Shown: piece after piece, positions 1 to 48,992 of the stretch | How positions within the stretch are numbered: the stretch's first letter is position 1 | Layout of the letters: each line of letters begins with the position of its first letter | Assembly (NCBI GenBank): GCA_947463885.1 | Contig: CANHUQ010000002.1 | Coordinates: 1-48,992 of the forward strand | Reading direction: 5' to 3' | DNA length: 48,992 nucleotides | Origin: Burkholderiales bacterium | GTDB taxonomy: Bacteria > Pseudomonadota > Gammaproteobacteria > Burkholderiales > Burkholderiaceae_E | Notes under the pieces: model-generated | Told to the model about the DNA's origin: nothing | Databases searched by the model: none | The model's input: only the letters and a program-made list of their open reading frames with translations | Made by a program: the position numbers and the translations under genes

Positions 1-2
1 CG

Positions 3-1334
3 CTCACCGCCACGGCCGATGCACTCACCCGCACCGAGATTCGTGAGCGTCTGGCCCTGCAGGATGCGCGTGAGTTCGTCTCCAGCTTTGATCGGCCCAA
101 TATCCGTTATGCGATCGTGCCCCGCGATGAGCCCAGACGTCAGTTGCTGAGCCTGCTGCGCGAACAGCCCGAGGACGCCTGCGGCATCGTGTATTGCGGC
201 ACACGCAAGCGCGTCGATGACACGGCCGCCTGGCTCAACGGACAAGGTTTTGATGCGCTGGCGTATCACGCTGGCATGCACGCCACGCAGCGGGCTGAAA
301 ATCAGGCGCGCTTTTTGCGCGAGGACGCTGTGGTGATGGTGGCCACCCTGGCCTTCGGGATGGGTATCGACAAGCCCGACGTGCGTTTCGTCGCCCATCT
401 GGACATGCCCAAGAGCGTCGAGGCGTATTACCAGGAGACCGGGCGCGCGGGTCGTGATGGTCTGCCTTCGGTGGCCTGGATGGCTTATGGCCTGCAGGAT
501 GTGGTCAACAATCGCAGACTGATTGACGAGTCGCCGGCGCAGGACGAATACAAACGAATGTCGCGTGCCAAGCTCGACGCCATGGTTGCATTGGCCGAAG
601 CCGACGACTGCCGCAGGGTGCATCTGCTGCGCTATTTTGGCGAGGCCGCCACGCCATGCGGCAATTGCGACAACTGCCTCACGCCGCCGCAGCGCTGGGA
701 CGCGACCGAGCCTGCGCGCAAATTGCTGTCGTGCATTTACCGGATTCGTCAGGCAGGCTCCGCTTTTGGTGCGCACCATGTGATTGGTGTGCTGCGTGGC
801 GAGCGCGATGAACGCATCGTGCAGCGCGGCCATGATCAGCTGTCCACCTTTGGCATTGGCGCTGACCTGGATACGCGCACCTGGCACGCCTTGCTCAGGC
901 AACTGGTGGCCCGGGGCTGGGTCGATGTGGCGCACGACCGCTTCGGCGTACTGGAGCTCACCGATGCCGCCCGGCCGGTGCTGCGCGGCGAACAGACGGT
1001 GCTGCTCTCACGTGCCGTTCAGCAGGCATCGGCCGCAGTGGGCCGCAAGCCCCGCAGCCCAGGCAATGCCCGCAGCACAGCAGGCAGTGCCGCCGCAGCA
1101 CTGGGACTGGATGAGTCCGCCCGCAGCCGATTTGAGCGTTTACGCGCCTGGCGCGGCGAAGCGGCGCGCACCCAGGGTGTGCCCCCGTACGTGATTTTTC
1201 ATGATGCGCATCTGGCCGATATTGCCCGGGTCAATCCCTTGGACGTGGATGCGCTGCGCAGCGTGCCCGGTGTGGGGGCGACCAAGCTTCAGCGCTACGG
1301 GCAGGCCGTGATCGGCGCGCTGCACGGTCTCTGA
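3..1334 (+). CDS. recQ: ATP-dependent DNA helicase RecQ (5' truncated by window edge)
   Basis: 3'-5' DNA helicase of recombination and replication-fork repair. The frame is open from the first bases of the window, so the N-terminal Walker A/B half lies outside and about 443 codons are visible. What remains starts in the linker to the second RecA lobe (ALTATADALTRTEIRERL, then FVSSFDRPNIRY). It continues through lobe 2 with GMGIDKPDVRF and the arginine-finger motif QETGRAGRDG, a zinc-binding region with Cys pairs (CGNCDNC), an RQC winged-helix region, and a C-terminal HRDC domain ending at VPGVGATKLQRYGQ. A GTG at 117 could be mistaken for the start, but it lies inside the conserved helicase core. 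It is followed by about 375 bases without a large gene. Confidence 0.96.
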   Translation, partial: LTATADALTRTEIRERLALQDAREFVSSFDRPNIRYAIVPRDEPRRQLLSLLREQPEDACGIVYCGTRKRVDDTAAWLNGQGFDALAYHAGMHATQRAENQARFLREDAVVMVATLAFGMGIDKPDVRFVAHLDMPKSVEAYYQETGRAGRDGLPSVAWMAYGLQDVVNNRRLIDESPAQDEYKRMSRAKLDAMVALAEADDCRRVHLLRYFGEAATPCGNCDNCLTPPQRWDATEPARKLLSCIYRIRQAGSAFGAHHVIGVLRGERDERIVQRGHDQLSTFGIGADLDTRTWHALLRQLVARGWVDVAHDRFGVLELTDAARPVLRGEQTVLLSRAVQQASAAVGRKPRSPGNARSTAGSAAAALGLDESARSRFERLRAWRGEAARTQGVPPYVIFHDAHLADIARVNPLDVDALRSVPGVGATKLQRYGQAVIGALHGL

Positions 1335-1369
1335 CAGCGCGACCTGCCGGTGTGGTCAGGGCGGAGCAA

Positions 1370-1398
1370 TTGCTGCAACCGCACAATCCCGGTACGAT
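1370..1398 (+). promoter_or_regulatory. Possible sigma70-type promoter after recQ
   Basis: TTGCTG at 1370-1375 and TACGAT at 1393-1398 are separated by 17 bases, the usual spacing for a housekeeping promoter. Each box is only a partial match to consensus. It would serve the small ORF at 1455 and the acyl-CoA dehydrogenase pair. The rest of the 1335-1709 gap holds only that small ORF and the AGGGAG ribosome binding site before 1710. Confidence 0.3.
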
Positions 1399-1454
1399 TA
1401 ACCGAAGTGATCTGGCGATGCACATGCCCGGCTCACCCCTGACGCCCCCTTCCC

Positions 1455-1556
1455 ATGATTGAAGACTTTCTTCGCATCCTTGACGACGATCTTCTGACGG
1501 CCGTGCAGGCGGTTGTGGATCTGGTTGTGGATCTCATCTCGAGCTGGCTCCCCTGA
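1455..1556 (+). CDS. Possible 33-residue small protein with an internal tandem repeat
   Basis: An ATG-to-TGA frame inside the recQ to acyl-CoA dehydrogenase gap encodes a short acidic and hydrophobic peptide, beginning MIEDFLRILDDDLLT and containing VVDLVVDL. The VVDL duplication comes from a perfect 12-base tandem repeat (GGTTGTGGATCT at 1511-1522 and 1523-1534), which keeps the frame. The peptide would form an amphipathic or membrane-seeking helix. There is no convincing Shine-Dalgarno sequence before the ATG. It lies about 57 bases after a possible promoter. I do not recognise it, and it may be a chance ORF. Confidence 0.2.
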   Translation: MIEDFLRILDDDLLTAVQAVVDLVVDLISSWLP

Positions 1557-1709
1557 AGCGCGGCAACTGGCGGGTGTGTCACGCGCCCGCATGGCGCCCG
1601 GTCGGCATGCGTCGGGCTGTTGCACAGTTGCGGTAATCTCCCGGGTCTGAGCCCAATGTGATGCAGCGCGCATCCGGGCCTTGCACACACTCACAGGGAG
1701 CCCCCCGCC

Positions 1710-2900
1710 ATGGATCTGAATTACTCCAAGGAAGAACTCGCCTTTCGGGACGAGGTTCGCACCTGGCTTGAAGCCAATCTGCCGGCCGATCTGCGCCTCA
1801 AGGGCGAAGACGGCGAGTCGTACACCAAAGAAGAATTGCTGCGCTGGCACAAAATCCTGGCCAAGAAGGGCTGGGTGGCGCCTGCCTGGCCCAAGGAGTG
1901 GGGCGGCCCTGACTGGGATGTCACACAGCGCTATATCTTCGAAGAAGAGTGCGGTCAGGCCGGTACGCCGCCGATCGTGCCGTTCGGAGTCACCATGTGC
2001 GCGCAGGTGCTGCTGAAATTCGGCAGCGATGCACAGAAAAACCGTTTTCTGCCCCGCATTTACAACGGCGACGATTTCTGGGTTCAGGGCTATTCCGAGC
2101 CTGGCTCCGGTTCGGACCTCGCTTCGCTCAAGACCCGCGCTGAGCGCAAGGGCGACAAATACGTGGTCAATGGCCAGAAAATCTGGACCACCATGGGCCA
2201 GCATGGCGACTGGATCTTCTGTCTGGTGCGCACGAACCTGGACACCAAGATCCGCCAGGAGGGCATCAGCTTCCTGCTCATCGACATGAAAACACCGGGT
2301 ATCACCGTGCGTCCGCTCATCCTCATGGACGGTGGGCATGAAGTGAACGAGGTGTTTTTCGAGAATGTCGAGGTGCCCCTCGAGAACCTGGTGCATGAGG
2401 AAGACAAGGGCTGGACGGTGGCCAAGTACCTGCTGGGCCATGAGCGCCTCAACACCGGGCGCATCGGTGGCTCCAAGCGCGAGCTGGCCCGGCTCAAGGT
2501 CTTTGCGGCCGAGCAGACCGATGGTCAGGGCAAGGCGCTGATGGACGATCCGCGCTTCCGTGACCGGCTCTCGCGGGTCGAGGTTGAACTCATGGCACTC
2601 GAAATCACCAACCTGCGCTTTCTCGATGCCATGCGCGGCGGTCGCCCGCCGGGCGCAGATGTGTCGATGCTCAAGATTCGTGGCACCGAAATCCAGCAGG
2701 CACTGACCGAACTGATGTATCAGGCAGCGGGCCCGATGGCAGCGCCGTTCAAGGCCACCGGCAGTCAGGATGCCGTGGCGTTTGATGACGCACTCGCGGG
2801 GCTTGCTCCGCGCTATGCCAACTACCGCAAGACCAGCATCTATGCCGGGTCCAATGAGATCCAGCGCAACATCATCGCCAAAGCCAGCCTGGGCCTCTGA
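1710..2900 (+). CDS. Acyl-CoA dehydrogenase, PimC-like large subunit
   Basis: Flavin-dependent alpha,beta-dehydrogenation of an acyl-CoA. At 396 residues it has the length and opening (MDLNYSKEELAFRDEVRTWL) of the pimeloyl-CoA dehydrogenase large-subunit group. Visible elements are the N-terminal helical domain, the beta-domain segment YSEPGSGSDLASL, and the C-terminal YAGSNEIQRNIIAKASLGL. At the place where medium-chain enzymes carry the catalytic Glu (Tyr-Glu-Gly-Thr) there is Ala, and the Arg-x-Gln-Phe-Gly FAD contact is absent. Its partner gene starts 2 bases later and has that contact, so the two probably form one heteromeric enzyme. The start is supported by AGGGAG upstream. The pimeloyl-CoA specificity is only an analogy; other dicarboxylic or branched acyl-CoAs are possible. 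Confidence 0.9.
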   Translation: MDLNYSKEELAFRDEVRTWLEANLPADLRLKGEDGESYTKEELLRWHKILAKKGWVAPAWPKEWGGPDWDVTQRYIFEEECGQAGTPPIVPFGVTMCAQVLLKFGSDAQKNRFLPRIYNGDDFWVQGYSEPGSGSDLASLKTRAERKGDKYVVNGQKIWTTMGQHGDWIFCLVRTNLDTKIRQEGISFLLIDMKTPGITVRPLILMDGGHEVNEVFFENVEVPLENLVHEEDKGWTVAKYLLGHERLNTGRIGGSKRELARLKVFAAEQTDGQGKALMDDPRFRDRLSRVEVELMALEITNLRFLDAMRGGRPPGADVSMLKIRGTEIQQALTELMYQAAGPMAAPFKATGSQDAVAFDDALAGLAPRYANYRKTSIYAGSNEIQRNIIAKASLGL

Positions 2901-2902
2901 CC

Positions 2903-4039
2903 ATGAATTTCGAACTCAATGAAGAACAGCGCCTGCTGGCCGAATCGGTCGGCCGGTATCTCAACGATCAATACGGCTTCGAGGCGCGCAAGCAGATCGT
3001 GCGCTCCGAGTCAGGTGCCAGCGAGGCAGTCTGGAAGCAGCTCGCCGAAATGGGCGTGCTGTCCATCCCGTTCTCCGAGGCGGCAGGCGGCATTGGCGGC
3101 GGCGCAGTAGACATGATGAGCGCGATGCAGGCGGTCGGCAGCGCGCTCGTCGTCGAGCCGGTGCTGGCCACAGTCCTGGCTGCGCGCCTGATCGACAAGG
3201 CGGGCAGCGACGGCCAGAAGTCCGATGTGCTGAGCGGCGTGATCGACGGTTCGCACAAGCTGGCGTTTGCCCATACGGAAGACGGCGCGCGGTATCGTTT
3301 AGCGCAGGTCAGTGCCACCGCCACCCGGTCGGCCGGCGGCTGGACGCTCAACGGGCTCAAGCGCGTCGTCATTGGTGCGCCGCTCGCCCAACACATCGTG
3401 GTCAGTGCCCGCACCGCCGGCAAACCCGGCGATGCGTCGGGCATTTCCTTGTTCCTCGTGGCCGCAGGTGCCAAGGGGGTGTCGATGACGCCTTATCGCA
3501 CCATCGACAACCAGCGTGGGGCCGATGTGAAATTCGACGCCGTGCAAGTGTCCGCTGATGCCCTGATTGGCACCGAAGGCGCGGCGCTGCCGGCGATCGA
3601 GGAGGCCGTGGATTTTGCGACTGCGTTGCTGTGCGCCGAAGCGGTGGGTGCCATGCAGTTTGCTAACGACACCACGCTGGAGTACCTCAAGACCCGCAAG
3701 CAATTCGGTGCACCCATCGGTTCGTTCCAGGCCTTGCAGCATCGCATGGTCGAAATGTTCGTGAGCACCGAGCAGGCGCGTTCCATGTGCTTTCTGGCCT
3801 GCTCTAAGGTTGATACGGCGACCGATCCGAAGGAGCGCGCGCGTGTGGTGTCAGCAGCCAAGATCAAGGTGGCTGACGCCTGCCGCCAGATTTCTCAGGA
3901 GTCGATTCAGCTGCATGGCGGCATGGGGATGACCGAGGAAATGAAGGTCTCGCATACTTTCCGCCGGCTGACCATGATCGCCCAGCAGTTCGGCGATGCC
4001 GATGCCCATCTGGAGCGGTTTGCTGCACTGGATCATTGA
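2903..4039 (+). CDS. Acyl-CoA dehydrogenase, PimD-like small subunit
   Basis: Second subunit of the acyl-CoA dehydrogenase encoded immediately upstream. It has 378 residues and opens MNFELNEEQRLLAESVGRYL like PimD. It has the motif TRKQFGAPIGSFQALQHR, which in this family contacts FAD across the dimer interface, and the late motif HGGMGMTEEM. It lacks the EPGSGSD loop present in the partner, so the active site seems to be divided between the two chains. The start codon lies 2 bases after the previous stop, which suggests translational coupling. Transcription should end at the strong hairpin at 4079-4112. The enzyme class is secure; the substrate is not. Confidence 0.88.
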   Translation: MNFELNEEQRLLAESVGRYLNDQYGFEARKQIVRSESGASEAVWKQLAEMGVLSIPFSEAAGGIGGGAVDMMSAMQAVGSALVVEPVLATVLAARLIDKAGSDGQKSDVLSGVIDGSHKLAFAHTEDGARYRLAQVSATATRSAGGWTLNGLKRVVIGAPLAQHIVVSARTAGKPGDASGISLFLVAAGAKGVSMTPYRTIDNQRGADVKFDAVQVSADALIGTEGAALPAIEEAVDFATALLCAEAVGAMQFANDTTLEYLKTRKQFGAPIGSFQALQHRMVEMFVSTEQARSMCFLACSKVDTATDPKERARVVSAAKIKVADACRQISQESIQLHGGMGMTEEMKVSHTFRRLTMIAQQFGDADAHLERFAALDH

Positions 4040-4078
4040 TCGCTTCGGGCGCTCAGACCGCCTGACAGTCATGGCATC

Positions 4079-4112
4079 AAAAAAAACGCCCGGTGATCCG
4101 GGCTTTTTTTTG
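4079..4112. terminator. Bidirectional rho-independent terminator
   Basis: A perfect stem GCCCGG / CCGGGC (4088-4093 and 4098-4103) with loop TGAT is flanked by a run of A on the left and eight T on the right. It therefore terminates both the dehydrogenase operon (plus) and the porin transcript (minus). It is the best intrinsic terminator in the window. Confidence 0.92.
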
Positions 4113-4176
4113 ATGTATGCGCGTCGACGTATGTAGGTCACTATGTGCACGCTGTCTGTGTGCGCTTTTCCGGTGC

Positions 4177-5205
4177 TCAGAAGCGATGCAGCACGCCCAC
4201 CGCCAGTCGCAATTCGTTGAACTGCACCAGCGGCGCGCTGGGCGTGCGGGTGAGGTCGGCGTTGTAACCGCTCGAGACGTACCACTGTGTGCGATTGGAA
4301 AGCGGCACCCGATAACTGAGCCCCCAGCGGCCTGAGTCGGGTAGACCGGTCTGCATCAGCCGCGCCCAGTTCAGCAGCACCGTGCCGCCCGCCAGCCGCA
4401 TCGAGCCGCTGACATGGTAGCTGTGGGTGGGCAGACCGCTTCGGTCGCTCTCGATGTACGCGATGCCCAGTTGCGTGTCGGGCGCGAAGCGATACGATAG
4501 CCCGGCGCCCCATTCCTCGCGCGCTACGCCATTGGTCTGGCCATAGCGCATGTAGCCTGCACCGGCGATCCAATTGTCGCGCAACCACCTGAACCCCGCG
4601 CCCCATGAGTCGGCACGCGATACCGTATCGAACGACTCGCCTGCGGCATACATGAAGGCTGCAGTGAACCCGCCCACTGTGGGCGTGGCGTACTCCAGCG
4701 AGTTGTCCACTCTCAGGTTGAAGTACCGGTCCATCGAGTTGTAAAAGCCAAATCCGGTGACGTCGATGGGAAGGAACGCATTGAAGAGTGGCACGTACTG
4801 GCGGCCTGCGGTGATGCGCCCCCAGGGGCCGTCCAGCCCAGCCCAGGCGCGTGCGTTCCAGTACTTGAGCGAGCCAGGGACCGCGCCATTGCCTCCCAGC
4901 GTGTCGCCGGTGTCGACCGCAAAACGGTGTTCGATGGTGAAGATGGCTTTGGTCCCGGCGCCCAGATCGTGCGCGCCAGCAAAGGCGAGCCGTGACCCAT
5001 ATTGCACGCCGCTTTGCACGCGCACGCCAGACTGCCCCTGCGCGCGCGCAGTGCCCTCGACCGTTGAGTTGGCATCGCTGTTGGAATACTCCAGCGCCGC
5101 GTCGAGCAGACCGAACATGGAGAGACCCAGGGTTTGAGCCTGTGCCGGCCCCCACCCGATGAGGGTCAGTGCCACGATGCTGACGTGCAGCAGTGCTCGC
5201 ATCAT
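4177..5205 (-). CDS. General porin, outer membrane
   Basis: Trimeric 16-strand-type diffusion porin of the Burkholderiales family. The chosen start gives MMRALLHVSIVALTLIGWGP, a signal peptide cleaved after AQA, so that the mature chain begins near QTLGLSMFGLLDAALEY. Typical porin segments follow: SRLAFAGAHDLGAGTKAIFTIE, GRITAGRQYVPLF, and a C-terminal beta strand ending in LHRF with the terminal Phe needed for barrel assembly. A longer frame reaches back to 5268, but that would overlap the dehydrogenase gene and put the signal peptide inside the chain. The gene starts 13 bases after the short-chain dehydrogenase stop and probably shares its transcript. It ends at the bidirectional terminator. 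Confidence 0.9.
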   Translation of the reverse strand: MMRALLHVSIVALTLIGWGPAQAQTLGLSMFGLLDAALEYSNSDANSTVEGTARAQGQSGVRVQSGVQYGSRLAFAGAHDLGAGTKAIFTIEHRFAVDTGDTLGGNGAVPGSLKYWNARAWAGLDGPWGRITAGRQYVPLFNAFLPIDVTGFGFYNSMDRYFNLRVDNSLEYATPTVGGFTAAFMYAAGESFDTVSRADSWGAGFRWLRDNWIAGAGYMRYGQTNGVAREEWGAGLSYRFAPDTQLGIAYIESDRSGLPTHSYHVSGSMRLAGGTVLLNWARLMQTGLPDSGRWGLSYRVPLSNRTQWYVSSGYNADLTRTPSAPLVQFNELRLAVGVLHRF

Positions 5206-5218
5206 GCAGTCTGTTGTC

Positions 5219-5992
5219 TCAGCGTTTTTGCAGCAGTGAAGTGGGGGAGCCCAGCGAACTGCCCGCATCGACCGTAATGTTCTGCCCGGTCATGAGCGGC
5301 TGATCCAGCATCCAGACGATCGCCTGGGCCAGATCGTCTGGCACCAGGGTCGAACGCAGTGCCGTGTTTTGCGCAACGCTCTTGCGTACTGCATCGAAGC
5401 GTTCCTCGCCCAACCCGCGGATATGCCAGTCGGTTTCGACAAAACCAGGGTTGATCGCATTGACCCGCACATCGGGAGCCAGGGCTCGGGCCAGACCCAT
5501 GGTCATGGTGTTCAGCGCGCCCTTGCTTGCAGAATAGGCTGGCGATGAGCCGCCGCCATTGAGCGCCGAAGCCGATGACACGTTCACGACCGCACCTTGT
5601 GCAGCCCGCAGCATGGGTGCGCAGGCACGGGTCATTTGCCAAGTGCCAATCACGTTGACAGCGTAGATCGCGTGAAAGTCGTCGGCTGTCACGGCGTCCA
5701 GGTCGCCGGCCGGTGCAAAGCGCGTGGTGCCTGCGTTGTTCACCAGGCCATTCAGGCCACCGAAGGCCTGTTCAATCGCCGCTGCCATGGCGCGGCAATC
5801 TTCATCACGCGAGACATCGCCTGCCAGCACCAGGACTTTGGCACCGCGCGCCTCGCATTCTGAGGCGGTGGCACGCGCTGCATCGGCGCTGCGGCTGTAA
5901 TTGATCACGACTGCCTGGTCTGGGCCCGCCAGCCGCAGCGCGGTGGCGCGTCCGATTCCGGTGCCACCGCCTGTTACAAGCCAGGTTTTCAT
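5219..5992 (-). CDS. Short-chain dehydrogenase/reductase (SDR)
   Basis: NAD(P)-dependent oxidoreductase of the classical SDR fold, 257 residues. Visible are the cofactor loop TGGGTGIG at residues 8-15, NNAG, the catalytic Ser in NVSSASAL, and Tyr-x-x-x-Lys in [10 protein letters not shown]. The PGFVETDWH segment is the usual post-catalytic loop. The start at 5992 (MKTWLVTGG) is preferred because its ATG shares ATGA with the trmB stop, a 4-base overlap typical of translational coupling. The upstream in-frame start at 6040 would lie inside trmB. Substrate unknown. The C-terminal half resembles the 3-oxoacyl-ACP reductase-like SDRs. Confidence 0.88.
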
Positions 5993-6702
5993 GGGTTGTG
6001 CTCCTTGGTGTTGGGGGCGCGCTCGAAGATCAGGTCCCACACGCCATGTCCGAGTTTCAGGCCCCGATGCTCAAACTTGGTCAGCGGGCGCCAGTCCGGC
6101 CGAGGGGCGAATCCCGCGGCGGTATTGATGAGCTCAGGTTGTGCCGACAGGACCTCGAGCATCTGATCGGCATAGGGTTGCCAGTCGGTGGCGCAATGCA
6201 GGTAGCCGCCTGGCTGCAGGCGGGTGATGAGTTGCGAGACGAACGCAGGCTGAATCAGCCGGCGTTTGTGGTGTCTGGCTTTGGGCCAGGGGTCGGGAAA
6301 GTAGATATGCACCCCGGCCAGCGATGCAGGCGCAATGCGCTGGAGCACCTCGACCGCGTCGCGCTGGATCACCCGTACATTGCTCAAGTCCTGTTGCGCC
6401 AGGGTCTTCAGCAGGCTGCCTACACCGGGCGTGTACACCTCGATGCCCAGGAAGTCGATCGCGGGGCGCGCGGCGGCAATTTGCGCGGTGGTGTGCCCCA
6501 TGCCGAAACCGATTTCCAGCACCACTGGCGCGACTCGCCCGAACAGCCCGGGAAAGTCGATGAGATCGTCATGGTCAGGTACGCCAAAACGCGGCAGCAG
6601 CGTCTCCCACGCGTCGCGCTGCGCATCCGATAAATGACCCCGACGCAGCACAAAGCTGCGGATATGCCCGGGGCGTTCAGAAGAGGGGGTCGACTCAGTC
6701 AA
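5989..6702 (-). CDS. trmB: tRNA (guanine-N7)-methyltransferase TrmB
   Basis: Makes m7G46 in tRNA variable loops using S-adenosylmethionine. At 237 residues the length is usual. The SAM-binding motif LEIGFGMG and the family signature [15 protein letters not shown] are both present, along with a late [12 protein letters not shown] segment. It starts 7 bases after thiG ends and overlaps the following SDR gene by 4 bases. The thiG-trmB order is common in betaproteobacteria. No sign of disruption. Confidence 0.96.
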
Positions 6703-6709
6703 GATGTGG

Positions 6710-7531
6710 TCAGGGCTGACTGGCCGTGCCGATCATGCCGCCCACCGGTGAAGACGGCGCAGCACTGTAGAGCTTGCGCGGCATGCGACCGGCCAGATAA
6801 GCGTCACGGCCCGCTTCAACTGCTTTTCGCATGGCGCGTGCCATGCGCACCGGCTCACGGGCTGCGGCGACCGCGGTGTTCATCAGCACACCCGCACAGC
6901 CCAATTCCATGGCGATGGCGGCGTCTGAGGCGGTGCCCACCCCCGCATCGACGATCACTGGTACGGACGCTTTCTCCAGGATCAGTTGCAGGTTCCAGGG
7001 ATTGAGGATGCCCATGCCCGAACCAATGAGCGAAGCGAGCGGCATGATCGCCACGCAACCGATCGACTCGAGCACGCGCGCCTGGATCGGATCGTCGCTG
7101 CAATAGACCATCACCTCGAAGCCTTCTTTCACCAGCGTCTCGGCGGCCTTGAGGGTCTCGGGCATGTTGGGATACAGGTTGTGCGGGTCGCCCAGCACTT
7201 CGAGCTTGACGAGCGTGTGGTCATCCAGCAGTTCGCGCGCCAGGCGCAGCGTGCGTATCGCATCTTCGGCGTTGTAGCACCCTGCGGTATTGGGCAGATA
7301 CGTGAAGCGCGAGGGCGGCAGCGCATCCAGCAGGCTGGGCTCGCCTGCGGTCTGACCGATGTTGGTCCTGCGGATCGCCACAGTGACGATCTGCGCGCCG
7401 CTTTCTTCGACGGCGCGGCGTGTTTCATCAAAGTCGCGGTATTTTCCAGTCCCGATCAGCAGGCGGGACGAAAAGCTGCGCCGACCGATCATCAGTGCAT
7501 CATCGGAGGCCATCGGAGTCGGGTCAGTCAT
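6710..7531 (-). CDS. thiG: Thiazole synthase ThiG
   Basis: Forms the thiazole phosphate of thiamin from deoxyxylulose phosphate, dehydroglycine and ThiS thiocarboxylate. The protein has 273 residues from the ATG at 7531, with an alternative GTG at 7540. Family segments seen are [19 protein letters not shown]-like [19 protein letters not shown] and LVKLEVLGD, where Lys109 should be the Schiff-base residue. They are followed by the phosphate-binding [20 protein letters not shown]. The partner gene thiS lies upstream on the same strand but is separated by a lipoprotein gene, which is unusual. No thiF, thiO or thiE is seen here. Confidence 0.95.
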
Positions 7532-7706
7532 GAGGGGCACACGCTCGGTTCGGGGCGAATCGGTTCAGGGCTATCAGGCACAGATCGTCCATGCTCATTC
7601 TAGCGGCCGCCATGGGCTGCACAGCGTGCTGCGCTATGTACCGACATGAAAGAGGACCGCGTCACATCAACGCACTCAACAGGCTTGGGCGTGCCTGGGA
7701 TGCGAC

Positions 7707-8195
7707 TCAGCGGCCAGCCGCTTCGGACGCCGCCGCGGGTAGCGCAAACTCGCCTGTTGATTTGAACGAGGCCCCGCCGAACATGGGACCGTTCAAGCGC
7801 CCTTTGACTGCGTAATCCACCTTGCCAAGGTTGCCACCCGCCAGGCTCATCGCCTGCCGAACCAATGCGCTGATGGGCACCGACACCGGTACCACGACCA
7901 CCGACTCCCCAAAGCGCGCCACGCTGCCGCGCTCATTGCTCACCCCGCTGGCCATGCGAATACCCCGGACTTCGAGCTCGACGTACACACCGTCGTACTC
8001 GATGGGCTTATCGGTCGGGTTCTGTACACGCAGCTTGACCAGGAATCGACCCTCCATGCCCTGGCCTTGACTGGGCTCCACGCCCACCACATCGACATTG
8101 ACCGGAGCGCTCGGGCTCAGGCCGGCACAGGCACTGATGGACACACTGACGAGCAGCGTCAGCAGAACACGTGCGATCGGAAAGCGAAGCAACAT
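7707..8195 (-). CDS. LEA type 2 (LEA14-like) family lipoprotein
   Basis: A 162-residue predicted lipoprotein. The start at 8195 is chosen because a GGAG box precedes it and it gives a clean signal peptide ending in the lipobox ISAC (Cys about 24). The mature part resembles LEA_2/WHy domains: PVNVDVVGVEPSQGQ, then FLVKLRVQNPTDKPIEYDGVYVELEVRG, the beta-sandwich pattern of that family. Its function in bacteria is not established; desiccation or envelope-stress roles have been proposed for relatives. It sits between thiS and thiG with gaps of about 131 and 166 bases. Confidence 0.8.
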   Translation of the reverse strand: MLLRFPIARVLLTLLVSVSISACAGLSPSAPVNVDVVGVEPSQGQGMEGRFLVKLRVQNPTDKPIEYDGVYVELEVRGIRMASGVSNERGSVARFGESVVVVPVSVPISALVRQAMSLAGGNLGKVDYAVKGRLNGPMFGGASFKSTGEFALPAAASEAAGR

Positions 8196-8326
8196 CAGGG
8201 ATCTCCGGACAGAGCGTTGAATACAAGAGCGATGCATCAAATCAGTTGTCGGGTGACTGAACAGTTTGGATGGCTCAGGGTTGGACCATCCGTGCTGCGT
8301 GCCTTGAAGTACGTGAGATACGCTTG

Positions 8327-8527
8327 TCAGCCGCCGCCAACCGCCACGACCACCTCCAGCCGATCGCCCTCCGCGAGCGAGTGCTGCCCATGGGCGGAAC
8401 GCGGCACGATACTGCCATTGCATTCGACCGCCACGCGCTTGCCGATCAGGTCCATCTCCTGAAGCAGCTCGAGCACCGTGGCCGCATCACGCAGCGTTCT
8501 GGGGTGGCCGTTGACAATGACCTGCAT
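8327..8527 (-). CDS. thiS: Sulfur carrier protein ThiS
   Basis: Ubiquitin-fold sulfur carrier for thiazole synthesis, 66 residues. It begins MQVIVNGHPRTL and ends in the diagnostic Gly-Gly (VVVAVGGG), whose terminal carboxylate is adenylated and thiolated. The start lies 12 bases after the stop of the DUF2279 gene. ThiG, its partner, is two genes downstream. The adenylating enzyme ThiF is not in the window. Confidence 0.93.
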   Translation of the reverse strand: MQVIVNGHPRTLRDAATVLELLQEMDLIGKRVAVECNGSIVPRSAHGQHSLAEGDRLEVVVAVGGG

Positions 8528-8539
8528 GGTGCGTGGCGA

Positions 8540-9610
8540 TCAGGGTTTCCAGGTCTTGGCTGCGTGGATGCTGGCCGTGCCAGGCACCTGCACGTACTTC
8601 AGGAACTCGGTGGCGAACCACTGCGTACGCCCGCCTTGCAGGCTGCCGCTGAACGCCGTCCGATCGAGCAGTTCGGTGAGGTTCAGCCCCACCCCAGCGT
8701 ACAGGCTGCGCTGACGATTGGCATAGTTGCTGTTGTCGCTGTCGCCCCGGTAGCCGAAGGCGCCGTACCCCACCATGAGCTCCACATACCGGAGCGGATT
8801 GTAGGGGCCCAGTTCGGACCACCCGGAGAGTCGGAGCACGCCGAAGTACTGGTGACTGTCGTAGGTGCCACTGCCAACGAGAGAACTCGATTCCCTGCGC
8901 CAGCGAAACGCAAACCACTTGTCAAAATCAGGGTTGTCCTCTGCGACCATGCCCAGCAGGATGCCCGCACTGTTCATGATCATGTCTTGCCACGAAAAAC
9001 CGTATTTCCCTGATTTTTCCAGACCATCAAAAACTTCAATGCCCAGGCCGATGGCAAAGCTGAGCATCCCGGCACGCGCCACAGACATCTCGCGCGGGTC
9101 ACCGGCCCAGGTGAACGCCTGGCTCAGCAGGCGTGTTGTGACGTAGATCGAGAACGCGTGGCCAAGCTTGTCGATGCCAGCGGAGTAGGTCTCCGGCCCG
9201 AACCAGCCCTCGTTGCGAAACTTGAATTGGGAGCTGAAACCATCGCTCCACCAGCCCAGGAAGCCCGCCACCATGGCCAGTGACCCTACCCCGGCGGCAA
9301 TGGCGTCGGTGCAGTTGCGAATGGGACCCCAGGGCAAGCGATAGGACGCAGCACATTGCGCAGCGCGTGGTGTGGGCGCCATGCTCAGGGGCGACCCCAC
9401 CATATCCTGCCCACCGCTGACAGCCGCCTGAGCCAGCAGCGGATAGCTCAGTTGCAGTGTGACCGGAAGCGGCATTGCCTCATCACGGATCGTCCACGGT
9501 GCAGACAGATGGCTGCCTGCGGTGTGGACGGACTCACCCGCCTGGGCAAGCGGCAGGGCGCCTGCGGTCACGAGCACTACGAGCGAGGCAAGACGGTTCA
9601 GTGATGGCAC
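8540..9610 (-). CDS. DUF2279 (YfiM-like) exported protein
   Basis: An exported 356-residue protein of unknown function. It uses a GTG start at 9610, supported by GGAG about 7 bases upstream. A signal peptide (MPSLNRLASLVVLVTAGALP, cleaved near AQAGES) is followed by the DUF2279 core: GIDKLGHAFSIYVTTRLLSQ, then IEVFDGLEKSGKYGFSWQDM and NSAGILLGM. The conserved Asp-Lys-x-x-His, Glu and Asp residues suggest a membrane-associated or metal-assisted role. The C-terminal part (from about residue 240) has alternating aromatic strands and may form a small beta-barrel. It heads the thiS-thiG-trmB run, but a connection with thiamin is not implied. Confidence 0.75.
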   Translation of the reverse strand: MPSLNRLASLVVLVTAGALPLAQAGESVHTAGSHLSAPWTIRDEAMPLPVTLQLSYPLLAQAAVSGGQDMVGSPLSMAPTPRAAQCAASYRLPWGPIRNCTDAIAAGVGSLAMVAGFLGWWSDGFSSQFKFRNEGWFGPETYSAGIDKLGHAFSIYVTTRLLSQAFTWAGDPREMSVARAGMLSFAIGLGIEVFDGLEKSGKYGFSWQDMIMNSAGILLGMVAEDNPDFDKWFAFRWRRESSSLVGSGTYDSHQYFGVLRLSGWSELGPYNPLRYVELMVGYGAFGYRGDSDNSNYANRQRSLYAGVGLNLTELLDRTAFSGSLQGGRTQWFATEFLKYVQVPGTASIHAAKTWKP

Positions 9611-9993
9611 AGGTTTCTCCTGCAGGGTGTCGAGACCTTGTCCTGCATCTCCACGAGGCTCGGATGATACAGGCGCAATTCAGGAGTCAAGGGGGCACAC
9701 TCCGGGCGCACCTGACCATTCGGGCCCTTGTCTGCCCGGACCGATCACTGTTTGAGTGTCGGTGCAATTCCGATGGTCGCGAGGGGGTGTGCGACATCTC
9801 CCGGTTCGCGAAGGCTAAACTGCGGTCAGCGGGTGAAACGGCCCTCCGTCTGTAGATGGGCCAGGTCGACTCTGTGGCCCGCCGTCTGAAGTGAGCCGTT
9901 CGAGCGCCATGCGCCGTATGTACGCGCTGGTGACCTAGTCGATTTGCTTTTTCCCCCTGGTTTTCCCTTGGTTCATCCCACAGGAGCGCGCTC
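9611..9993. other. Divergent intergenic region, DUF2279 / folE
   Basis: 383 bases between divergently transcribed genes. I see the ribosome binding sites at either end (GGAG for the minus gene; AGGAG at about 9981-9985 for folE) and a few short GC inverted repeats such as CGGGC/GCCCG near 9722-9740. There is no credible ORF, tRNA or well-matched promoter pair. Promoters for both directions must lie here. Confidence 0.5.
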
Positions 9994-10698
9994 ATGAGCG
10001 ACCCGAAATCCGCCGCATCGCTTGGTCGCCCCATGTCTGAGGTCATTCGCGAGCGCGTGACCTCGGCACGCCGCCGTTTTCACGCCAATGACAACATTTC
10101 CGATTTCATCCATGGCGATGACGAGCTCAAAGCGCTTGAGAGCGAAGTCTCGGAGCGTATCGAGGGCGTGTTGCGCAGTCTGGTGATCGACACGGACAAC
10201 GATCACAACAGTCAGGACACGTCACGCCGGGTGGCACGGATGTACCTGGAAGAAGTCTTTCGTGGGCGCTATCGCCCCATGCCCAAGGTCACCGAGTTCC
10301 CCAACGCCGAGAAAATCAACGAACTGATGATCATCGGGCCGATCACGGTGCGCAGTGCCTGCTCACATCATCTGGTACCGATCATGGGGCGCCTCTGGAT
10401 CGGCATCATGCCGGGGGCGGGCTCGCAACTGATCGGCCTGTCCAAATACGCGCGCATCGCCGAGTGGGTGATGAGCCGGCCGCAAATTCAGGAAGAGGCC
10501 GTGATGCAGCTGGCCGACCTGCTCGAGGCGCGGCTGAAACCGGCCGGTATTGCGCTGGTGCTCTCGGCCGATCATTTCTGCATGCAATGGCGTGGCGTGA
10601 AAGACGATGAACCGCACATGACGAACAGTGTCATGCGTGGTGCATTTCTGAATAACGAAGGTTTGCGCCGCGAATTCCTTCAGTTGCTCAAACTCTGA
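9994..10698 (+). CDS. folE: GTP cyclohydrolase I
   Basis: Converts GTP to 7,8-dihydroneopterin triphosphate, the first step of folate synthesis. The protein has 234 residues. Zinc ligands are visible as Cys123 and His126 in SACSHHLVP and Cys196 in DHFCMQWRG. The catalytic His pair (125/126 and 194) is intact, and LIGLSKYARI follows the usual pattern. It has an N-terminal extension of about 35 residues compared with short FolE proteins. AGGAG precedes the ATG. A small secreted-protein gene follows after 12 bases, probably on the same transcript. Confidence 0.94.
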   Translation: MSDPKSAASLGRPMSEVIRERVTSARRRFHANDNISDFIHGDDELKALESEVSERIEGVLRSLVIDTDNDHNSQDTSRRVARMYLEEVFRGRYRPMPKVTEFPNAEKINELMIIGPITVRSACSHHLVPIMGRLWIGIMPGAGSQLIGLSKYARIAEWVMSRPQIQEEAVMQLADLLEARLKPAGIALVLSADHFCMQWRGVKDDEPHMTNSVMRGAFLNNEGLRREFLQLLKL

Positions 10699-10710
10699 CG
10701 CGTGCGCGCG

Positions 10711-11151
10711 ATGAACGCATCGATCCTGTTGGCCGCCCTGACTGCGGTCGCGTTGGTTCCAGTCGCTCAGGCGGCCTGCCAGCCCAACCAGAAGACGGTG
10801 TTTCGGTGCACCACCGCACAGGGCAAGGCGATTGAGCTGTGCGATGCGGGTGCTTCCATCGAGTACGCCTTTGGTCGGCCCCAGGGCAAGCCAGAGATCG
10901 TCGTCTCGCAGCCGCGTGCATCGGTCACCACCTACCAATGGCAGGGCATCGGCCGCACGCAGTCCTACACCGTGAACGTCCCGAATGGCGACACGGTGTA
11001 TTCGGTCTATGACACCTTCGACAGCATCGATCGGATTCAGGAATCGGGTGTGGTCGTCGAGATCAAGGGGCGCCAGGTGGCCACGGTGAAGTGTTCGGGC
11101 CGCGATACGGTCTCCAACCTTCAGGGGATCAAGCTGCGCCCGGCGCAATAA
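10711..11151 (+). CDS. Small secreted protein, unknown
   Basis: A 146-residue exported protein with signal peptide MNASILLAALTAVALVPVAQ cleaved after AQA. The mature chain has four cysteines in two groups (AACQPNQKTVFRC and LCDAG, then a late VKCSGR), so it probably has periplasmic disulfides. It has beta-rich repeats with many Thr, Val and Tyr. Close relatives appear as hypothetical proteins in Burkholderiales; I cannot assign a function. A GTG 9 bases earlier (10702) is an alternative start. It follows folE closely and ends before tRNA-Gly. Confidence 0.75.
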   Translation: MNASILLAALTAVALVPVAQAACQPNQKTVFRCTTAQGKAIELCDAGASIEYAFGRPQGKPEIVVSQPRASVTTYQWQGIGRTQSYTVNVPNGDTVYSVYDTFDSIDRIQESGVVVEIKGRQVATVKCSGRDTVSNLQGIKLRPAQ

Positions 11152-11222
11152 GTCCGGCTTGATGCACGCTCACCCAGCAGGGGCTGCGCTTGGCTGGCGG
11201 CCGAGCACTAGAGGGCTTGGGT

Positions 11223-11228
11223 TAGAAT
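11223..11228 (+). promoter_or_regulatory. -10 box of the tRNA-Gly promoter (partial)
   Basis: TAGAAT ends 10 bases before the first base of tRNA-Gly, the expected distance for a start close to the mature 5' end. No good -35 hexamer is found 16-18 bases upstream, so only the -10 element is claimed. Confidence 0.35.
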
Positions 11229-11238
11229 TCGCAGCGCT

Positions 11239-11312
11239 GCGGGTGTAGTTCAATGGTAGAACGGCGGCTTCCCAAGCCTCAGACACGGGTTCGATTCCCG
11301 TCACCCGCTCCA
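11239..11312 (+). tRNA. tRNA-Gly (anticodon CCC)
   Basis: A 74-base cloverleaf with encoded CCA. The acceptor stem GCGGGTG pairs with CACCCGC. The D-arm is GTTC/GAAC, the anticodon loop TTCCCAA carries anticodon CCC, and the T-arm is ACGGG TTCGATT CCCGT. The anticodon stem GCGGC/GCCTC has one non-canonical pair, C28 opposite U42. It reads GGG codons, which are frequent in this GC-rich genome. Confidence 0.96.
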
Positions 11313-11376
11313 GATTCGGTGTTCGCTGAGCACACTCTGCCCGCCAGCCCCTTTGATCGGCGATGCTGACCCTGCG

Positions 11377-12372
11377 ATGTCAACCGCCTCCCCGTCAAAT
11401 TCACAAACCACTGCAGGCAACGATCGTTTTGCAGCGCTCATGCATGCTGCGCGAGCGCTGGAGCCGATCGTCACGGCGGTTGCGCACCCCTGCAGTGAAG
11501 CCGCACTCAGCGCAGCGGTGCAAGGCTTTGAGCAGCATTTGATCGTGCCGGTGCTGGTCGGGCCGCGCGTACGCATCGAGGGCGTGGCAAATCAGGCAGG
11601 TCTGGACATTTCCGGGCTGCGTCTGATCGATACAGCGCATAGTCACGCTTCGGCCGACGCAGCAGTGGCCCTGGTGCGCAGTGGCGAGGCCGGGCTGCTG
11701 ATGAAAGGCAGTTTGCATACCGATGAACTGCTTGGTGCGGTGGTCAACAAGGACACGGGTTTGCGCACCGGGCGGCGCCTGTCGCATGTGTTCCTCATGG
11801 ATGTGCCGGCGTATCACAAGCTGCTGATGGTCACAGATGCCGCGATCAACATCGTGCCCACGCTTGAGGACAAGCGCGACATCTGTCAGAACGCGATCGA
11901 TCTGGCCCATGCGCTGGGCATCGCGCAACCCAAGGTCGCCATCCTGTCGGCGGTCGAGACCGTGACTCCGCGGATCCCTTCCACGCTCGATGCGGCGGCG
12001 CTGTGCAAGATGGCTGAACGTGACCAGATCACAGGCGGGCTTCTGGACGGCCCGCTCGCCATGGACAACGCGATCAGTGCCGAAGCGGCCCGCATCAAGG
12101 GCATCCGATCGGTCGTGGCCGGCGACCCCGACATCCTGCTCATGCCGGATATGGAAGCGGGCAACATCCTGGCCAAGCAGCTCACATTCATGGGGCAGGC
12201 CGAAGCGGCGGGCGTGGTGCTGGGCGCCCGCGTGCCGATCATCCTCACCAGTCGCGCCGATTCCGTGCGCGCGCGTCTGGCCTCCTGCGCGGTGGCGGTG
12301 TTGATGGTCGCTGACCGTCTGGCTCATGCGCCCCTCGGTGGGCCCATCAGTGCGCCCATGATTGCGGCATGA
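11377..12372 (+). CDS. Phosphate acetyl/butyryltransferase family protein
   Basis: Transfers an acyl group between CoA and phosphate. The 331-residue sequence belongs to the Pta/Ptb fold without the large N-terminal DRTGG part of long Pta. Family segments are MKGSLHTDELLGAVV, GRRLSHVFLMDVPAYHKLL, TDAAINIVPTLEDKRDI and VAGDPDILLMPDMEAGNILA. The short length and LMKGSLHTDE favour the phosphate butyryltransferase-like group, often named bifunctional enoyl-CoA hydratase/phosphate acetyltransferase, but no hydratase domain is present here. The start at ATG 11377 is preferred over an in-frame TTG at 11353. Its stop overlaps the kinase start by 4 bases (ATGA). Confidence 0.88.
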   Translation: MSTASPSNSQTTAGNDRFAALMHAARALEPIVTAVAHPCSEAALSAAVQGFEQHLIVPVLVGPRVRIEGVANQAGLDISGLRLIDTAHSHASADAAVALVRSGEAGLLMKGSLHTDELLGAVVNKDTGLRTGRRLSHVFLMDVPAYHKLLMVTDAAINIVPTLEDKRDICQNAIDLAHALGIAQPKVAILSAVETVTPRIPSTLDAAALCKMAERDQITGGLLDGPLAMDNAISAEAARIKGIRSVVAGDPDILLMPDMEAGNILAKQLTFMGQAEAAGVVLGARVPIILTSRADSVRARLASCAVAVLMVADRLAHAPLGGPISAPMIAA

Positions 12373-13628
12373 CCGGGACGTCTCGCGGCGATGCCGTGCT
12401 GGTGCTGAATGCCGGCTCCTCCAGTTTGAAGTTCACGCTTTTCGATGCCGATCACGGCACACTTCGCGAGTGCGTGCGCGGGCAGGTGGAGGGGTTCGGT
12501 GCGACGCTGCGATTCAAGGCGCGCTTCGCAGATGGTCGTCCTGAGGTGTCGGTCGATGGTGGGCTGCCGGGCGCAAGCTCTGATCGGGTGCCCCACCATG
12601 CGAGCGAGGCCCTGGACGGCCTGTGGCGATGGGTCGAGGCGCAGTTGCAGGGCCGGCGACTAGTGGGCGTGGGTCACCGCGTGGTGCATGGCGGCACCGC
12701 GTTCAGTGCCCCGGTGCGCGTGGATCGTCCTACCTTGGCTGCGCTGCAGCAGCTGGTGTCGCTTGCGCCCCTGCATCAACCGCACAATCTGGGCCCGATC
12801 GAGCGACTGCTCACCGAGCAGCCTGCTCTGCCGCAGGTCGCCTGCTTTGATACCGCGTTTCATCGGACGCAGCCGGTGGTGGCTGAACTGTTTGCCCTGC
12901 CGCGACAGTTTTACGACGAAGGCATTCGTCGCTACGGATTCCACGGTTTGTCGTATGAGTTCGTCGCGACCCGCTTGCGCGACTGCGCGCCGCAGGCATT
13001 CGCCGGGCGTACCGTGGTCGCCCATCTGGGCAACGGCGTCTCGATGTGTGCACTCCATGCGGGTCGCAGCGTGGCCAGCACCATGGGATTCACCGCCCTG
13101 GATGGCTGTCCCATGGGCACGCGAACCGGCAGCCTCGATCCCGGTGTGGTGCTCCATCTGGCGCGTGAGCGAGGCATGTCTCTCGATGCGATCGAGGACC
13201 TTTTGTACAAGCGCTCCGGTCTGCTCGGCTTATCCGGGGTGTCGCATGACATGCGTGCACTCGAATCGAGTGAGGCGCCTGGTGCAGCACTGGCCATCGA
13301 GTATTTCGTCTATCGCCTGGCCCGGGAAGTTGGGTCGCTGGCGGTGGCCATGGGGGGGCTCGATGCGTTGGTGTTCACGGCGGGCATTGGCGAAAACAGT
13401 CCGCGTATCCGTGCGGCCGTGTGTGAGCGGCTGGCCTGGCTGGGGTTGACCCTCGATGCGAACGCCAACGCCGGCGCTCAGGTGGCTGCAGGCTCAGGGG
13501 CCGCCGTCCGGATCAGCGCATCTGACAGCCGACTTGAGGCATGGCGTGTGCCCACCGATGAAGAACTGGTGATTGCCCGGCACACGCTCGATTTGCTTGG
13601 GCGATCTTCGCCCAAGCACTCAGGGTGA
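12369..13628 (+). CDS. ackA: Acetate/propionate-type kinase (ASKHA family)
   Basis: Makes ATP from an acyl phosphate and ADP, or the reverse. At 419 residues it is slightly longer than E. coli AckA. Motifs in order are VLNAGSSSLKF (Asn14), GHRVVHGG with the substrate Arg, CFDTAFHRT with the catalytic Asp, YGFHGLSYEFV, HLGNGVSMCAL, MGTRTGSLDPG, FTAGIGENS and the C-terminal TDEELVIAR. All key residues are intact. It is coupled to the phosphotransacylase by a 4-base overlap, so the pair interconverts acyl-CoA and free acid with substrate-level ATP. Acetate, propionate and butyrate are all possible substrates. Confidence 0.93.
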   Translation: MTGTSRGDAVLVLNAGSSSLKFTLFDADHGTLRECVRGQVEGFGATLRFKARFADGRPEVSVDGGLPGASSDRVPHHASEALDGLWRWVEAQLQGRRLVGVGHRVVHGGTAFSAPVRVDRPTLAALQQLVSLAPLHQPHNLGPIERLLTEQPALPQVACFDTAFHRTQPVVAELFALPRQFYDEGIRRYGFHGLSYEFVATRLRDCAPQAFAGRTVVAHLGNGVSMCALHAGRSVASTMGFTALDGCPMGTRTGSLDPGVVLHLARERGMSLDAIEDLLYKRSGLLGLSGVSHDMRALESSEAPGAALAIEYFVYRLAREVGSLAVAMGGLDALVFTAGIGENSPRIRAAVCERLAWLGLTLDANANAGAQVAAGSGAAVRISASDSRLEAWRVPTDEELVIARHTLDLLGRSSPKHSG

Positions 13629-13647
13629 CTGAGGACGGTGCAGTGAG

Positions 13648-14082
13648 TCAGGGCCGAGCCAGGCGCCACGCATTGTTGACGCCGTCGCCGCTTCGGTCAC
13701 CGGGCTTGGCATCCTTGCTCCAGTAGTAGAGCGGCTGGCCCTTGTAGGCCCATTGCCGCGCGCCGCCCGGGCGCGGGATCAGACTCCAGTCGCTCTTGGC
13801 GCGTGCATCGCTGGCCGCCAGCAAAGGCGGCCAGCTGGTGGCACATTGCGCGACGCAGGCGCTGGTGCCGCTGCCTGCCGTATCGCGATCGAACGTATAG
13901 AGGGTCATGCCGCCAGGTCCCACCAGTGCACCATCGACCGCAGTGGCGGCGGGGGGTGGGCCCTGGATCCAGTCGGCTACTGAGGCGCAGCCACCGAGGG
14001 CGAAGGCGAGCCACACGACAGACAGGGTGGACCGCCAGGGAGTAAAGGCAAGTCGGGCGGAAAGGGCGCAGCTGGAAAGCAT
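13648..14082 (-). CDS. COG4315-type secreted-repeat lipoprotein
   Basis: A small 144-residue lipoprotein of the family with conserved Tyr-x-(Phe/Trp/Tyr)-x-x-Asp repeats. Here the repeats are LYTFDRD (about residues 61-67) and LYYWSKD (118-124). The signal peptide ends in the lipobox LGGC (Cys32), and CVAQCATSWPP is the typical paired-Cys segment between repeats. The start at 14082 has AGGAG at the right distance, while the open frame extends upstream without support. It converges on the kinase gene with a 19-base gap and is divergent from a WYL regulator that could control it. Function unknown in the family. Confidence 0.85.
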   Translation of the reverse strand: MLSSCALSARLAFTPWRSTLSVVWLAFALGGCASVADWIQGPPPAATAVDGALVGPGGMTLYTFDRDTAGSGTSACVAQCATSWPPLLAASDARAKSDWSLIPRPGGARQWAYKGQPLYYWSKDAKPGDRSGDGVNNAWRLARP

Positions 14083-14211
14083 GGTCAGTGACTCCTGAAG
14101 GATGCGTCGATGGTGCATGCGATGCTCGCACGAATGCCGCACCGCACGAAGCAACTGTCCAGCGAGTTCAGCGTGGGGCAGTGCAAGCGGGTGCATGGCA
14201 TCATCGCCTGC

Positions 14212-15234
14212 ATGGATCGGACCGAACGCTTCTACCAGATCGATCAGCTGCTGCAGTCCGGGCGTGCAGTCGGTATTGACCGTTTTCTTGAGGTGCTTTC
14301 GGTGTCGCGTGCCACGTTCAAGCGCGACCTGGAATACATGCGTGATCGCCTCAACGCGCCCATTGAGTGGGATCGGTTCGAGGGGGGCTATCGCTACGCG
14401 CAGGCTGCAAGTGGCCCTGCATTTGCCCTGCCGGGCCTGTGGTTCAATGCCTCCGAGGCGCATGCATTGCTGCTCATGCAGCAGCTCCTTGCTGAACTGC
14501 AGCCCGGGTTGCTGGAGGCGCAGATCCGACCATTGCAGGCACGCTTGCGGGCCCTCCTGGGCAGTGCTGACCATAGCGCTGAAGAAGTCGAGCGACGCTT
14601 CCGACTGATCAGTGCCGCCCGCCGTACCCCTGCGGTGCGGCATTTCGAGGCGGTCTCAACGGCCACCTTGCGACGCTGCCGTTTGCGACTGACGCACTAT
14701 TCGCGCATGACAGGCGAGACGACCGAGCGAACGGTGTCGCCGCAACAGATGGTCTTTTATCGCGACAACTGGTATCTCGTGGCCTGGTGCCATCTGCGGC
14801 GCGATGTGCGCAGTTTCGCCATCGATGCGATCAGCGCCGCAGACTTACTCGATGAGCCAGCCCGAGAGGTCGGGCGCGCTGCGCTCGCAGAGGTGATGGA
14901 AAGCGGTTACGGCATTTTTTCAGGCCGCGAAGTGAACTGGGCGACCCTGCGTTTTGCACCCGAACGTGCTCGCTGGGTGGCTGCGGAAACCTGGCATCCG
15001 CAGCAGCGTGGGCGCTTCGATGATCAACAGCATTGGGTGCTGGAGCTGCCCTACAACGATCCGCGTGAACTGGTCATGGAAGTGATGCGCCATGGCGCGT
15101 CGGTGGAGGTGCTTGCGCCGCAGGGATTACGTGACGCGGTCATCTTTGAACTTGAGGCGGCCAATGCGCTCTATCAGCAACAGCCGGCGCCCCCTCGCGT
15201 TCAGCAACGCAAGCGTGCGGTGCGCACCGAATAG
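14212..15234 (+). CDS. WYL-domain transcriptional regulator (DeoR/HTH-11 type)
   Basis: A 340-residue regulator. It begins MDRTERFYQIDQLLQSGR, the standard opening of this family, with a winged HTH (VSRATFKRDLEYMRDRL) over about residues 1-65. A middle helical region follows, then the WYL domain around residues 185-260 with VFYRDNWYLVAWCHLRRDVRSF, and a C-terminal extension domain (LELPYNDPRELVMEVMRHG). WYL domains sense ligands, often nucleic acids or nucleotides. The likely target is the divergent lipoprotein gene or its own promoter. The start at 14212 fits the family alignment; the frame is open to 14110. The last 34 bases overlap the convergent glycosyltransferase gene. Confidence 0.9.
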   Translation: MDRTERFYQIDQLLQSGRAVGIDRFLEVLSVSRATFKRDLEYMRDRLNAPIEWDRFEGGYRYAQAASGPAFALPGLWFNASEAHALLLMQQLLAELQPGLLEAQIRPLQARLRALLGSADHSAEEVERRFRLISAARRTPAVRHFEAVSTATLRRCRLRLTHYSRMTGETTERTVSPQQMVFYRDNWYLVAWCHLRRDVRSFAIDAISAADLLDEPAREVGRAALAEVMESGYGIFSGREVNWATLRFAPERARWVAAETWHPQQRGRFDDQQHWVLELPYNDPRELVMEVMRHGASVEVLAPQGLRDAVIFELEAANALYQQQPAPPRVQQRKRAVRTE

Positions 15235-16700
15235 GTGGCCGCGCGATTTTTTCCGTAGCGCACCTGCAGGCGTGGTCCGATGGCAGGCTCACCAGGCGCG
15301 TCGGCATCTAGCGTGCAGCCGGTGGTCTGGTGCACACGGCTGAGCAGTGCTTCGGCGGGCGGCCCGGCGTCGGCCGATTCCCACAACAGCAGGGCCAGCT
15401 GACCTGACGCAGGACGTGGCAGCCGCAAGGTCGGGTTGGCCGTATGCAGGTTGCTGTGGGGCAGCTGAAGTCGCAATGATCCAGCCAGGTAGTAGTCGTC
15501 CGTCACGATCGTCTGAAGCGGTAACCCGGACTGTTGCAGCGCGGTGGCCATTTCGCCCATTGGGTGATCCAGGCGAGTCATTTGAGTCTTGAAGGTTGGC
15601 GGGGCGACCCGCCAGGCCTGACCCGCCAGCGCCAGCAGAGCGGCCAAGGCTGCTGCACCCAGGAACAGCTGACGTCGGCGGGGCGTGAGTGAACCGTGGG
15701 CGACGCAAGCGAAGAACGCAATCGGAAACAGAAACAGCAAAGGCTGCATCCAGCGTTCGCGGATGCGGTCCAGGTCCATGCCGACCGCCACGGCCAGCAG
15801 CATGACGGTCATGGCGCCCAGGAACACGGGATAAGGGAAGACCGTGGAGACGGCCTGGCGCCCGGTGAGCAGACCCCGCCAGGCGCTTGGAAAGATCAGG
15901 AGGCATACCAGCCACAAGGGGCTCAGGAAGCTCGCGATCGTGACCAGGACCAGGCCTGCTGCATGGAGCGCACCCGTGTGCCCGGTGGTATCCAGCTTGT
16001 CGCCCAGCGCGCCGGCCACAAACGGGTGTTGCTGCAGCCAATGTAGATGAGGTGCGAGCAGCGCTAGCGCCACGGCTGCACTGAGCAGCGTACGCGCATC
16101 CAGCAGGCGAGCGCGCAACGTCGGTCGGCTGATCAGCGCGATGCACAACGCGAAGAGGTACAGCGCGTAGTTGTACTTGCTCAGCATGCCGGCCGCAGCG
16201 AGTACGCCGCTGATCAGGTAGACCGTCAGGCGCGGGCGGTCGATCAAGGAAAGCAGTACCCGAAACTGCATGACGGCAATGGCCAGCGCCAGCAGCGAGT
16301 GGGTGCGCTCGCGCTGGTTGTCCCAGACGAACTCCAGAATAAGCAGCAGCGATACGCTGGCCAGCACCGTGCGGGTGCGATCGCCGAATTCACGCCGGGC
16401 GATCAGGTGAAAGCCCACGAAGACCACCAACTGCAACGTGTTACGCAGCAGGGTGAGTGCGGCGACGCTTTCCCCCATCACGCGAAACAAGGCGGCCTGC
16501 AGCCAGGTATAGAGCGGGGGTTGGGGCGAATAGCCCCACTGAAACCACCGGGCCATCAGCATCTGCTCGGACTCGTCCAGCGTCACATTGCCTGGCGCCT
16601 GCACACGAATGGCCGCATGCACGGCGTAGTACAGGCCCATGGCGAAGATGAGCGGCAGCAGGGCAGGTGAAACCGGGGTCTGGGTGTTGGGTGCGGTCAT
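15201..16700 (-). CDS. GT39/ArnT-like integral membrane glycosyltransferase
   Basis: A polytopic inner-membrane protein of 499 residues with about 10-12 hydrophobic segments. The first periplasmic loop has TLDESEQMLMARWFQWG, which fits the acidic Asp/Glu catalytic loop of the PMT/ArnT superfamily. YSPQPPLYTWLQAALFRVMG and LRNTLQLVVFVGFHLIARR are also typical. A soluble C-terminal domain (about residue 395 on) contains TDDYYLAGSLRLQL. It probably transfers a sugar from a polyprenyl carrier to a lipid or protein acceptor; the acceptor is unknown. The start at 16700 (MTAPNTQTPV) is preferred over 16745. The 3' end overlaps the WYL gene on the other strand. Confidence 0.85.
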   Translation of the reverse strand: MTAPNTQTPVSPALLPLIFAMGLYYAVHAAIRVQAPGNVTLDESEQMLMARWFQWGYSPQPPLYTWLQAALFRVMGESVAALTLLRNTLQLVVFVGFHLIARREFGDRTRTVLASVSLLLILEFVWDNQRERTHSLLALAIAVMQFRVLLSLIDRPRLTVYLISGVLAAAGMLSKYNYALYLFALCIALISRPTLRARLLDARTLLSAAVALALLAPHLHWLQQHPFVAGALGDKLDTTGHTGALHAAGLVLVTIASFLSPLWLVCLLIFPSAWRGLLTGRQAVSTVFPYPVFLGAMTVMLLAVAVGMDLDRIRERWMQPLLFLFPIAFFACVAHGSLTPRRRQLFLGAAALAALLALAGQAWRVAPPTFKTQMTRLDHPMGEMATALQQSGLPLQTIVTDDYYLAGSLRLQLPHSNLHTANPTLRLPRPASGQLALLLWESADAGPPAEALLSRVHQTTGCTLDADAPGEPAIGPRLQVRYGKNRAATYSVRTARLRC

Positions 16701-16838
16701 GCCGTGGGCAAGTGGATCAGAGGGGCGGTGCAGACAAGCGGTCACACGTCATGACTGGCTCACGCTATGAGCCACTGGAGGCGGAGTATGAGCGCTTGAG
16801 TTGTTTGAGCGTCTCACCTGTCTTCAAGGAGTCATGCC

Positions 16839-17078
16839 ATGTCATCAGTCACTGCGCAGCCCCTGCCGTCCGCCCCGCGCGCTGCAGCGCATTCCGCCTC
16901 GGGCGGGTCCTGTCTTGCGTGGTTGGGGCAGGTCGTGGAGGGATTGTTCCTGCCCGCGGCTTTGCACGTCTCCACCCCTCGTGTGCAAAGTGAGCGTGCC
17001 GTGGCGAACACAGGCCGCCCGTCGTTGGATACCCCCACCTACTTGCGTCGAGGCATTCACATTCCAGAACTCGACTGA
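16839..17078 (+). CDS. Small hypothetical protein, 79 residues
   Basis: A short gene with a good ribosome binding site: AAGGAG at 16826-16831, 7 bases before the ATG. The product begins MSSVTAQPLPSAPRAAAHSA, has one moderately hydrophobic stretch (CLAWLGQVVEGLFLPAALHV) and ends in a charged tail TYLRRGIHIPELD. I do not recognise the family. The gene stands alone between the divergent glycosyltransferase and the convergent MCE operon, ending 11 bases before that operon's last stop codon. The ribosome binding site and fit to the gap argue for a real gene; the composition does not prove it. Confidence 0.45.
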   Translation: MSSVTAQPLPSAPRAAAHSASGGSCLAWLGQVVEGLFLPAALHVSTPRVQSERAVANTGRPSLDTPTYLRRGIHIPELD

Positions 17079-17089
17079 TCCGGCCGAGG

Positions 17090-17806
17090 CTATTTTTGAA
17101 CGCTCACGGCGGCTTCTCGCGCCCAGGCGCCGAGGTCGTCGAGCAGTAATGTCACCGCCCGGTTGGCCGCCGCTGCTGCGCCTGCGGCATTGCGCGCCTC
17201 CACAGAAACAATGCGCTCGAATGGCCTGCGCTGCACCAGCCTGCGCTGGCGCCAGTCAAGCAGTTCGGCTGTCACAGCAATGCGTACAGTGCCCGGCTGC
17301 TTTGAATCGTCATGCGTCAGATCGTCAATCTTCAGGGTCAACAGCAGGTCACCCCGCACGCCAGCCACCGTATTGACCACACTTTTCCACGCAGGGTCCT
17401 GCGCCAACCGGGCCTCAGCCAATTGCACCAGGCTGCGCGCGGGGCGTTCGCTCCAGTTGGCAAAGTGGTAATAGGCGCGGCTCACACCATCCGGGCTGAA
17501 GACCATCCGCTCGCTGTCGAACAGTGTGGGGGTGGGGCCTGCCGCAATCATCAGGACCCGCGAAGTGCCTGCGGCCAGCGCTGGTGCCGCCACGACGCTA
17601 CTGCCTGCGTTCGCTGCCGCAGGCGTGGTGGAGGTTGCGGGTGAGGGTGCGGGTGCGGGTGCGGGGGCAAGGTCACGCAGCACAAAGTACTCTGTACGCG
17701 GGGCACTGTTTTTCAGAGGGCTGCCGCAGGCCGACAGCCCGCCCACTACAGCCAAAGCGACTGCGCACAGCATCGCCCCTCGAAAGGTCAAGCGGGAGGG
17801 GTTCAC
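17090..17806 (-). CDS. ABC-type transport auxiliary lipoprotein (PqiC-like)
   Basis: Last gene of the MCE operon, 238 residues. The signal peptide ends in the lipobox LSAC (Cys27). A low-complexity Ala-Pro-rich linker (APAPAPAPSP) follows, then the ABC_trans_aux domain from about residue 75: TEYFVLRDLA before the linker, and GVSRAYYHFANWSERPARSLVQLAE and DLLLTLKIDDLTHD after it. Relatives of PqiC sit in the outer membrane and work with MCE proteins in lipid traffic between membranes. The start overlaps the MCE gene stop by 4 bases. Confidence 0.85.
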   Translation of the reverse strand: MNPSRLTFRGAMLCAVALAVVGGLSACGSPLKNSAPRTEYFVLRDLAPAPAPAPSPATSTTPAAANAGSSVVAAPALAAGTSRVLMIAAGPTPTLFDSERMVFSPDGVSRAYYHFANWSERPARSLVQLAEARLAQDPAWKSVVNTVAGVRGDLLLTLKIDDLTHDDSKQPGTVRIAVTAELLDWRQRRLVQRRPFERIVSVEARNAAGAAAAANRAVTLLLDDLGAWAREAAVSVQK

Positions 17807-18807
17807 TGGCGCATCTCCTCACCGGGGCCCGCTTGCCCGCTGCTGGGGCCGAGTAGAGCAGATTTGGGGTCTTGCAGACGGTCAAGGGCTCGGCTGATCA
17901 GGTCCATGCTTGTCCTCAGTTCCTGTGCGCTGACCCGCAGTTCGTGCACCCCGATGTCGAGCGCATCATCGGTGCGCTGCGCCACCTGGCCTACGGTCCG
18001 GTCGAGCCCTGCGACAGACTGGGACAGGCTCGACTCCAACCGACTGGATGTCTCCTGGAAGCTTTTCAGGGCTGCGCGGGCATCTTCCAGCGTGCGCTCT
18101 GATTGTTGGCTGACGGGTTGCAGCGATTGCTGAAGGGCTGTCATGGTCGCGCCGAAGGTTTGGCTTGCCCGACGAATCTCTGCCATGGTCTGCTGCGCCC
18201 CTTTGCCTGACTGATCTACCAGACTCAGTCGCGTGTTCATGCCCTGGCTGAGGTCACGCAATGCGACCAGGGCCTCGGTGACGGCTTTCTGATTGCCCTC
18301 GCCCAGCAGTTGATTGATCCGTACCAGTGCGGTGTCGGTTTGCTCGGCGAGTTTGTTGACTGAATTGGCGATCTGATCCAGGTCTGATGTGCCTTCCGGA
18401 ATGACCGGATAGCGTTCATTCGGTGGCGCGTTGGTGAGCGGTGGGCCAGGCAGACCCGGCGTCTCGAGATTGATGCGCGCAATGCCGGTGACGAGGCTGC
18501 GTGTGACCACAGCCGTGGTGTTTTCACTCACTGGGGTCGAGCGGCTGACCCGCAGCAGCACCGCGACGCGATTGATGTTGTCGCGCGAGATGTTGTACGT
18601 CTCCACGCGCCCCACCTTGACCCCGCGCATGTTGACATCCCCGCCAGTCTGCAGACCATCCAGTGACTGGCGCTCGAAATACACCGTGAAGAACTGAAAA
18701 TCCGATGAGCGCCCGCTGCTCGACAGCCAGACAAAGGCACCTACAGCGGCCACCAGAATGCCGAGCAGCACGCTGCCAATCAGGGTGTACCGGGCTTCAG
18801 GCTCCAT
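17803..18807 (-). CDS. MlaD/MCE family lipid-transport protein
   Basis: A periplasmic lipid-binding subunit anchored by one N-terminal membrane helix (YTLIGSVLLGILVAAVGAFV). The MCE domain spans about residues 38-115 (FFTVYFERQSLDGLQTGGDV, then MRGVKVGRVETY). A long alpha-helical, partly coiled-coil C-terminal region follows, to residue 334. The length and helical tail differ from the short E. coli MlaD and resemble tunnel-forming MCE proteins. The start at 18807 (MEPEARYTLIG) is chosen, 11 bases inside the ATPase gene end. Its neighbours supply permease, ATPase and outer-membrane lipoprotein. Confidence 0.92.
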   Translation of the reverse strand: MEPEARYTLIGSVLLGILVAAVGAFVWLSSSGRSSDFQFFTVYFERQSLDGLQTGGDVNMRGVKVGRVETYNISRDNINRVAVLLRVSRSTPVSENTTAVVTRSLVTGIARINLETPGLPGPPLTNAPPNERYPVIPEGTSDLDQIANSVNKLAEQTDTALVRINQLLGEGNQKAVTEALVALRDLSQGMNTRLSLVDQSGKGAQQTMAEIRRASQTFGATMTALQQSLQPVSQQSERTLEDARAALKSFQETSSRLESSLSQSVAGLDRTVGQVAQRTDDALDIGVHELRVSAQELRTSMDLISRALDRLQDPKSALLGPSSGQAGPGEEMRQ

Positions 18808-19651
18808 CGCGGGCACTCGTCTGAGAGGGGGGCTGGGTGGCGGATTCGTCGGCGTTCATGGTGGCCCGCGACGAAAAATAGGATTGTATCCACGGGTCGT
18901 CGGTCTGCGTGATGGCCTGAAGACTGCCATCGGCGATGACCTTGCCCTGACCCAGCACAATGATCCTGCGCGCAATGCCGAACAGCGTATCCAGGTCATG
19001 GGTGACCACCAGCACGGTAATGCCCAGATCACGGTTCAAGAACTCCAGCAGCGCATCGAACGCGCGTGCGGTGATGGGGTCCAGGCCAGAGGTGGGCTCA
19101 TCCAGAAACAGCACCTCAGGCTCCAGGGCGATCGCACGCGCAATGGCGGCGCGCTTTCGCATGCCACCCGACAACTGGCTGGGCATTTTGGCGCCTGCAT
19201 CGGGCGGCAAGCCGGCTAGAGACAGGCGCAGTCGCACCAGTTCGTCGACCAGTGTCTCGGGCAGATCCAGATGTTCACGAATCGGCGTGGCCACGTTGTC
19301 GGCCACGCTCAGTGATGAAAACAGCGCGCCTTCCTGAAACATCATGCCGAAGCGTCTGCGCGTGGCGGCGAGGGCCTCCTGAGGTGCCTTCCAAACGTCC
19401 GTGCCCAGCAGATGCACGCTGCCGGCATTCGGGCGTTGCAGCCCCACGATTTCACGCAGCAACACCGACTTGCCGGTACCGCTGCCACCGATGAGCGCCA
19501 CCAGATCACCGCGTCGGATCTGAAGATCGAGGCCGTCATGCACGGTTTGACTGCCGAAGCGCGTGACAATGCCTTGCAGGTCGATGACGACTTCGCGATC
19601 GGCCTCATCCGGACCGCTCCAGGCGGCTTGCTCAGGGCGTGCTGTCACCAT
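18797..19651 (-). CDS. MCE-transporter ATPase (MlaF-like)
   Basis: ABC ATPase of 284 residues. Walker A GGSGTGKS is at 55-62, the Q-loop is in MMFQEGALFSSL, the signature is LSGGMRKR at 160-167, Walker B with catalytic Glu is LFLDEPTSGLD (Glu185), and the H-loop is VTHD (His218). The EGALFSSLSV segment is characteristic of the MlaF/Ttg2A group. The start at 19651 overlaps the permease stop by 7 bases. It powers lipid transport with the STAS-permease and MCE protein encoded on either side. Confidence 0.94.
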   Translation of the reverse strand: MVTARPEQAAWSGPDEADREVVIDLQGIVTRFGSQTVHDGLDLQIRRGDLVALIGGSGTGKSVLLREIVGLQRPNAGSVHLLGTDVWKAPQEALAATRRRFGMMFQEGALFSSLSVADNVATPIREHLDLPETLVDELVRLRLSLAGLPPDAGAKMPSQLSGGMRKRAAIARAIALEPEVLFLDEPTSGLDPITARAFDALLEFLNRDLGITVLVVTHDLDTLFGIARRIIVLGQGKVIADGSLQAITQTDDPWIQSYFSSRATMNADESATQPPSQTSARDGA

Positions 19652-20787
19652 CCGAGCCTCTGACAAACGATCGCGAAGATCGCGTCCAGCACGATGACGG
19701 CAACGATGCCCTGGACCACGGTGGAGGTGGTGTTGATCCCAATGGATCGGGTGTCGCGGGCCACGTCCATGCCCATGCGACATCCGATTACCGCGATGAC
19801 CAGCGCAAAGAAAGGCGCTTTACCCAGGCCGATCAGGAAATGACGCGGTGCGAGCGCCACATGCAGCCGCTCGATGAAAGCATGCGGATTCAGCTCGAGC
19901 ATGTTCTGTGCAATCACCATGGCCCCGGCAATGCCTGCCACATCACCGATGAATACCAGCAGTGGCAGCGTGATCATCAGTGCCAGGATGCGTGGCACCA
20001 CCAGCACCTGCTCAGCCGACAGCCCCAGCGTGCGGATGGCGTCGGTTTCTTCTGTGAGCTTCATGGTGCCCAGCTGTGCGGTGAAGGCAGCGCCGCTGCG
20101 CCCCGCAACGATCGTGGCCACGATGAGCGGCGAGAACTCACGTGTCATGCCCAGTGCCACGCCATCGACTACAAAGACATTGGCACCGTATTGCTCGGCC
20201 TGCAGACCGAGCAAGTAGGCAAATACCACGCCAATCAGCGCACTCACCAGAGCGACGACCGGGATGGCGCTCACGCCGGTCTGGCCGAGTTGAGATAGCA
20301 GTTCACGCCCTCGCAGCATGGCCGGGCGCATCGCGACACGGCCAAGCTCGGTCAGGCACAAGCCCAGGAATCGGACATGACCGACCAACATCGTGCCGAG
20401 TTCGCTGGCTTGCTCACCAAAGCGAGCCATGGTGCCGAAGGGCTTGCGTCGCGTCGGCGCTGCGGTATCGGCCAGTCGCTCACGTACGAGCTCGGCGATG
20501 CGTGCATGACGCGGATCAAAACCGCGCAGTACGAGCTGCTGTGCATCAACGCCTGCGTGACGCAACGCCGACCAGAAGGTCAGCGCGCCGGCGGTGTCCA
20601 GCCCACTCAGTGCGCTGCCATCCACCACGCGCACTTGTGTCAGTCCTTGCGTCTTGTCAGACAGGGCGCTACTGAGCGTCGCCACTTGAGCGAGTCGCCA
20701 TGAGCCTTTCAGAACGAGCGACGCCTCGCCTTGCGCCAGGTCAATCTGGCAAGTGCCGGTGGGCGTGGCGCTGTGCAACGGATCCAT
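19645..20787 (-). CDS. MCE-transporter permease (MlaE-like) with N-terminal STAS-like domain
   Basis: 380 residues. The first 110 form a STAS-like domain (LVLKGSWRLAQVATLSSAL, then VVDGSALSGLDTAGAL). The rest is the MlaE permease fold with LGQTGVSAIPVVALVSALIG, FSPLIVATIVAGRSGAAFTA, the EETDAIRTLGLSAEQVLVVP coupling helix and several membrane helices. In E. coli the STAS protein is a separate MlaB; here it is fused, as in many proteobacteria. It is first in the four-gene MCE operon and lies 60 bases after the glutathione peroxidase gene, which may share its transcript. Confidence 0.93.
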   Translation of the reverse strand: MDPLHSATPTGTCQIDLAQGEASLVLKGSWRLAQVATLSSALSDKTQGLTQVRVVDGSALSGLDTAGALTFWSALRHAGVDAQQLVLRGFDPRHARIAELVRERLADTAAPTRRKPFGTMARFGEQASELGTMLVGHVRFLGLCLTELGRVAMRPAMLRGRELLSQLGQTGVSAIPVVALVSALIGVVFAYLLGLQAEQYGANVFVVDGVALGMTREFSPLIVATIVAGRSGAAFTAQLGTMKLTEETDAIRTLGLSAEQVLVVPRILALMITLPLLVFIGDVAGIAGAMVIAQNMLELNPHAFIERLHVALAPRHFLIGLGKAPFFALVIAVIGCRMGMDVARDTRSIGINTTSTVVQGIVAVIVLDAIFAIVCQRLGW

Positions 20788-20847
20788 GAGCGTGGACAGG
20801 CTGATCAGCCGGCGGTGCGGGCAGACCCGCCGGGTGTCGTTCGGGTA

Positions 20848-21342
20848 TCAGCCAAGGAGCTTTTCGATATCGGCGCTGACTGACTCCGGAGAGGTGGTGG
20901 GCGCATAACGCTCAGCGACTTGTCCGTGGCGATCGATCAGAAATTTGGAGAAGTTCCATTTGATGGCTTCGCTGCCCATCAGACCGGGCTTGGTGGACTT
21001 GAGCCATTTGTACAGCGGATGAGCGTCGTCGCCATTGACGTCAATCTTGGCGAACATTGGAAAACTCACGCCATAGTTGAGTTCGCAAAACTGAGCAATT
21101 TCTGTGTTGGAGCCAGGTTCCTGCGCCCCGAACTGATTGCTGGGGAAGCCCAGCACGACAAAGCCGCGGTCTTTGTACCGGTCATAGAGCTCCTGCAACC
21201 CCTTGTATTGCGAGGTCAGACCGCATTGGCTGGCGGTGTTCACGATCAGCGCGACCTTGCCGTTCCAGTGCGACAGGGGCATCGGTTTGCCGGTGATCGA
21301 CTGGGCCTCGAAATCCCAGGCGCTTTGGGCGGTTGCATTCAT
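20848..21342 (-). CDS. Glutathione peroxidase family peroxidase
   Basis: Thiol peroxidase of 164 residues. The peroxidatic Cys40 is in NTASQCGLT, Gln70 in GFPSNQFGAQEPG, and Trp129-Asn130 in KWNFSKFLI, giving the full catalytic tetrad. A second Cys86 in QFCELNYG is placed like the resolving Cys of thioredoxin-dependent relatives, so thioredoxin rather than glutathione may be the reductant. The start at 21342 has GGAG upstream; the open frame to 21477 is not supported. It is divergent from the M81 peptidase gene with a 70-base gap. Confidence 0.93.
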   Translation of the reverse strand: MNATAQSAWDFEAQSITGKPMPLSHWNGKVALIVNTASQCGLTSQYKGLQELYDRYKDRGFVVLGFPSNQFGAQEPGSNTEIAQFCELNYGVSFPMFAKIDVNGDDAHPLYKWLKSTKPGLMGSEAIKWNFSKFLIDRHGQVAERYAPTTSPESVSADIEKLLG

Positions 21343-21412
21343 GGCGGGCTCCGGAAAAAGCGGGCAAAGCAGCCATGCTAACGTAGTCGACGTTCTGCAA
21401 GGAGACTCCGCG

Positions 21413-22924
21413 ATGCGACTGCTCGCCGCCATGTTCAAGCATGAGACCAATACCTTCTCGCCGGTGCCCACGCCCACTGCGCGATTCTTCGGTTACCGAC
21501 CCGATATGGTGACCGGCCAGGCTGCGATTCAGGCCCATCGGGGGACGGGCAGCGGCCTGGGCGGATTCATCGCAGTGGCTGAAGCCGAGGGTGCCGAGAT
21601 CACCGTGGCTGTGGCGGGGGATGCCAATCCGAGCGGTCCGGTCGAGGATGAAGCGTTCGAGCGGATTTCGGGGGCTATTCTGGACGAGGTGCGTCGGGGC
21701 GGCTGGGACGGCATCCTGCTGGATCTGCATGGCGCCATGGTCACGCGCAGCCATGAAGACGGTGAGGGCGAGTTGCTGCGGCGTATTCGGGCCATCGACC
21801 CGCGGACCCCGATTGGTGTGACGCTCGACATGCACGCCAACATCTATGAGGACATCGTCGCGCTCTCGACGGTGGTGACCGGTTATCACACCTATCCGCA
21901 CATCGATGTGCGCGAGGCCGGTCAGCGCTGCGCGCAGGTCCTGGTGCGGGCCATTCGCGGTGAAGTCAAGCCGGTGATGCGGTGGGCCAATCGGCCGATG
22001 TTGCCGCACGTGATGCGTCAAGGCACACATGCCGAGCCCAACCGCTCGTTGCAACAGGCGTGTGTGGATCATGAGGCGTCAGGCCAGGCGCTGGCATGCT
22101 CGGTGTTCGTCGGGTTTCCTCACGCCGACATCCGCGAAGCCGGGCTGTCCTGTGTGGTGTGCACCGATGCGAAGGTTGATGCGAACGCTGCCGCTGCGCA
22201 ATCGATCCGCGATGCGCTGCTTGACCGGGCCTGGGGGGCACGACAGGCTTTCGTCTATCGCAGCGCGCCGCTGGCGGAATCGGTCGCCCAGGCACGCACG
22301 CTGGCTGATGGGCCTGCCAACGGGCGCACCGGGCCGATCGTGTTGCTTGATCACTGCGACAACGTGGCCTCAGGTGGCACCATGGATACCACCGCGGTCC
22401 TGGCCGAGGTGTTGCGCCAGGGGCTGACCGACGCCATGTTCTATGCCATTCATGACCCGGACAGCGTGCAGCGCGCGATTGCGGCTGGAGTGGGCAACGA
22501 GGTCAGCCTGATGCTGGGCGGCAAGGCCGCCATGCCCTCCATCGGCGCGCCAGCCACCCCGCTGTCTGTGACTGGGCGGGTACGCAGAATCACCGATGGG
22601 CTCTATACGCTGCGCGGGCCGATGGGCGCGGGTGCGCAAGCCCGCAATGGGCCCACCGTCGTGCTGCAGGTGGGCGGTGTTGAAGTCGTGGTCATGTCGC
22701 TCTATCAGGAGCCTGCTGATCTGGAGTGTTTCCACAGCGTGGGCATCGATCCGATGCGCAAGCGCTTTGTGATCATCAAGAGCCGGGTGCACTGGCGAGC
22801 GGGGCTGGGTCAGCTGGCCCGTGACGTGGTCGAGTGTGCAGGCGTCGGGGTCACCACCTCCGATTATTCCTTGCTCAAATTCGAACAGGTGCGCCGTCCG
22901 GTGTTCCCGCTCGATCCCCTTTGA
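21413..22924 (+). CDS. M81 family metallopeptidase (MlrC-like)
   Basis: A zinc-dependent peptidase-like protein of 503 residues, of the family that includes microcystinase MlrC. It opens MRLLAAMFKHETNTFSPVPT with His10-Glu11-Thr12. ILLDLHGAMVT has Asp104 and His106, and VTLDMHANI has Asp139 and His141. GYHTYPHIDV follows, together forming a plausible metal site. The C-terminal domain contains LLDHCDNVASGGTMDTTAVL and YSLLKFEQVRRPVFPLDP, as in full-length relatives. The start is set by AAGGAG at 21399-21404. The next gene begins 12 bases after the stop, so the two probably share an operon. The natural substrate is unknown; most relatives are not microcystinases. Confidence 0.9.
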   Translation: MRLLAAMFKHETNTFSPVPTPTARFFGYRPDMVTGQAAIQAHRGTGSGLGGFIAVAEAEGAEITVAVAGDANPSGPVEDEAFERISGAILDEVRRGGWDGILLDLHGAMVTRSHEDGEGELLRRIRAIDPRTPIGVTLDMHANIYEDIVALSTVVTGYHTYPHIDVREAGQRCAQVLVRAIRGEVKPVMRWANRPMLPHVMRQGTHAEPNRSLQQACVDHEASGQALACSVFVGFPHADIREAGLSCVVCTDAKVDANAAAAQSIRDALLDRAWGARQAFVYRSAPLAESVAQARTLADGPANGRTGPIVLLDHCDNVASGGTMDTTAVLAEVLRQGLTDAMFYAIHDPDSVQRAIAAGVGNEVSLMLGGKAAMPSIGAPATPLSVTGRVRRITDGLYTLRGPMGAGAQARNGPTVVLQVGGVEVVVMSLYQEPADLECFHSVGIDPMRKRFVIIKSRVHWRAGLGQLARDVVECAGVGVTTSDYSLLKFEQVRRPVFPLDPL

Positions 22925-22936
22925 ATCGGAGCACGC

Positions 22937-24103
22937 ATGCAATCAGGCAGTCATGAGTTTTTGGCCCAGGATCGGGTTATCTGGGGCAAGCCCGCAGCGC
23001 AGGCTGTGGTGGAGGAGGCTGATCGGCGCAAGGCCGCGCGGGTGTTCATCGTCACCTCGCGCACGCTGAACCGTACGACAGATGCCGTCGCCGCGATCGT
23101 GCGTGCGCTGGGTGATCGCCATGTCGGCACCTTCGATGAATGCGTCGAGCACACGCCGCGCGCAAGCGTCATCGCCGCCGCTGAGGCGGCCAGGGCGGTC
23201 AACCCCGACCTGGTGGTGACCGTGGGCGGTGGGACTGCGATTGATACGTCCAAGGTCATGCTGATTGCGCTGACCCACAACGTGCGCACCGTCGAGGGAC
23301 TGAGCGATTGGCACATGCGGGTGAACCCGGATGGCACACGCGTCCTGCCGCCTGTGCAAACGCCTGCGTGCAGACAGATCGTGGTCAGCACCACGCTGGG
23401 TGCGGCCGAGTTTTCCGATTTGGGCGGTTGTACCGACCCGGTTCGCAAAACGAAGGATGCCTACACCGGCAAGTTTATTGGCGCGGCCAGCGTCATCCTG
23501 GACCCAGCCATTACCGTACACACCCCTGACTGGCTCTGGTTGTCCACGGCCGTGCGTGGGATCGACCATGCGGTCGAGGGGCTGTGTTCGGTGGCGCCTT
23601 CGCCGCTCATTGATGCCACGTCACTGCAGGCCTTGCATCTCTTCGGGCAAGGCCTGCCCGTGCTGCAAAAGCAGCGCGACGACATGCAGGCCCGCCTGAT
23701 GTGTCTGCAAGCCGCATGGATGGCCGGTTTTGGGATCATGCGTGTGCCCTACGGCGCGAGCCATGGGATCGGACACAGCCTGGGCGCGGTGACCGGCATC
23801 AGTCATGGCTACACCTCGTGCATCATGCTGCCGCACGTGATGCGCTTCAATTTTGAGCGTACTCAGGCGCAGCAGGCGCGTATTGCACAGGCCATGGGCG
23901 CCACCGATGGTGATGCGGCGGGGGCTGTGGCCCGGCTGATCGCATCGCTGGGCATGCCGACGCGCCTGCGCGATCAGGGGGTGAAGCCCGAGCAGTTCGA
24001 GGCGATCGCTGCAGGGGCCATCCACAACATGTGGGTGCGCAGCAATCCGCGGCCGATTGAGGGCAAGGCGGGTGTGGTCAAGCTGCTGGAGGCGGCTTAC
24101 TGA
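22937..24103 (+). CDS. Iron-containing alcohol dehydrogenase family protein, atypical metal site
   Basis: Group III-type alcohol dehydrogenase fold, 388 residues. NAD(P) is bound through VTVGGGTAIDTSK (about residues 94-106). Metal-site histidines appear as His211 (GIDHAVEG), His276 (GASHGIGH) and His290 (ISHG). Aligned on His-Ala-(Ile/Val)-Glu, the usual Asp ligand four residues earlier is Arg207, as if the site were altered, like the non-metal maleylacetate reductases. GGAG precedes the ATG. It follows the M81 peptidase and may work on a product of that enzyme; this is inference. Closest alternatives are maleylacetate reductase or 4-hydroxybutyrate-type dehydrogenases. Confidence 0.88.
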   Translation: MQSGSHEFLAQDRVIWGKPAAQAVVEEADRRKAARVFIVTSRTLNRTTDAVAAIVRALGDRHVGTFDECVEHTPRASVIAAAEAARAVNPDLVVTVGGGTAIDTSKVMLIALTHNVRTVEGLSDWHMRVNPDGTRVLPPVQTPACRQIVVSTTLGAAEFSDLGGCTDPVRKTKDAYTGKFIGAASVILDPAITVHTPDWLWLSTAVRGIDHAVEGLCSVAPSPLIDATSLQALHLFGQGLPVLQKQRDDMQARLMCLQAAWMAGFGIMRVPYGASHGIGHSLGAVTGISHGYTSCIMLPHVMRFNFERTQAQQARIAQAMGATDGDAAGAVARLIASLGMPTRLRDQGVKPEQFEAIAAGAIHNMWVRSNPRPIEGKAGVVKLLEAAY

Positions 24104-24130
24104 AGGATGCTTGCCGGGTTGCGGCGTCTT

Positions 24131-24373
24131 GCTTGCGCGGGGCCGTTGGCGCGGCGTGGCAGCTTGCGCCGTCGCCTGCCCCCCGGCTTTGCCGGGGTGC
24201 CCGCATCCGGCATCGCCCTGCGAGGCCGCGGTCTGAACTCGCCCCTTCGGGGCTCAGACAGCAGACCGCTCAGCACCTGCGCGGCAGGCGCTGACCTCGC
24301 ATGACGCCGCCCGCTGCGGTGCAGGCGAAAGGCGCTGCGCCACCCCACCGCGCCAACGGCCTGGCGAGCGCTG
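24131..24373. repeat. GC-rich palindromic intergenic element
   Basis: A long imperfect palindrome after the alcohol dehydrogenase gene. The outer arms share GGCCGTTGGCGCGG (24141-24154) in inverted orientation at 24348-24361, with continuing weaker similarity. Nested hairpins lie within: CCCCGGC-TTT-GCCGGGG (24181-24197) and GTCTGA...TCAGAC (24231-24259) enclosing GCCCC-TTC-GGGGC. No believable ORF lies in it. It fills most of the 371-base gap to the toxin gene. It looks like a dispersed intergenic repeat; one arm recurs at 25272. Confidence 0.75.
24135..24183 (+). repeat. 49-base direct repeat, copy 1
   Basis: Matches 25272-25320 in the same orientation at 46 of 49 positions by eye, the differences being in the central GCGTGGCAGC versus TTGGGGCAGC. 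It forms the left arm of the palindromic element, and the two copies bracket the toxin-antitoxin genes. Confidence 0.85.
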
Positions 24374-24474
24374 TGCGGTGTCGCCCTAGGGGGCGGGTAT
24401 GCGGGGCATACGACTCAACGCCAGCAAGCGGTGAGCGCAACTTCCATCAGTGAGCTTGCCTTGCGTGCAGGCGC

Positions 24475-24909
24475 TCAGTTGGGTGAGTCCGTCCAGGGGT
24501 TCAAGACCGGCACCCCAGCCAACTCGAATTCCGCGCGGTCGCGTGTGACGACGGTCAACCCGTGACATAAGGCCGTTGCGGCAATGATCAGGTCAGGCTG
24601 AGAGAAGGTGTGACCGCGCTTTCGACCCGTCTCGACGAGGAGCCGCCACTTGAACATGATCTCTTCGGTGACAGGCAGTGCGCGTTGCACGAACATGGGA
24701 CGCACTTTGTGCGTGAGCCAATCGCTGAGTTCCGAGCGCCGCGCCGGCTGGCTGATCAGTTCGATGCCGAATCGAATCTCTGCGAAGGTGACTTCACTGA
24801 CGAAGATCTGCTCTAGTGGAAGTTCGGCAACGAAGCGCAGAACCCGCGCTTGAGGGCGGGTTCGCCTCAATTCTGAGAGGACGTTGGTGTCGAGCAGCCA
24901 TCCGCTCAT
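24475..24909 (-). CDS. vapC: PIN-domain ribonuclease toxin (VapC/FitB-like)
   Basis: Toxin of a type II toxin-antitoxin pair, expected to cleave RNA with a Mg/Mn-dependent PIN domain. It has 144 residues. The four acidic residues are at the right places: Asp7 (LLDTNVLSE), Glu44 (VTFAEIRFG), Asp106 (QPDLIIAATA) and Asp124 (VTRDRAEF). The FitB/VapC-like opening MSGWLLDTNVLSELRR is typical. It begins 9 bases after the antitoxin stop. Both lie between repeat copies, and base composition looks somewhat lower in GC than the neighbours, which suggests acquisition. Confidence 0.92.
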   Translation of the reverse strand: MSGWLLDTNVLSELRRTRPQARVLRFVAELPLEQIFVSEVTFAEIRFGIELISQPARRSELSDWLTHKVRPMFVQRALPVTEEIMFKWRLLVETGRKRGHTFSQPDLIIAATALCHGLTVVTRDRAEFELAGVPVLNPWTDSPN

Positions 24910-24918
24910 GGCCGAGAC

Positions 24919-25221
24919 TTACAACTTGACGCTGCGGACCGGCATGGGTGCGCGGGCAGGTTCGATGCTGATGGCACGGTGCGGTGAAGATTGCAGGGCA
25001 TTGATCAGTAATTGCCCGGTCTGCTGCCCCGAGAGACGTCGGAACGCGGCCGCGTCCACAATGACAACGGCTTCCCGTCCATGAAGAGTGACGTGTTGCG
25101 GGCCCTCGCTGTGGGCCTTTCGGACCACTTCGCTGAACCGTGCCTTGGCGTCTTGTAATCGCCAGGAGGCCGAGGTCACCACGTCAGTTGCTTGGTGGGG
25201 CATTGTAGGGGTTCTGGTCAT
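24919..25221 (-). CDS. Phd/YefM-family antitoxin
   Basis: Antitoxin and autorepressor for the adjacent PIN toxin, 100 residues. The core SASWRLQDAKARFSEVVRKA plus HVTLHGREAVVIVDAAAFRRL is the Phd/YefM DNA-binding and dimer fold. The C-terminal tail (SPHRAISIEPARAPMPVRSVKL region) should wrap the toxin. The start at 25221 is supported by a promoter placed so that transcription begins at or very close to this ATG, making the message nearly leaderless. An internal ATG at 25203 is the alternative. Neither has a Shine-Dalgarno sequence. A perfect palindrome covers the 25221 start codon. Confidence 0.88.
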   Translation of the reverse strand: MTRTPTMPHQATDVVTSASWRLQDAKARFSEVVRKAHSEGPQHVTLHGREAVVIVDAAAFRRLSGQQTGQLLINALQSSPHRAISIEPARAPMPVRSVKL

Positions 25222-25230
25222 GATGACCAG
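25214..25230. promoter_or_regulatory. Palindromic operator at the antitoxin start
   Basis: CTGGTCATGATGACCAG is a perfect inverted repeat with 8-base arms around one central base. It lies over the antitoxin ATG and abuts the -10 box, the expected place for a Phd-family autorepressor to block transcription. The assignment as operator is inference from symmetry and position. Confidence 0.65.
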
Positions 25231-25257
25231 TTTAGTGCGTCATGGGGGATGTCTCAA
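25229..25257 (-). promoter_or_regulatory. Sigma70-type promoter of the toxin-antitoxin operon
   Basis: On the minus strand TTGAGA (complement of 25252-25257) and TAAACT (complement of 25229-25234) are separated by exactly 17 bases. The -10 box overlaps the operator by two bases, and the start point would fall within a few bases of the antitoxin ATG at 25221. Confidence 0.6.
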
Positions 25258-25271
25258 GGCAATCCTTGGTG

Positions 25272-25320
25272 GCGCGGGGCCGTTGGCGCGTTGGGGCAGC
25301 TTGCGCCGTCGCCTGCCCCC
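25272..25320 (+). repeat. 49-base direct repeat, copy 2
   Basis: Second copy of the arm at 24135-24183, in the same orientation, ending 10 bases before the stop codon of the acyl-CoA synthetase gene. It stands without the rest of the palindrome. Confidence 0.85.
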
Positions 25321-25330
25321 AGGCCGACGC

Positions 25331-26908
25331 TCAGTTCACCGCGCGGGTGGACCCACCCCAGTACTTTGCCCGGATCGCTTTCTTGTCGGGCTTGCCCAGT
25401 CCGGTGACTGGCAGCGCGTCGGTGAAATCCACGGACTTGGGAGCTTGCACCACGCCCTTGGCATCACGTACCAGGGCGATCAGCGCTTCGGCATTGGGTG
25501 TGGCACCGGGGCGCAGCACCACCACGGCCTTGACCGCCTCGCCCCACTTCGGGTCGGGTACGCCGATGACCGCAGCGGCTGCCACATCGGGGTGGCGCGT
25601 GAGCACATCCTCCACTTCGCGCGGAAACACATTGAAGCCGCCGCTGATGATCATGTCCTTGCTGCGGTCCACGATGTACAGGAATCCGTCAGCGTCTCGG
25701 CGGGCCAGGTCTCCCGTATGCAACCACCCGTGCCGGAAGGCCTTCTCGGTCTCCTCGGGCTTGTTCCAGTACCCGGCCATCACGAGCGGGCCGCGGCAGC
25801 AGATTTCGCCCACTTCACCCACCGGCACTTCTTCGCCTTGCTCATCGAGCAACTTCACCTGTACGCCGGCCGACGGCATGCCACAGGAGGCCAGCCGTTC
25901 CGGGTACTTCGGATCGTGCTCGGCGCGGCGCAGGGTTGTGACGCAGTTGGGCGCCTCCGACTGACCGTAGAGCTGCATGAAGACCGGCCCGAAGCGTTTC
26001 ATGCCCTCCAGCAGGCGCGCCGGCGACATGGGCGAGGCACCGTAGATGATGGTCTGCAGGCTCGAAACATCTGCCGTGTCCATGCTCGGATGATCGAGCA
26101 GCACGTAGATCATCGTGGGCACCAGGAACGTGCTGGTGATCCGGTGGCGTTCTACCAAATCGAAGAATCGTTGCGCATCAAACCCTTTGCTCATCACGAA
26201 GGTGCCCGATCGACTCATCACCGCCACGATCATCGCGCCGGCCGCATGGGTGATCGGCGTCATGGCGAGAAAGCGAATCTCCTGAGGCCAGTCCCATTCG
26301 GTGAGTTCGGTCATGACCATGGTCACCTGGACTCGATGCGTGTGGATCACGCCCTTGGGCCGGCCTGTGGTGCCTCCGGTGTAGATCAGGGTGCAGATGT
26401 CCTCGGGCTGTGCCACCGATTCGAGCGGCCCCGGGGTGTAGTGCGCAAGTGCAGCCAGGATGTCTTCGCTGCCCGCGCCAGGCCCCAGGCCCATGATGCG
26501 CTGCACGCCGGGCACCCGCGCCTGCAGCGCTTCCGAGCGCTGTGCAAATTGCGTGGGATCGACGAAGAGCGTCGTGACACCGGAGTCTTCCAGCAGATAG
26601 GCATGATCATCTTCCGAACCCAGCGGGTGCATCCAGGTGGAACGCAAACCCATCAGGTAGCCCGCCGCATTGACCAGAAACGCTTCCGGCCGGTTGGAGG
26701 ACAGCGTGGCGATGGCGTCGCCTCGTTTCAGACCTCGGGCCTTGAGCGCCTGAACCAGTTGGCTGAGTGCCGCGCCAAACTGGGCGTAGCTCATGGTCTG
26801 CTCATCGAGTACGAATGCAGTCCGATCGCCACCGCGGTGAATGGCGCGGATGATCAGATCGCCCATGGTGCAGCCTTCAACGAGGCTGCTCGGAAAAGTT
26901 GGGGTCAT
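25331..26908 (-). CDS. Acyl-CoA synthetase (AMP-forming, ANL superfamily)
   Basis: Activates a carboxylic acid to its CoA thioester through an acyl-adenylate. It has 525 residues from 26908. Motifs in order are the P-loop YTGGTTGRPKGV, LYGQSEAPNC, WLHTGDLARRDADGFLYIVD, the hinge SKDMIISGGFNVFPREVE, and the catalytic Lys in TGLGKPDKKAIR. It resembles fatty-acid or cyclohexanecarboxylate-type ligases; the substrate is undetermined. The start overlaps the VOC gene stop by 4 bases. The open frame continues to 27079, but that part lies within the VOC gene. Confidence 0.92.
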   Translation of the reverse strand: MTPTFPSSLVEGCTMGDLIIRAIHRGGDRTAFVLDEQTMSYAQFGAALSQLVQALKARGLKRGDAIATLSSNRPEAFLVNAAGYLMGLRSTWMHPLGSEDDHAYLLEDSGVTTLFVDPTQFAQRSEALQARVPGVQRIMGLGPGAGSEDILAALAHYTPGPLESVAQPEDICTLIYTGGTTGRPKGVIHTHRVQVTMVMTELTEWDWPQEIRFLAMTPITHAAGAMIVAVMSRSGTFVMSKGFDAQRFFDLVERHRITSTFLVPTMIYVLLDHPSMDTADVSSLQTIIYGASPMSPARLLEGMKRFGPVFMQLYGQSEAPNCVTTLRRAEHDPKYPERLASCGMPSAGVQVKLLDEQGEEVPVGEVGEICCRGPLVMAGYWNKPEETEKAFRHGWLHTGDLARRDADGFLYIVDRSKDMIISGGFNVFPREVEDVLTRHPDVAAAAVIGVPDPKWGEAVKAVVVLRPGATPNAEALIALVRDAKGVVQAPKSVDFTDALPVTGLGKPDKKAIRAKYWGGSTRAVN

Positions 26909-27297
26909 TTCGCAAGTTGCTCCGACACTTCGATCAGGTTCAGGTCCGGATCGCGCATGTACACCGAGCGGATCGGGCCGGTGGCGCCAGTACGCATGAC
27001 CGGCCCTTCGATGATCGGCCAGTTCTGCGCCCGCAGGCGTTCGATGACCGCATCCAGCGGGATCGAGGCAATGAAACACAGATCAAGCGCGCCCGGCACG
27101 GGCAGATGCGCACGTGGGGTGAACTCCCTGCCACGCACATGGAGGTTGATCTTCTGTTGACCGAACTTCAGGGCCAGGCGCGTGCCGCCCGGTGTCTCGA
27201 ATCGTTCAAGTTGCATGCCCAACACTCGGGTGTAGAAGTCGATGCAGGCGGCCTCGTCGATGGTCGTGAGGACGAGATGGTCGAGGTGGTCGATCAT
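26905..27297 (-). CDS. VOC superfamily protein (glyoxalase/dioxygenase fold)
   Basis: A 130-residue protein with the paired beta-alpha-beta-beta-beta modules of the vicinal-oxygen-chelate fold: MIDHLDHLVLTTIDEAACID, then FYTRVLGMQLERFETPGG, then SVYMRDPDLNLIEVSE. Possible metal ligands are His7 in the first strand, a histidine near the middle (NLHVRG) and Glu in NLIEVSE. Substrate unknown; relatives include fosfomycin- and bleomycin-resistance proteins and biphenyl-type dioxygenases. It is coupled to the acyl-CoA synthetase gene downstream. Confidence 0.88.
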   Translation of the reverse strand: MIDHLDHLVLTTIDEAACIDFYTRVLGMQLERFETPGGTRLALKFGQQKINLHVRGREFTPRAHLPVPGALDLCFIASIPLDAVIERLRAQNWPIIEGPVMRTGATGPIRSVYMRDPDLNLIEVSEQLAK

Positions 27298-27433
27298 GGC
27301 AAGAAGGGCGCTGGCGAACGCTCAATGAGATGAATTCCGCAGTGTCGCCCGGGCGATCGTGATTCGTCCATGAAGCTCGCGCTACACTGCCCGGTTTGCC
27401 CACGTGGGCATTCCAGGATTTGCGCACACAGAC

Positions 27434-30400
27434 ATGCTGCTCGAACTGTTCCGCCAGCGCTTCGGCCGCACCCCGATTGGGTTCGACCGCGATACCGCCG
27501 TGCGCGGCGAGGCCGTCGCGGCGGCGGGCCGTGTGCTGTCGGTGACCGAGACCGCACCCGGCCAGTTGGCAGGCGAAGTGGAGGGCAGTGCGGGTGAGTT
27601 GTATCGCACCCAGGTCAAGCTTGCCGCGCACGGTGCCGTCATTCAGGTCATCACCCATTGCTCGTGTCCCGTCGGCGCGGGCTGCAAGCATGGGGCGGCC
27701 ATGGTGCTCAGTTGGCTGCGTGATCAGCAGGAGGGCGCAACGCCCGGCGCGGCACAAACAGCCCTGGCCCCCACGGCATTCAGTCAAAGCAGCAGTGCCT
27801 TGCCCCCTGTGCCCGGCTATGAGCGCATGCAGGTTCTGCACTGGGTGCGCGGACTGCGCACGCTGAAGCTGCAGCCGGCCGACACTGCGCCGCGTGCGTC
27901 GCTGTTGTACGTCTTACGCAATGCGCAACGCCGTGCCCTGCTGCAGGTCTATCGGGTGCGCCGAGGTGATCGTGGCCAGCCTCTGGCGCCAGAGCCGTAC
28001 CGTGGCCTGGCCACTCAGGCGACTGACCCGCCCTCCTACTGGGATGAAGCCGATGTGATGGCGGCGGCCATGCTGCAGCGTTCGACCCCAGTGCCCGGGG
28101 GCGTGCTGCTCGATTCCATGCGTGCACGCGATGTGCTCATGCACTTGGCTGGCAGTGGCCGCTTGTACCTTGATGAGCCGCCGACCCTGGAGGCCCTGGA
28201 GTCTACTGAGGCGGGCCATGTGACTCGAGCGCTTCGGGTGGGTGAGTCGCGGGTCGCGCGCCTTGATTGGCTGGCGCCGCTTGCGCACGGTCAATCGGAT
28301 TCCCCGGCGTCAGCGCCGCAGGCCTTGCAGTTGGGACTGGCGGTGGAACCCGCAGCAGAGGCGCTCTTTACGTCTCAACCCTGCTGGCTGGATCGCGCAG
28401 CGCGGCTGATCGGGCCGCTCGAATCCGCCTGTCCGCCCGAGCTCATTGCCTGGCTGCGGGCTGCACCCGCAGTGCCCGCCGATACGGCCGAGGACGTGGC
28501 GTTGGCACTGCATGCGCAATTGCTCGCCCGGCCCGACTTGCGCCGCATGGTGCCCAGCCTGAGCGCCCACCCGGTGCGCGAGCGCCCGGGCGTGCCCCGT
28601 CCGGTCATCGGGTTGTTCTCCATGACATCCACGCCTGCGCTGCGTGGTGCGGCACGAAGCTCCAGCGGGCCGCGCGATCGCCTCGCGGTGTCGTTTGCAG
28701 TGGAATACGCGGGCCGACGACTGGAGCCGCTGCGGTCGGTCAGTCTAGGCATTCGCGACGACGAAGGCCCCGTGCTGTTGTTGTGCGATCAGGCGGCCGA
28801 GCGCGCCGCGTTGAGCCTCTTGACTGGCGCATTGCAGGAGCTCGGTCGAGACGAACCCGCGCTGCGTCTGTCCAGCGAGCTTCCAGGCGATGCATCGGCT
28901 GCACGACCTCGTGCAAGTACCGGCTGGATGACGGTTGCCATGCTGCCTGCGAGCAGTCTGGCCGCAGCCCGGATTCAATTCGACCTGATGCCCAAGTTGC
29001 AGGCTCAGGGTTGGGCGGTGGTGGATGAAGCGGCCGGTGCGCTGAAGCTGGTCGAGGCCGACGAAGTCGCCGCGGAATTGTCACCCGTGGCGGGTGACGA
29101 TGGCGCGCAGGACGCACCGGGTACACGGTGGTTCGAACTGCAATCAGGTATTCAGGTGGCGGGCAATCGAATCGACCTGGCGCCGGTGCTGGCTGATGTC
29201 ATTGCGCTGGGTGGCTTCGATGCCTGGAGGCAGGCCCGCTGCCCCGACGGCAAGCTCTGGCTGCGCGTGGCTCAGGATCAGGTGCTGCGCATTGACGCCC
29301 ATCGCCTGGAGCCGCTTGCGCGCGTGGTCACCGATTGGTCGCAGCTCGCGCCAGGGCAGGGCGCCGATGCCCCCCATCTGCGTGTGGATGCGCTGGCCGC
29401 TGCGGCGCTGGGCGTGGCCGATCCGTCCATCGTCATGCCGGCTTCGCTTGAGCGGTTTCGCCAGGCCAGTGAGTCCTTCGACGGCTTGCCGCAGGTGACC
29501 GTACCCCCGAGTTTCAAGGCCACCCTGCGCCCCTATCAGCAACAGGGTCTGGCCTGGCTGCAGTTTGTAGCCGGCACGGGCACGGGTGGCGTTCTGGCCG
29601 ACGATATGGGTCTGGGCAAGACCGTGCAGGTGCTGGCGCACCTGGAGTGTGAGCGCGCGGCTGGCCGCATGACCCGGCCAGTGCTGGTGGTGGCCCCGAC
29701 CTCGCTGGTGTTCAACTGGCAGGATGAGGCTCATCGTCATGCGCCCACGCTCAAGGTGCTGGCCCTGCATGGCAGCGCCCGCGCCCAGCGCTTCGAGCAT
29801 ATTGCGCAGCACGATGTGGTGATCACCACGTATGCGCTGCTGCCTCGCGATATTGATGTCCTGAGCGAGCAGACCTGGCACGCGGTCATTGCCGATGAGG
29901 CCCATCAGGTCAAGAACTCGCGCACGCGTGCGGCTGCAGCCATTCGTTCGCTCAAGGCGGGTCATCGGGTGGCGCTCACCGGCACACCGCTGGAAAACCA
30001 TCTGGGCGAGCTGTGGTCGATCATGCAGTTTGTGGTGCCCGGACTGCTTGGCCGCGAAGACGTGTTTCGTACGCGGTTCCGATTGCCGATCGAGCGACGC
30101 GCTTCCGCCCCCGAGGCGGCTGAGCGGCTGGACTCGCTCAGGCGCCGCGTGCGCCCGTTCCTGCTCAGGCGCACCAAGGCTGCCGTGCTGCACGAACTAC
30201 CCCCGCGCACGGACATCGTGCATCGGGTGGATCTGGGACGTGAGCAACGTGACCTGTATGAGTCGGTGCGATCGGCCATGGATGAGCGCGTGCGTCTGGC
30301 GCTGGCTGATGCAGGGCTGGAGCGCAGCCGTATCGTTGTGCTCGATGCCTTGCTCAAGTTACGTCAGGCCTGCTGTGACCCATCCCTGCTGGCCATGCCC

Positions 30401-30943
30401 GCAGCCAAACGTGTCAGTGGCTCAGCGAAGCTGGAGGCCTTGCTCGAGCTTCTGGTGCAGCTGATCCAGGAGGGGCGCAAGGTGCTGGTGTTCTCGCAGT
30501 TCACTACCATGCTCGATCGCATTGAGACCGCCATTGATGCGCACGTGCAGCTGGCGAAGGTGGCCCGCACCCGCCTGGACGGCGACACGGTGGATCGGCG
30601 TGGTGCAGTGGAGACCTTTCAGCAGGGCGATGCGCGCATCTTTTTGCTGTCATTGAAGGCGGGTGGTGTGGGCCTGAATCTCACTGCGGCCGATACCGTG
30701 ATTCACTACGACCCCTGGTGGAATCCGGCCGTCGAATCTCAGGCGACTGACCGTGCACACCGCATTGGCCAGCAGCGCGCGGTGTTCGTCTACAAGCTGA
30801 TTGCCGCAGGCACGATCGAAGAGCGCATCCTGGAGCTGCAGTCCCGCAAAGGCGAGTTGTCCAACGCGGTGCTCGAAGGGGCCCTGGGAGGAAGCAGCCT
30901 GACACGCGATGATCTGCTGGGTCTATTCGAGACGAGCGCTTGA
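27434..30943 (+). CDS. SWIM zinc-finger SNF2-family helicase
   Basis: A large Swi2/Snf2 ATPase of about 1169 residues. The N-terminus has a SWIM zinc finger with CSCPVGAGCKHGAA (Cys76, Cys78, Cys84, His86). A long middle region without clear motifs follows, then the helicase core in the last third: LADDMGLGKTVQVLAHL (motif I), DEAHQVKNSRT (motif II), LTGTPLENHLGELWS (III), LKAGGVGLNLTAAD (V) and QATDRAHRIGQQRAV (VI). Such proteins remodel protein-nucleic acid complexes; a precise bacterial role is unknown. The start at 27434 is preferred over GTG 27404, although no clear ribosome binding site is seen. It is divergent from the VOC gene. Confidence 0.92.
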   Translation: MLLELFRQRFGRTPIGFDRDTAVRGEAVAAAGRVLSVTETAPGQLAGEVEGSAGELYRTQVKLAAHGAVIQVITHCSCPVGAGCKHGAAMVLSWLRDQQEGATPGAAQTALAPTAFSQSSSALPPVPGYERMQVLHWVRGLRTLKLQPADTAPRASLLYVLRNAQRRALLQVYRVRRGDRGQPLAPEPYRGLATQATDPPSYWDEADVMAAAMLQRSTPVPGGVLLDSMRARDVLMHLAGSGRLYLDEPPTLEALESTEAGHVTRALRVGESRVARLDWLAPLAHGQSDSPASAPQALQLGLAVEPAAEALFTSQPCWLDRAARLIGPLESACPPELIAWLRAAPAVPADTAEDVALALHAQLLARPDLRRMVPSLSAHPVRERPGVPRPVIGLFSMTSTPALRGAARSSSGPRDRLAVSFAVEYAGRRLEPLRSVSLGIRDDEGPVLLLCDQAAERAALSLLTGALQELGRDEPALRLSSELPGDASAARPRASTGWMTVAMLPASSLAAARIQFDLMPKLQAQGWAVVDEAAGALKLVEADEVAAELSPVAGDDGAQDAPGTRWFELQSGIQVAGNRIDLAPVLADVIALGGFDAWRQARCPDGKLWLRVAQDQVLRIDAHRLEPLARVVTDWSQLAPGQGADAPHLRVDALAAAALGVADPSIVMPASLERFRQASESFDGLPQVTVPPSFKATLRPYQQQGLAWLQFVAGTGTGGVLADDMGLGKTVQVLAHLECERAAGRMTRPVLVVAPTSLVFNWQDEAHRHAPTLKVLALHGSARAQRFEHIAQHDVVITTYALLPRDIDVLSEQTWHAVIADEAHQVKNSRTRAAAAIRSLKAGHRVALTGTPLENHLGELWSIMQFVVPGLLGREDVFRTRFRLPIERRASAPEAAERLDSLRRRVRPFLLRRTKAAVLHELPPRTDIVHRVDLGREQRDLYESVRSAMDERVRLALADAGLERSRIVVLDALLKLRQACCDPSLLAMPAAKRVSGSAKLEALLELLVQLIQEGRKVLVFSQFTTMLDRIETAIDAHVQLAKVARTRLDGDTVDRRGAVETFQQGDARIFLLSLKAGGVGLNLTAADTVIHYDPWWNPAVESQATDRAHRIGQQRAVFVYKLIAAGTIEERILELQSRKGELSNAVLEGALGGSSLTRDDLLGLFETSA

Positions 30944-30958
30944 AGACAGTGTTGTGCA

Positions 30959-30978
30959 GTCGCGTGGCTGTGCGCGAC
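30959..30978 (+). terminator. Weak hairpin after the SNF2 gene
   Basis: GTCGCG (30959-30964) can pair with CGCGAC (30973-30978), followed by a short pyrimidine-rich CCCCTTCTT. There is no continuous T-run, so it is only a weak candidate terminator. Confidence 0.3.
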
Positions 30979-31079
30979 CCCTTCTTCGGTGCTGCCAATT
31001 TGTCACAGCATTGAGCGTGCGTTTTTGGTACCGTGCGCCCTTTCGGGGGTGAAAACCTCTTTTTTGCAAGGAAACATTC

Positions 31080-31901
31080 ATGTCCTCAGCCTTCACATTC
31101 AAACCCGTGTCCATGGCCGCCACGCTGCTTCTGTCAGCTTTGACCCTGGCCGCTTGCGGGAGTGGGGGAGGTAGCGGTGGTGGAGGGGACTCCGGCGGTG
31201 GGTCGGGTGGCGGTGCGGGCGGTGGGTCCGGTGGAGGTTCGACCCTGAATACTGCCGAAGGGTTCTGGGCCGGGCCGACTAGCGTGGTGGACAATGCCAC
31301 GCAAAGGAACTACACGATGGCCGGTTCGGTGCTGGAAAACGGCGAGTACTGGTTTCTGGTGGATCTGAACGGCACCATTACCGGAATGGTGCAGGGCAAG
31401 GGCAGTTCCTCGAACGGAGTCTTCACCACGAGCACCGGCTCGACCCGCCTGACTGGACAGTACGTGGCGAAGACCTCGTTCCAAGGGACGGTCAAGAACA
31501 CTGCTGGCGCCGATGTCTTCGCCTACAACATGTCCTATGACTCGACCTACGAGCAGCCGCCTGGGTTCAATATCGCGGGCACGGACTGGGTCGGCTCACT
31601 GCCGCTGGCTACTCGCGCACCCTTCAACATCACGATCACGCCGTCTGGAGCGTTGACCGGAACGTCCACGGATGATTGTCGTCTCGACGGCACTTTGGTG
31701 GCGCGTCCTGGAAGCAAACGTATCTACAACGCCGCTCTGACCATCAACGGAACGGTCTGCACGGGTGGGGTCGCCACCAGGTTCACCGGCGTGGCTGAAC
31801 CCACCAGCAACCAGGGCGGTGCCCTGAAACAGCGGGTGCTGATCAAGGCGATTGATGACTCGACGCAATCAGTGCCACTGGTGATCCTCGTCGACCGCTG
31901 A
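31080..31901 (+). CDS. Predicted lipoprotein A with Gly/Ser linker, unknown function
   Basis: 273 residues, with AAGGAA as ribosome binding site. The signal peptide ends in the lipobox LAAC (Cys26). It is followed by a flexible Gly/Ser tether of about 30 residues, then a beta-rich domain. Segments such as NGEYWFLVDLNGTITGMVQG, TRLTGQYVAKTSFQGTV and FNITITPSGALTGT, and a pair of Cys (DDCRLDG and NGTVC) that could form a disulfide, are paralleled in the convergent gene at 31925. The pair are probably divergent paralogues. I know of no function for the family. Confidence 0.85.
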   Translation: MSSAFTFKPVSMAATLLLSALTLAACGSGGGSGGGGDSGGGSGGGAGGGSGGGSTLNTAEGFWAGPTSVVDNATQRNYTMAGSVLENGEYWFLVDLNGTITGMVQGKGSSSNGVFTTSTGSTRLTGQYVAKTSFQGTVKNTAGADVFAYNMSYDSTYEQPPGFNIAGTDWVGSLPLATRAPFNITITPSGALTGTSTDDCRLDGTLVARPGSKRIYNAALTINGTVCTGGVATRFTGVAEPTSNQGGALKQRVLIKAIDDSTQSVPLVILVDR

Positions 31902-31915
31902 TTCGGTGCGCATTC

Positions 31916-31936
31916 GGGGTGTGCTCAGCGCACCCC
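31916..31936. terminator. Hairpin between convergent lipoprotein genes
   Basis: GGGGTGTGC (31916-31924) pairs with GCGCACCCC (31928-31936), 9 pairs including one G-U, with a 3-base loop. The loop is the stop codon of the minus-strand gene. No T-run follows on either side, so the strength as a terminator is uncertain. Confidence 0.4.
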
Positions 31937-32689
31937 TGAAAGCCCCACGCCTGCGGTGCGCGACGCATTGTTGGCAGCCATCAGCACTTGCTGTTGCCCG
32001 GTGCCCGCTGTTCTTTCCAGGAACACGACACCGGAGTAGGCGTTGGGGTTGCCCAGGCAGCCGCCGAAATCATCAAGGTTGACCAGCAGAAGGCCGGCGA
32101 CCGACGCGCTGTTGGTGAAGACCCCGGTGAATACGCAGCTGGCCGAGGTGGTGGCGCTGAAGCCTCCGCCGGCAGCGACATTCATGCTGACGGTGCGGCC
32201 GTTCAGATCAGTCAGCAGCGGCCACTGTCCGCCCACTGCAGATACCGTCAGCCCAATGGGCGTGTAGTACACCCCGCTGAATCCGACCGTGAAGACTGGC
32301 GCTGCGGTGGTCATGGTGCCGCTCAGATTTCCTGAATAGGAGTCATAACGGGTGCTCAGGTTCACCAGGCTCTGTGTGGGCAGACCGAAGTTGACACCGG
32401 TGGTGTACGGGTTGGGGTAGGGCACCACATCTGCGCCGGTTGCGAAGCCTCTCAGTGCGAACCCTGCGTTGGTGTAGTCGCCATGCAGCAACCAGTACTC
32501 CCGGGTGCCTACCACAGCCATGCGAAAGGCGTTGCTGCCCGGCGAGCCGCGAAAGTCGCTGCCTGCATAGGCGCCTACGGCCGGATAGTCATAGACGGAA
32601 GAACCCTGATCAGAGCCGCTGCTGCAGGCCGTCAGGCCGCTCACGAGCGTGGCCGCGATGGCGGCATGGCGAATGGGCAATCGAATCAC
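31925..32689 (-). CDS. Predicted lipoprotein B, paralogue-like to lipoprotein A
   Basis: About 254 residues from a GTG at 32689, chosen because GGAG lies 9 bases upstream and the signal peptide (MIRLPIRHAAIAATLVSGL, lipobox LTAC) is then compact. ATG starts at 32722 or 32713 are alternatives. The domain begins AVGAYAGSDFRG. Its segments REYWLLHGDYTNAGFALRGF, STRYDSYSGNLSGTM, FSATTSASCVFTG and FGGCLG match the order seen in lipoprotein A, including two cysteines in equivalent places. It lacks the Gly/Ser tether. Function unknown. Confidence 0.83.
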   Translation of the reverse strand: MIRLPIRHAAIAATLVSGLTACSSGSDQGSSVYDYPAVGAYAGSDFRGSPGSNAFRMAVVGTREYWLLHGDYTNAGFALRGFATGADVVPYPNPYTTGVNFGLPTQSLVNLSTRYDSYSGNLSGTMTTAAPVFTVGFSGVYYTPIGLTVSAVGGQWPLLTDLNGRTVSMNVAAGGGFSATTSASCVFTGVFTNSASVAGLLLVNLDDFGGCLGNPNAYSGVVFLERTAGTGQQQVLMAANNASRTAGVGLSGVR

Positions 32690-32838
32690 GGCATCAATCT
32701 CCGAACGGAACATGGGGTGCATGAGCCTGGATCAGCACGCGCACAGACGAGCGCATTGTATGTCCGAGAAATGCCCGGCCTTTTTGCATGCCCCGGGCCG
32801 TGCGCCTAAGCTGACGCTCCTGCCACTGGAGTGACCCC

Positions 32839-33336
32839 ATGGATACCCTGCTTCCCATCGCCCATCGCATTGCCGTCTTGCTCAAGGAACGCAAACAGAC
32901 TGTGGCAGTGGCCGAGTCTTCAGCAGGAGGCCTGATTGCGGCCAGTCTGCTTGCCGTGCCGGGTGCCTCAGCGTATTTCCTGGGCGGTGCGGTGGTCTAT
33001 ACACGCCCGGCCCGCAAGCTGCTGATGGGACTGGACAATGACCAGGTGCGGGGCATCCGTTCATCGTCCGAACCCTATGCCCAACTGTTGGCCCGCACCT
33101 CACGCGAGCGCTTTGATGCTGACTGGGGTCTGGCCGAAACCGGTGCAAGCGGGCCCACCGGAAACGGCTATGGCGATGCTGCGGGGCACAGCTGCCTGGC
33201 CGTGAGCGGGCGTGACGAATCGCATCAGCGGGTCATGACCCTGGAGACTGGCAGCGCTGACCGTGTGGCCAATATGCGAGCGTTTGCGCGCACTGCGCTG
33301 GAATTGCTCGAGGCGGAGCTTCTTCGCACCGCCTGA
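32839..33336 (+). CDS. CinA C-terminal / nicotinamide-nucleotide amidohydrolase family protein
   Basis: A single-domain CinA-C protein of 165 residues. The family's PncC members hydrolyse NMN to nicotinate mononucleotide. Visible motifs are VAVAESSAGGLIAASLLAVP, GGAVVYTRPARKLLMG and ETGASGPTGNGYGDAAG. The usual Glu-Ser-(Cys/Thr)-(Thr/Ser)-Gly-Gly is here ESSAGG, and the Arg-Val-rich GVAGP becomes TGASGP, so activity is plausible but not certain. The fused N-terminal molybdopterin-like domain of long CinA is absent, as in PncC. It is first of a short plus-strand series but has a 73-base gap to the next gene. Confidence 0.88.
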   Translation: MDTLLPIAHRIAVLLKERKQTVAVAESSAGGLIAASLLAVPGASAYFLGGAVVYTRPARKLLMGLDNDQVRGIRSSSEPYAQLLARTSRERFDADWGLAETGASGPTGNGYGDAAGHSCLAVSGRDESHQRVMTLETGSADRVANMRAFARTALELLEAELLRTA

Positions 33337-33409
33337 TGGCGCCTCCTGATTGCGCCTCAGTCGCATCGCTCAACATCAGCTCCCGTTCAATGCCAAGGTA
33401 CACGTCGAC

Positions 33410-35275
33410 ATGACCTCCCACACTTCCACAGTGCCTGCAACGCCTGCGGCATCAACGACGGCATCGACCACTCCAGCCGCCTCCCCGACCGACCAGGCTA
33501 CCCGTTGGCTGCAATCCTTTGCAGCCGCCTTGTCTGCGGGCCGCATCGATGACGCGGCCGCATGCTTCGTTGAAGATGGTCTGTGGCGCGACCTGGTGAG
33601 TTTCACCTGGACGATTCGCACCTCCGACGGCCAGGCCGCGATTCGGGACATGCTCAAGGCCACGCTCGCATCGGCTCGACCGTCCAATTGGACGCTGGAT
33701 GGCGAAGCCAGCGAAGCAGCCGGGTCGATCGAAGCCTGGCTGCGCTTCGAGACTGCGGTCGGTCGAGGCAAAGGGGTCCTGCGTCTGAAAGACGGCAAGG
33801 CCCGCGTGCTGATGACGATGCTCGCTGAGCTCAAGGGCCATGAAGAGCCACATGGCGAGACGCGGCCCAAGGGTGTGGAGCATGGAAAGTACGGTCCAGG
33901 GCGGCGTTCATGGCTGCAGGAGCGCCAGGCTGAAGCTGCGGAATTAGGCGTCACGCGCCAGCCTTATTGCCTGATTGTGGGCGGCGGGCAAGGCGGCATT
34001 GCGCTCGGTGCGCGTTTGAAGCGCCTGGGCGTGCCCGCGCTCATCATCGATTCGCGTGAGCGCCCCGGCGATGCCTGGCGATCACGCTACAAGTCGCTCG
34101 TGCTGCATGACCCGGTCTGGTACGACCACTTGCCCTACCTGCCTTTTCCAGACCACTGGCCGGTCTTTACGCCCAAGGACAAGATGGGCGACTGGCTTGA
34201 GGCCTATACGACGATCATGGAGCTCAATTACTGGGGCTCCAGTACCTGCGGCCATGCACGGTGGGATGAGGCCGCGCAAGAATGGTCGGTCATGGTGAAT
34301 CGGGGCGGCCAGGACATGGTGATTCGCCCGAAGCACCTGGTGCTGGCCACCGGCTTATCGGGTTTGCCGCAGGTACCGCAATTCCCAGGCGCACAGCGCT
34401 TCAAGGGCGTGCAACAGCACTCCAGCGCCTATCCAGGCGGTGATGCCTGGGCAGGCAAGCATTGTGTGGTGGTTGGCTCCAACAACTCTGCGCACGATAT
34501 CTGCGCCGATCTCTGGGAGCACGGTGCCCAGGTCACCATGCTGCAGCGTTCCAGCACGCTGGTGGCCCGCTCCGAGACGTTGCAGGAGATGGGCTGGGGG
34601 CGTTTGTTCTCTGAAGACGCACTGCGCCGTGGCATCACGACCGAGCGTGCCGATATGACGCTGGCCTCCATGCCGTATCGCCTGCTCACTGAAGCGCAAA
34701 AGAGCACGACCGCGCTGATCGCCAAGAAAGATGGGGACTTCTACGACCGTCTTCGGTTGGCCGGATTCAAGCTCGATTTCGGCGAAGACGGCTCGGGACT
34801 GTCGCTGAAGTATCTGCGCCGCGGATCGGGCTATTACATCGATGTGGGTGCCTCAGAGCTCGTGGCCAATGGCAGCATTGGCCTAAAGAGCGGTGTGCAG
34901 GTCAAAGAACTCCGAGAGCATTCGGTCGTGCTCGATGACGGCGGCGAACTGCCCGCCGACCTCATCGTGTATGCAACCGGCTATGGCCCGCTGTCAGAGG
35001 TGGCTGCCAAACTCATTTCACCGGAAGTGGCTGAGCGCATTGGCCCGTCCTGGGGACTGGGTTCAGGCACCAGCAAAGACCCGGGCCCTTGGGAGGGAGA
35101 GCTTCGCAACATGTGGAAGCCCACTGCGCAACCGGGGCTGTGGATTCATGGCGGCAACTTGCAGCAGTCGCGGTTTTACTCGCTACAACTGGCGCTGCAA
35201 CTCAAAGCCCGCATGGAGGGTATTCCCACGCCGGTGTATACGCCTGCCCCAGCACCCCGCACGTTCAATGAATGA
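33410..35275 (+). CDS. NTF2-like / flavin-dependent monooxygenase fusion
   Basis: A 621-residue two-domain oxygenase. Residues about 30-145 form an NTF2/SnoaL-like cone (RWLQSFAAALSAGRIDDAAA, DGLWRDLVSFTW). Residues 185-600 form a flavin monooxygenase with the FAD loop IVGGGQGG (189-196), VLATGLSGLPQVPQFPG, a second nucleotide loop VVVGSNNSAHD (354-363) and VYATGYGPLSEVA. A conserved aromatic stretch DPVWYDHLPYLPFPDHWPVF follows the first loop. An Ala/Pro/Thr-rich N-terminal tail is probably disordered. The start at 33410 avoids an unsupported 20-residue extension. It overlaps the nitroreductase gene by 8 bases. It probably oxygenates a small organic molecule with NADPH. Confidence 0.9.
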   Translation: MTSHTSTVPATPAASTTASTTPAASPTDQATRWLQSFAAALSAGRIDDAAACFVEDGLWRDLVSFTWTIRTSDGQAAIRDMLKATLASARPSNWTLDGEASEAAGSIEAWLRFETAVGRGKGVLRLKDGKARVLMTMLAELKGHEEPHGETRPKGVEHGKYGPGRRSWLQERQAEAAELGVTRQPYCLIVGGGQGGIALGARLKRLGVPALIIDSRERPGDAWRSRYKSLVLHDPVWYDHLPYLPFPDHWPVFTPKDKMGDWLEAYTTIMELNYWGSSTCGHARWDEAAQEWSVMVNRGGQDMVIRPKHLVLATGLSGLPQVPQFPGAQRFKGVQQHSSAYPGGDAWAGKHCVVVGSNNSAHDICADLWEHGAQVTMLQRSSTLVARSETLQEMGWGRLFSEDALRRGITTERADMTLASMPYRLLTEAQKSTTALIAKKDGDFYDRLRLAGFKLDFGEDGSGLSLKYLRRGSGYYIDVGASELVANGSIGLKSGVQVKELREHSVVLDDGGELPADLIVYATGYGPLSEVAAKLISPEVAERIGPSWGLGSGTSKDPGPWEGELRNMWKPTAQPGLWIHGGNLQQSRFYSLQLALQLKARMEGIPTPVYTPAPAPRTFNE

Positions 35276-36161
35276 CACATCAGGAATCGACCCGCGCGCT
35301 GCGTTGACGCAGGCGCTCTTTGCCCGGTTCGGCGAGCACCTCGCGGTGCCGTCCGATCTTGAAGGCCTGCCCGAGCTGCTGCAGATCGCCACCTGGTCCA
35401 CGCACCGCAGTTGGTCGGATCGGCCGGTCGGTCCCGAGCTGATCCGCCTGCTTGCTGCATGCGCCTTGAGCGCTCCCTCAAAGAGCTATCTCCAGCAGGC
35501 CGATATTGTCGACGTTCGCGATCCAGCTCAACGTGAGCGCGTACAGGCTTTGGTGCCCTCAATGCCCTGGATGAGCCAGGCGCCTGCCTTGCTCGTGTTT
35601 TGCGGTAATGGCCGGCGGTTCAGACGGCTCTTTGAGCGTGCCGGTCAGCCTTTCACCAATGAGCACCTCGATGGGCTGTTCAATCCGGCCATCGATGGCG
35701 CGCTGGTGATGATGAACTTCATGCGTGCGGCGGCGGCGGTGGGCATGGTGTGCTGCCCGATCAGCGTGCTGCGCGATGAGGCACAGGCGCTTGCTGACAT
35801 TCTCCAGATGCCCCCGCATGTCTTTCCGATCGCCGGGCTGTGTGTGGGTTTTCCTGCGCAAGCGCAATCGGTCAATCCCAGGCTCGGTCTGCAGGCGAGC
35901 TTTCATACCGATCGCTACGAGCGTGACGCTCAAGGGTCCGCGACAGCGGTTGGGGATCACGCAGTCGATGCTGCGATCGATGCAGCGGTGGACGCCTACG
36001 ATCAACGCTACGTGTCGGTGCGTGCGTCCCGTCTGCCGCCTGAAGTGGCTGCGGCCAAACCGCCCATGAGTTGGTCGCAGGAAAAGCTCAGGCAGTACGC
36101 CCAGGCGCAGCGCGACGACTGGGGCGACTTCCTGCGGGCGCAGGGCTTTGACACCCGCTGA
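35268..36161 (+). CDS. Nitroreductase family protein
   Basis: An FMN-dependent reductase of 297 residues. The flavin-binding pattern is altered but recognisable: SWSDRPVGPELIRLLAACAL, APSKSYLQQADIVDV (usual Ser-x-x-Asn-x-Gln region), and LFNPAIDGALVMMNFMRAAA with VGMVCCPISVLRDE. The C-terminal ~70 residues (RYVSVRASRLPPEVAAAKPP onward) are an extension. The start shares sequence with the end of the monooxygenase gene, so the two are coupled and may act in sequence on the same compound. Its stop is only 3 bases from the stop of the convergent CoA-transferase. Confidence 0.85.
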   Translation: MNDTSGIDPRAALTQALFARFGEHLAVPSDLEGLPELLQIATWSTHRSWSDRPVGPELIRLLAACALSAPSKSYLQQADIVDVRDPAQRERVQALVPSMPWMSQAPALLVFCGNGRRFRRLFERAGQPFTNEHLDGLFNPAIDGALVMMNFMRAAAAVGMVCCPISVLRDEAQALADILQMPPHVFPIAGLCVGFPAQAQSVNPRLGLQASFHTDRYERDAQGSATAVGDHAVDAAIDAAVDAYDQRYVSVRASRLPPEVAAAKPPMSWSQEKLRQYAQAQRDDWGDFLRAQGFDTR

Positions 36162-36164
36162 CGC

Positions 36165-37412
36165 CTAAGTCGCCTGCCGTGCCACACCTTCGGCAATCAG
36201 CTCATCGATTTCAGCGCGCTCGAGCCCGGCTTCTTTCAACACTTCTCGCGTGTGTTCGCCCAGACGCGGAGGCGAGCGTCGCACCGGCAGCATCTCACCT
36301 TCAAAGCGCACGCCGTTGCCGGTCAGACGCATGGTCGAATGGCCATCGCCCGCGGGCACGCTGCGAAAGAAACCCACCGCATCCAGGTGCGGGTCGGTGA
36401 AGAGGTCGTCCAGCGTGTTGACCGGACCGTGCGGCACATCGTGCTCGGTGCAAAAGGCCATCCATTCCTTTGTGGTGCGCCCCACCAGGATGCCGGCCAG
36501 ATGTCCGTAGAGCACTTCCACGTTGCGCGTGCGTTCGGCGTGGTTGGCAAAGCGCGGGTCTGCAGCCAGTTCGGGGTGGCCTGCGGCTGTGAAGAAACGC
36601 ATCCAGTGCGCAGTGCTGTGCGGCATGAGGCACAAGTAGCCGTCGCGTGTGCGAAAGGGTTTGCGCTGCGGGGAGAGCACGCGCGCATAGCCGGTGGGGC
36701 CCGTGCCGGGCACGAAGGTCTGTCCGCCCATGTGTTCGATGAAGGCAAAGCCTGCCATGGTCTCGAACATTGAAATCTCGACGCTGGTGCCTTGCCCCGT
36801 GCGCTCGCGGCCCATGAGTGCAGCCAGGATCGCGTGCACCGCCACGTTCGCACAGGTTTTATCGGCTGCAATGGTGGGCAGGAATCCAGGTTGGCCCGAT
36901 GCGCGCTGCATTAGATCAGCCAGACCGCTCATGCCCTGCACGATGTCATCGTAGGCCGGGCGCCCAGCATAGGGACCGGCTTCAGAAAAGCCGTTGAGGC
37001 TTGCATAGATCACTCGCGGATTGCGCGCACGCACGGTGGCCGGGTCCAGGCCAATGGCCGCCAGTTTTTGCGGGCGAATGTTGTGCATCACCACGTCTGC
37101 GCCATCGACGATGCGCAGCAACGCTGCCCGCCCCTTGGCCTGCTTCAGGTTGATCACCACGCTGCGCTTGTTGCGGTTGGTGCTGATGAAGCCGCTGGCC
37201 ACACCGGGCACCACGGCCTCGGCACCAGCACGCGTGGTGTCGCCGGTTTCGGTTTCGATCTTGATGATGTCAGCGCCGTAGTCGCCCAGGTATTGACTGG
37301 CATACGGTCCGAAAATCACGGTCGTGAGATCCACCACGCGGATGCCGCGCAAAGGCTGGTCCGCCGTGGGTGGCGTTGCCTGGATGGGCCCGCCTGCTGC
37401 GGTCTGGCTCAT
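36165..37412 (-). CDS. Family III CoA-transferase 1 (CaiB/BaiF)
   Basis: Moves CoA between acyl-CoA and a free carboxylic acid. The 415-residue sequence opens RGIRVVDLTTVIFGPYASQY and has RNKRSVVINLK, NIRPQKLAAIGLD, and the likely catalytic Asp in TIAADKTCA. The C-terminal NTLDDLFTDPHLDAVGFF and SPPRLGEHTREVL are typical. GGAG lies just before the ATG. It is closely similar along its length to the adjacent gene at 37542 on the same strand, so the two are tandem paralogues. Substrate unknown. Confidence 0.93.
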   Translation of the reverse strand: MSQTAAGGPIQATPPTADQPLRGIRVVDLTTVIFGPYASQYLGDYGADIIKIETETGDTTRAGAEAVVPGVASGFISTNRNKRSVVINLKQAKGRAALLRIVDGADVVMHNIRPQKLAAIGLDPATVRARNPRVIYASLNGFSEAGPYAGRPAYDDIVQGMSGLADLMQRASGQPGFLPTIAADKTCANVAVHAILAALMGRERTGQGTSVEISMFETMAGFAFIEHMGGQTFVPGTGPTGYARVLSPQRKPFRTRDGYLCLMPHSTAHWMRFFTAAGHPELAADPRFANHAERTRNVEVLYGHLAGILVGRTTKEWMAFCTEHDVPHGPVNTLDDLFTDPHLDAVGFFRSVPAGDGHSTMRLTGNGVRFEGEMLPVRRSPPRLGEHTREVLKEAGLERAEIDELIAEGVARQAT

Positions 37413-37541
37413 GGCTGTCTCCTTATCCGGTGGTCCGGTTCTGGTCTAGGCTGTATTGCAGGGTGCTGCGTCATGTGACGTCATGCGCATGTGCCCGATC
37501 GTCGCTGCATCGGGCCTGCGGGTTGATCGATTCCGATCGCG

Positions 37542-38774
37542 TCAGCCGCTGCGCGCGGTCCCCGAGGTGATCAGTGCTTCAATCTCAGTGGCGGTCAGTC
37601 CGGCCTGTGCCAGCACTTCGAGCGTGTGTTCGCCCAGGCGAGGCGGTGTGCGGACGGCTGCGGTCTCGCCATTGAGGCGCACGCCGTTGGCGGCGATGCG
37701 CACTGTCGAGCCCTCCCGGCCTGCGGGCAGATTCCGGAAGAAGCCGACGGCCTGCAGGTGTGGGTCGGTCAGCAGATCATCGAGCGTGTTGACGCGCCCA
37801 TGCGGGATATCGACCCGCTGCAGGAACTCAAGCCAGTGCGCCGTGGTGTGCTCGGCCATCAGCCCGCCCGTGAGCGCATACAGCACCTCGATGTTGCGGG
37901 TGCGCGAAGGCATGTCGGCAAAACGTGCATCGGCCGCCAGGTCCGATCGACCCACGCCTTCAAAGAAGCGGCGCCAGTGGTCATCGGTATAGGGCATGAC
38001 GCACAGGTAGCCGTCCTGTGTGCGGTACGGGCGCCGAGAGGGCGCGAGCGCCCGTGAATAGCCGGTGGTGCCGGTGGGCGGATCGAAGGTCTGGCCCGAC
38101 AGATGTTCGATCATGGTGAAGCCCACCATCGATTCGAACATCGAGACCTCCACATCCGACCCTTCGCCCGAGCGCGCGCGCTCCATCAGGGCTGCGAGGA
38201 TGGCGTGTGTGGCGATCATGGCGCACACCTTGTCGGCGGCCACGGTAGGCAGAAAGCGTGGCTCACCCGATTGTCGCTGCATCAGATCAGCCAGTCCGCA
38301 CAAGCCTTGAATGATGTCGTCGTACGCCGGGCGTCCGGCATAAGGGCCCGATTCCGAGAACCCGATGAGGCTCGCAAAGATGAGCCGAGGGTTGCGTGCG
38401 CGCAGCGCTGCCGGATCCAACCCGATGCCTGCCAGTTTCTGCGGGCGGATGTTGTGCATCACCACATCGGCACCGTCGATGATCCGCTGCAGGGCGGCGC
38501 GGCCGTCTGCGCGCTTGAGGTCGAGTGCGATGCTGCGCTTGTTTCGGTTGACCGACATGAACTGCACGGCCAGACCGGGTTGCAGTGCCTCGCCGGTGCG
38601 CCGGGTGGAGTCGCCGATCAGTGTTTCCACCTTGATGACGTCAGCGCCGTAGTCGCCCAGAAACTGACTGGCATAGGGACCGAACAGGACGGACGTGAGA
38701 TCGACGATGCGGATGCCTTGCAGCGGACGCAGCGCGTGCTGCGACGCGCTGGAGGTGGCAGATGAAACGGACAT
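37542..38774 (-). CDS. Family III CoA-transferase 2 (CaiB/BaiF), tandem paralogue
   Basis: 410 residues from 38774 (MSVSSATSSASQHAL). The upstream open frame to 38906 is rejected because the conserved part begins at RPLQGIRIVDLTSVLFGPYA. It shares with the first paralogue NIRPQKLAGIGLD, GPYAGRPAYDDIIQGLCGLADLM, VAADKVCAMIATHAILAAL and SGQTFDPPTGTTGYSRALAP. It is 129 bases upstream of the first paralogue and divergent from a Bug receptor gene at 38988; that 213-base gap should hold both promoters. Confidence 0.92.
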   Translation of the reverse strand: MSVSSATSSASQHALRPLQGIRIVDLTSVLFGPYASQFLGDYGADVIKVETLIGDSTRRTGEALQPGLAVQFMSVNRNKRSIALDLKRADGRAALQRIIDGADVVMHNIRPQKLAGIGLDPAALRARNPRLIFASLIGFSESGPYAGRPAYDDIIQGLCGLADLMQRQSGEPRFLPTVAADKVCAMIATHAILAALMERARSGEGSDVEVSMFESMVGFTMIEHLSGQTFDPPTGTTGYSRALAPSRRPYRTQDGYLCVMPYTDDHWRRFFEGVGRSDLAADARFADMPSRTRNIEVLYALTGGLMAEHTTAHWLEFLQRVDIPHGRVNTLDDLLTDPHLQAVGFFRNLPAGREGSTVRIAANGVRLNGETAAVRTPPRLGEHTLEVLAQAGLTATEIEALITSGTARSG

Positions 38775-38987
38775 GGGGGCGAGGGCGGCGGCAAGGCAGC
38801 GCAGGACGGTTGAGTGAATCGACCCATTGTGCCATCTCGATGATGGCAGGGCTGTCCCGAGATGCAGGCAATGAAAGACCGCCTTCGGGCGGCGCCACGA
38901 GGTCAAACGTGCATGCTGAAAAGCGTTGCAGACCGACTGGCAAGTCGCTACCTTGCCAGGCTCATCTCAAACACCCAAGAGGAGACC

Positions 38988-39998
38988 ATGTTGAGCCAGC
39001 ATCGCATTCATGTTGAGCACCGCCGCCGCCTGCTGCAGTCGGCGCTGGCGTCTATGGTGTTGACCGCATCAGGGCGCGCGGCCTGGGCTCAGACGCAGGT
39101 CGATACGCTGAAGATCATCACCGGATTTCCCCCGGGCGGCACCTCGGATACGCTGTGCCGTCGCGTCGCCGAGCGCATGGCGCCCACCGGGTATGCGCGT
39201 GCAGCGGTGGTGGAAAACCGAACCGGCGCAGGCGGCCAGATTGCGATCCAGGCCGTGCGCAGCGCGCCCGCCGATGGCAGCACGCTGCTGCAAACGCCGA
39301 TGTCGATGCTGGGCATCTACCCCCACATCTATCGCAAGCTGCCTTACGACCCGACCGCCGATCTCGCACCGGTCTCGTTAGGTTGCACGTTTGACTTCGG
39401 GTTGGCCGTGGGGCCGATGGTGCCGGCCTCTGTGCGTACGGTTTCCGAGTTTCTCGCCTGGTGTCGGCAAAACCCTGCGCAGGCTAATTTCGGCTCGCCG
39501 GCAGCCGGATCCATGCCGCACTTCATTGGCGCACTGCTTGGTCATGCCAGTGGCGTGCCGCTCAATCATGTCGCGTTTCGAGGCACACAGCCTGCCATCC
39601 TCGACATGATCGGTGGGCAGATCGCTGCGGTGTCCGGGCCAATCGGTGAGTTCACCCAACACGTGGCGGCCGGTAAATGCCGACTGCTGGGTGCATCGGG
39701 CGACAAGCGCAGCCCGTTTGCGCCGAACACGCCGACCTTCGTTGAACAGGGCTTCAAGGACATGAGTTTCAGCGAGTGGTTCGGTTTCTTTGTCCCTGCC
39801 AAGACGCCCAGTGATCTTGTTGCGCGACTCAATGCCGCCTTGCGCAGCGCACTGACTGCGCCTGAAACAGTCAACGGATTGGCCACCATGGGCCTGGAGG
39901 CGCGCGCATCATCGCCTGCAGAACTGGCAGCACTCCTGAAGGCCGATACGGAGCGCTGGGGGCCGCTGGTCAAGACGATCGGGTTTACGGCCGACTGA
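38988..39998 (+). CDS. Bug/TctC family periplasmic receptor 1
   Basis: Extracytoplasmic solute receptor of the tripartite tricarboxylate (TTT) class, 336 residues. The signal contains HRRRLLQSALASMVLTASG, a twin-arginine-like start. The mature domain has LKIITGFPPGGTSDTLCRR, the usual first ligand loop, then VVENRTGAGGQIA and IGGQIAAVSGPIGE. Such receptors usually bind small carboxylates or amides. GGAG (38981-38984) lies 3 bases before the ATG. Neither a TctA nor a TctB membrane gene is nearby. It is the partner of two CoA-transferases divergently transcribed. Confidence 0.9.
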   Translation: MLSQHRIHVEHRRRLLQSALASMVLTASGRAAWAQTQVDTLKIITGFPPGGTSDTLCRRVAERMAPTGYARAAVVENRTGAGGQIAIQAVRSAPADGSTLLQTPMSMLGIYPHIYRKLPYDPTADLAPVSLGCTFDFGLAVGPMVPASVRTVSEFLAWCRQNPAQANFGSPAAGSMPHFIGALLGHASGVPLNHVAFRGTQPAILDMIGGQIAAVSGPIGEFTQHVAAGKCRLLGASGDKRSPFAPNTPTFVEQGFKDMSFSEWFGFFVPAKTPSDLVARLNAALRSALTAPETVNGLATMGLEARASSPAELAALLKADTERWGPLVKTIGFTAD

Positions 39999-40000
39999 TC

Positions 40001-40022
40001 GCGCCTGAGTGGCGCCTGAGTG
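40001..40022 (+). repeat. Tandem 11-base duplication
   Basis: GCGCCTGAGTG occurs twice in a row immediately after the first Bug gene. It is short and lies between convergent genes; no function is evident. Confidence 0.6.
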
Positions 40023-40043
40023 GTGCGGGATGCTTGAGCGCGA

Positions 40044-40066
40044 CTGCCGCGAACAACTCGCGGCAG
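40044..40066. terminator. Hairpin between convergent Bug genes (a)
   Basis: CTGCCGCGA (40044-40052) pairs perfectly with TCGCGGCAG (40058-40066) around loop ACAAC. It has no T-run, so it may act as a rho-dependent stop or RNA 3' end protection for either transcript. Confidence 0.5.
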
Positions 40067-40081
40067 ACCGGTCGTGCCACT

Positions 40082-40104
40082 CCCCACGCAGTCATGCGGT
40101 GGGG
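40082..40104. terminator. Hairpin between convergent Bug genes (b)
   Basis: CCCCACGCA pairs with TGCGGTGGGG, with one bulged base and loop GTCA, 15 bases after hairpin (a). The two stems fill most of the convergent gap. Confidence 0.4.
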
Positions 40105-40123
40105 CTGGTAGTGGGGCGAGTAC

Positions 40124-41185
40124 TTAGTCGAGCGTGATCTTCGCTTTACGGATGATGTCGCCCAGGCGTTTTTCCTCGCTGGCCCTAAAGGCGGTGGCTT
40201 CCTTGGGGTTGCTCCAGATGGCTGTGGCGCCCCGATCGAAGAAGGCCTTTTTCAACTCCGGACTTTCCAGCGCTTGCTTAGAAAACATGGAGAGCCGTTC
40301 GACCACGGCGGGCGGCAGATTGGCTGGGCCACACAGCGCCGCCCAGGAGTTGATGTCGTAGCCCGGCAGAAACTCTGAGAGCGCCGGCATATCAGGCACC
40401 ACCGGGCTGCGCGCCATGCTGGTCACGCCATAACCCTTGACCTTGCCGATTTTGTATTGCGCAAGCGACCCTGGAATGTTGTCGAAAATCAGGTGGACCT
40501 GCCCGCCGATCACGTCGACCATGGCAGGCGCCCCTCCGCGGTAGGGCACATGCCCGATATCGACCTCAGCCAGGATGCGAAAGAGTTCGCCCGAGATATG
40601 CAGCGTGGTGCCAAGGCCTGACGAGCCGTAGTTGTACTTGCCCGGATTACGACGCAGCAGCGCGATCAGTTCCGGTACGGTGGCTGCCTGAAGGCCCAGA
40701 TTGCCGACCAGAAAATTGGGCAGCGAATACAGGTTGCTGATGAAGGTGAAGTCTTTGCCGGCATCGAAGGGCAGCTTGCCCGCCTTGAGCGTGGGCGAGA
40801 TGCCGTGCGAGGCGACGCTGCCCATTCCCACCGTGTAGCCGTCCGGTTGCGCCCGCGCCAGGGCTGCCACGCCGATGTCGCCACCGCCGCCGCCGATGTT
40901 TTCCACCAGGAATTGCTGGCCGGTCAGTTCGCTCATCTTGGCGCAGAAAATGCGCGACAGGATGTCGGTGGCGCCCCCAGGCGGAAAGGGATTGATGTAG
41001 CGCACCGGCTTAGTCGGATAGGCAGCCTGCGCACGGGCCTGGCTGCCAATGATGAGCGGTGCGCCTAGGATCGTGCCCAGCGCAGCACGGCGCCCCAGAT
41101 CGGCCGATGCGACCGGTACGACCGAGATGCACGGAGAAGCATTTGGCGTGGATGCGGTGTCAGGGCTTTCATTCATCGTATTCAT
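40124..41185 (-). CDS. Bug/TctC family periplasmic receptor 2
   Basis: 353 residues from the ATG at 41185, preceded by GGAG. The long N-terminus holds a twin-arginine-like LGRRAALGTILGAPLIIG and a cleavage site after ARAQA. The mature part begins AYPTKPVRYINPFPPGGATD, then VENIGGGGGDIGV, with five consecutive Gly, and DVIGGQVHLIFDNIPGSLAQY. The open frame runs on upstream to 42145 as a shadow of the hydratase gene and is not real. It is divergent from the enoyl-CoA hydratase with a 150-base gap. Confidence 0.92.
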   Translation of the reverse strand: MNTMNESPDTASTPNASPCISVVPVASADLGRRAALGTILGAPLIIGSQARAQAAYPTKPVRYINPFPPGGATDILSRIFCAKMSELTGQQFLVENIGGGGGDIGVAALARAQPDGYTVGMGSVASHGISPTLKAGKLPFDAGKDFTFISNLYSLPNFLVGNLGLQAATVPELIALLRRNPGKYNYGSSGLGTTLHISGELFRILAEVDIGHVPYRGGAPAMVDVIGGQVHLIFDNIPGSLAQYKIGKVKGYGVTSMARSPVVPDMPALSEFLPGYDINSWAALCGPANLPPAVVERLSMFSKQALESPELKKAFFDRGATAIWSNPKEATAFRASEEKRLGDIIRKAKITLD

Positions 41186-41335
41186 AAGGGTCTCCTCATG
41201 GATGAGCGCAGCATAAGTCAGCGCATCGGCCGGTTCAATTTTGGGGTTATCGAACATTGCCGCGGCGGTGAAGCGTTGCCTCCTCGCCGCTTCACGACTA
41301 GGGTGAGCGTTTTGCATGCAGACGAGACTTGAACA

Positions 41336-42130
41336 ATGACAGCTTCCACAGGGCGCGTTCATACCCACGTCGACGGCCCCATCGGCTGGATCACATTCGA
41401 CAATCCCGGCCGCCATAACGCCATGTCCGTTGCGATGTGGGAGGAGTTCCCCGAAGCTGTGCGCACACTCGAAGCGAACGCGCAGGTGAGGGTGATCGTG
41501 TTGCGCGGCGCGGGCGATCAGGCCTTTGTTTCCGGCGCCGATATTTCGCAGTTCGACGAAGTGCGCGATTCGCTTGAGGCCAACCAGCGCTATGAGGCCA
41601 TGGGCAATGCCGGGATGAGTCGGCTCGCCGATTGTGCGAAGCCGACGATCGCCATGCTCCAAGGCTGGTGCCTGGGCGGAGGCATGGCGATCACACTGAA
41701 TTGCGATTTGCGCATGGCCGATGAGACCTTGCGCTACGGGATTCCTGCGGCCAGATTGGGTATCGGGTATCGCTGGCCCGGCATCAAGAAGCTGGTCGAT
41801 ACGGTGGGTGCACCCAATGCGCGCGAAATTTTTCTGACCGCGCGCCGGTTCAATGCCCAGGACGCCATGCGCATGGGCTTCGTGAATCGTGTGGTGGCCC
41901 GTGGCGAACTGGAGAGCGCTGTGCGTGCAGAGTGCGCGCTGCTCGCAGCCAATGCGCCGCTCACCATGGCCTCGGTCAAGATCGCCATCGATGAGATCAC
42001 GCGGGCTGGCGCCCAGATCGATGCGGCACGCATTGAAGCCGCCACGCAGCGGGCCTATGAAAGTGCTGATTTCATCGAAGGGCGTCAGGCCTTTATGCAA
42101 AAGCGCCAGCCGGTGTTCAGCGGGCGCTGA
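41336..42130 (+). CDS. Enoyl-CoA hydratase/isomerase family protein
   Basis: Crotonase-fold enzyme of 264 residues. Oxyanion-hole segments are SGADISQF (around residue 66) and MLQGWCLGGGMAI, with NPGRHNAMSVAMWEEF at the N-terminus. The usual catalytic Glu pair is not clearly in place: the segment after GGGMAITLNCDLRMADETLRYGIP has an Ala-Arg where Glu164 of hydratases would be expected, so the reaction may differ. It is followed after 54 bases by the third CoA-transferase and a Bug receptor, in one direction, suggesting a catabolic operon for an imported acid. Confidence 0.9.
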   Translation: MTASTGRVHTHVDGPIGWITFDNPGRHNAMSVAMWEEFPEAVRTLEANAQVRVIVLRGAGDQAFVSGADISQFDEVRDSLEANQRYEAMGNAGMSRLADCAKPTIAMLQGWCLGGGMAITLNCDLRMADETLRYGIPAARLGIGYRWPGIKKLVDTVGAPNAREIFLTARRFNAQDAMRMGFVNRVVARGELESAVRAECALLAANAPLTMASVKIAIDEITRAGAQIDAARIEAATQRAYESADFIEGRQAFMQKRQPVFSGR

Positions 42131-42184
42131 GTCGCCTGTCGTCACGCGGCGGGCACCTTCCCGTCACACCCAATCGGAGTAGCG

Positions 42185-43378
42185 ATGTTCAGACCCACCC
42201 CCGGCGGTGCCTTCGAAGGCTTGCGCGTCATTGATCTGGCTCAGGTGCGATCGGGCCCGACCTGCGTCAAGCAGTTCGCCGACTTTGGCGCCGATGTGAT
42301 TCGCATCGAGCCGCCTGCGCACTCGGGCCGCACCGAACTGATGACCGGTGCACGTGATGGCGCTGACATGCTCAACCTGCATCGCAACAAGCGGCTGATG
42401 ACACTGGACCTGAAGGCACCTGGTGCCAAGGATGTGATGCATCGTCTGGTGCGCTCAGCCGACATCGTGGTCGAGAACTACCGCCCCGATGTGAAGGCCC
42501 GTCTGGGCATCGATTACGACAGCCTCGCAGCGATCAATCCGCGCATCATCCTCGCCAGCATCTCGGGCTTCGGACAAGAAGGTCCGTACAAGGTACGTCC
42601 GGGTTTTGATCAGATTGCGCAAGGTATGTCCGGCATGATGTCGGTGACCGGCAAGCCGGGCGAAGGCCCCATGCGTGTGGGTGCAGCGGTCATCGACGTG
42701 GCGACCGGGCTCTATGCAGCGCTGGGGGTGATGACCGCGCTCTACGAGCGTGAGCGCAGTGGCCGCGGTCAGTGGGTGCAGTCTTCACTGCTTCAATCCG
42801 GCCTGGGGTTGATGGATTTTCAGGCCGCTCGATTCCTGGTGGAGGGCGAGGTGCCTGGGCAGGTTGGCAACGACCACCCCACGGGCATGCCCACGTCGGC
42901 CTATGCCACCTCGGATGGTCACGTGAATCTGGGCGCCGCTGGTGAAGCCATGTGGATCAAGGTCTGCGAAGTCATCGGTCGCCCCGCATTGGCCACCGAC
43001 CCGCGATTTGCGCAGGGCCCGGACCGGTCACTCAACCGTCAGGCGCTCAATGCAGAGCTGGGTGCGGCCTTTCGCACGCGCACCAGCGCTGAATGGATTG
43101 AATTGCTGAATGCCGCCGGCGTGCCGTGCGGCCCGATCTACAGCATGGATCAGGTGTTCAGCGATCCGCAGGTCGTGGCGACCGGCATGGCGGCCACCGT
43201 GCAACATGAAACCCGCGGGCCGATTCGGGTGTTGGCGCCCACGGCCACCTTGTCGCGTACGCCAGGCAAGCTTGAGCGCTCGCTGGTGTCAGTGGGGCAG
43301 GATACCGACGATGTGCTGGGCGAGTTGGGCTACAGCGCCGATGATATTGCCCGAATGAAGCACGACGGCATACTCTGA
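42185..43378 (+). CDS. Family III CoA-transferase 3 (CaiB/BaiF)
   Basis: 397 residues, opening GLRVIDLAQVRSGPTCVKQF. HRNKRLMTLDLKAPGAKDVM, NYRPDVKARLGIDYDSL and SISGFGQEGPYKVRPGFDQIA are typical. The likely catalytic Asp is in AVIDVATGLYAALG. It differs clearly from the tandem pair at 36165/37542, so it is a separate member of the family. The next gene, a Bug receptor, starts about 90 bases later. Frequent annotations for relatives are formyl-CoA or succinyl-CoA transferase; the acceptor acid is unknown. Confidence 0.93.
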   Translation: MFRPTPGGAFEGLRVIDLAQVRSGPTCVKQFADFGADVIRIEPPAHSGRTELMTGARDGADMLNLHRNKRLMTLDLKAPGAKDVMHRLVRSADIVVENYRPDVKARLGIDYDSLAAINPRIILASISGFGQEGPYKVRPGFDQIAQGMSGMMSVTGKPGEGPMRVGAAVIDVATGLYAALGVMTALYERERSGRGQWVQSSLLQSGLGLMDFQAARFLVEGEVPGQVGNDHPTGMPTSAYATSDGHVNLGAAGEAMWIKVCEVIGRPALATDPRFAQGPDRSLNRQALNAELGAAFRTRTSAEWIELLNAAGVPCGPIYSMDQVFSDPQVVATGMAATVQHETRGPIRVLAPTATLSRTPGKLERSLVSVGQDTDDVLGELGYSADDIARMKHDGIL

Positions 43379-43467
43379 GCCGATGCATCGAAAGCCCCCG
43401 TCTTATCGCGCTTGAATCGCACTGTTTTGTTGTCACGCACTCAGACGATCAACAGGAGACCTCACCT

Positions 43468-44475
43468 ATGAAGAACCACACTCGACCTGACAGAACCCGC
43501 CGCGATACGCTCAGGTGGGTCGGTGCCGCTGCTGCTGCCGGTGTTGCCTTACCCGGTGCAGGCTATGCACAGAGTTTTCCGGACAAGCCGGTGAAGATGA
43601 TCGTGCCCTACCCGCCCGGTGGGGGCGCTGATTCCTGGGCCAGGACGGTGGCGGGCAAGCTCGAAAAGGTGCTGGGTCAGCCGATTGTGTTCGATTACAA
43701 GCCGGGCGGCAGCACCACAATTGGCGCCGACGCTGCGGCGCGCTCGCCAGCGGATGGCTACACGGTTTTCATGATCGACAGCACCGCCTTTGCGTATGTG
43801 CCCAACATGCGCAAGGTCAACTACGATCCGGTGCGCTCGTTTGCACCGGTCGGTTTGCTTGGCTACGGGCCGATGTTGCTGGTGGCCGGGCCCAATGTGC
43901 CGGTGAAGTCAGTACCCGAACTGATTGCATTCGCCAAGGCCAACCCAGGCAAACTCACCATTGCCAGCGCAGGGGTGGGCTCCCCGCATCACCTGATTGG
44001 AGAGTTCTTCCGAGAGCGTGCGGGCATCTCGCTCACCCATGTGCCTTATAAGGGCGCGGTTCAGTACATTGCCGATCTTCTGGGTGGCCAGGTCGATCTG
44101 GCTGTGTCCACCATTACGCCGGCGCTGCCTCATGTGCAGGCCGGCAAACTGCGTCCGCTGGGCGTGTCCAGTGCCACGCGATCGTCTGCGCTGCCTGATG
44201 TGCCCACCATCGCAGAGCAGGGCATCACGGGTTTCGATGAGAAACCCTGGACATGCTTTGTGACGAATGCAGGCGTGCCGCCTGCGGCACTGGAAAAGCT
44301 GAGGGCAGCGTTCAAGACCACCCTTGAGGACCCTGAGGTGGCGGGCGCCCTGCGCAAAGCCGGCATCGAAGATGTGGGCGCATGGAGCCCCACCCGGATC
44401 GGCGAGCAGATGCAAGCCGATTACGTGAAGTGGGGCGAGATCATCCGCAAGGCCAACATCCGCCTGGACGGCTGA
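43468..44475 (+). CDS. Bug/TctC family periplasmic receptor 3
   Basis: 335 residues with a clear Tat-type signal, TRRDTLRWVGAAAAAGVALP, cleaved near GYAQ. The mature chain starts FPDKPVKMIVPYPPGGGADS. YKPGGSTTIGADAAA, AGVGSPHHLIGEFF and HVPYKGAVQYIADLLGGQVD follow the family pattern. It ends the hydratase/CoA-transferase run. AGGAG lies upstream of the ATG. A ten-pair hairpin at 44506-44536 follows. Confidence 0.92.
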   Translation: MKNHTRPDRTRRDTLRWVGAAAAAGVALPGAGYAQSFPDKPVKMIVPYPPGGGADSWARTVAGKLEKVLGQPIVFDYKPGGSTTIGADAAARSPADGYTVFMIDSTAFAYVPNMRKVNYDPVRSFAPVGLLGYGPMLLVAGPNVPVKSVPELIAFAKANPGKLTIASAGVGSPHHLIGEFFRERAGISLTHVPYKGAVQYIADLLGGQVDLAVSTITPALPHVQAGKLRPLGVSSATRSSALPDVPTIAEQGITGFDEKPWTCFVTNAGVPPAALEKLRAAFKTTLEDPEVAGALRKAGIEDVGAWSPTRIGEQMQADYVKWGEIIRKANIRLDG

Positions 44476-44505
44476 GCCTTCAAGGCCCTTTAAAGCATCC
44501 GGTCA

Positions 44506-44536
44506 GCGTGCTGCGAAGGGCTTGCCCGCAGCACGC
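44506..44536. terminator. Ten-pair hairpin between convergent Bug genes
   Basis: GCGTGCTGCG (44506-44515) pairs perfectly with CGCAGCACGC (44527-44536) with an 11-base loop. There is no T-run. Lying 30 bases after one gene and about 70 before the end of the other, it is a likely 3' end structure. Confidence 0.5.
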
Positions 44537-44604
44537 GCGCACCGTCTGGGCCCGAGCGCGTTGATGCAGCGCTTCGGGTCATCCAACCCGACTACTGCTC
44601 GTGA

Positions 44605-45618
44605 CTACTGCTCGTACTTGATGCCGAAATCGTCCGAGCGCTTGCGCCACCGGTTGAAGTCGGCGCGCACGAAATCTCGGAATTGATCAGGCGTGGGCGT
44701 GACCACTTCGCTGCCGGTCTCGGCCAGCCAGTTGGCGTACTCGGGTTCGCGCACGACCTTCGTGATCTCTGCATTCAATCGGTCCACCACTGCGCGCGGT
44801 GTGCCGCCTGGTACAAACAACCCGGTCCACGAGAGCATCTCGAAGTCGGCATGACCCTGCTCCGCCATGGTGGGCAGATCGGGGAAGCGTGCGATGCGTT
44901 TGGGAGCCAGCACACCCAGCGGAATCACTCTACCGGTCTGGATGTATTGCTTGTCGACTTCGGCCAGGAAGCCGATGGCGATATGCACCTGCCCGGCGGC
45001 GGTATCGAGCAGCATGGGGCCTGTCCCTTTGTAAGGCACGACGCTCAACTGCAGCCCGGCGCTGCGTGCCAGCAGTTCACACACGAAGTGCTGGCCGCTG
45101 CCATGCCCTGAGCTGCCGCACAGCAGCTTGCCGGGGCGCGCCTTCGCCCATTCGATCAGCTGAGGCAAGGTCTTTGGGCCGAGCGTGCTGTTGACCACCA
45201 GCACCGGATAGCCCAACGTGAATTGGGCCACCGGGATGAAATCTTTGTCCTGGTCGTAGCGGATCGGGGTGCGCAGGGCCGGGGCCACTACAACCTCGGT
45301 GTTGCCACCGAAGAGCGCGGTGTATCCATCGGGCGCAGACTTGGCGACGAATTCCGCGCCGATGGTTGTCGAGGCCCCGGGCTTGTTTTCAACAATGATG
45401 GGTTGCTTGAGCAGTTCGCCCAGACGCACACCAAAGCGTCGGGCGCGAATGTCGACCACGCCGCCGGGCGGTGAGCTGACAATGAAGCGCAGCGGCTTAT
45501 TGGGATACTCCTGCGCATGCGCAGCAGGCATCGAGGCAGCCCCGAAGGCTGCGATACACAGTGCGCCCATCCAGGCACGCGCGTGTCTCGACCTAGAGGC
45601 AATCAGGCCCATGTCCAT
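44605..45618 (-). CDS. Bug/TctC family periplasmic receptor 4
   Basis: 337 residues. The Sec-type signal RAWMGALCIAAFGAASMPAA is cleaved after HAQ. The mature protein begins EYPNKPLRFIVSSPPGGVVD, then VENKPGASTTIGAEFVA, SSGHGSGQHFVCELLA and VPYKGTGPMLLDTAAGQVH. It is convergent with receptor 3 and has no enzyme gene on its strand in the window; upstream of it is a 234-base region ending at serA. GGAG precedes the ATG. Confidence 0.92.
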   Translation of the reverse strand: MDMGLIASRSRHARAWMGALCIAAFGAASMPAAHAQEYPNKPLRFIVSSPPGGVVDIRARRFGVRLGELLKQPIIVENKPGASTTIGAEFVAKSAPDGYTALFGGNTEVVVAPALRTPIRYDQDKDFIPVAQFTLGYPVLVVNSTLGPKTLPQLIEWAKARPGKLLCGSSGHGSGQHFVCELLARSAGLQLSVVPYKGTGPMLLDTAAGQVHIAIGFLAEVDKQYIQTGRVIPLGVLAPKRIARFPDLPTMAEQGHADFEMLSWTGLFVPGGTPRAVVDRLNAEITKVVREPEYANWLAETGSEVVTPTPDQFRDFVRADFNRWRKRSDDFGIKYEQ

Positions 45619-45767
45619 GTCGTCTCCTCAGTGGCCTTGAATGGCCAGAACTTTTTTGGGGGTTCGGGATAGCCTGCAGCCTCGAGTGCCGGGCACATCC
45701 TCTGAGGGGACTGTCGATCAGGCGCGCAGCGCTGTCAACCTATTCCTTGATCCAGCTAGGCCACGGG

Positions 45768-45827
45768 GCAGCCCGTGTAGCAACCCGTGTAGCAACCCGT
45801 GGTGAAACCCATGGTGCAACCCATACT
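45768..45827 (+). repeat. 12-base tandem repeat, five units
   Basis: Five consecutive 12-base units with the shared core (G)CAACCC(G/A)TG: GCAGCCCGTGTA, GCAACCCGTGTA, GCAACCCGTGGT, GAAACCCATGGT, GCAACCCATACT. The array lies 25 bases beyond the serA stop codon, between serA and the Bug receptor 4 promoter region. No gene uses it. The rest of the 45619-45852 gap shows nothing certain. Confidence 0.8.
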
Positions 45828-45852
45828 TGGTGTATCGGTGCTCGGCACCGGG

Positions 45853-47040
45853 TCAGGCAGCAGCCGCCGACAGAACACGCACGCGGATCACATGCGGCAC
45901 GGCGCGGATGGCGGCGATCACAGCATCACCGATGACCGTTTCAGCGTCGATGATGTTGATGCCCAGATCACCCCGGCTCTTGTTCACCATGTCAATGACA
46001 TTGACCTGGTTCTCGGCCAGGACCGAGAGCACATGTCCGAGCACGCCGGATACGTTGTCGTTGAGTACCGTGATGCGCGTGGCGCCCGGCGTACGGTTCA
46101 GGCTCACCGAAGGAAAGTTCACCGAGTTGGTGACATTGCCGTTCTCAAGGTAATCGACCAGTTGGTTGGCCGCCATGACCGCGCAGTTTTCTTCGGATTC
46201 CTCGGTGCTTGCGCCAATGTGCGGCATGGCAATCACCTTGGGGTGATTGATCAGCATCGGCTCCGGGAAGTCGCACACGTAGTGGCCGAGCTTGCCGGCG
46301 TCCAGACTGCGCTTGATTGCGGCCGGATCCACGATGGATTCGCGCGCAAAGTTCAGGATGACCGTGCCGGGTTTCACCAGGCGCAGGGCTTCATCGTTGA
46401 TGAGGTGATGTGTGGCGTCGATCGCAGGCACGTGCAGCGAAATGAAGTCCGAGCGCGCCAGCAGAGACTGCAGATTTTCCATGCGCGTCACGGCATTGGA
46501 CAGCCGCCAGGCTGCATCCACCGAGAGGGCCGGATCGAAGCCCACCACTTTCATGTCGAGTGCAAGCGCCATGTCGGCCACCATGGAGCCGATCGCACCC
46601 AACCCGACAATGCCCAGCGTCTTGCCTTTGACTTCGATGCCCGCGAACCGCGCTTTCTCTTTTTCGAGCAGGGCCGACATCTCGCCGGAGTCGGTGATGG
46701 CGTTCAGGCTGTTCACATAGGTGATGCCTGGCAGGATGCCCCGCGTGGACATCAGCATGCCCGCAATCACCAGTTCCTTGACTGCATTGGCGTTCGCCCC
46801 TGGCGTGTTGAACACCACGATGCCGCGCGCGCTGCAATCGGTGACCGGCACGTTGTTCACGCCCGCACCGGCACGCGCAATGGCCAACAAGGTGTCTGGC
46901 ATGGCTACGTCATGCAGCTTCTGACTGCGAATCAGGAAGGCCTCGGGGTGGCCGATATCGCTGCCCACCTCGTAGTGCTGACGGTCGAAGCAGTTCAGAC
47001 CTTTGACGGCGATCTTGTTGTAGGTGCGGACTTTGTACAT
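45853..47040 (-). CDS. serA: Phosphoglycerate dehydrogenase SerA
   Basis: Oxidises 3-phosphoglycerate with NAD, the first step of serine synthesis. It has 395 residues. The Rossmann loop is GIVGLGAIGSMVADMA (143-158). The catalytic residues are Arg233 (NFARESIVD), a Glu near 260 (CDFPEP) and His274 (PHIGASTEES). A C-terminal ACT domain begins near residue 322 (TRITVLNDNVSGVLGHVL) and is the probable serine sensor. The extra domain of long SerA proteins is absent. It starts 19 bases after the serC stop, so the two enzymes of consecutive steps are co-transcribed. Confidence 0.93.
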   Translation of the reverse strand: MYKVRTYNKIAVKGLNCFDRQHYEVGSDIGHPEAFLIRSQKLHDVAMPDTLLAIARAGAGVNNVPVTDCSARGIVVFNTPGANANAVKELVIAGMLMSTRGILPGITYVNSLNAITDSGEMSALLEKEKARFAGIEVKGKTLGIVGLGAIGSMVADMALALDMKVVGFDPALSVDAAWRLSNAVTRMENLQSLLARSDFISLHVPAIDATHHLINDEALRLVKPGTVILNFARESIVDPAAIKRSLDAGKLGHYVCDFPEPMLINHPKVIAMPHIGASTEESEENCAVMAANQLVDYLENGNVTNSVNFPSVSLNRTPGATRITVLNDNVSGVLGHVLSVLAENQVNVIDMVNKSRGDLGINIIDAETVIGDAVIAAIRAVPHVIRVRVLSAAAA

Positions 47041-47059
47041 GGCGGATTCCGAGGCTGGC

Positions 47060-48187
47060 TCAGGCAGCGGCTTTGGTCTGCACCTGCTGATACGCCCAGG
47101 TCAGCCAGGGCATGAGAGCTTGCAAGTCGGCGGTTTGCACGGTGGCACCGCACCAGATGCGCAGGCCCGCCGGCGCGTCCTTGTATGAGCCGATGTCTAA
47201 GGCCACGCCTTCGGTCTCGAGCAGCTTGACCATCGCCTTGACCTGATCTTCCGGCAGCTTCACGCTCAGGCACACGCTGGTGTTGGAGCGCGTGGCCGGA
47301 TCTTTCGCCAGAAAGGAGATCCAGTCATTGGCGGCGACAAAATCGGCAATCACCTTCAAATTGGCTTCGCTGCGGGCGATGGTGCCCGAGACGCCGCCCA
47401 GGCTGTCGACCCATTGCAGGGCGTCCAGGTAATCGGCCACGCACAGCATGGAGGGGGTGTTGATGGTCTCGCCCTTGAACAGGCCCTCGTTGATCTTGCC
47501 GCCAGACTTCATGCGAAAGACCTTGGGCATGGGCCAGGGCGGGCTGTAGCTCTCCAGGCGCGCGGCGGCCCGCGGGCTCAGGATGAGCATGCCGTGGGCA
47601 CCTTCACCACCCAGCACTTTCTGCCAGGAATAGGTGACCACATCGAGCTTGTCCCAGGGCATGTCCATGGCGAAGACGGCCGATGTGGCATCACACAGCG
47701 TGAGCCCGGCGCGGTCTGCGGGAATCCAATGGCCATCCGGTACTTTCACGCCCGAGGTCGTGCCGTTCCAGACGAAGACCACGTCGTTGTTGAAGTTGAC
47801 CTTCGACAGATCGGGCAGATCGCCATAGTCGGCCTGGATCACGTTCACATCGGGAAGCTTGAGCTGCTTGACGATGTCGGTGACCCAGCCGGCACTGAAC
47901 GATTCCCACTCGAGCACATCGACGCCGCGTGGGCCCAGTAGCGACCACATCGCCATCTCGATGGCCCCTGTGTCGGAGCCTGGCACGACGGCCACTCGAT
48001 AGCCTTCAGGCAGACCCAGCAGGCGGGCGGTCTCGGTGCAGGCCAGGCCCAGAGCCTTTTTGCCCAGCGCTGAGCGATGTGAACGGCCCAGCGTGTTCAG
48101 CTGCAGCGCGCTGACGTCATAACCCGGGCGCTTGGCGCAGGGGCCGGAAGAAAAATTGGCAATGGCGGGCTTGACCGTGGGGCGCAT
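47060..48187 (-). CDS. serC: Phosphoserine aminotransferase SerC (alphaproteobacterial/Methanosarcina type)
   Basis: PLP enzyme making phosphoserine from phosphohydroxypyruvate and glutamate, 375 residues. [18 protein letters not shown] and [10 protein letters not shown] at the N-terminus, then [44 protein letters not shown] and the PLP lysine in [15 protein letters not shown] (Lys190) match the serC_2 type. The canonical SerC found with hisC/aroA in most betaproteobacteria looks different. The start at 48187 ([12 protein letters not shown]) is preferred to 48241. It heads the serC-serA operon. Confidence 0.93.
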
Positions 48188-48404
48188 CGGTATCTCGTCT
48201 GAGCAGAGTGAATGGAATCGCAAGAGGTGCGAGGGGGACAATTCTATCTGTCCTCGCTATCCATCCTCGCTTTTCCTGGTCGCGGCAGGGCGCGGTGTCT
48301 TGAGGGCCGGTAATGGAGGAGGCGACACAGAAGACGACACGATGAGCGCCGCCCTGCAGGAGGTGCCTACAGGGTGCCTATTGGAGCCAACATGGCGGCG
48401 CACA

Positions 48405-48435
48405 AAAGAAAAAGCCCACCGATGTGGTGGGCTTT
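48405..48435 (-). terminator. Rho-independent terminator of tRNA-Lys
   Basis: AAAGCCCACC (48411-48420) pairs with GGTGGGCTTT (48426-48435). On the minus strand the stem is followed by a T-rich TTTTTCTTTTG, directly after the tRNA-Lys gene. Confidence 0.85.
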
Positions 48436-48449
48436 GTCCTTGATTCGAT

Positions 48450-48525
48450 TGGTAGGCCGTGCGGGATTCGAACCTGCGACCAACGGATTAAAAGTCCGCT
48501 GCTCTACCAGCTGAGCTAACGACCC
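48450..48525 (-). tRNA. tRNA-Lys (anticodon UUU)
   Basis: A 76-base cloverleaf with encoded CCA. On the minus strand the acceptor GGGTCGT pairs with ACGGCCT (including G-U pairs), and the D-arm is GCTC/GAGC. The anticodon stem is GCGGA/TCCGT with loop CTTTTAA, so the anticodon is TTT. The T-arm is GCAGG TTCGAAT CCCGC, the A-C mismatch being minor. It is followed by a clear intrinsic terminator. Confidence 0.95.
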
Positions 48526-48560
48526 GAAGCCCACTAGTATAGGTTTTGGGGGCGCGTCGG

Positions 48561-48992
48561 TCAAACCATCTGTTCGACCCGCCACATCTGATAGCGCAGG
48601 CCCGCGACGGCGCCCGCAATGAGTGCAGCCAGTGTGATGAATGAACCAATGGCCAGCGTCGACATCCCGCTGATCCCCTGGCCGATCGTGCAGCCCAGCG
48701 CGGTCACGCCGCCTACGCCCATGAGCGCTGCGCCCACCAGATGATTGGCGGTGTCTTCTGCGCCGCGAAATCCTTCCCATCGGAAGCGCCCTGTGGCGAG
48801 CGCATAGAGCGCCGATCCGGCAGTCATGCCCAGGACGGAAGCAATGCCCAGCGTGAGGGTCTTGCTCTGATCGCTCCAGAGCATGGCCAGTTCGATCGTG
48901 TACGCCACGGGCGCCACGAAGCTCAGTGACTCGGGCCGCCCGCTCTGTGATCCTAGAAAACTTTCTTCGAGTGTGCGGGGGTCTTCCTGCAC
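48561..48992 (-). CDS. YeeE/YedE family sulfur-compound transporter (N-terminus outside window)
   Basis: C-terminal part of an integral membrane protein of the YeeE/YedE (TsuA-like) family, which takes up thiosulfate or other sulfur compounds. At least three membrane segments are visible. The hallmark GGVTALGCTIGQGISGMSTL contains the conserved Cys that handles the sulfur atom in relatives. TANHLVGAALMGVG precedes it. The frame is open to the window edge, so the true start is probably beyond 48992. The stop is 36 bases from the tRNA-Lys 5' end. Confidence 0.85.
   Translation of the reverse strand: MQEDPRTLEESFLGSQSGRPESLSFVAPVAYTIELAMLWSDQSKTLTLGIASVLGMTAGSALYALATGRFRWEGFRGAEDTANHLVGAALMGVGGVTALGCTIGQGISGMSTLAIGSFITLAALIAGAVAGLRYQMWRVEQMV

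Follow-up and report, generated by a model that had tools for sequence, protein, structure and literature searches.

Two face-to-face lipoprotein genes of a Burkholderiales bacterium are probable members of one uncatalogued family and of separate lineages within it

Introduction

The described proteins closest in plan to the pair reported here are cargo of the Slam/type 11 secretion system (T11SS). As described in a published account (PMC12282271), such cargo consists of an N-terminal effector and a C-terminal eight-stranded barrel. Cargo of the fHbp, TbpB-lobe, and haemophilin type (PF01298, lipoprotein C barrels) is also exported and partly lipidated, and it too combines an N-terminal beta part with a C-terminal eight-stranded barrel. 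The other point of comparison is avidin and streptavidin, which are likewise eight-stranded antiparallel barrels.

We analyzed a stretch of 48,992 nucleotides from a Burkholderiales bacterium (the whole stretch is referred to as the window) in which two predicted lipoprotein genes, A and B, face each other. A and B give weak fold matches to cargo of the fHbp/TbpB type, from low-confidence models. Unlike that cargo, they have no Pfam match to the barrel and have two conserved cysteines in the barrel lobe; and unlike the T11SS setting, the window's genome (G000) has no Slam match. As for avidin, the modeled C-lobe of A superposes on 1nqn with Z = 9.2 and an rmsd of 2.6 over 92 residues, but neither A nor B has a sequence match to PDB chains or Pfam. 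The reading that we favor, and that we consider probable though well short of certain, is that A and B belong to one uncatalogued and sparse lipoprotein family of Burkholderiales and some other Pseudomonadota, that they represent separate old lineages, and that they are probably outer-membrane-anchored binders. What had been a hypothetical pair would thus become a defined protein family, absent from the copies of Pfam and NCBIfam that we searched, whose fold and cysteine pattern can be tested.

The gene pair and its junction

The features of the locus are as follows.

31080 to 31901, plus strand: gene A, predicted lipoprotein of 273 amino acids (open reading frame; AAGGA 7 bases before the ATG)
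31080 to 31157, plus strand: signal peptide and lipobox LAAC of A (lipid Cys codon 31155-31157)
31158 to 31247, plus strand: tether of A, 30 residues, nearly all Gly or Ser
31248 to 31898, plus strand: two-lobed domain of A, 217 amino acids (C-lobe about 31554-31898; Cys codons 31677-31679 and 31758-31760)
31916 to 31936: junction hairpin (loop TCA, 31925-31927, is the stop codon of B)
31925 to 32689, minus strand: gene B, predicted lipoprotein (start best placed at GTG 32689, with GGAG nine bases upstream)
32624 to 32689, minus strand: signal peptide and lipobox LTAC of B (lipid Cys codon 32624-32626)
32588 to 32623, minus strand: short linker of B, 12 residues
31928 to 32587, minus strand: two-lobed domain of B, 220 amino acids (Cys codons 32135-32137 and 32057-32059)

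A (plus strand) and B (minus strand) are convergent across a gap of 23 bases (31902-31924), as the first-pass annotation of this DNA had reported. The end coordinate that it implied for B corresponds to a start at GTG 32689, with which the GGAG site agrees; ATG 32713 and ATG 32722 are alternative starts. It had also placed the stop codon of one gene in the loop of the connecting hairpin, and indeed the loop TCA on the plus strand is the TGA of B. The arms of the hairpin are 31916-31924 and 31928-31936 (with one G-U pair on the plus strand), and the fold of 31890-31945 was beaten by only 1 of 200 shuffles on each strand.

In G053, a relative that also has the pair, the gap is 42 bases long and contains a different hairpin (CCGGGG..CCCCGG) with no stop codon in its loop. 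There, the minus-strand fold was beaten by 2 of 200 shuffles and the plus strand was unremarkable (130 of 200). The stretch after A in four genomes that have A alone folds at the level of shuffles (35 to 102 of 200). Given the stop-free loop in G053 and the shuffle-level folding in these four genomes, the stop-in-loop detail is not conserved. On a plain reading, the junction hairpin would be a terminator common to both convergent genes. A scan for promoters and terminators found no promoter and a single terminator-like site (31045-31060), a count no higher than in shuffles; the hairpin between A and B was not flagged because no T run follows it.

Sequence features of A and B

Both proteins have the lipobox that had been claimed for them (LAAC in A and LTAC in B, by lipobox pattern), and their sequences support the prediction that they are bacterial lipoproteins (SPII). 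The contrast in tethers is real as well: from the lipid Cys to the domain there are 30 residues, nearly all Gly or Ser, in A, versus 12 in B. Among family members without another domain, this distance ranges from 11 to 58 residues. Because long and short tethers are both found outside the A clade, the difference between A and B is not peculiar to the pair.

The shared motifs that had been described for the two proteins fared unevenly. EYWFLV (A) and EYWLLH (B) share alignment columns in an alignment of 29 family members (29 rows), and so do QRVLI and QQVLM. The STR strings of A and B lie four columns out of register, and the spacing of the conserved cysteines is 27 residues in A and 26 in B rather than 35-45. 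At the DNA level, the longest listed stretch of inverted similarity between A and B also falls at the EYWFLV/EYWLLH site (30 nt at 73% identity, a figure without a shuffle control). Exactly two domain cysteines, 25-29 residues apart, are present in all 24 of the 24 rows printed from the 29; the other five are G276 and G246, which were unmatched by the script, and three plasmid rows that it skipped. All 24 rows also have a lipobox-like string by a loose pattern, which is doubtful in G110. The invariant columns of the 29-row alignment are three glycines and one cysteine.

A and B are distant members of one family

Compared directly, A and B show no similarity by BLASTP (best E = 0.52). With phmmer, the mature domains of the window's pair match at E = 0.054 and 0.058, and other A-B pairs match at E values down to 2e-4; all of these lie within the range of our shuffled and reversed controls, whose best value was 4.3e-5 over 1010 control sequences and 10 queries. 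Searches with single sequences against 74 genomes of the bacterial family gave matches to A in nine genomes and to B in four, and one protein of G070 was matched by both searches. In G021 and G022, it is mostly the signal peptide and the Gly tether that match A, and neither genome was recovered by the profile.

The relationship emerges through relatives, as the first-pass annotation's term "paralogues" would have it. With the lipobox and tether removed, bridge proteins from G063, G070, and G011 match rows of the A clade at E values of 1e-4 to 1e-18 and rows of the B clade at 3e-5 to 9e-12. Most of these values lie far below the best shuffled control (4.3e-5); the weakest overlap it. A profile of the A clade (five rows) against a profile of the B clade (two rows), a comparison that had been suggested beforehand, gave a score of 37.6 and a probability of 65% over 125 columns, mostly in the C-lobe. 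This score beats all 100 column shuffles (best 20.6) and the reversed profile (14.2). In the B-to-A direction the score is 45.9 and the probability 88%; the shuffles cover the A-to-B direction only. Each clade is also linked to the remaining 22 rows, which include the diverged G055 gene: the A clade at a probability of 99.9 over 212 columns, and the B clade at 99.3 over 205 columns.

The family domain has two lobes and about 219 residues. The family profile matches both A (E = 9.7e-72) and B (E = 4.8e-67) over its full length (1-219), with both proteins being rows of that profile. As to a possible internal duplication, lobe 1 compared with lobe 2 gave a probability of 2-3% and scores of 16.3 and 17.5 over 24-29 columns, slightly higher than the best of 100 shuffles (13.6). 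Searches of Pfam, NCBIfam, and PDB sequences gave no credible family for the domain. The best Pfam match is DUF4847 (PF16139), which one of the 29 rows matches at E = 0.0032; with E up to 1 allowed, none of the remaining 28 rows matches it. Defense-system proteins were considered and set aside, as PADLOC had no match to A or B. No relative of either was found in viral contigs, and a contig search with one bridge protein returned only that protein's own record. Our literature search on DUF4214/FKBP lipoproteins and on calycin beta-barrel lipoproteins of Burkholderiales found nothing; the family has no name to search for. On the Caballeronia plasmids, the family gene, where listed, is a hypothetical protein.

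Spread of the family

An 8-row profile found the family in 12 of the 74 genomes of the bacterial family, with all candidates scored (in G010, only the second half matches). Across the order, the same profile found it in at least 14 of 399 genomes, which is a lower bound because at most seven candidates were scored per genome. A 29-row profile, with at most 15 candidates scored per genome, found it in 11 of 200 genomes in the order and 7 of 200 in the phylum, counting weak matches and the window's own genome. One match, in G124, covers 46 residues of a 783-codon open frame and looks spurious.

Alignment A2 leaves out G010 and G286 (partial matches, mainly to the second half) and includes three of the eight plasmid records; a Paraburkholderia plasmid stretch is outside the alignment. 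Members found by the 29-row profile searches are likewise outside the alignments, except that G646 is in the second tree described below. The frames in G286 (L097) and G010 (L098) are lipoprotein-like and match mainly the second lobe, so they are perhaps single-barrel relatives.

Predicted fold

The model of A has a mean pLDDT of 59.7 and a pTM of 0.59. The model of B has a mean pLDDT of 47.7 and a pTM of 0.47, with residues 1-112 under 50. The input to both models was the same three sequences, and their agreement therefore does not count as independent. As to whether the folds match, both C-lobes come out as eight-stranded in these low-confidence models, which is compatible with a match; the N-lobes were barely tested.

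With Foldseek, no match reached E = 0.001 for either protein: the best for A was streptavidin (E = 0.14), and the best for B were an arabinanase (2.3e-3) and agroavidin (0.03). With a second aligner, the C-lobes of A and B each match the de novo designed barrel 6czi at Z = 11.5 (rmsd 2.4 for A and 2.1 for B, 97 residues), and avidins match at Z = 7.8-9.2 for A and 7.1-8.2 for B. Because de novo barrels outscore avidins, we consider the avidin match to be one of shape. On these models, the N-lobe of each mature protein would be rich in beta strands, and the C-lobe would probably form an eight-stranded barrel containing one disulphide.

Proposed role

As a rule, lipoproteins that lack Asp at position +2 are sorted to the outer membrane. 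Neither A nor B has Asp at +2, so they should be sorted there. A and B would be exported by the signal peptide, then lipidated at the lipobox Cys, and would end up as anchored proteins, with a flexible tether, long in A and short in B, carrying the lobes at its end. A would reach further from the membrane than B. Most likely, both are outer-membrane-anchored binding lipoproteins. That they bind a ligand is our guess: it could be a small molecule, a glycan, or a protein, in the periplasm or at the surface, and would probably differ between A and B. We saw no shared operon partner in the stretches that we looked at.

Instead of binding a ligand, the family domain might serve as a structural or chaperone-like module of the envelope. 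Two fusions point that way. In G417 (L086:6282-8063), the domain lies in one frame between DUF4214 (E = 2.6e-14) and a C-terminal FKBP_C (E = 3.2e-28), and in G110 (L095:6899-8161) it is fused behind DUF5648 (E = 3.6e-10). Each fusion is a single case, however, and no FKBP-like open frame is present in the other 23 stretches searched, so an FKBP partner is not the rule. We consider this alternative unlikely.

A bolder extension of the binder reading is that these proteins form a new class of binding lipoproteins, tethered and two-lobed, that does not depend on Slam. The disulphide-closed C-barrel would be a shared docking or export module, the N-lobe would give specificity, and genomes would juxtapose old lineages and so widen their range of ligands. 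This is speculative, and we give it only a slim chance.

Origin of the pair

The first-pass annotation proposed that A and B arose by inverted duplication followed by divergence. Such a local duplication of one gene would explain why, in each of the two pair-bearing genomes, A and B are homologous neighbors that converge. Also, both genes evolve fast, and a rapidly diverging copy can be drawn apart from its sister in a tree. The phylogeny places them apart, however. We built two trees, the second from a new alignment that leaves out G055_A, with which we repeated the first-round tests. In both, A falls in a clade of genes linked to an SNF2-type helicase gene (support of 95/84 with G055 in the first tree and 100/99 without it in the second), and B groups with G053_B and G011, which is from another genus (95/64 and 95/81). 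In the first tree, the B-G011 group is inside a 96/92 group with the FKBP fusion of G417; in the second, G417 is elsewhere.

Holding together the four A and B genes of G000 (the window's genome) and G053 was rejected by the AU test in both trees (p = 0.0037 in the first and p = 5.8e-5 in the second). Holding these four genes together with the rest of the A clade was likewise rejected (p = 0.025 and p = 0.0018). Long branches could mislead these trees, and the deep forks are poorly supported. Nevertheless, with two alignments, one of them without the longest branch, separating B from A, inverted duplication is unsupported, and we consider it distinctly improbable. The trees support the view that A and B are separate lineages and not local inverted duplicates.

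The surroundings of the genes are as follows. A lies straight after the SNF2-type helicase gene in six of six genomes of the genus with an orthologous SNF2 3′ end (G000, G053, G048, G052, G054, and G055); we excluded from this count a distant relative of SNF2 in G055 and, in G050, 5′ pieces that lack the end. Beyond A, where B would be, there is a relative of CoA-transferases in G048, G052, and G054 and a similar open frame in G055, in which a DUF2889 gene faces A. The far flank of B is CinA in G000; that stretch of G053 has none, and only a 34% relative is found elsewhere in that genome. (An in-frame TGA that was flagged in three CinA relatives is their normal stop.)

Of the 74 genomes of the bacterial family, two have the convergent pair itself: G000 and G053, both from this genus of 12 genomes. 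Between the two genomes, A is 43-51% identical and B is 36-39% identical, depending on the method. The idea of a matched pair holds insofar as the genes are adjacent, and are so in two genomes; the matching is weak because B is present in only two of the six genomes of the genus with A beside the SNF2 gene.

We prefer to replace the story of inverted duplication with one of two old lipoprotein lineages that ended up face to face. In this genus, the slot after the SNF2 gene would belong to A, and B would be a separate, older lineage that came to adjoin A, probably in the common ancestor of the two pair-bearing genomes.

A head-to-tail pair of family genes in G441 (L088:7245-9036) looks like an ordinary tandem. 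Its copies group together at 81/92 in the second tree and do not resolve in the first.

Comparison with Slam cargo

A and B could be surface lipoprotein cargo of a Slam/type 11 secretion system, with an N-terminal effector or handle and a C-terminal barrel. Their modeled architecture is similar to the cargo plan described in PMC12282271. Structures matched by the B model include an Aeromonas immune modulator (Z = 8.2) as well as fHbp, the TbpB C-lobe, haemophilin/HphA, and a Pasteurella surface lipoprotein (Z = 6.7-7.2), but these values are at or below the aligner's range for a common arrangement. The Foldseek list for A includes HpuA, TbpB, and fHbp at E values of 0.21-0.95. PF01298 (TbpB_B_D), in contrast, does not appear among the Pfam hits to the 29 rows (E up to 1), and a search for it across 23 genomes, which had no working positive control, detected it in 0 of them.

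For the Slam protein itself (PF04575), G070 has a match above the cut-off, and the pair-bearing G053 has a sub-threshold match (19.7 bits versus a cut-off of 22), but G000, which is 92% complete, has none. Above the cut-off, Slam is present in 1 of 12 genomes that have the family, versus 17 of 62 others of the bacterial family. Because Slam has no match in G000, is sub-threshold in G053, and is rarer in family-bearing genomes, we did not file A and B as T11SS cargo, a reading that we consider very unlikely. By analogy, A and B may still work like T11SS-type lipoproteins.

The last alternative, that A and B lack homology and are just ordinary lipoproteins rich in Gly and Ser whose motifs look alike, could appeal to the BLASTP and phmmer similarities being no better than shuffles and to the STR and cysteine-spacing motifs not being as first described, but it is largely refuted by the profile comparison and the bridge proteins, from which the lipobox and tether were removed, and its probability is close to nil.

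Other genes in the window

A gene for a PIN-domain protein lies beside a Phd/YefM-type antitoxin gene at 24475-25221 (minus strand), and the two look like a type II toxin-antitoxin pair. Within 36165-43378, the gene at 36165-37412 is a CoA_transf_3 gene by Pfam, and those at 37542-38906 and 42185-43378 are, by eye, two further CoA_transf_3-like genes.
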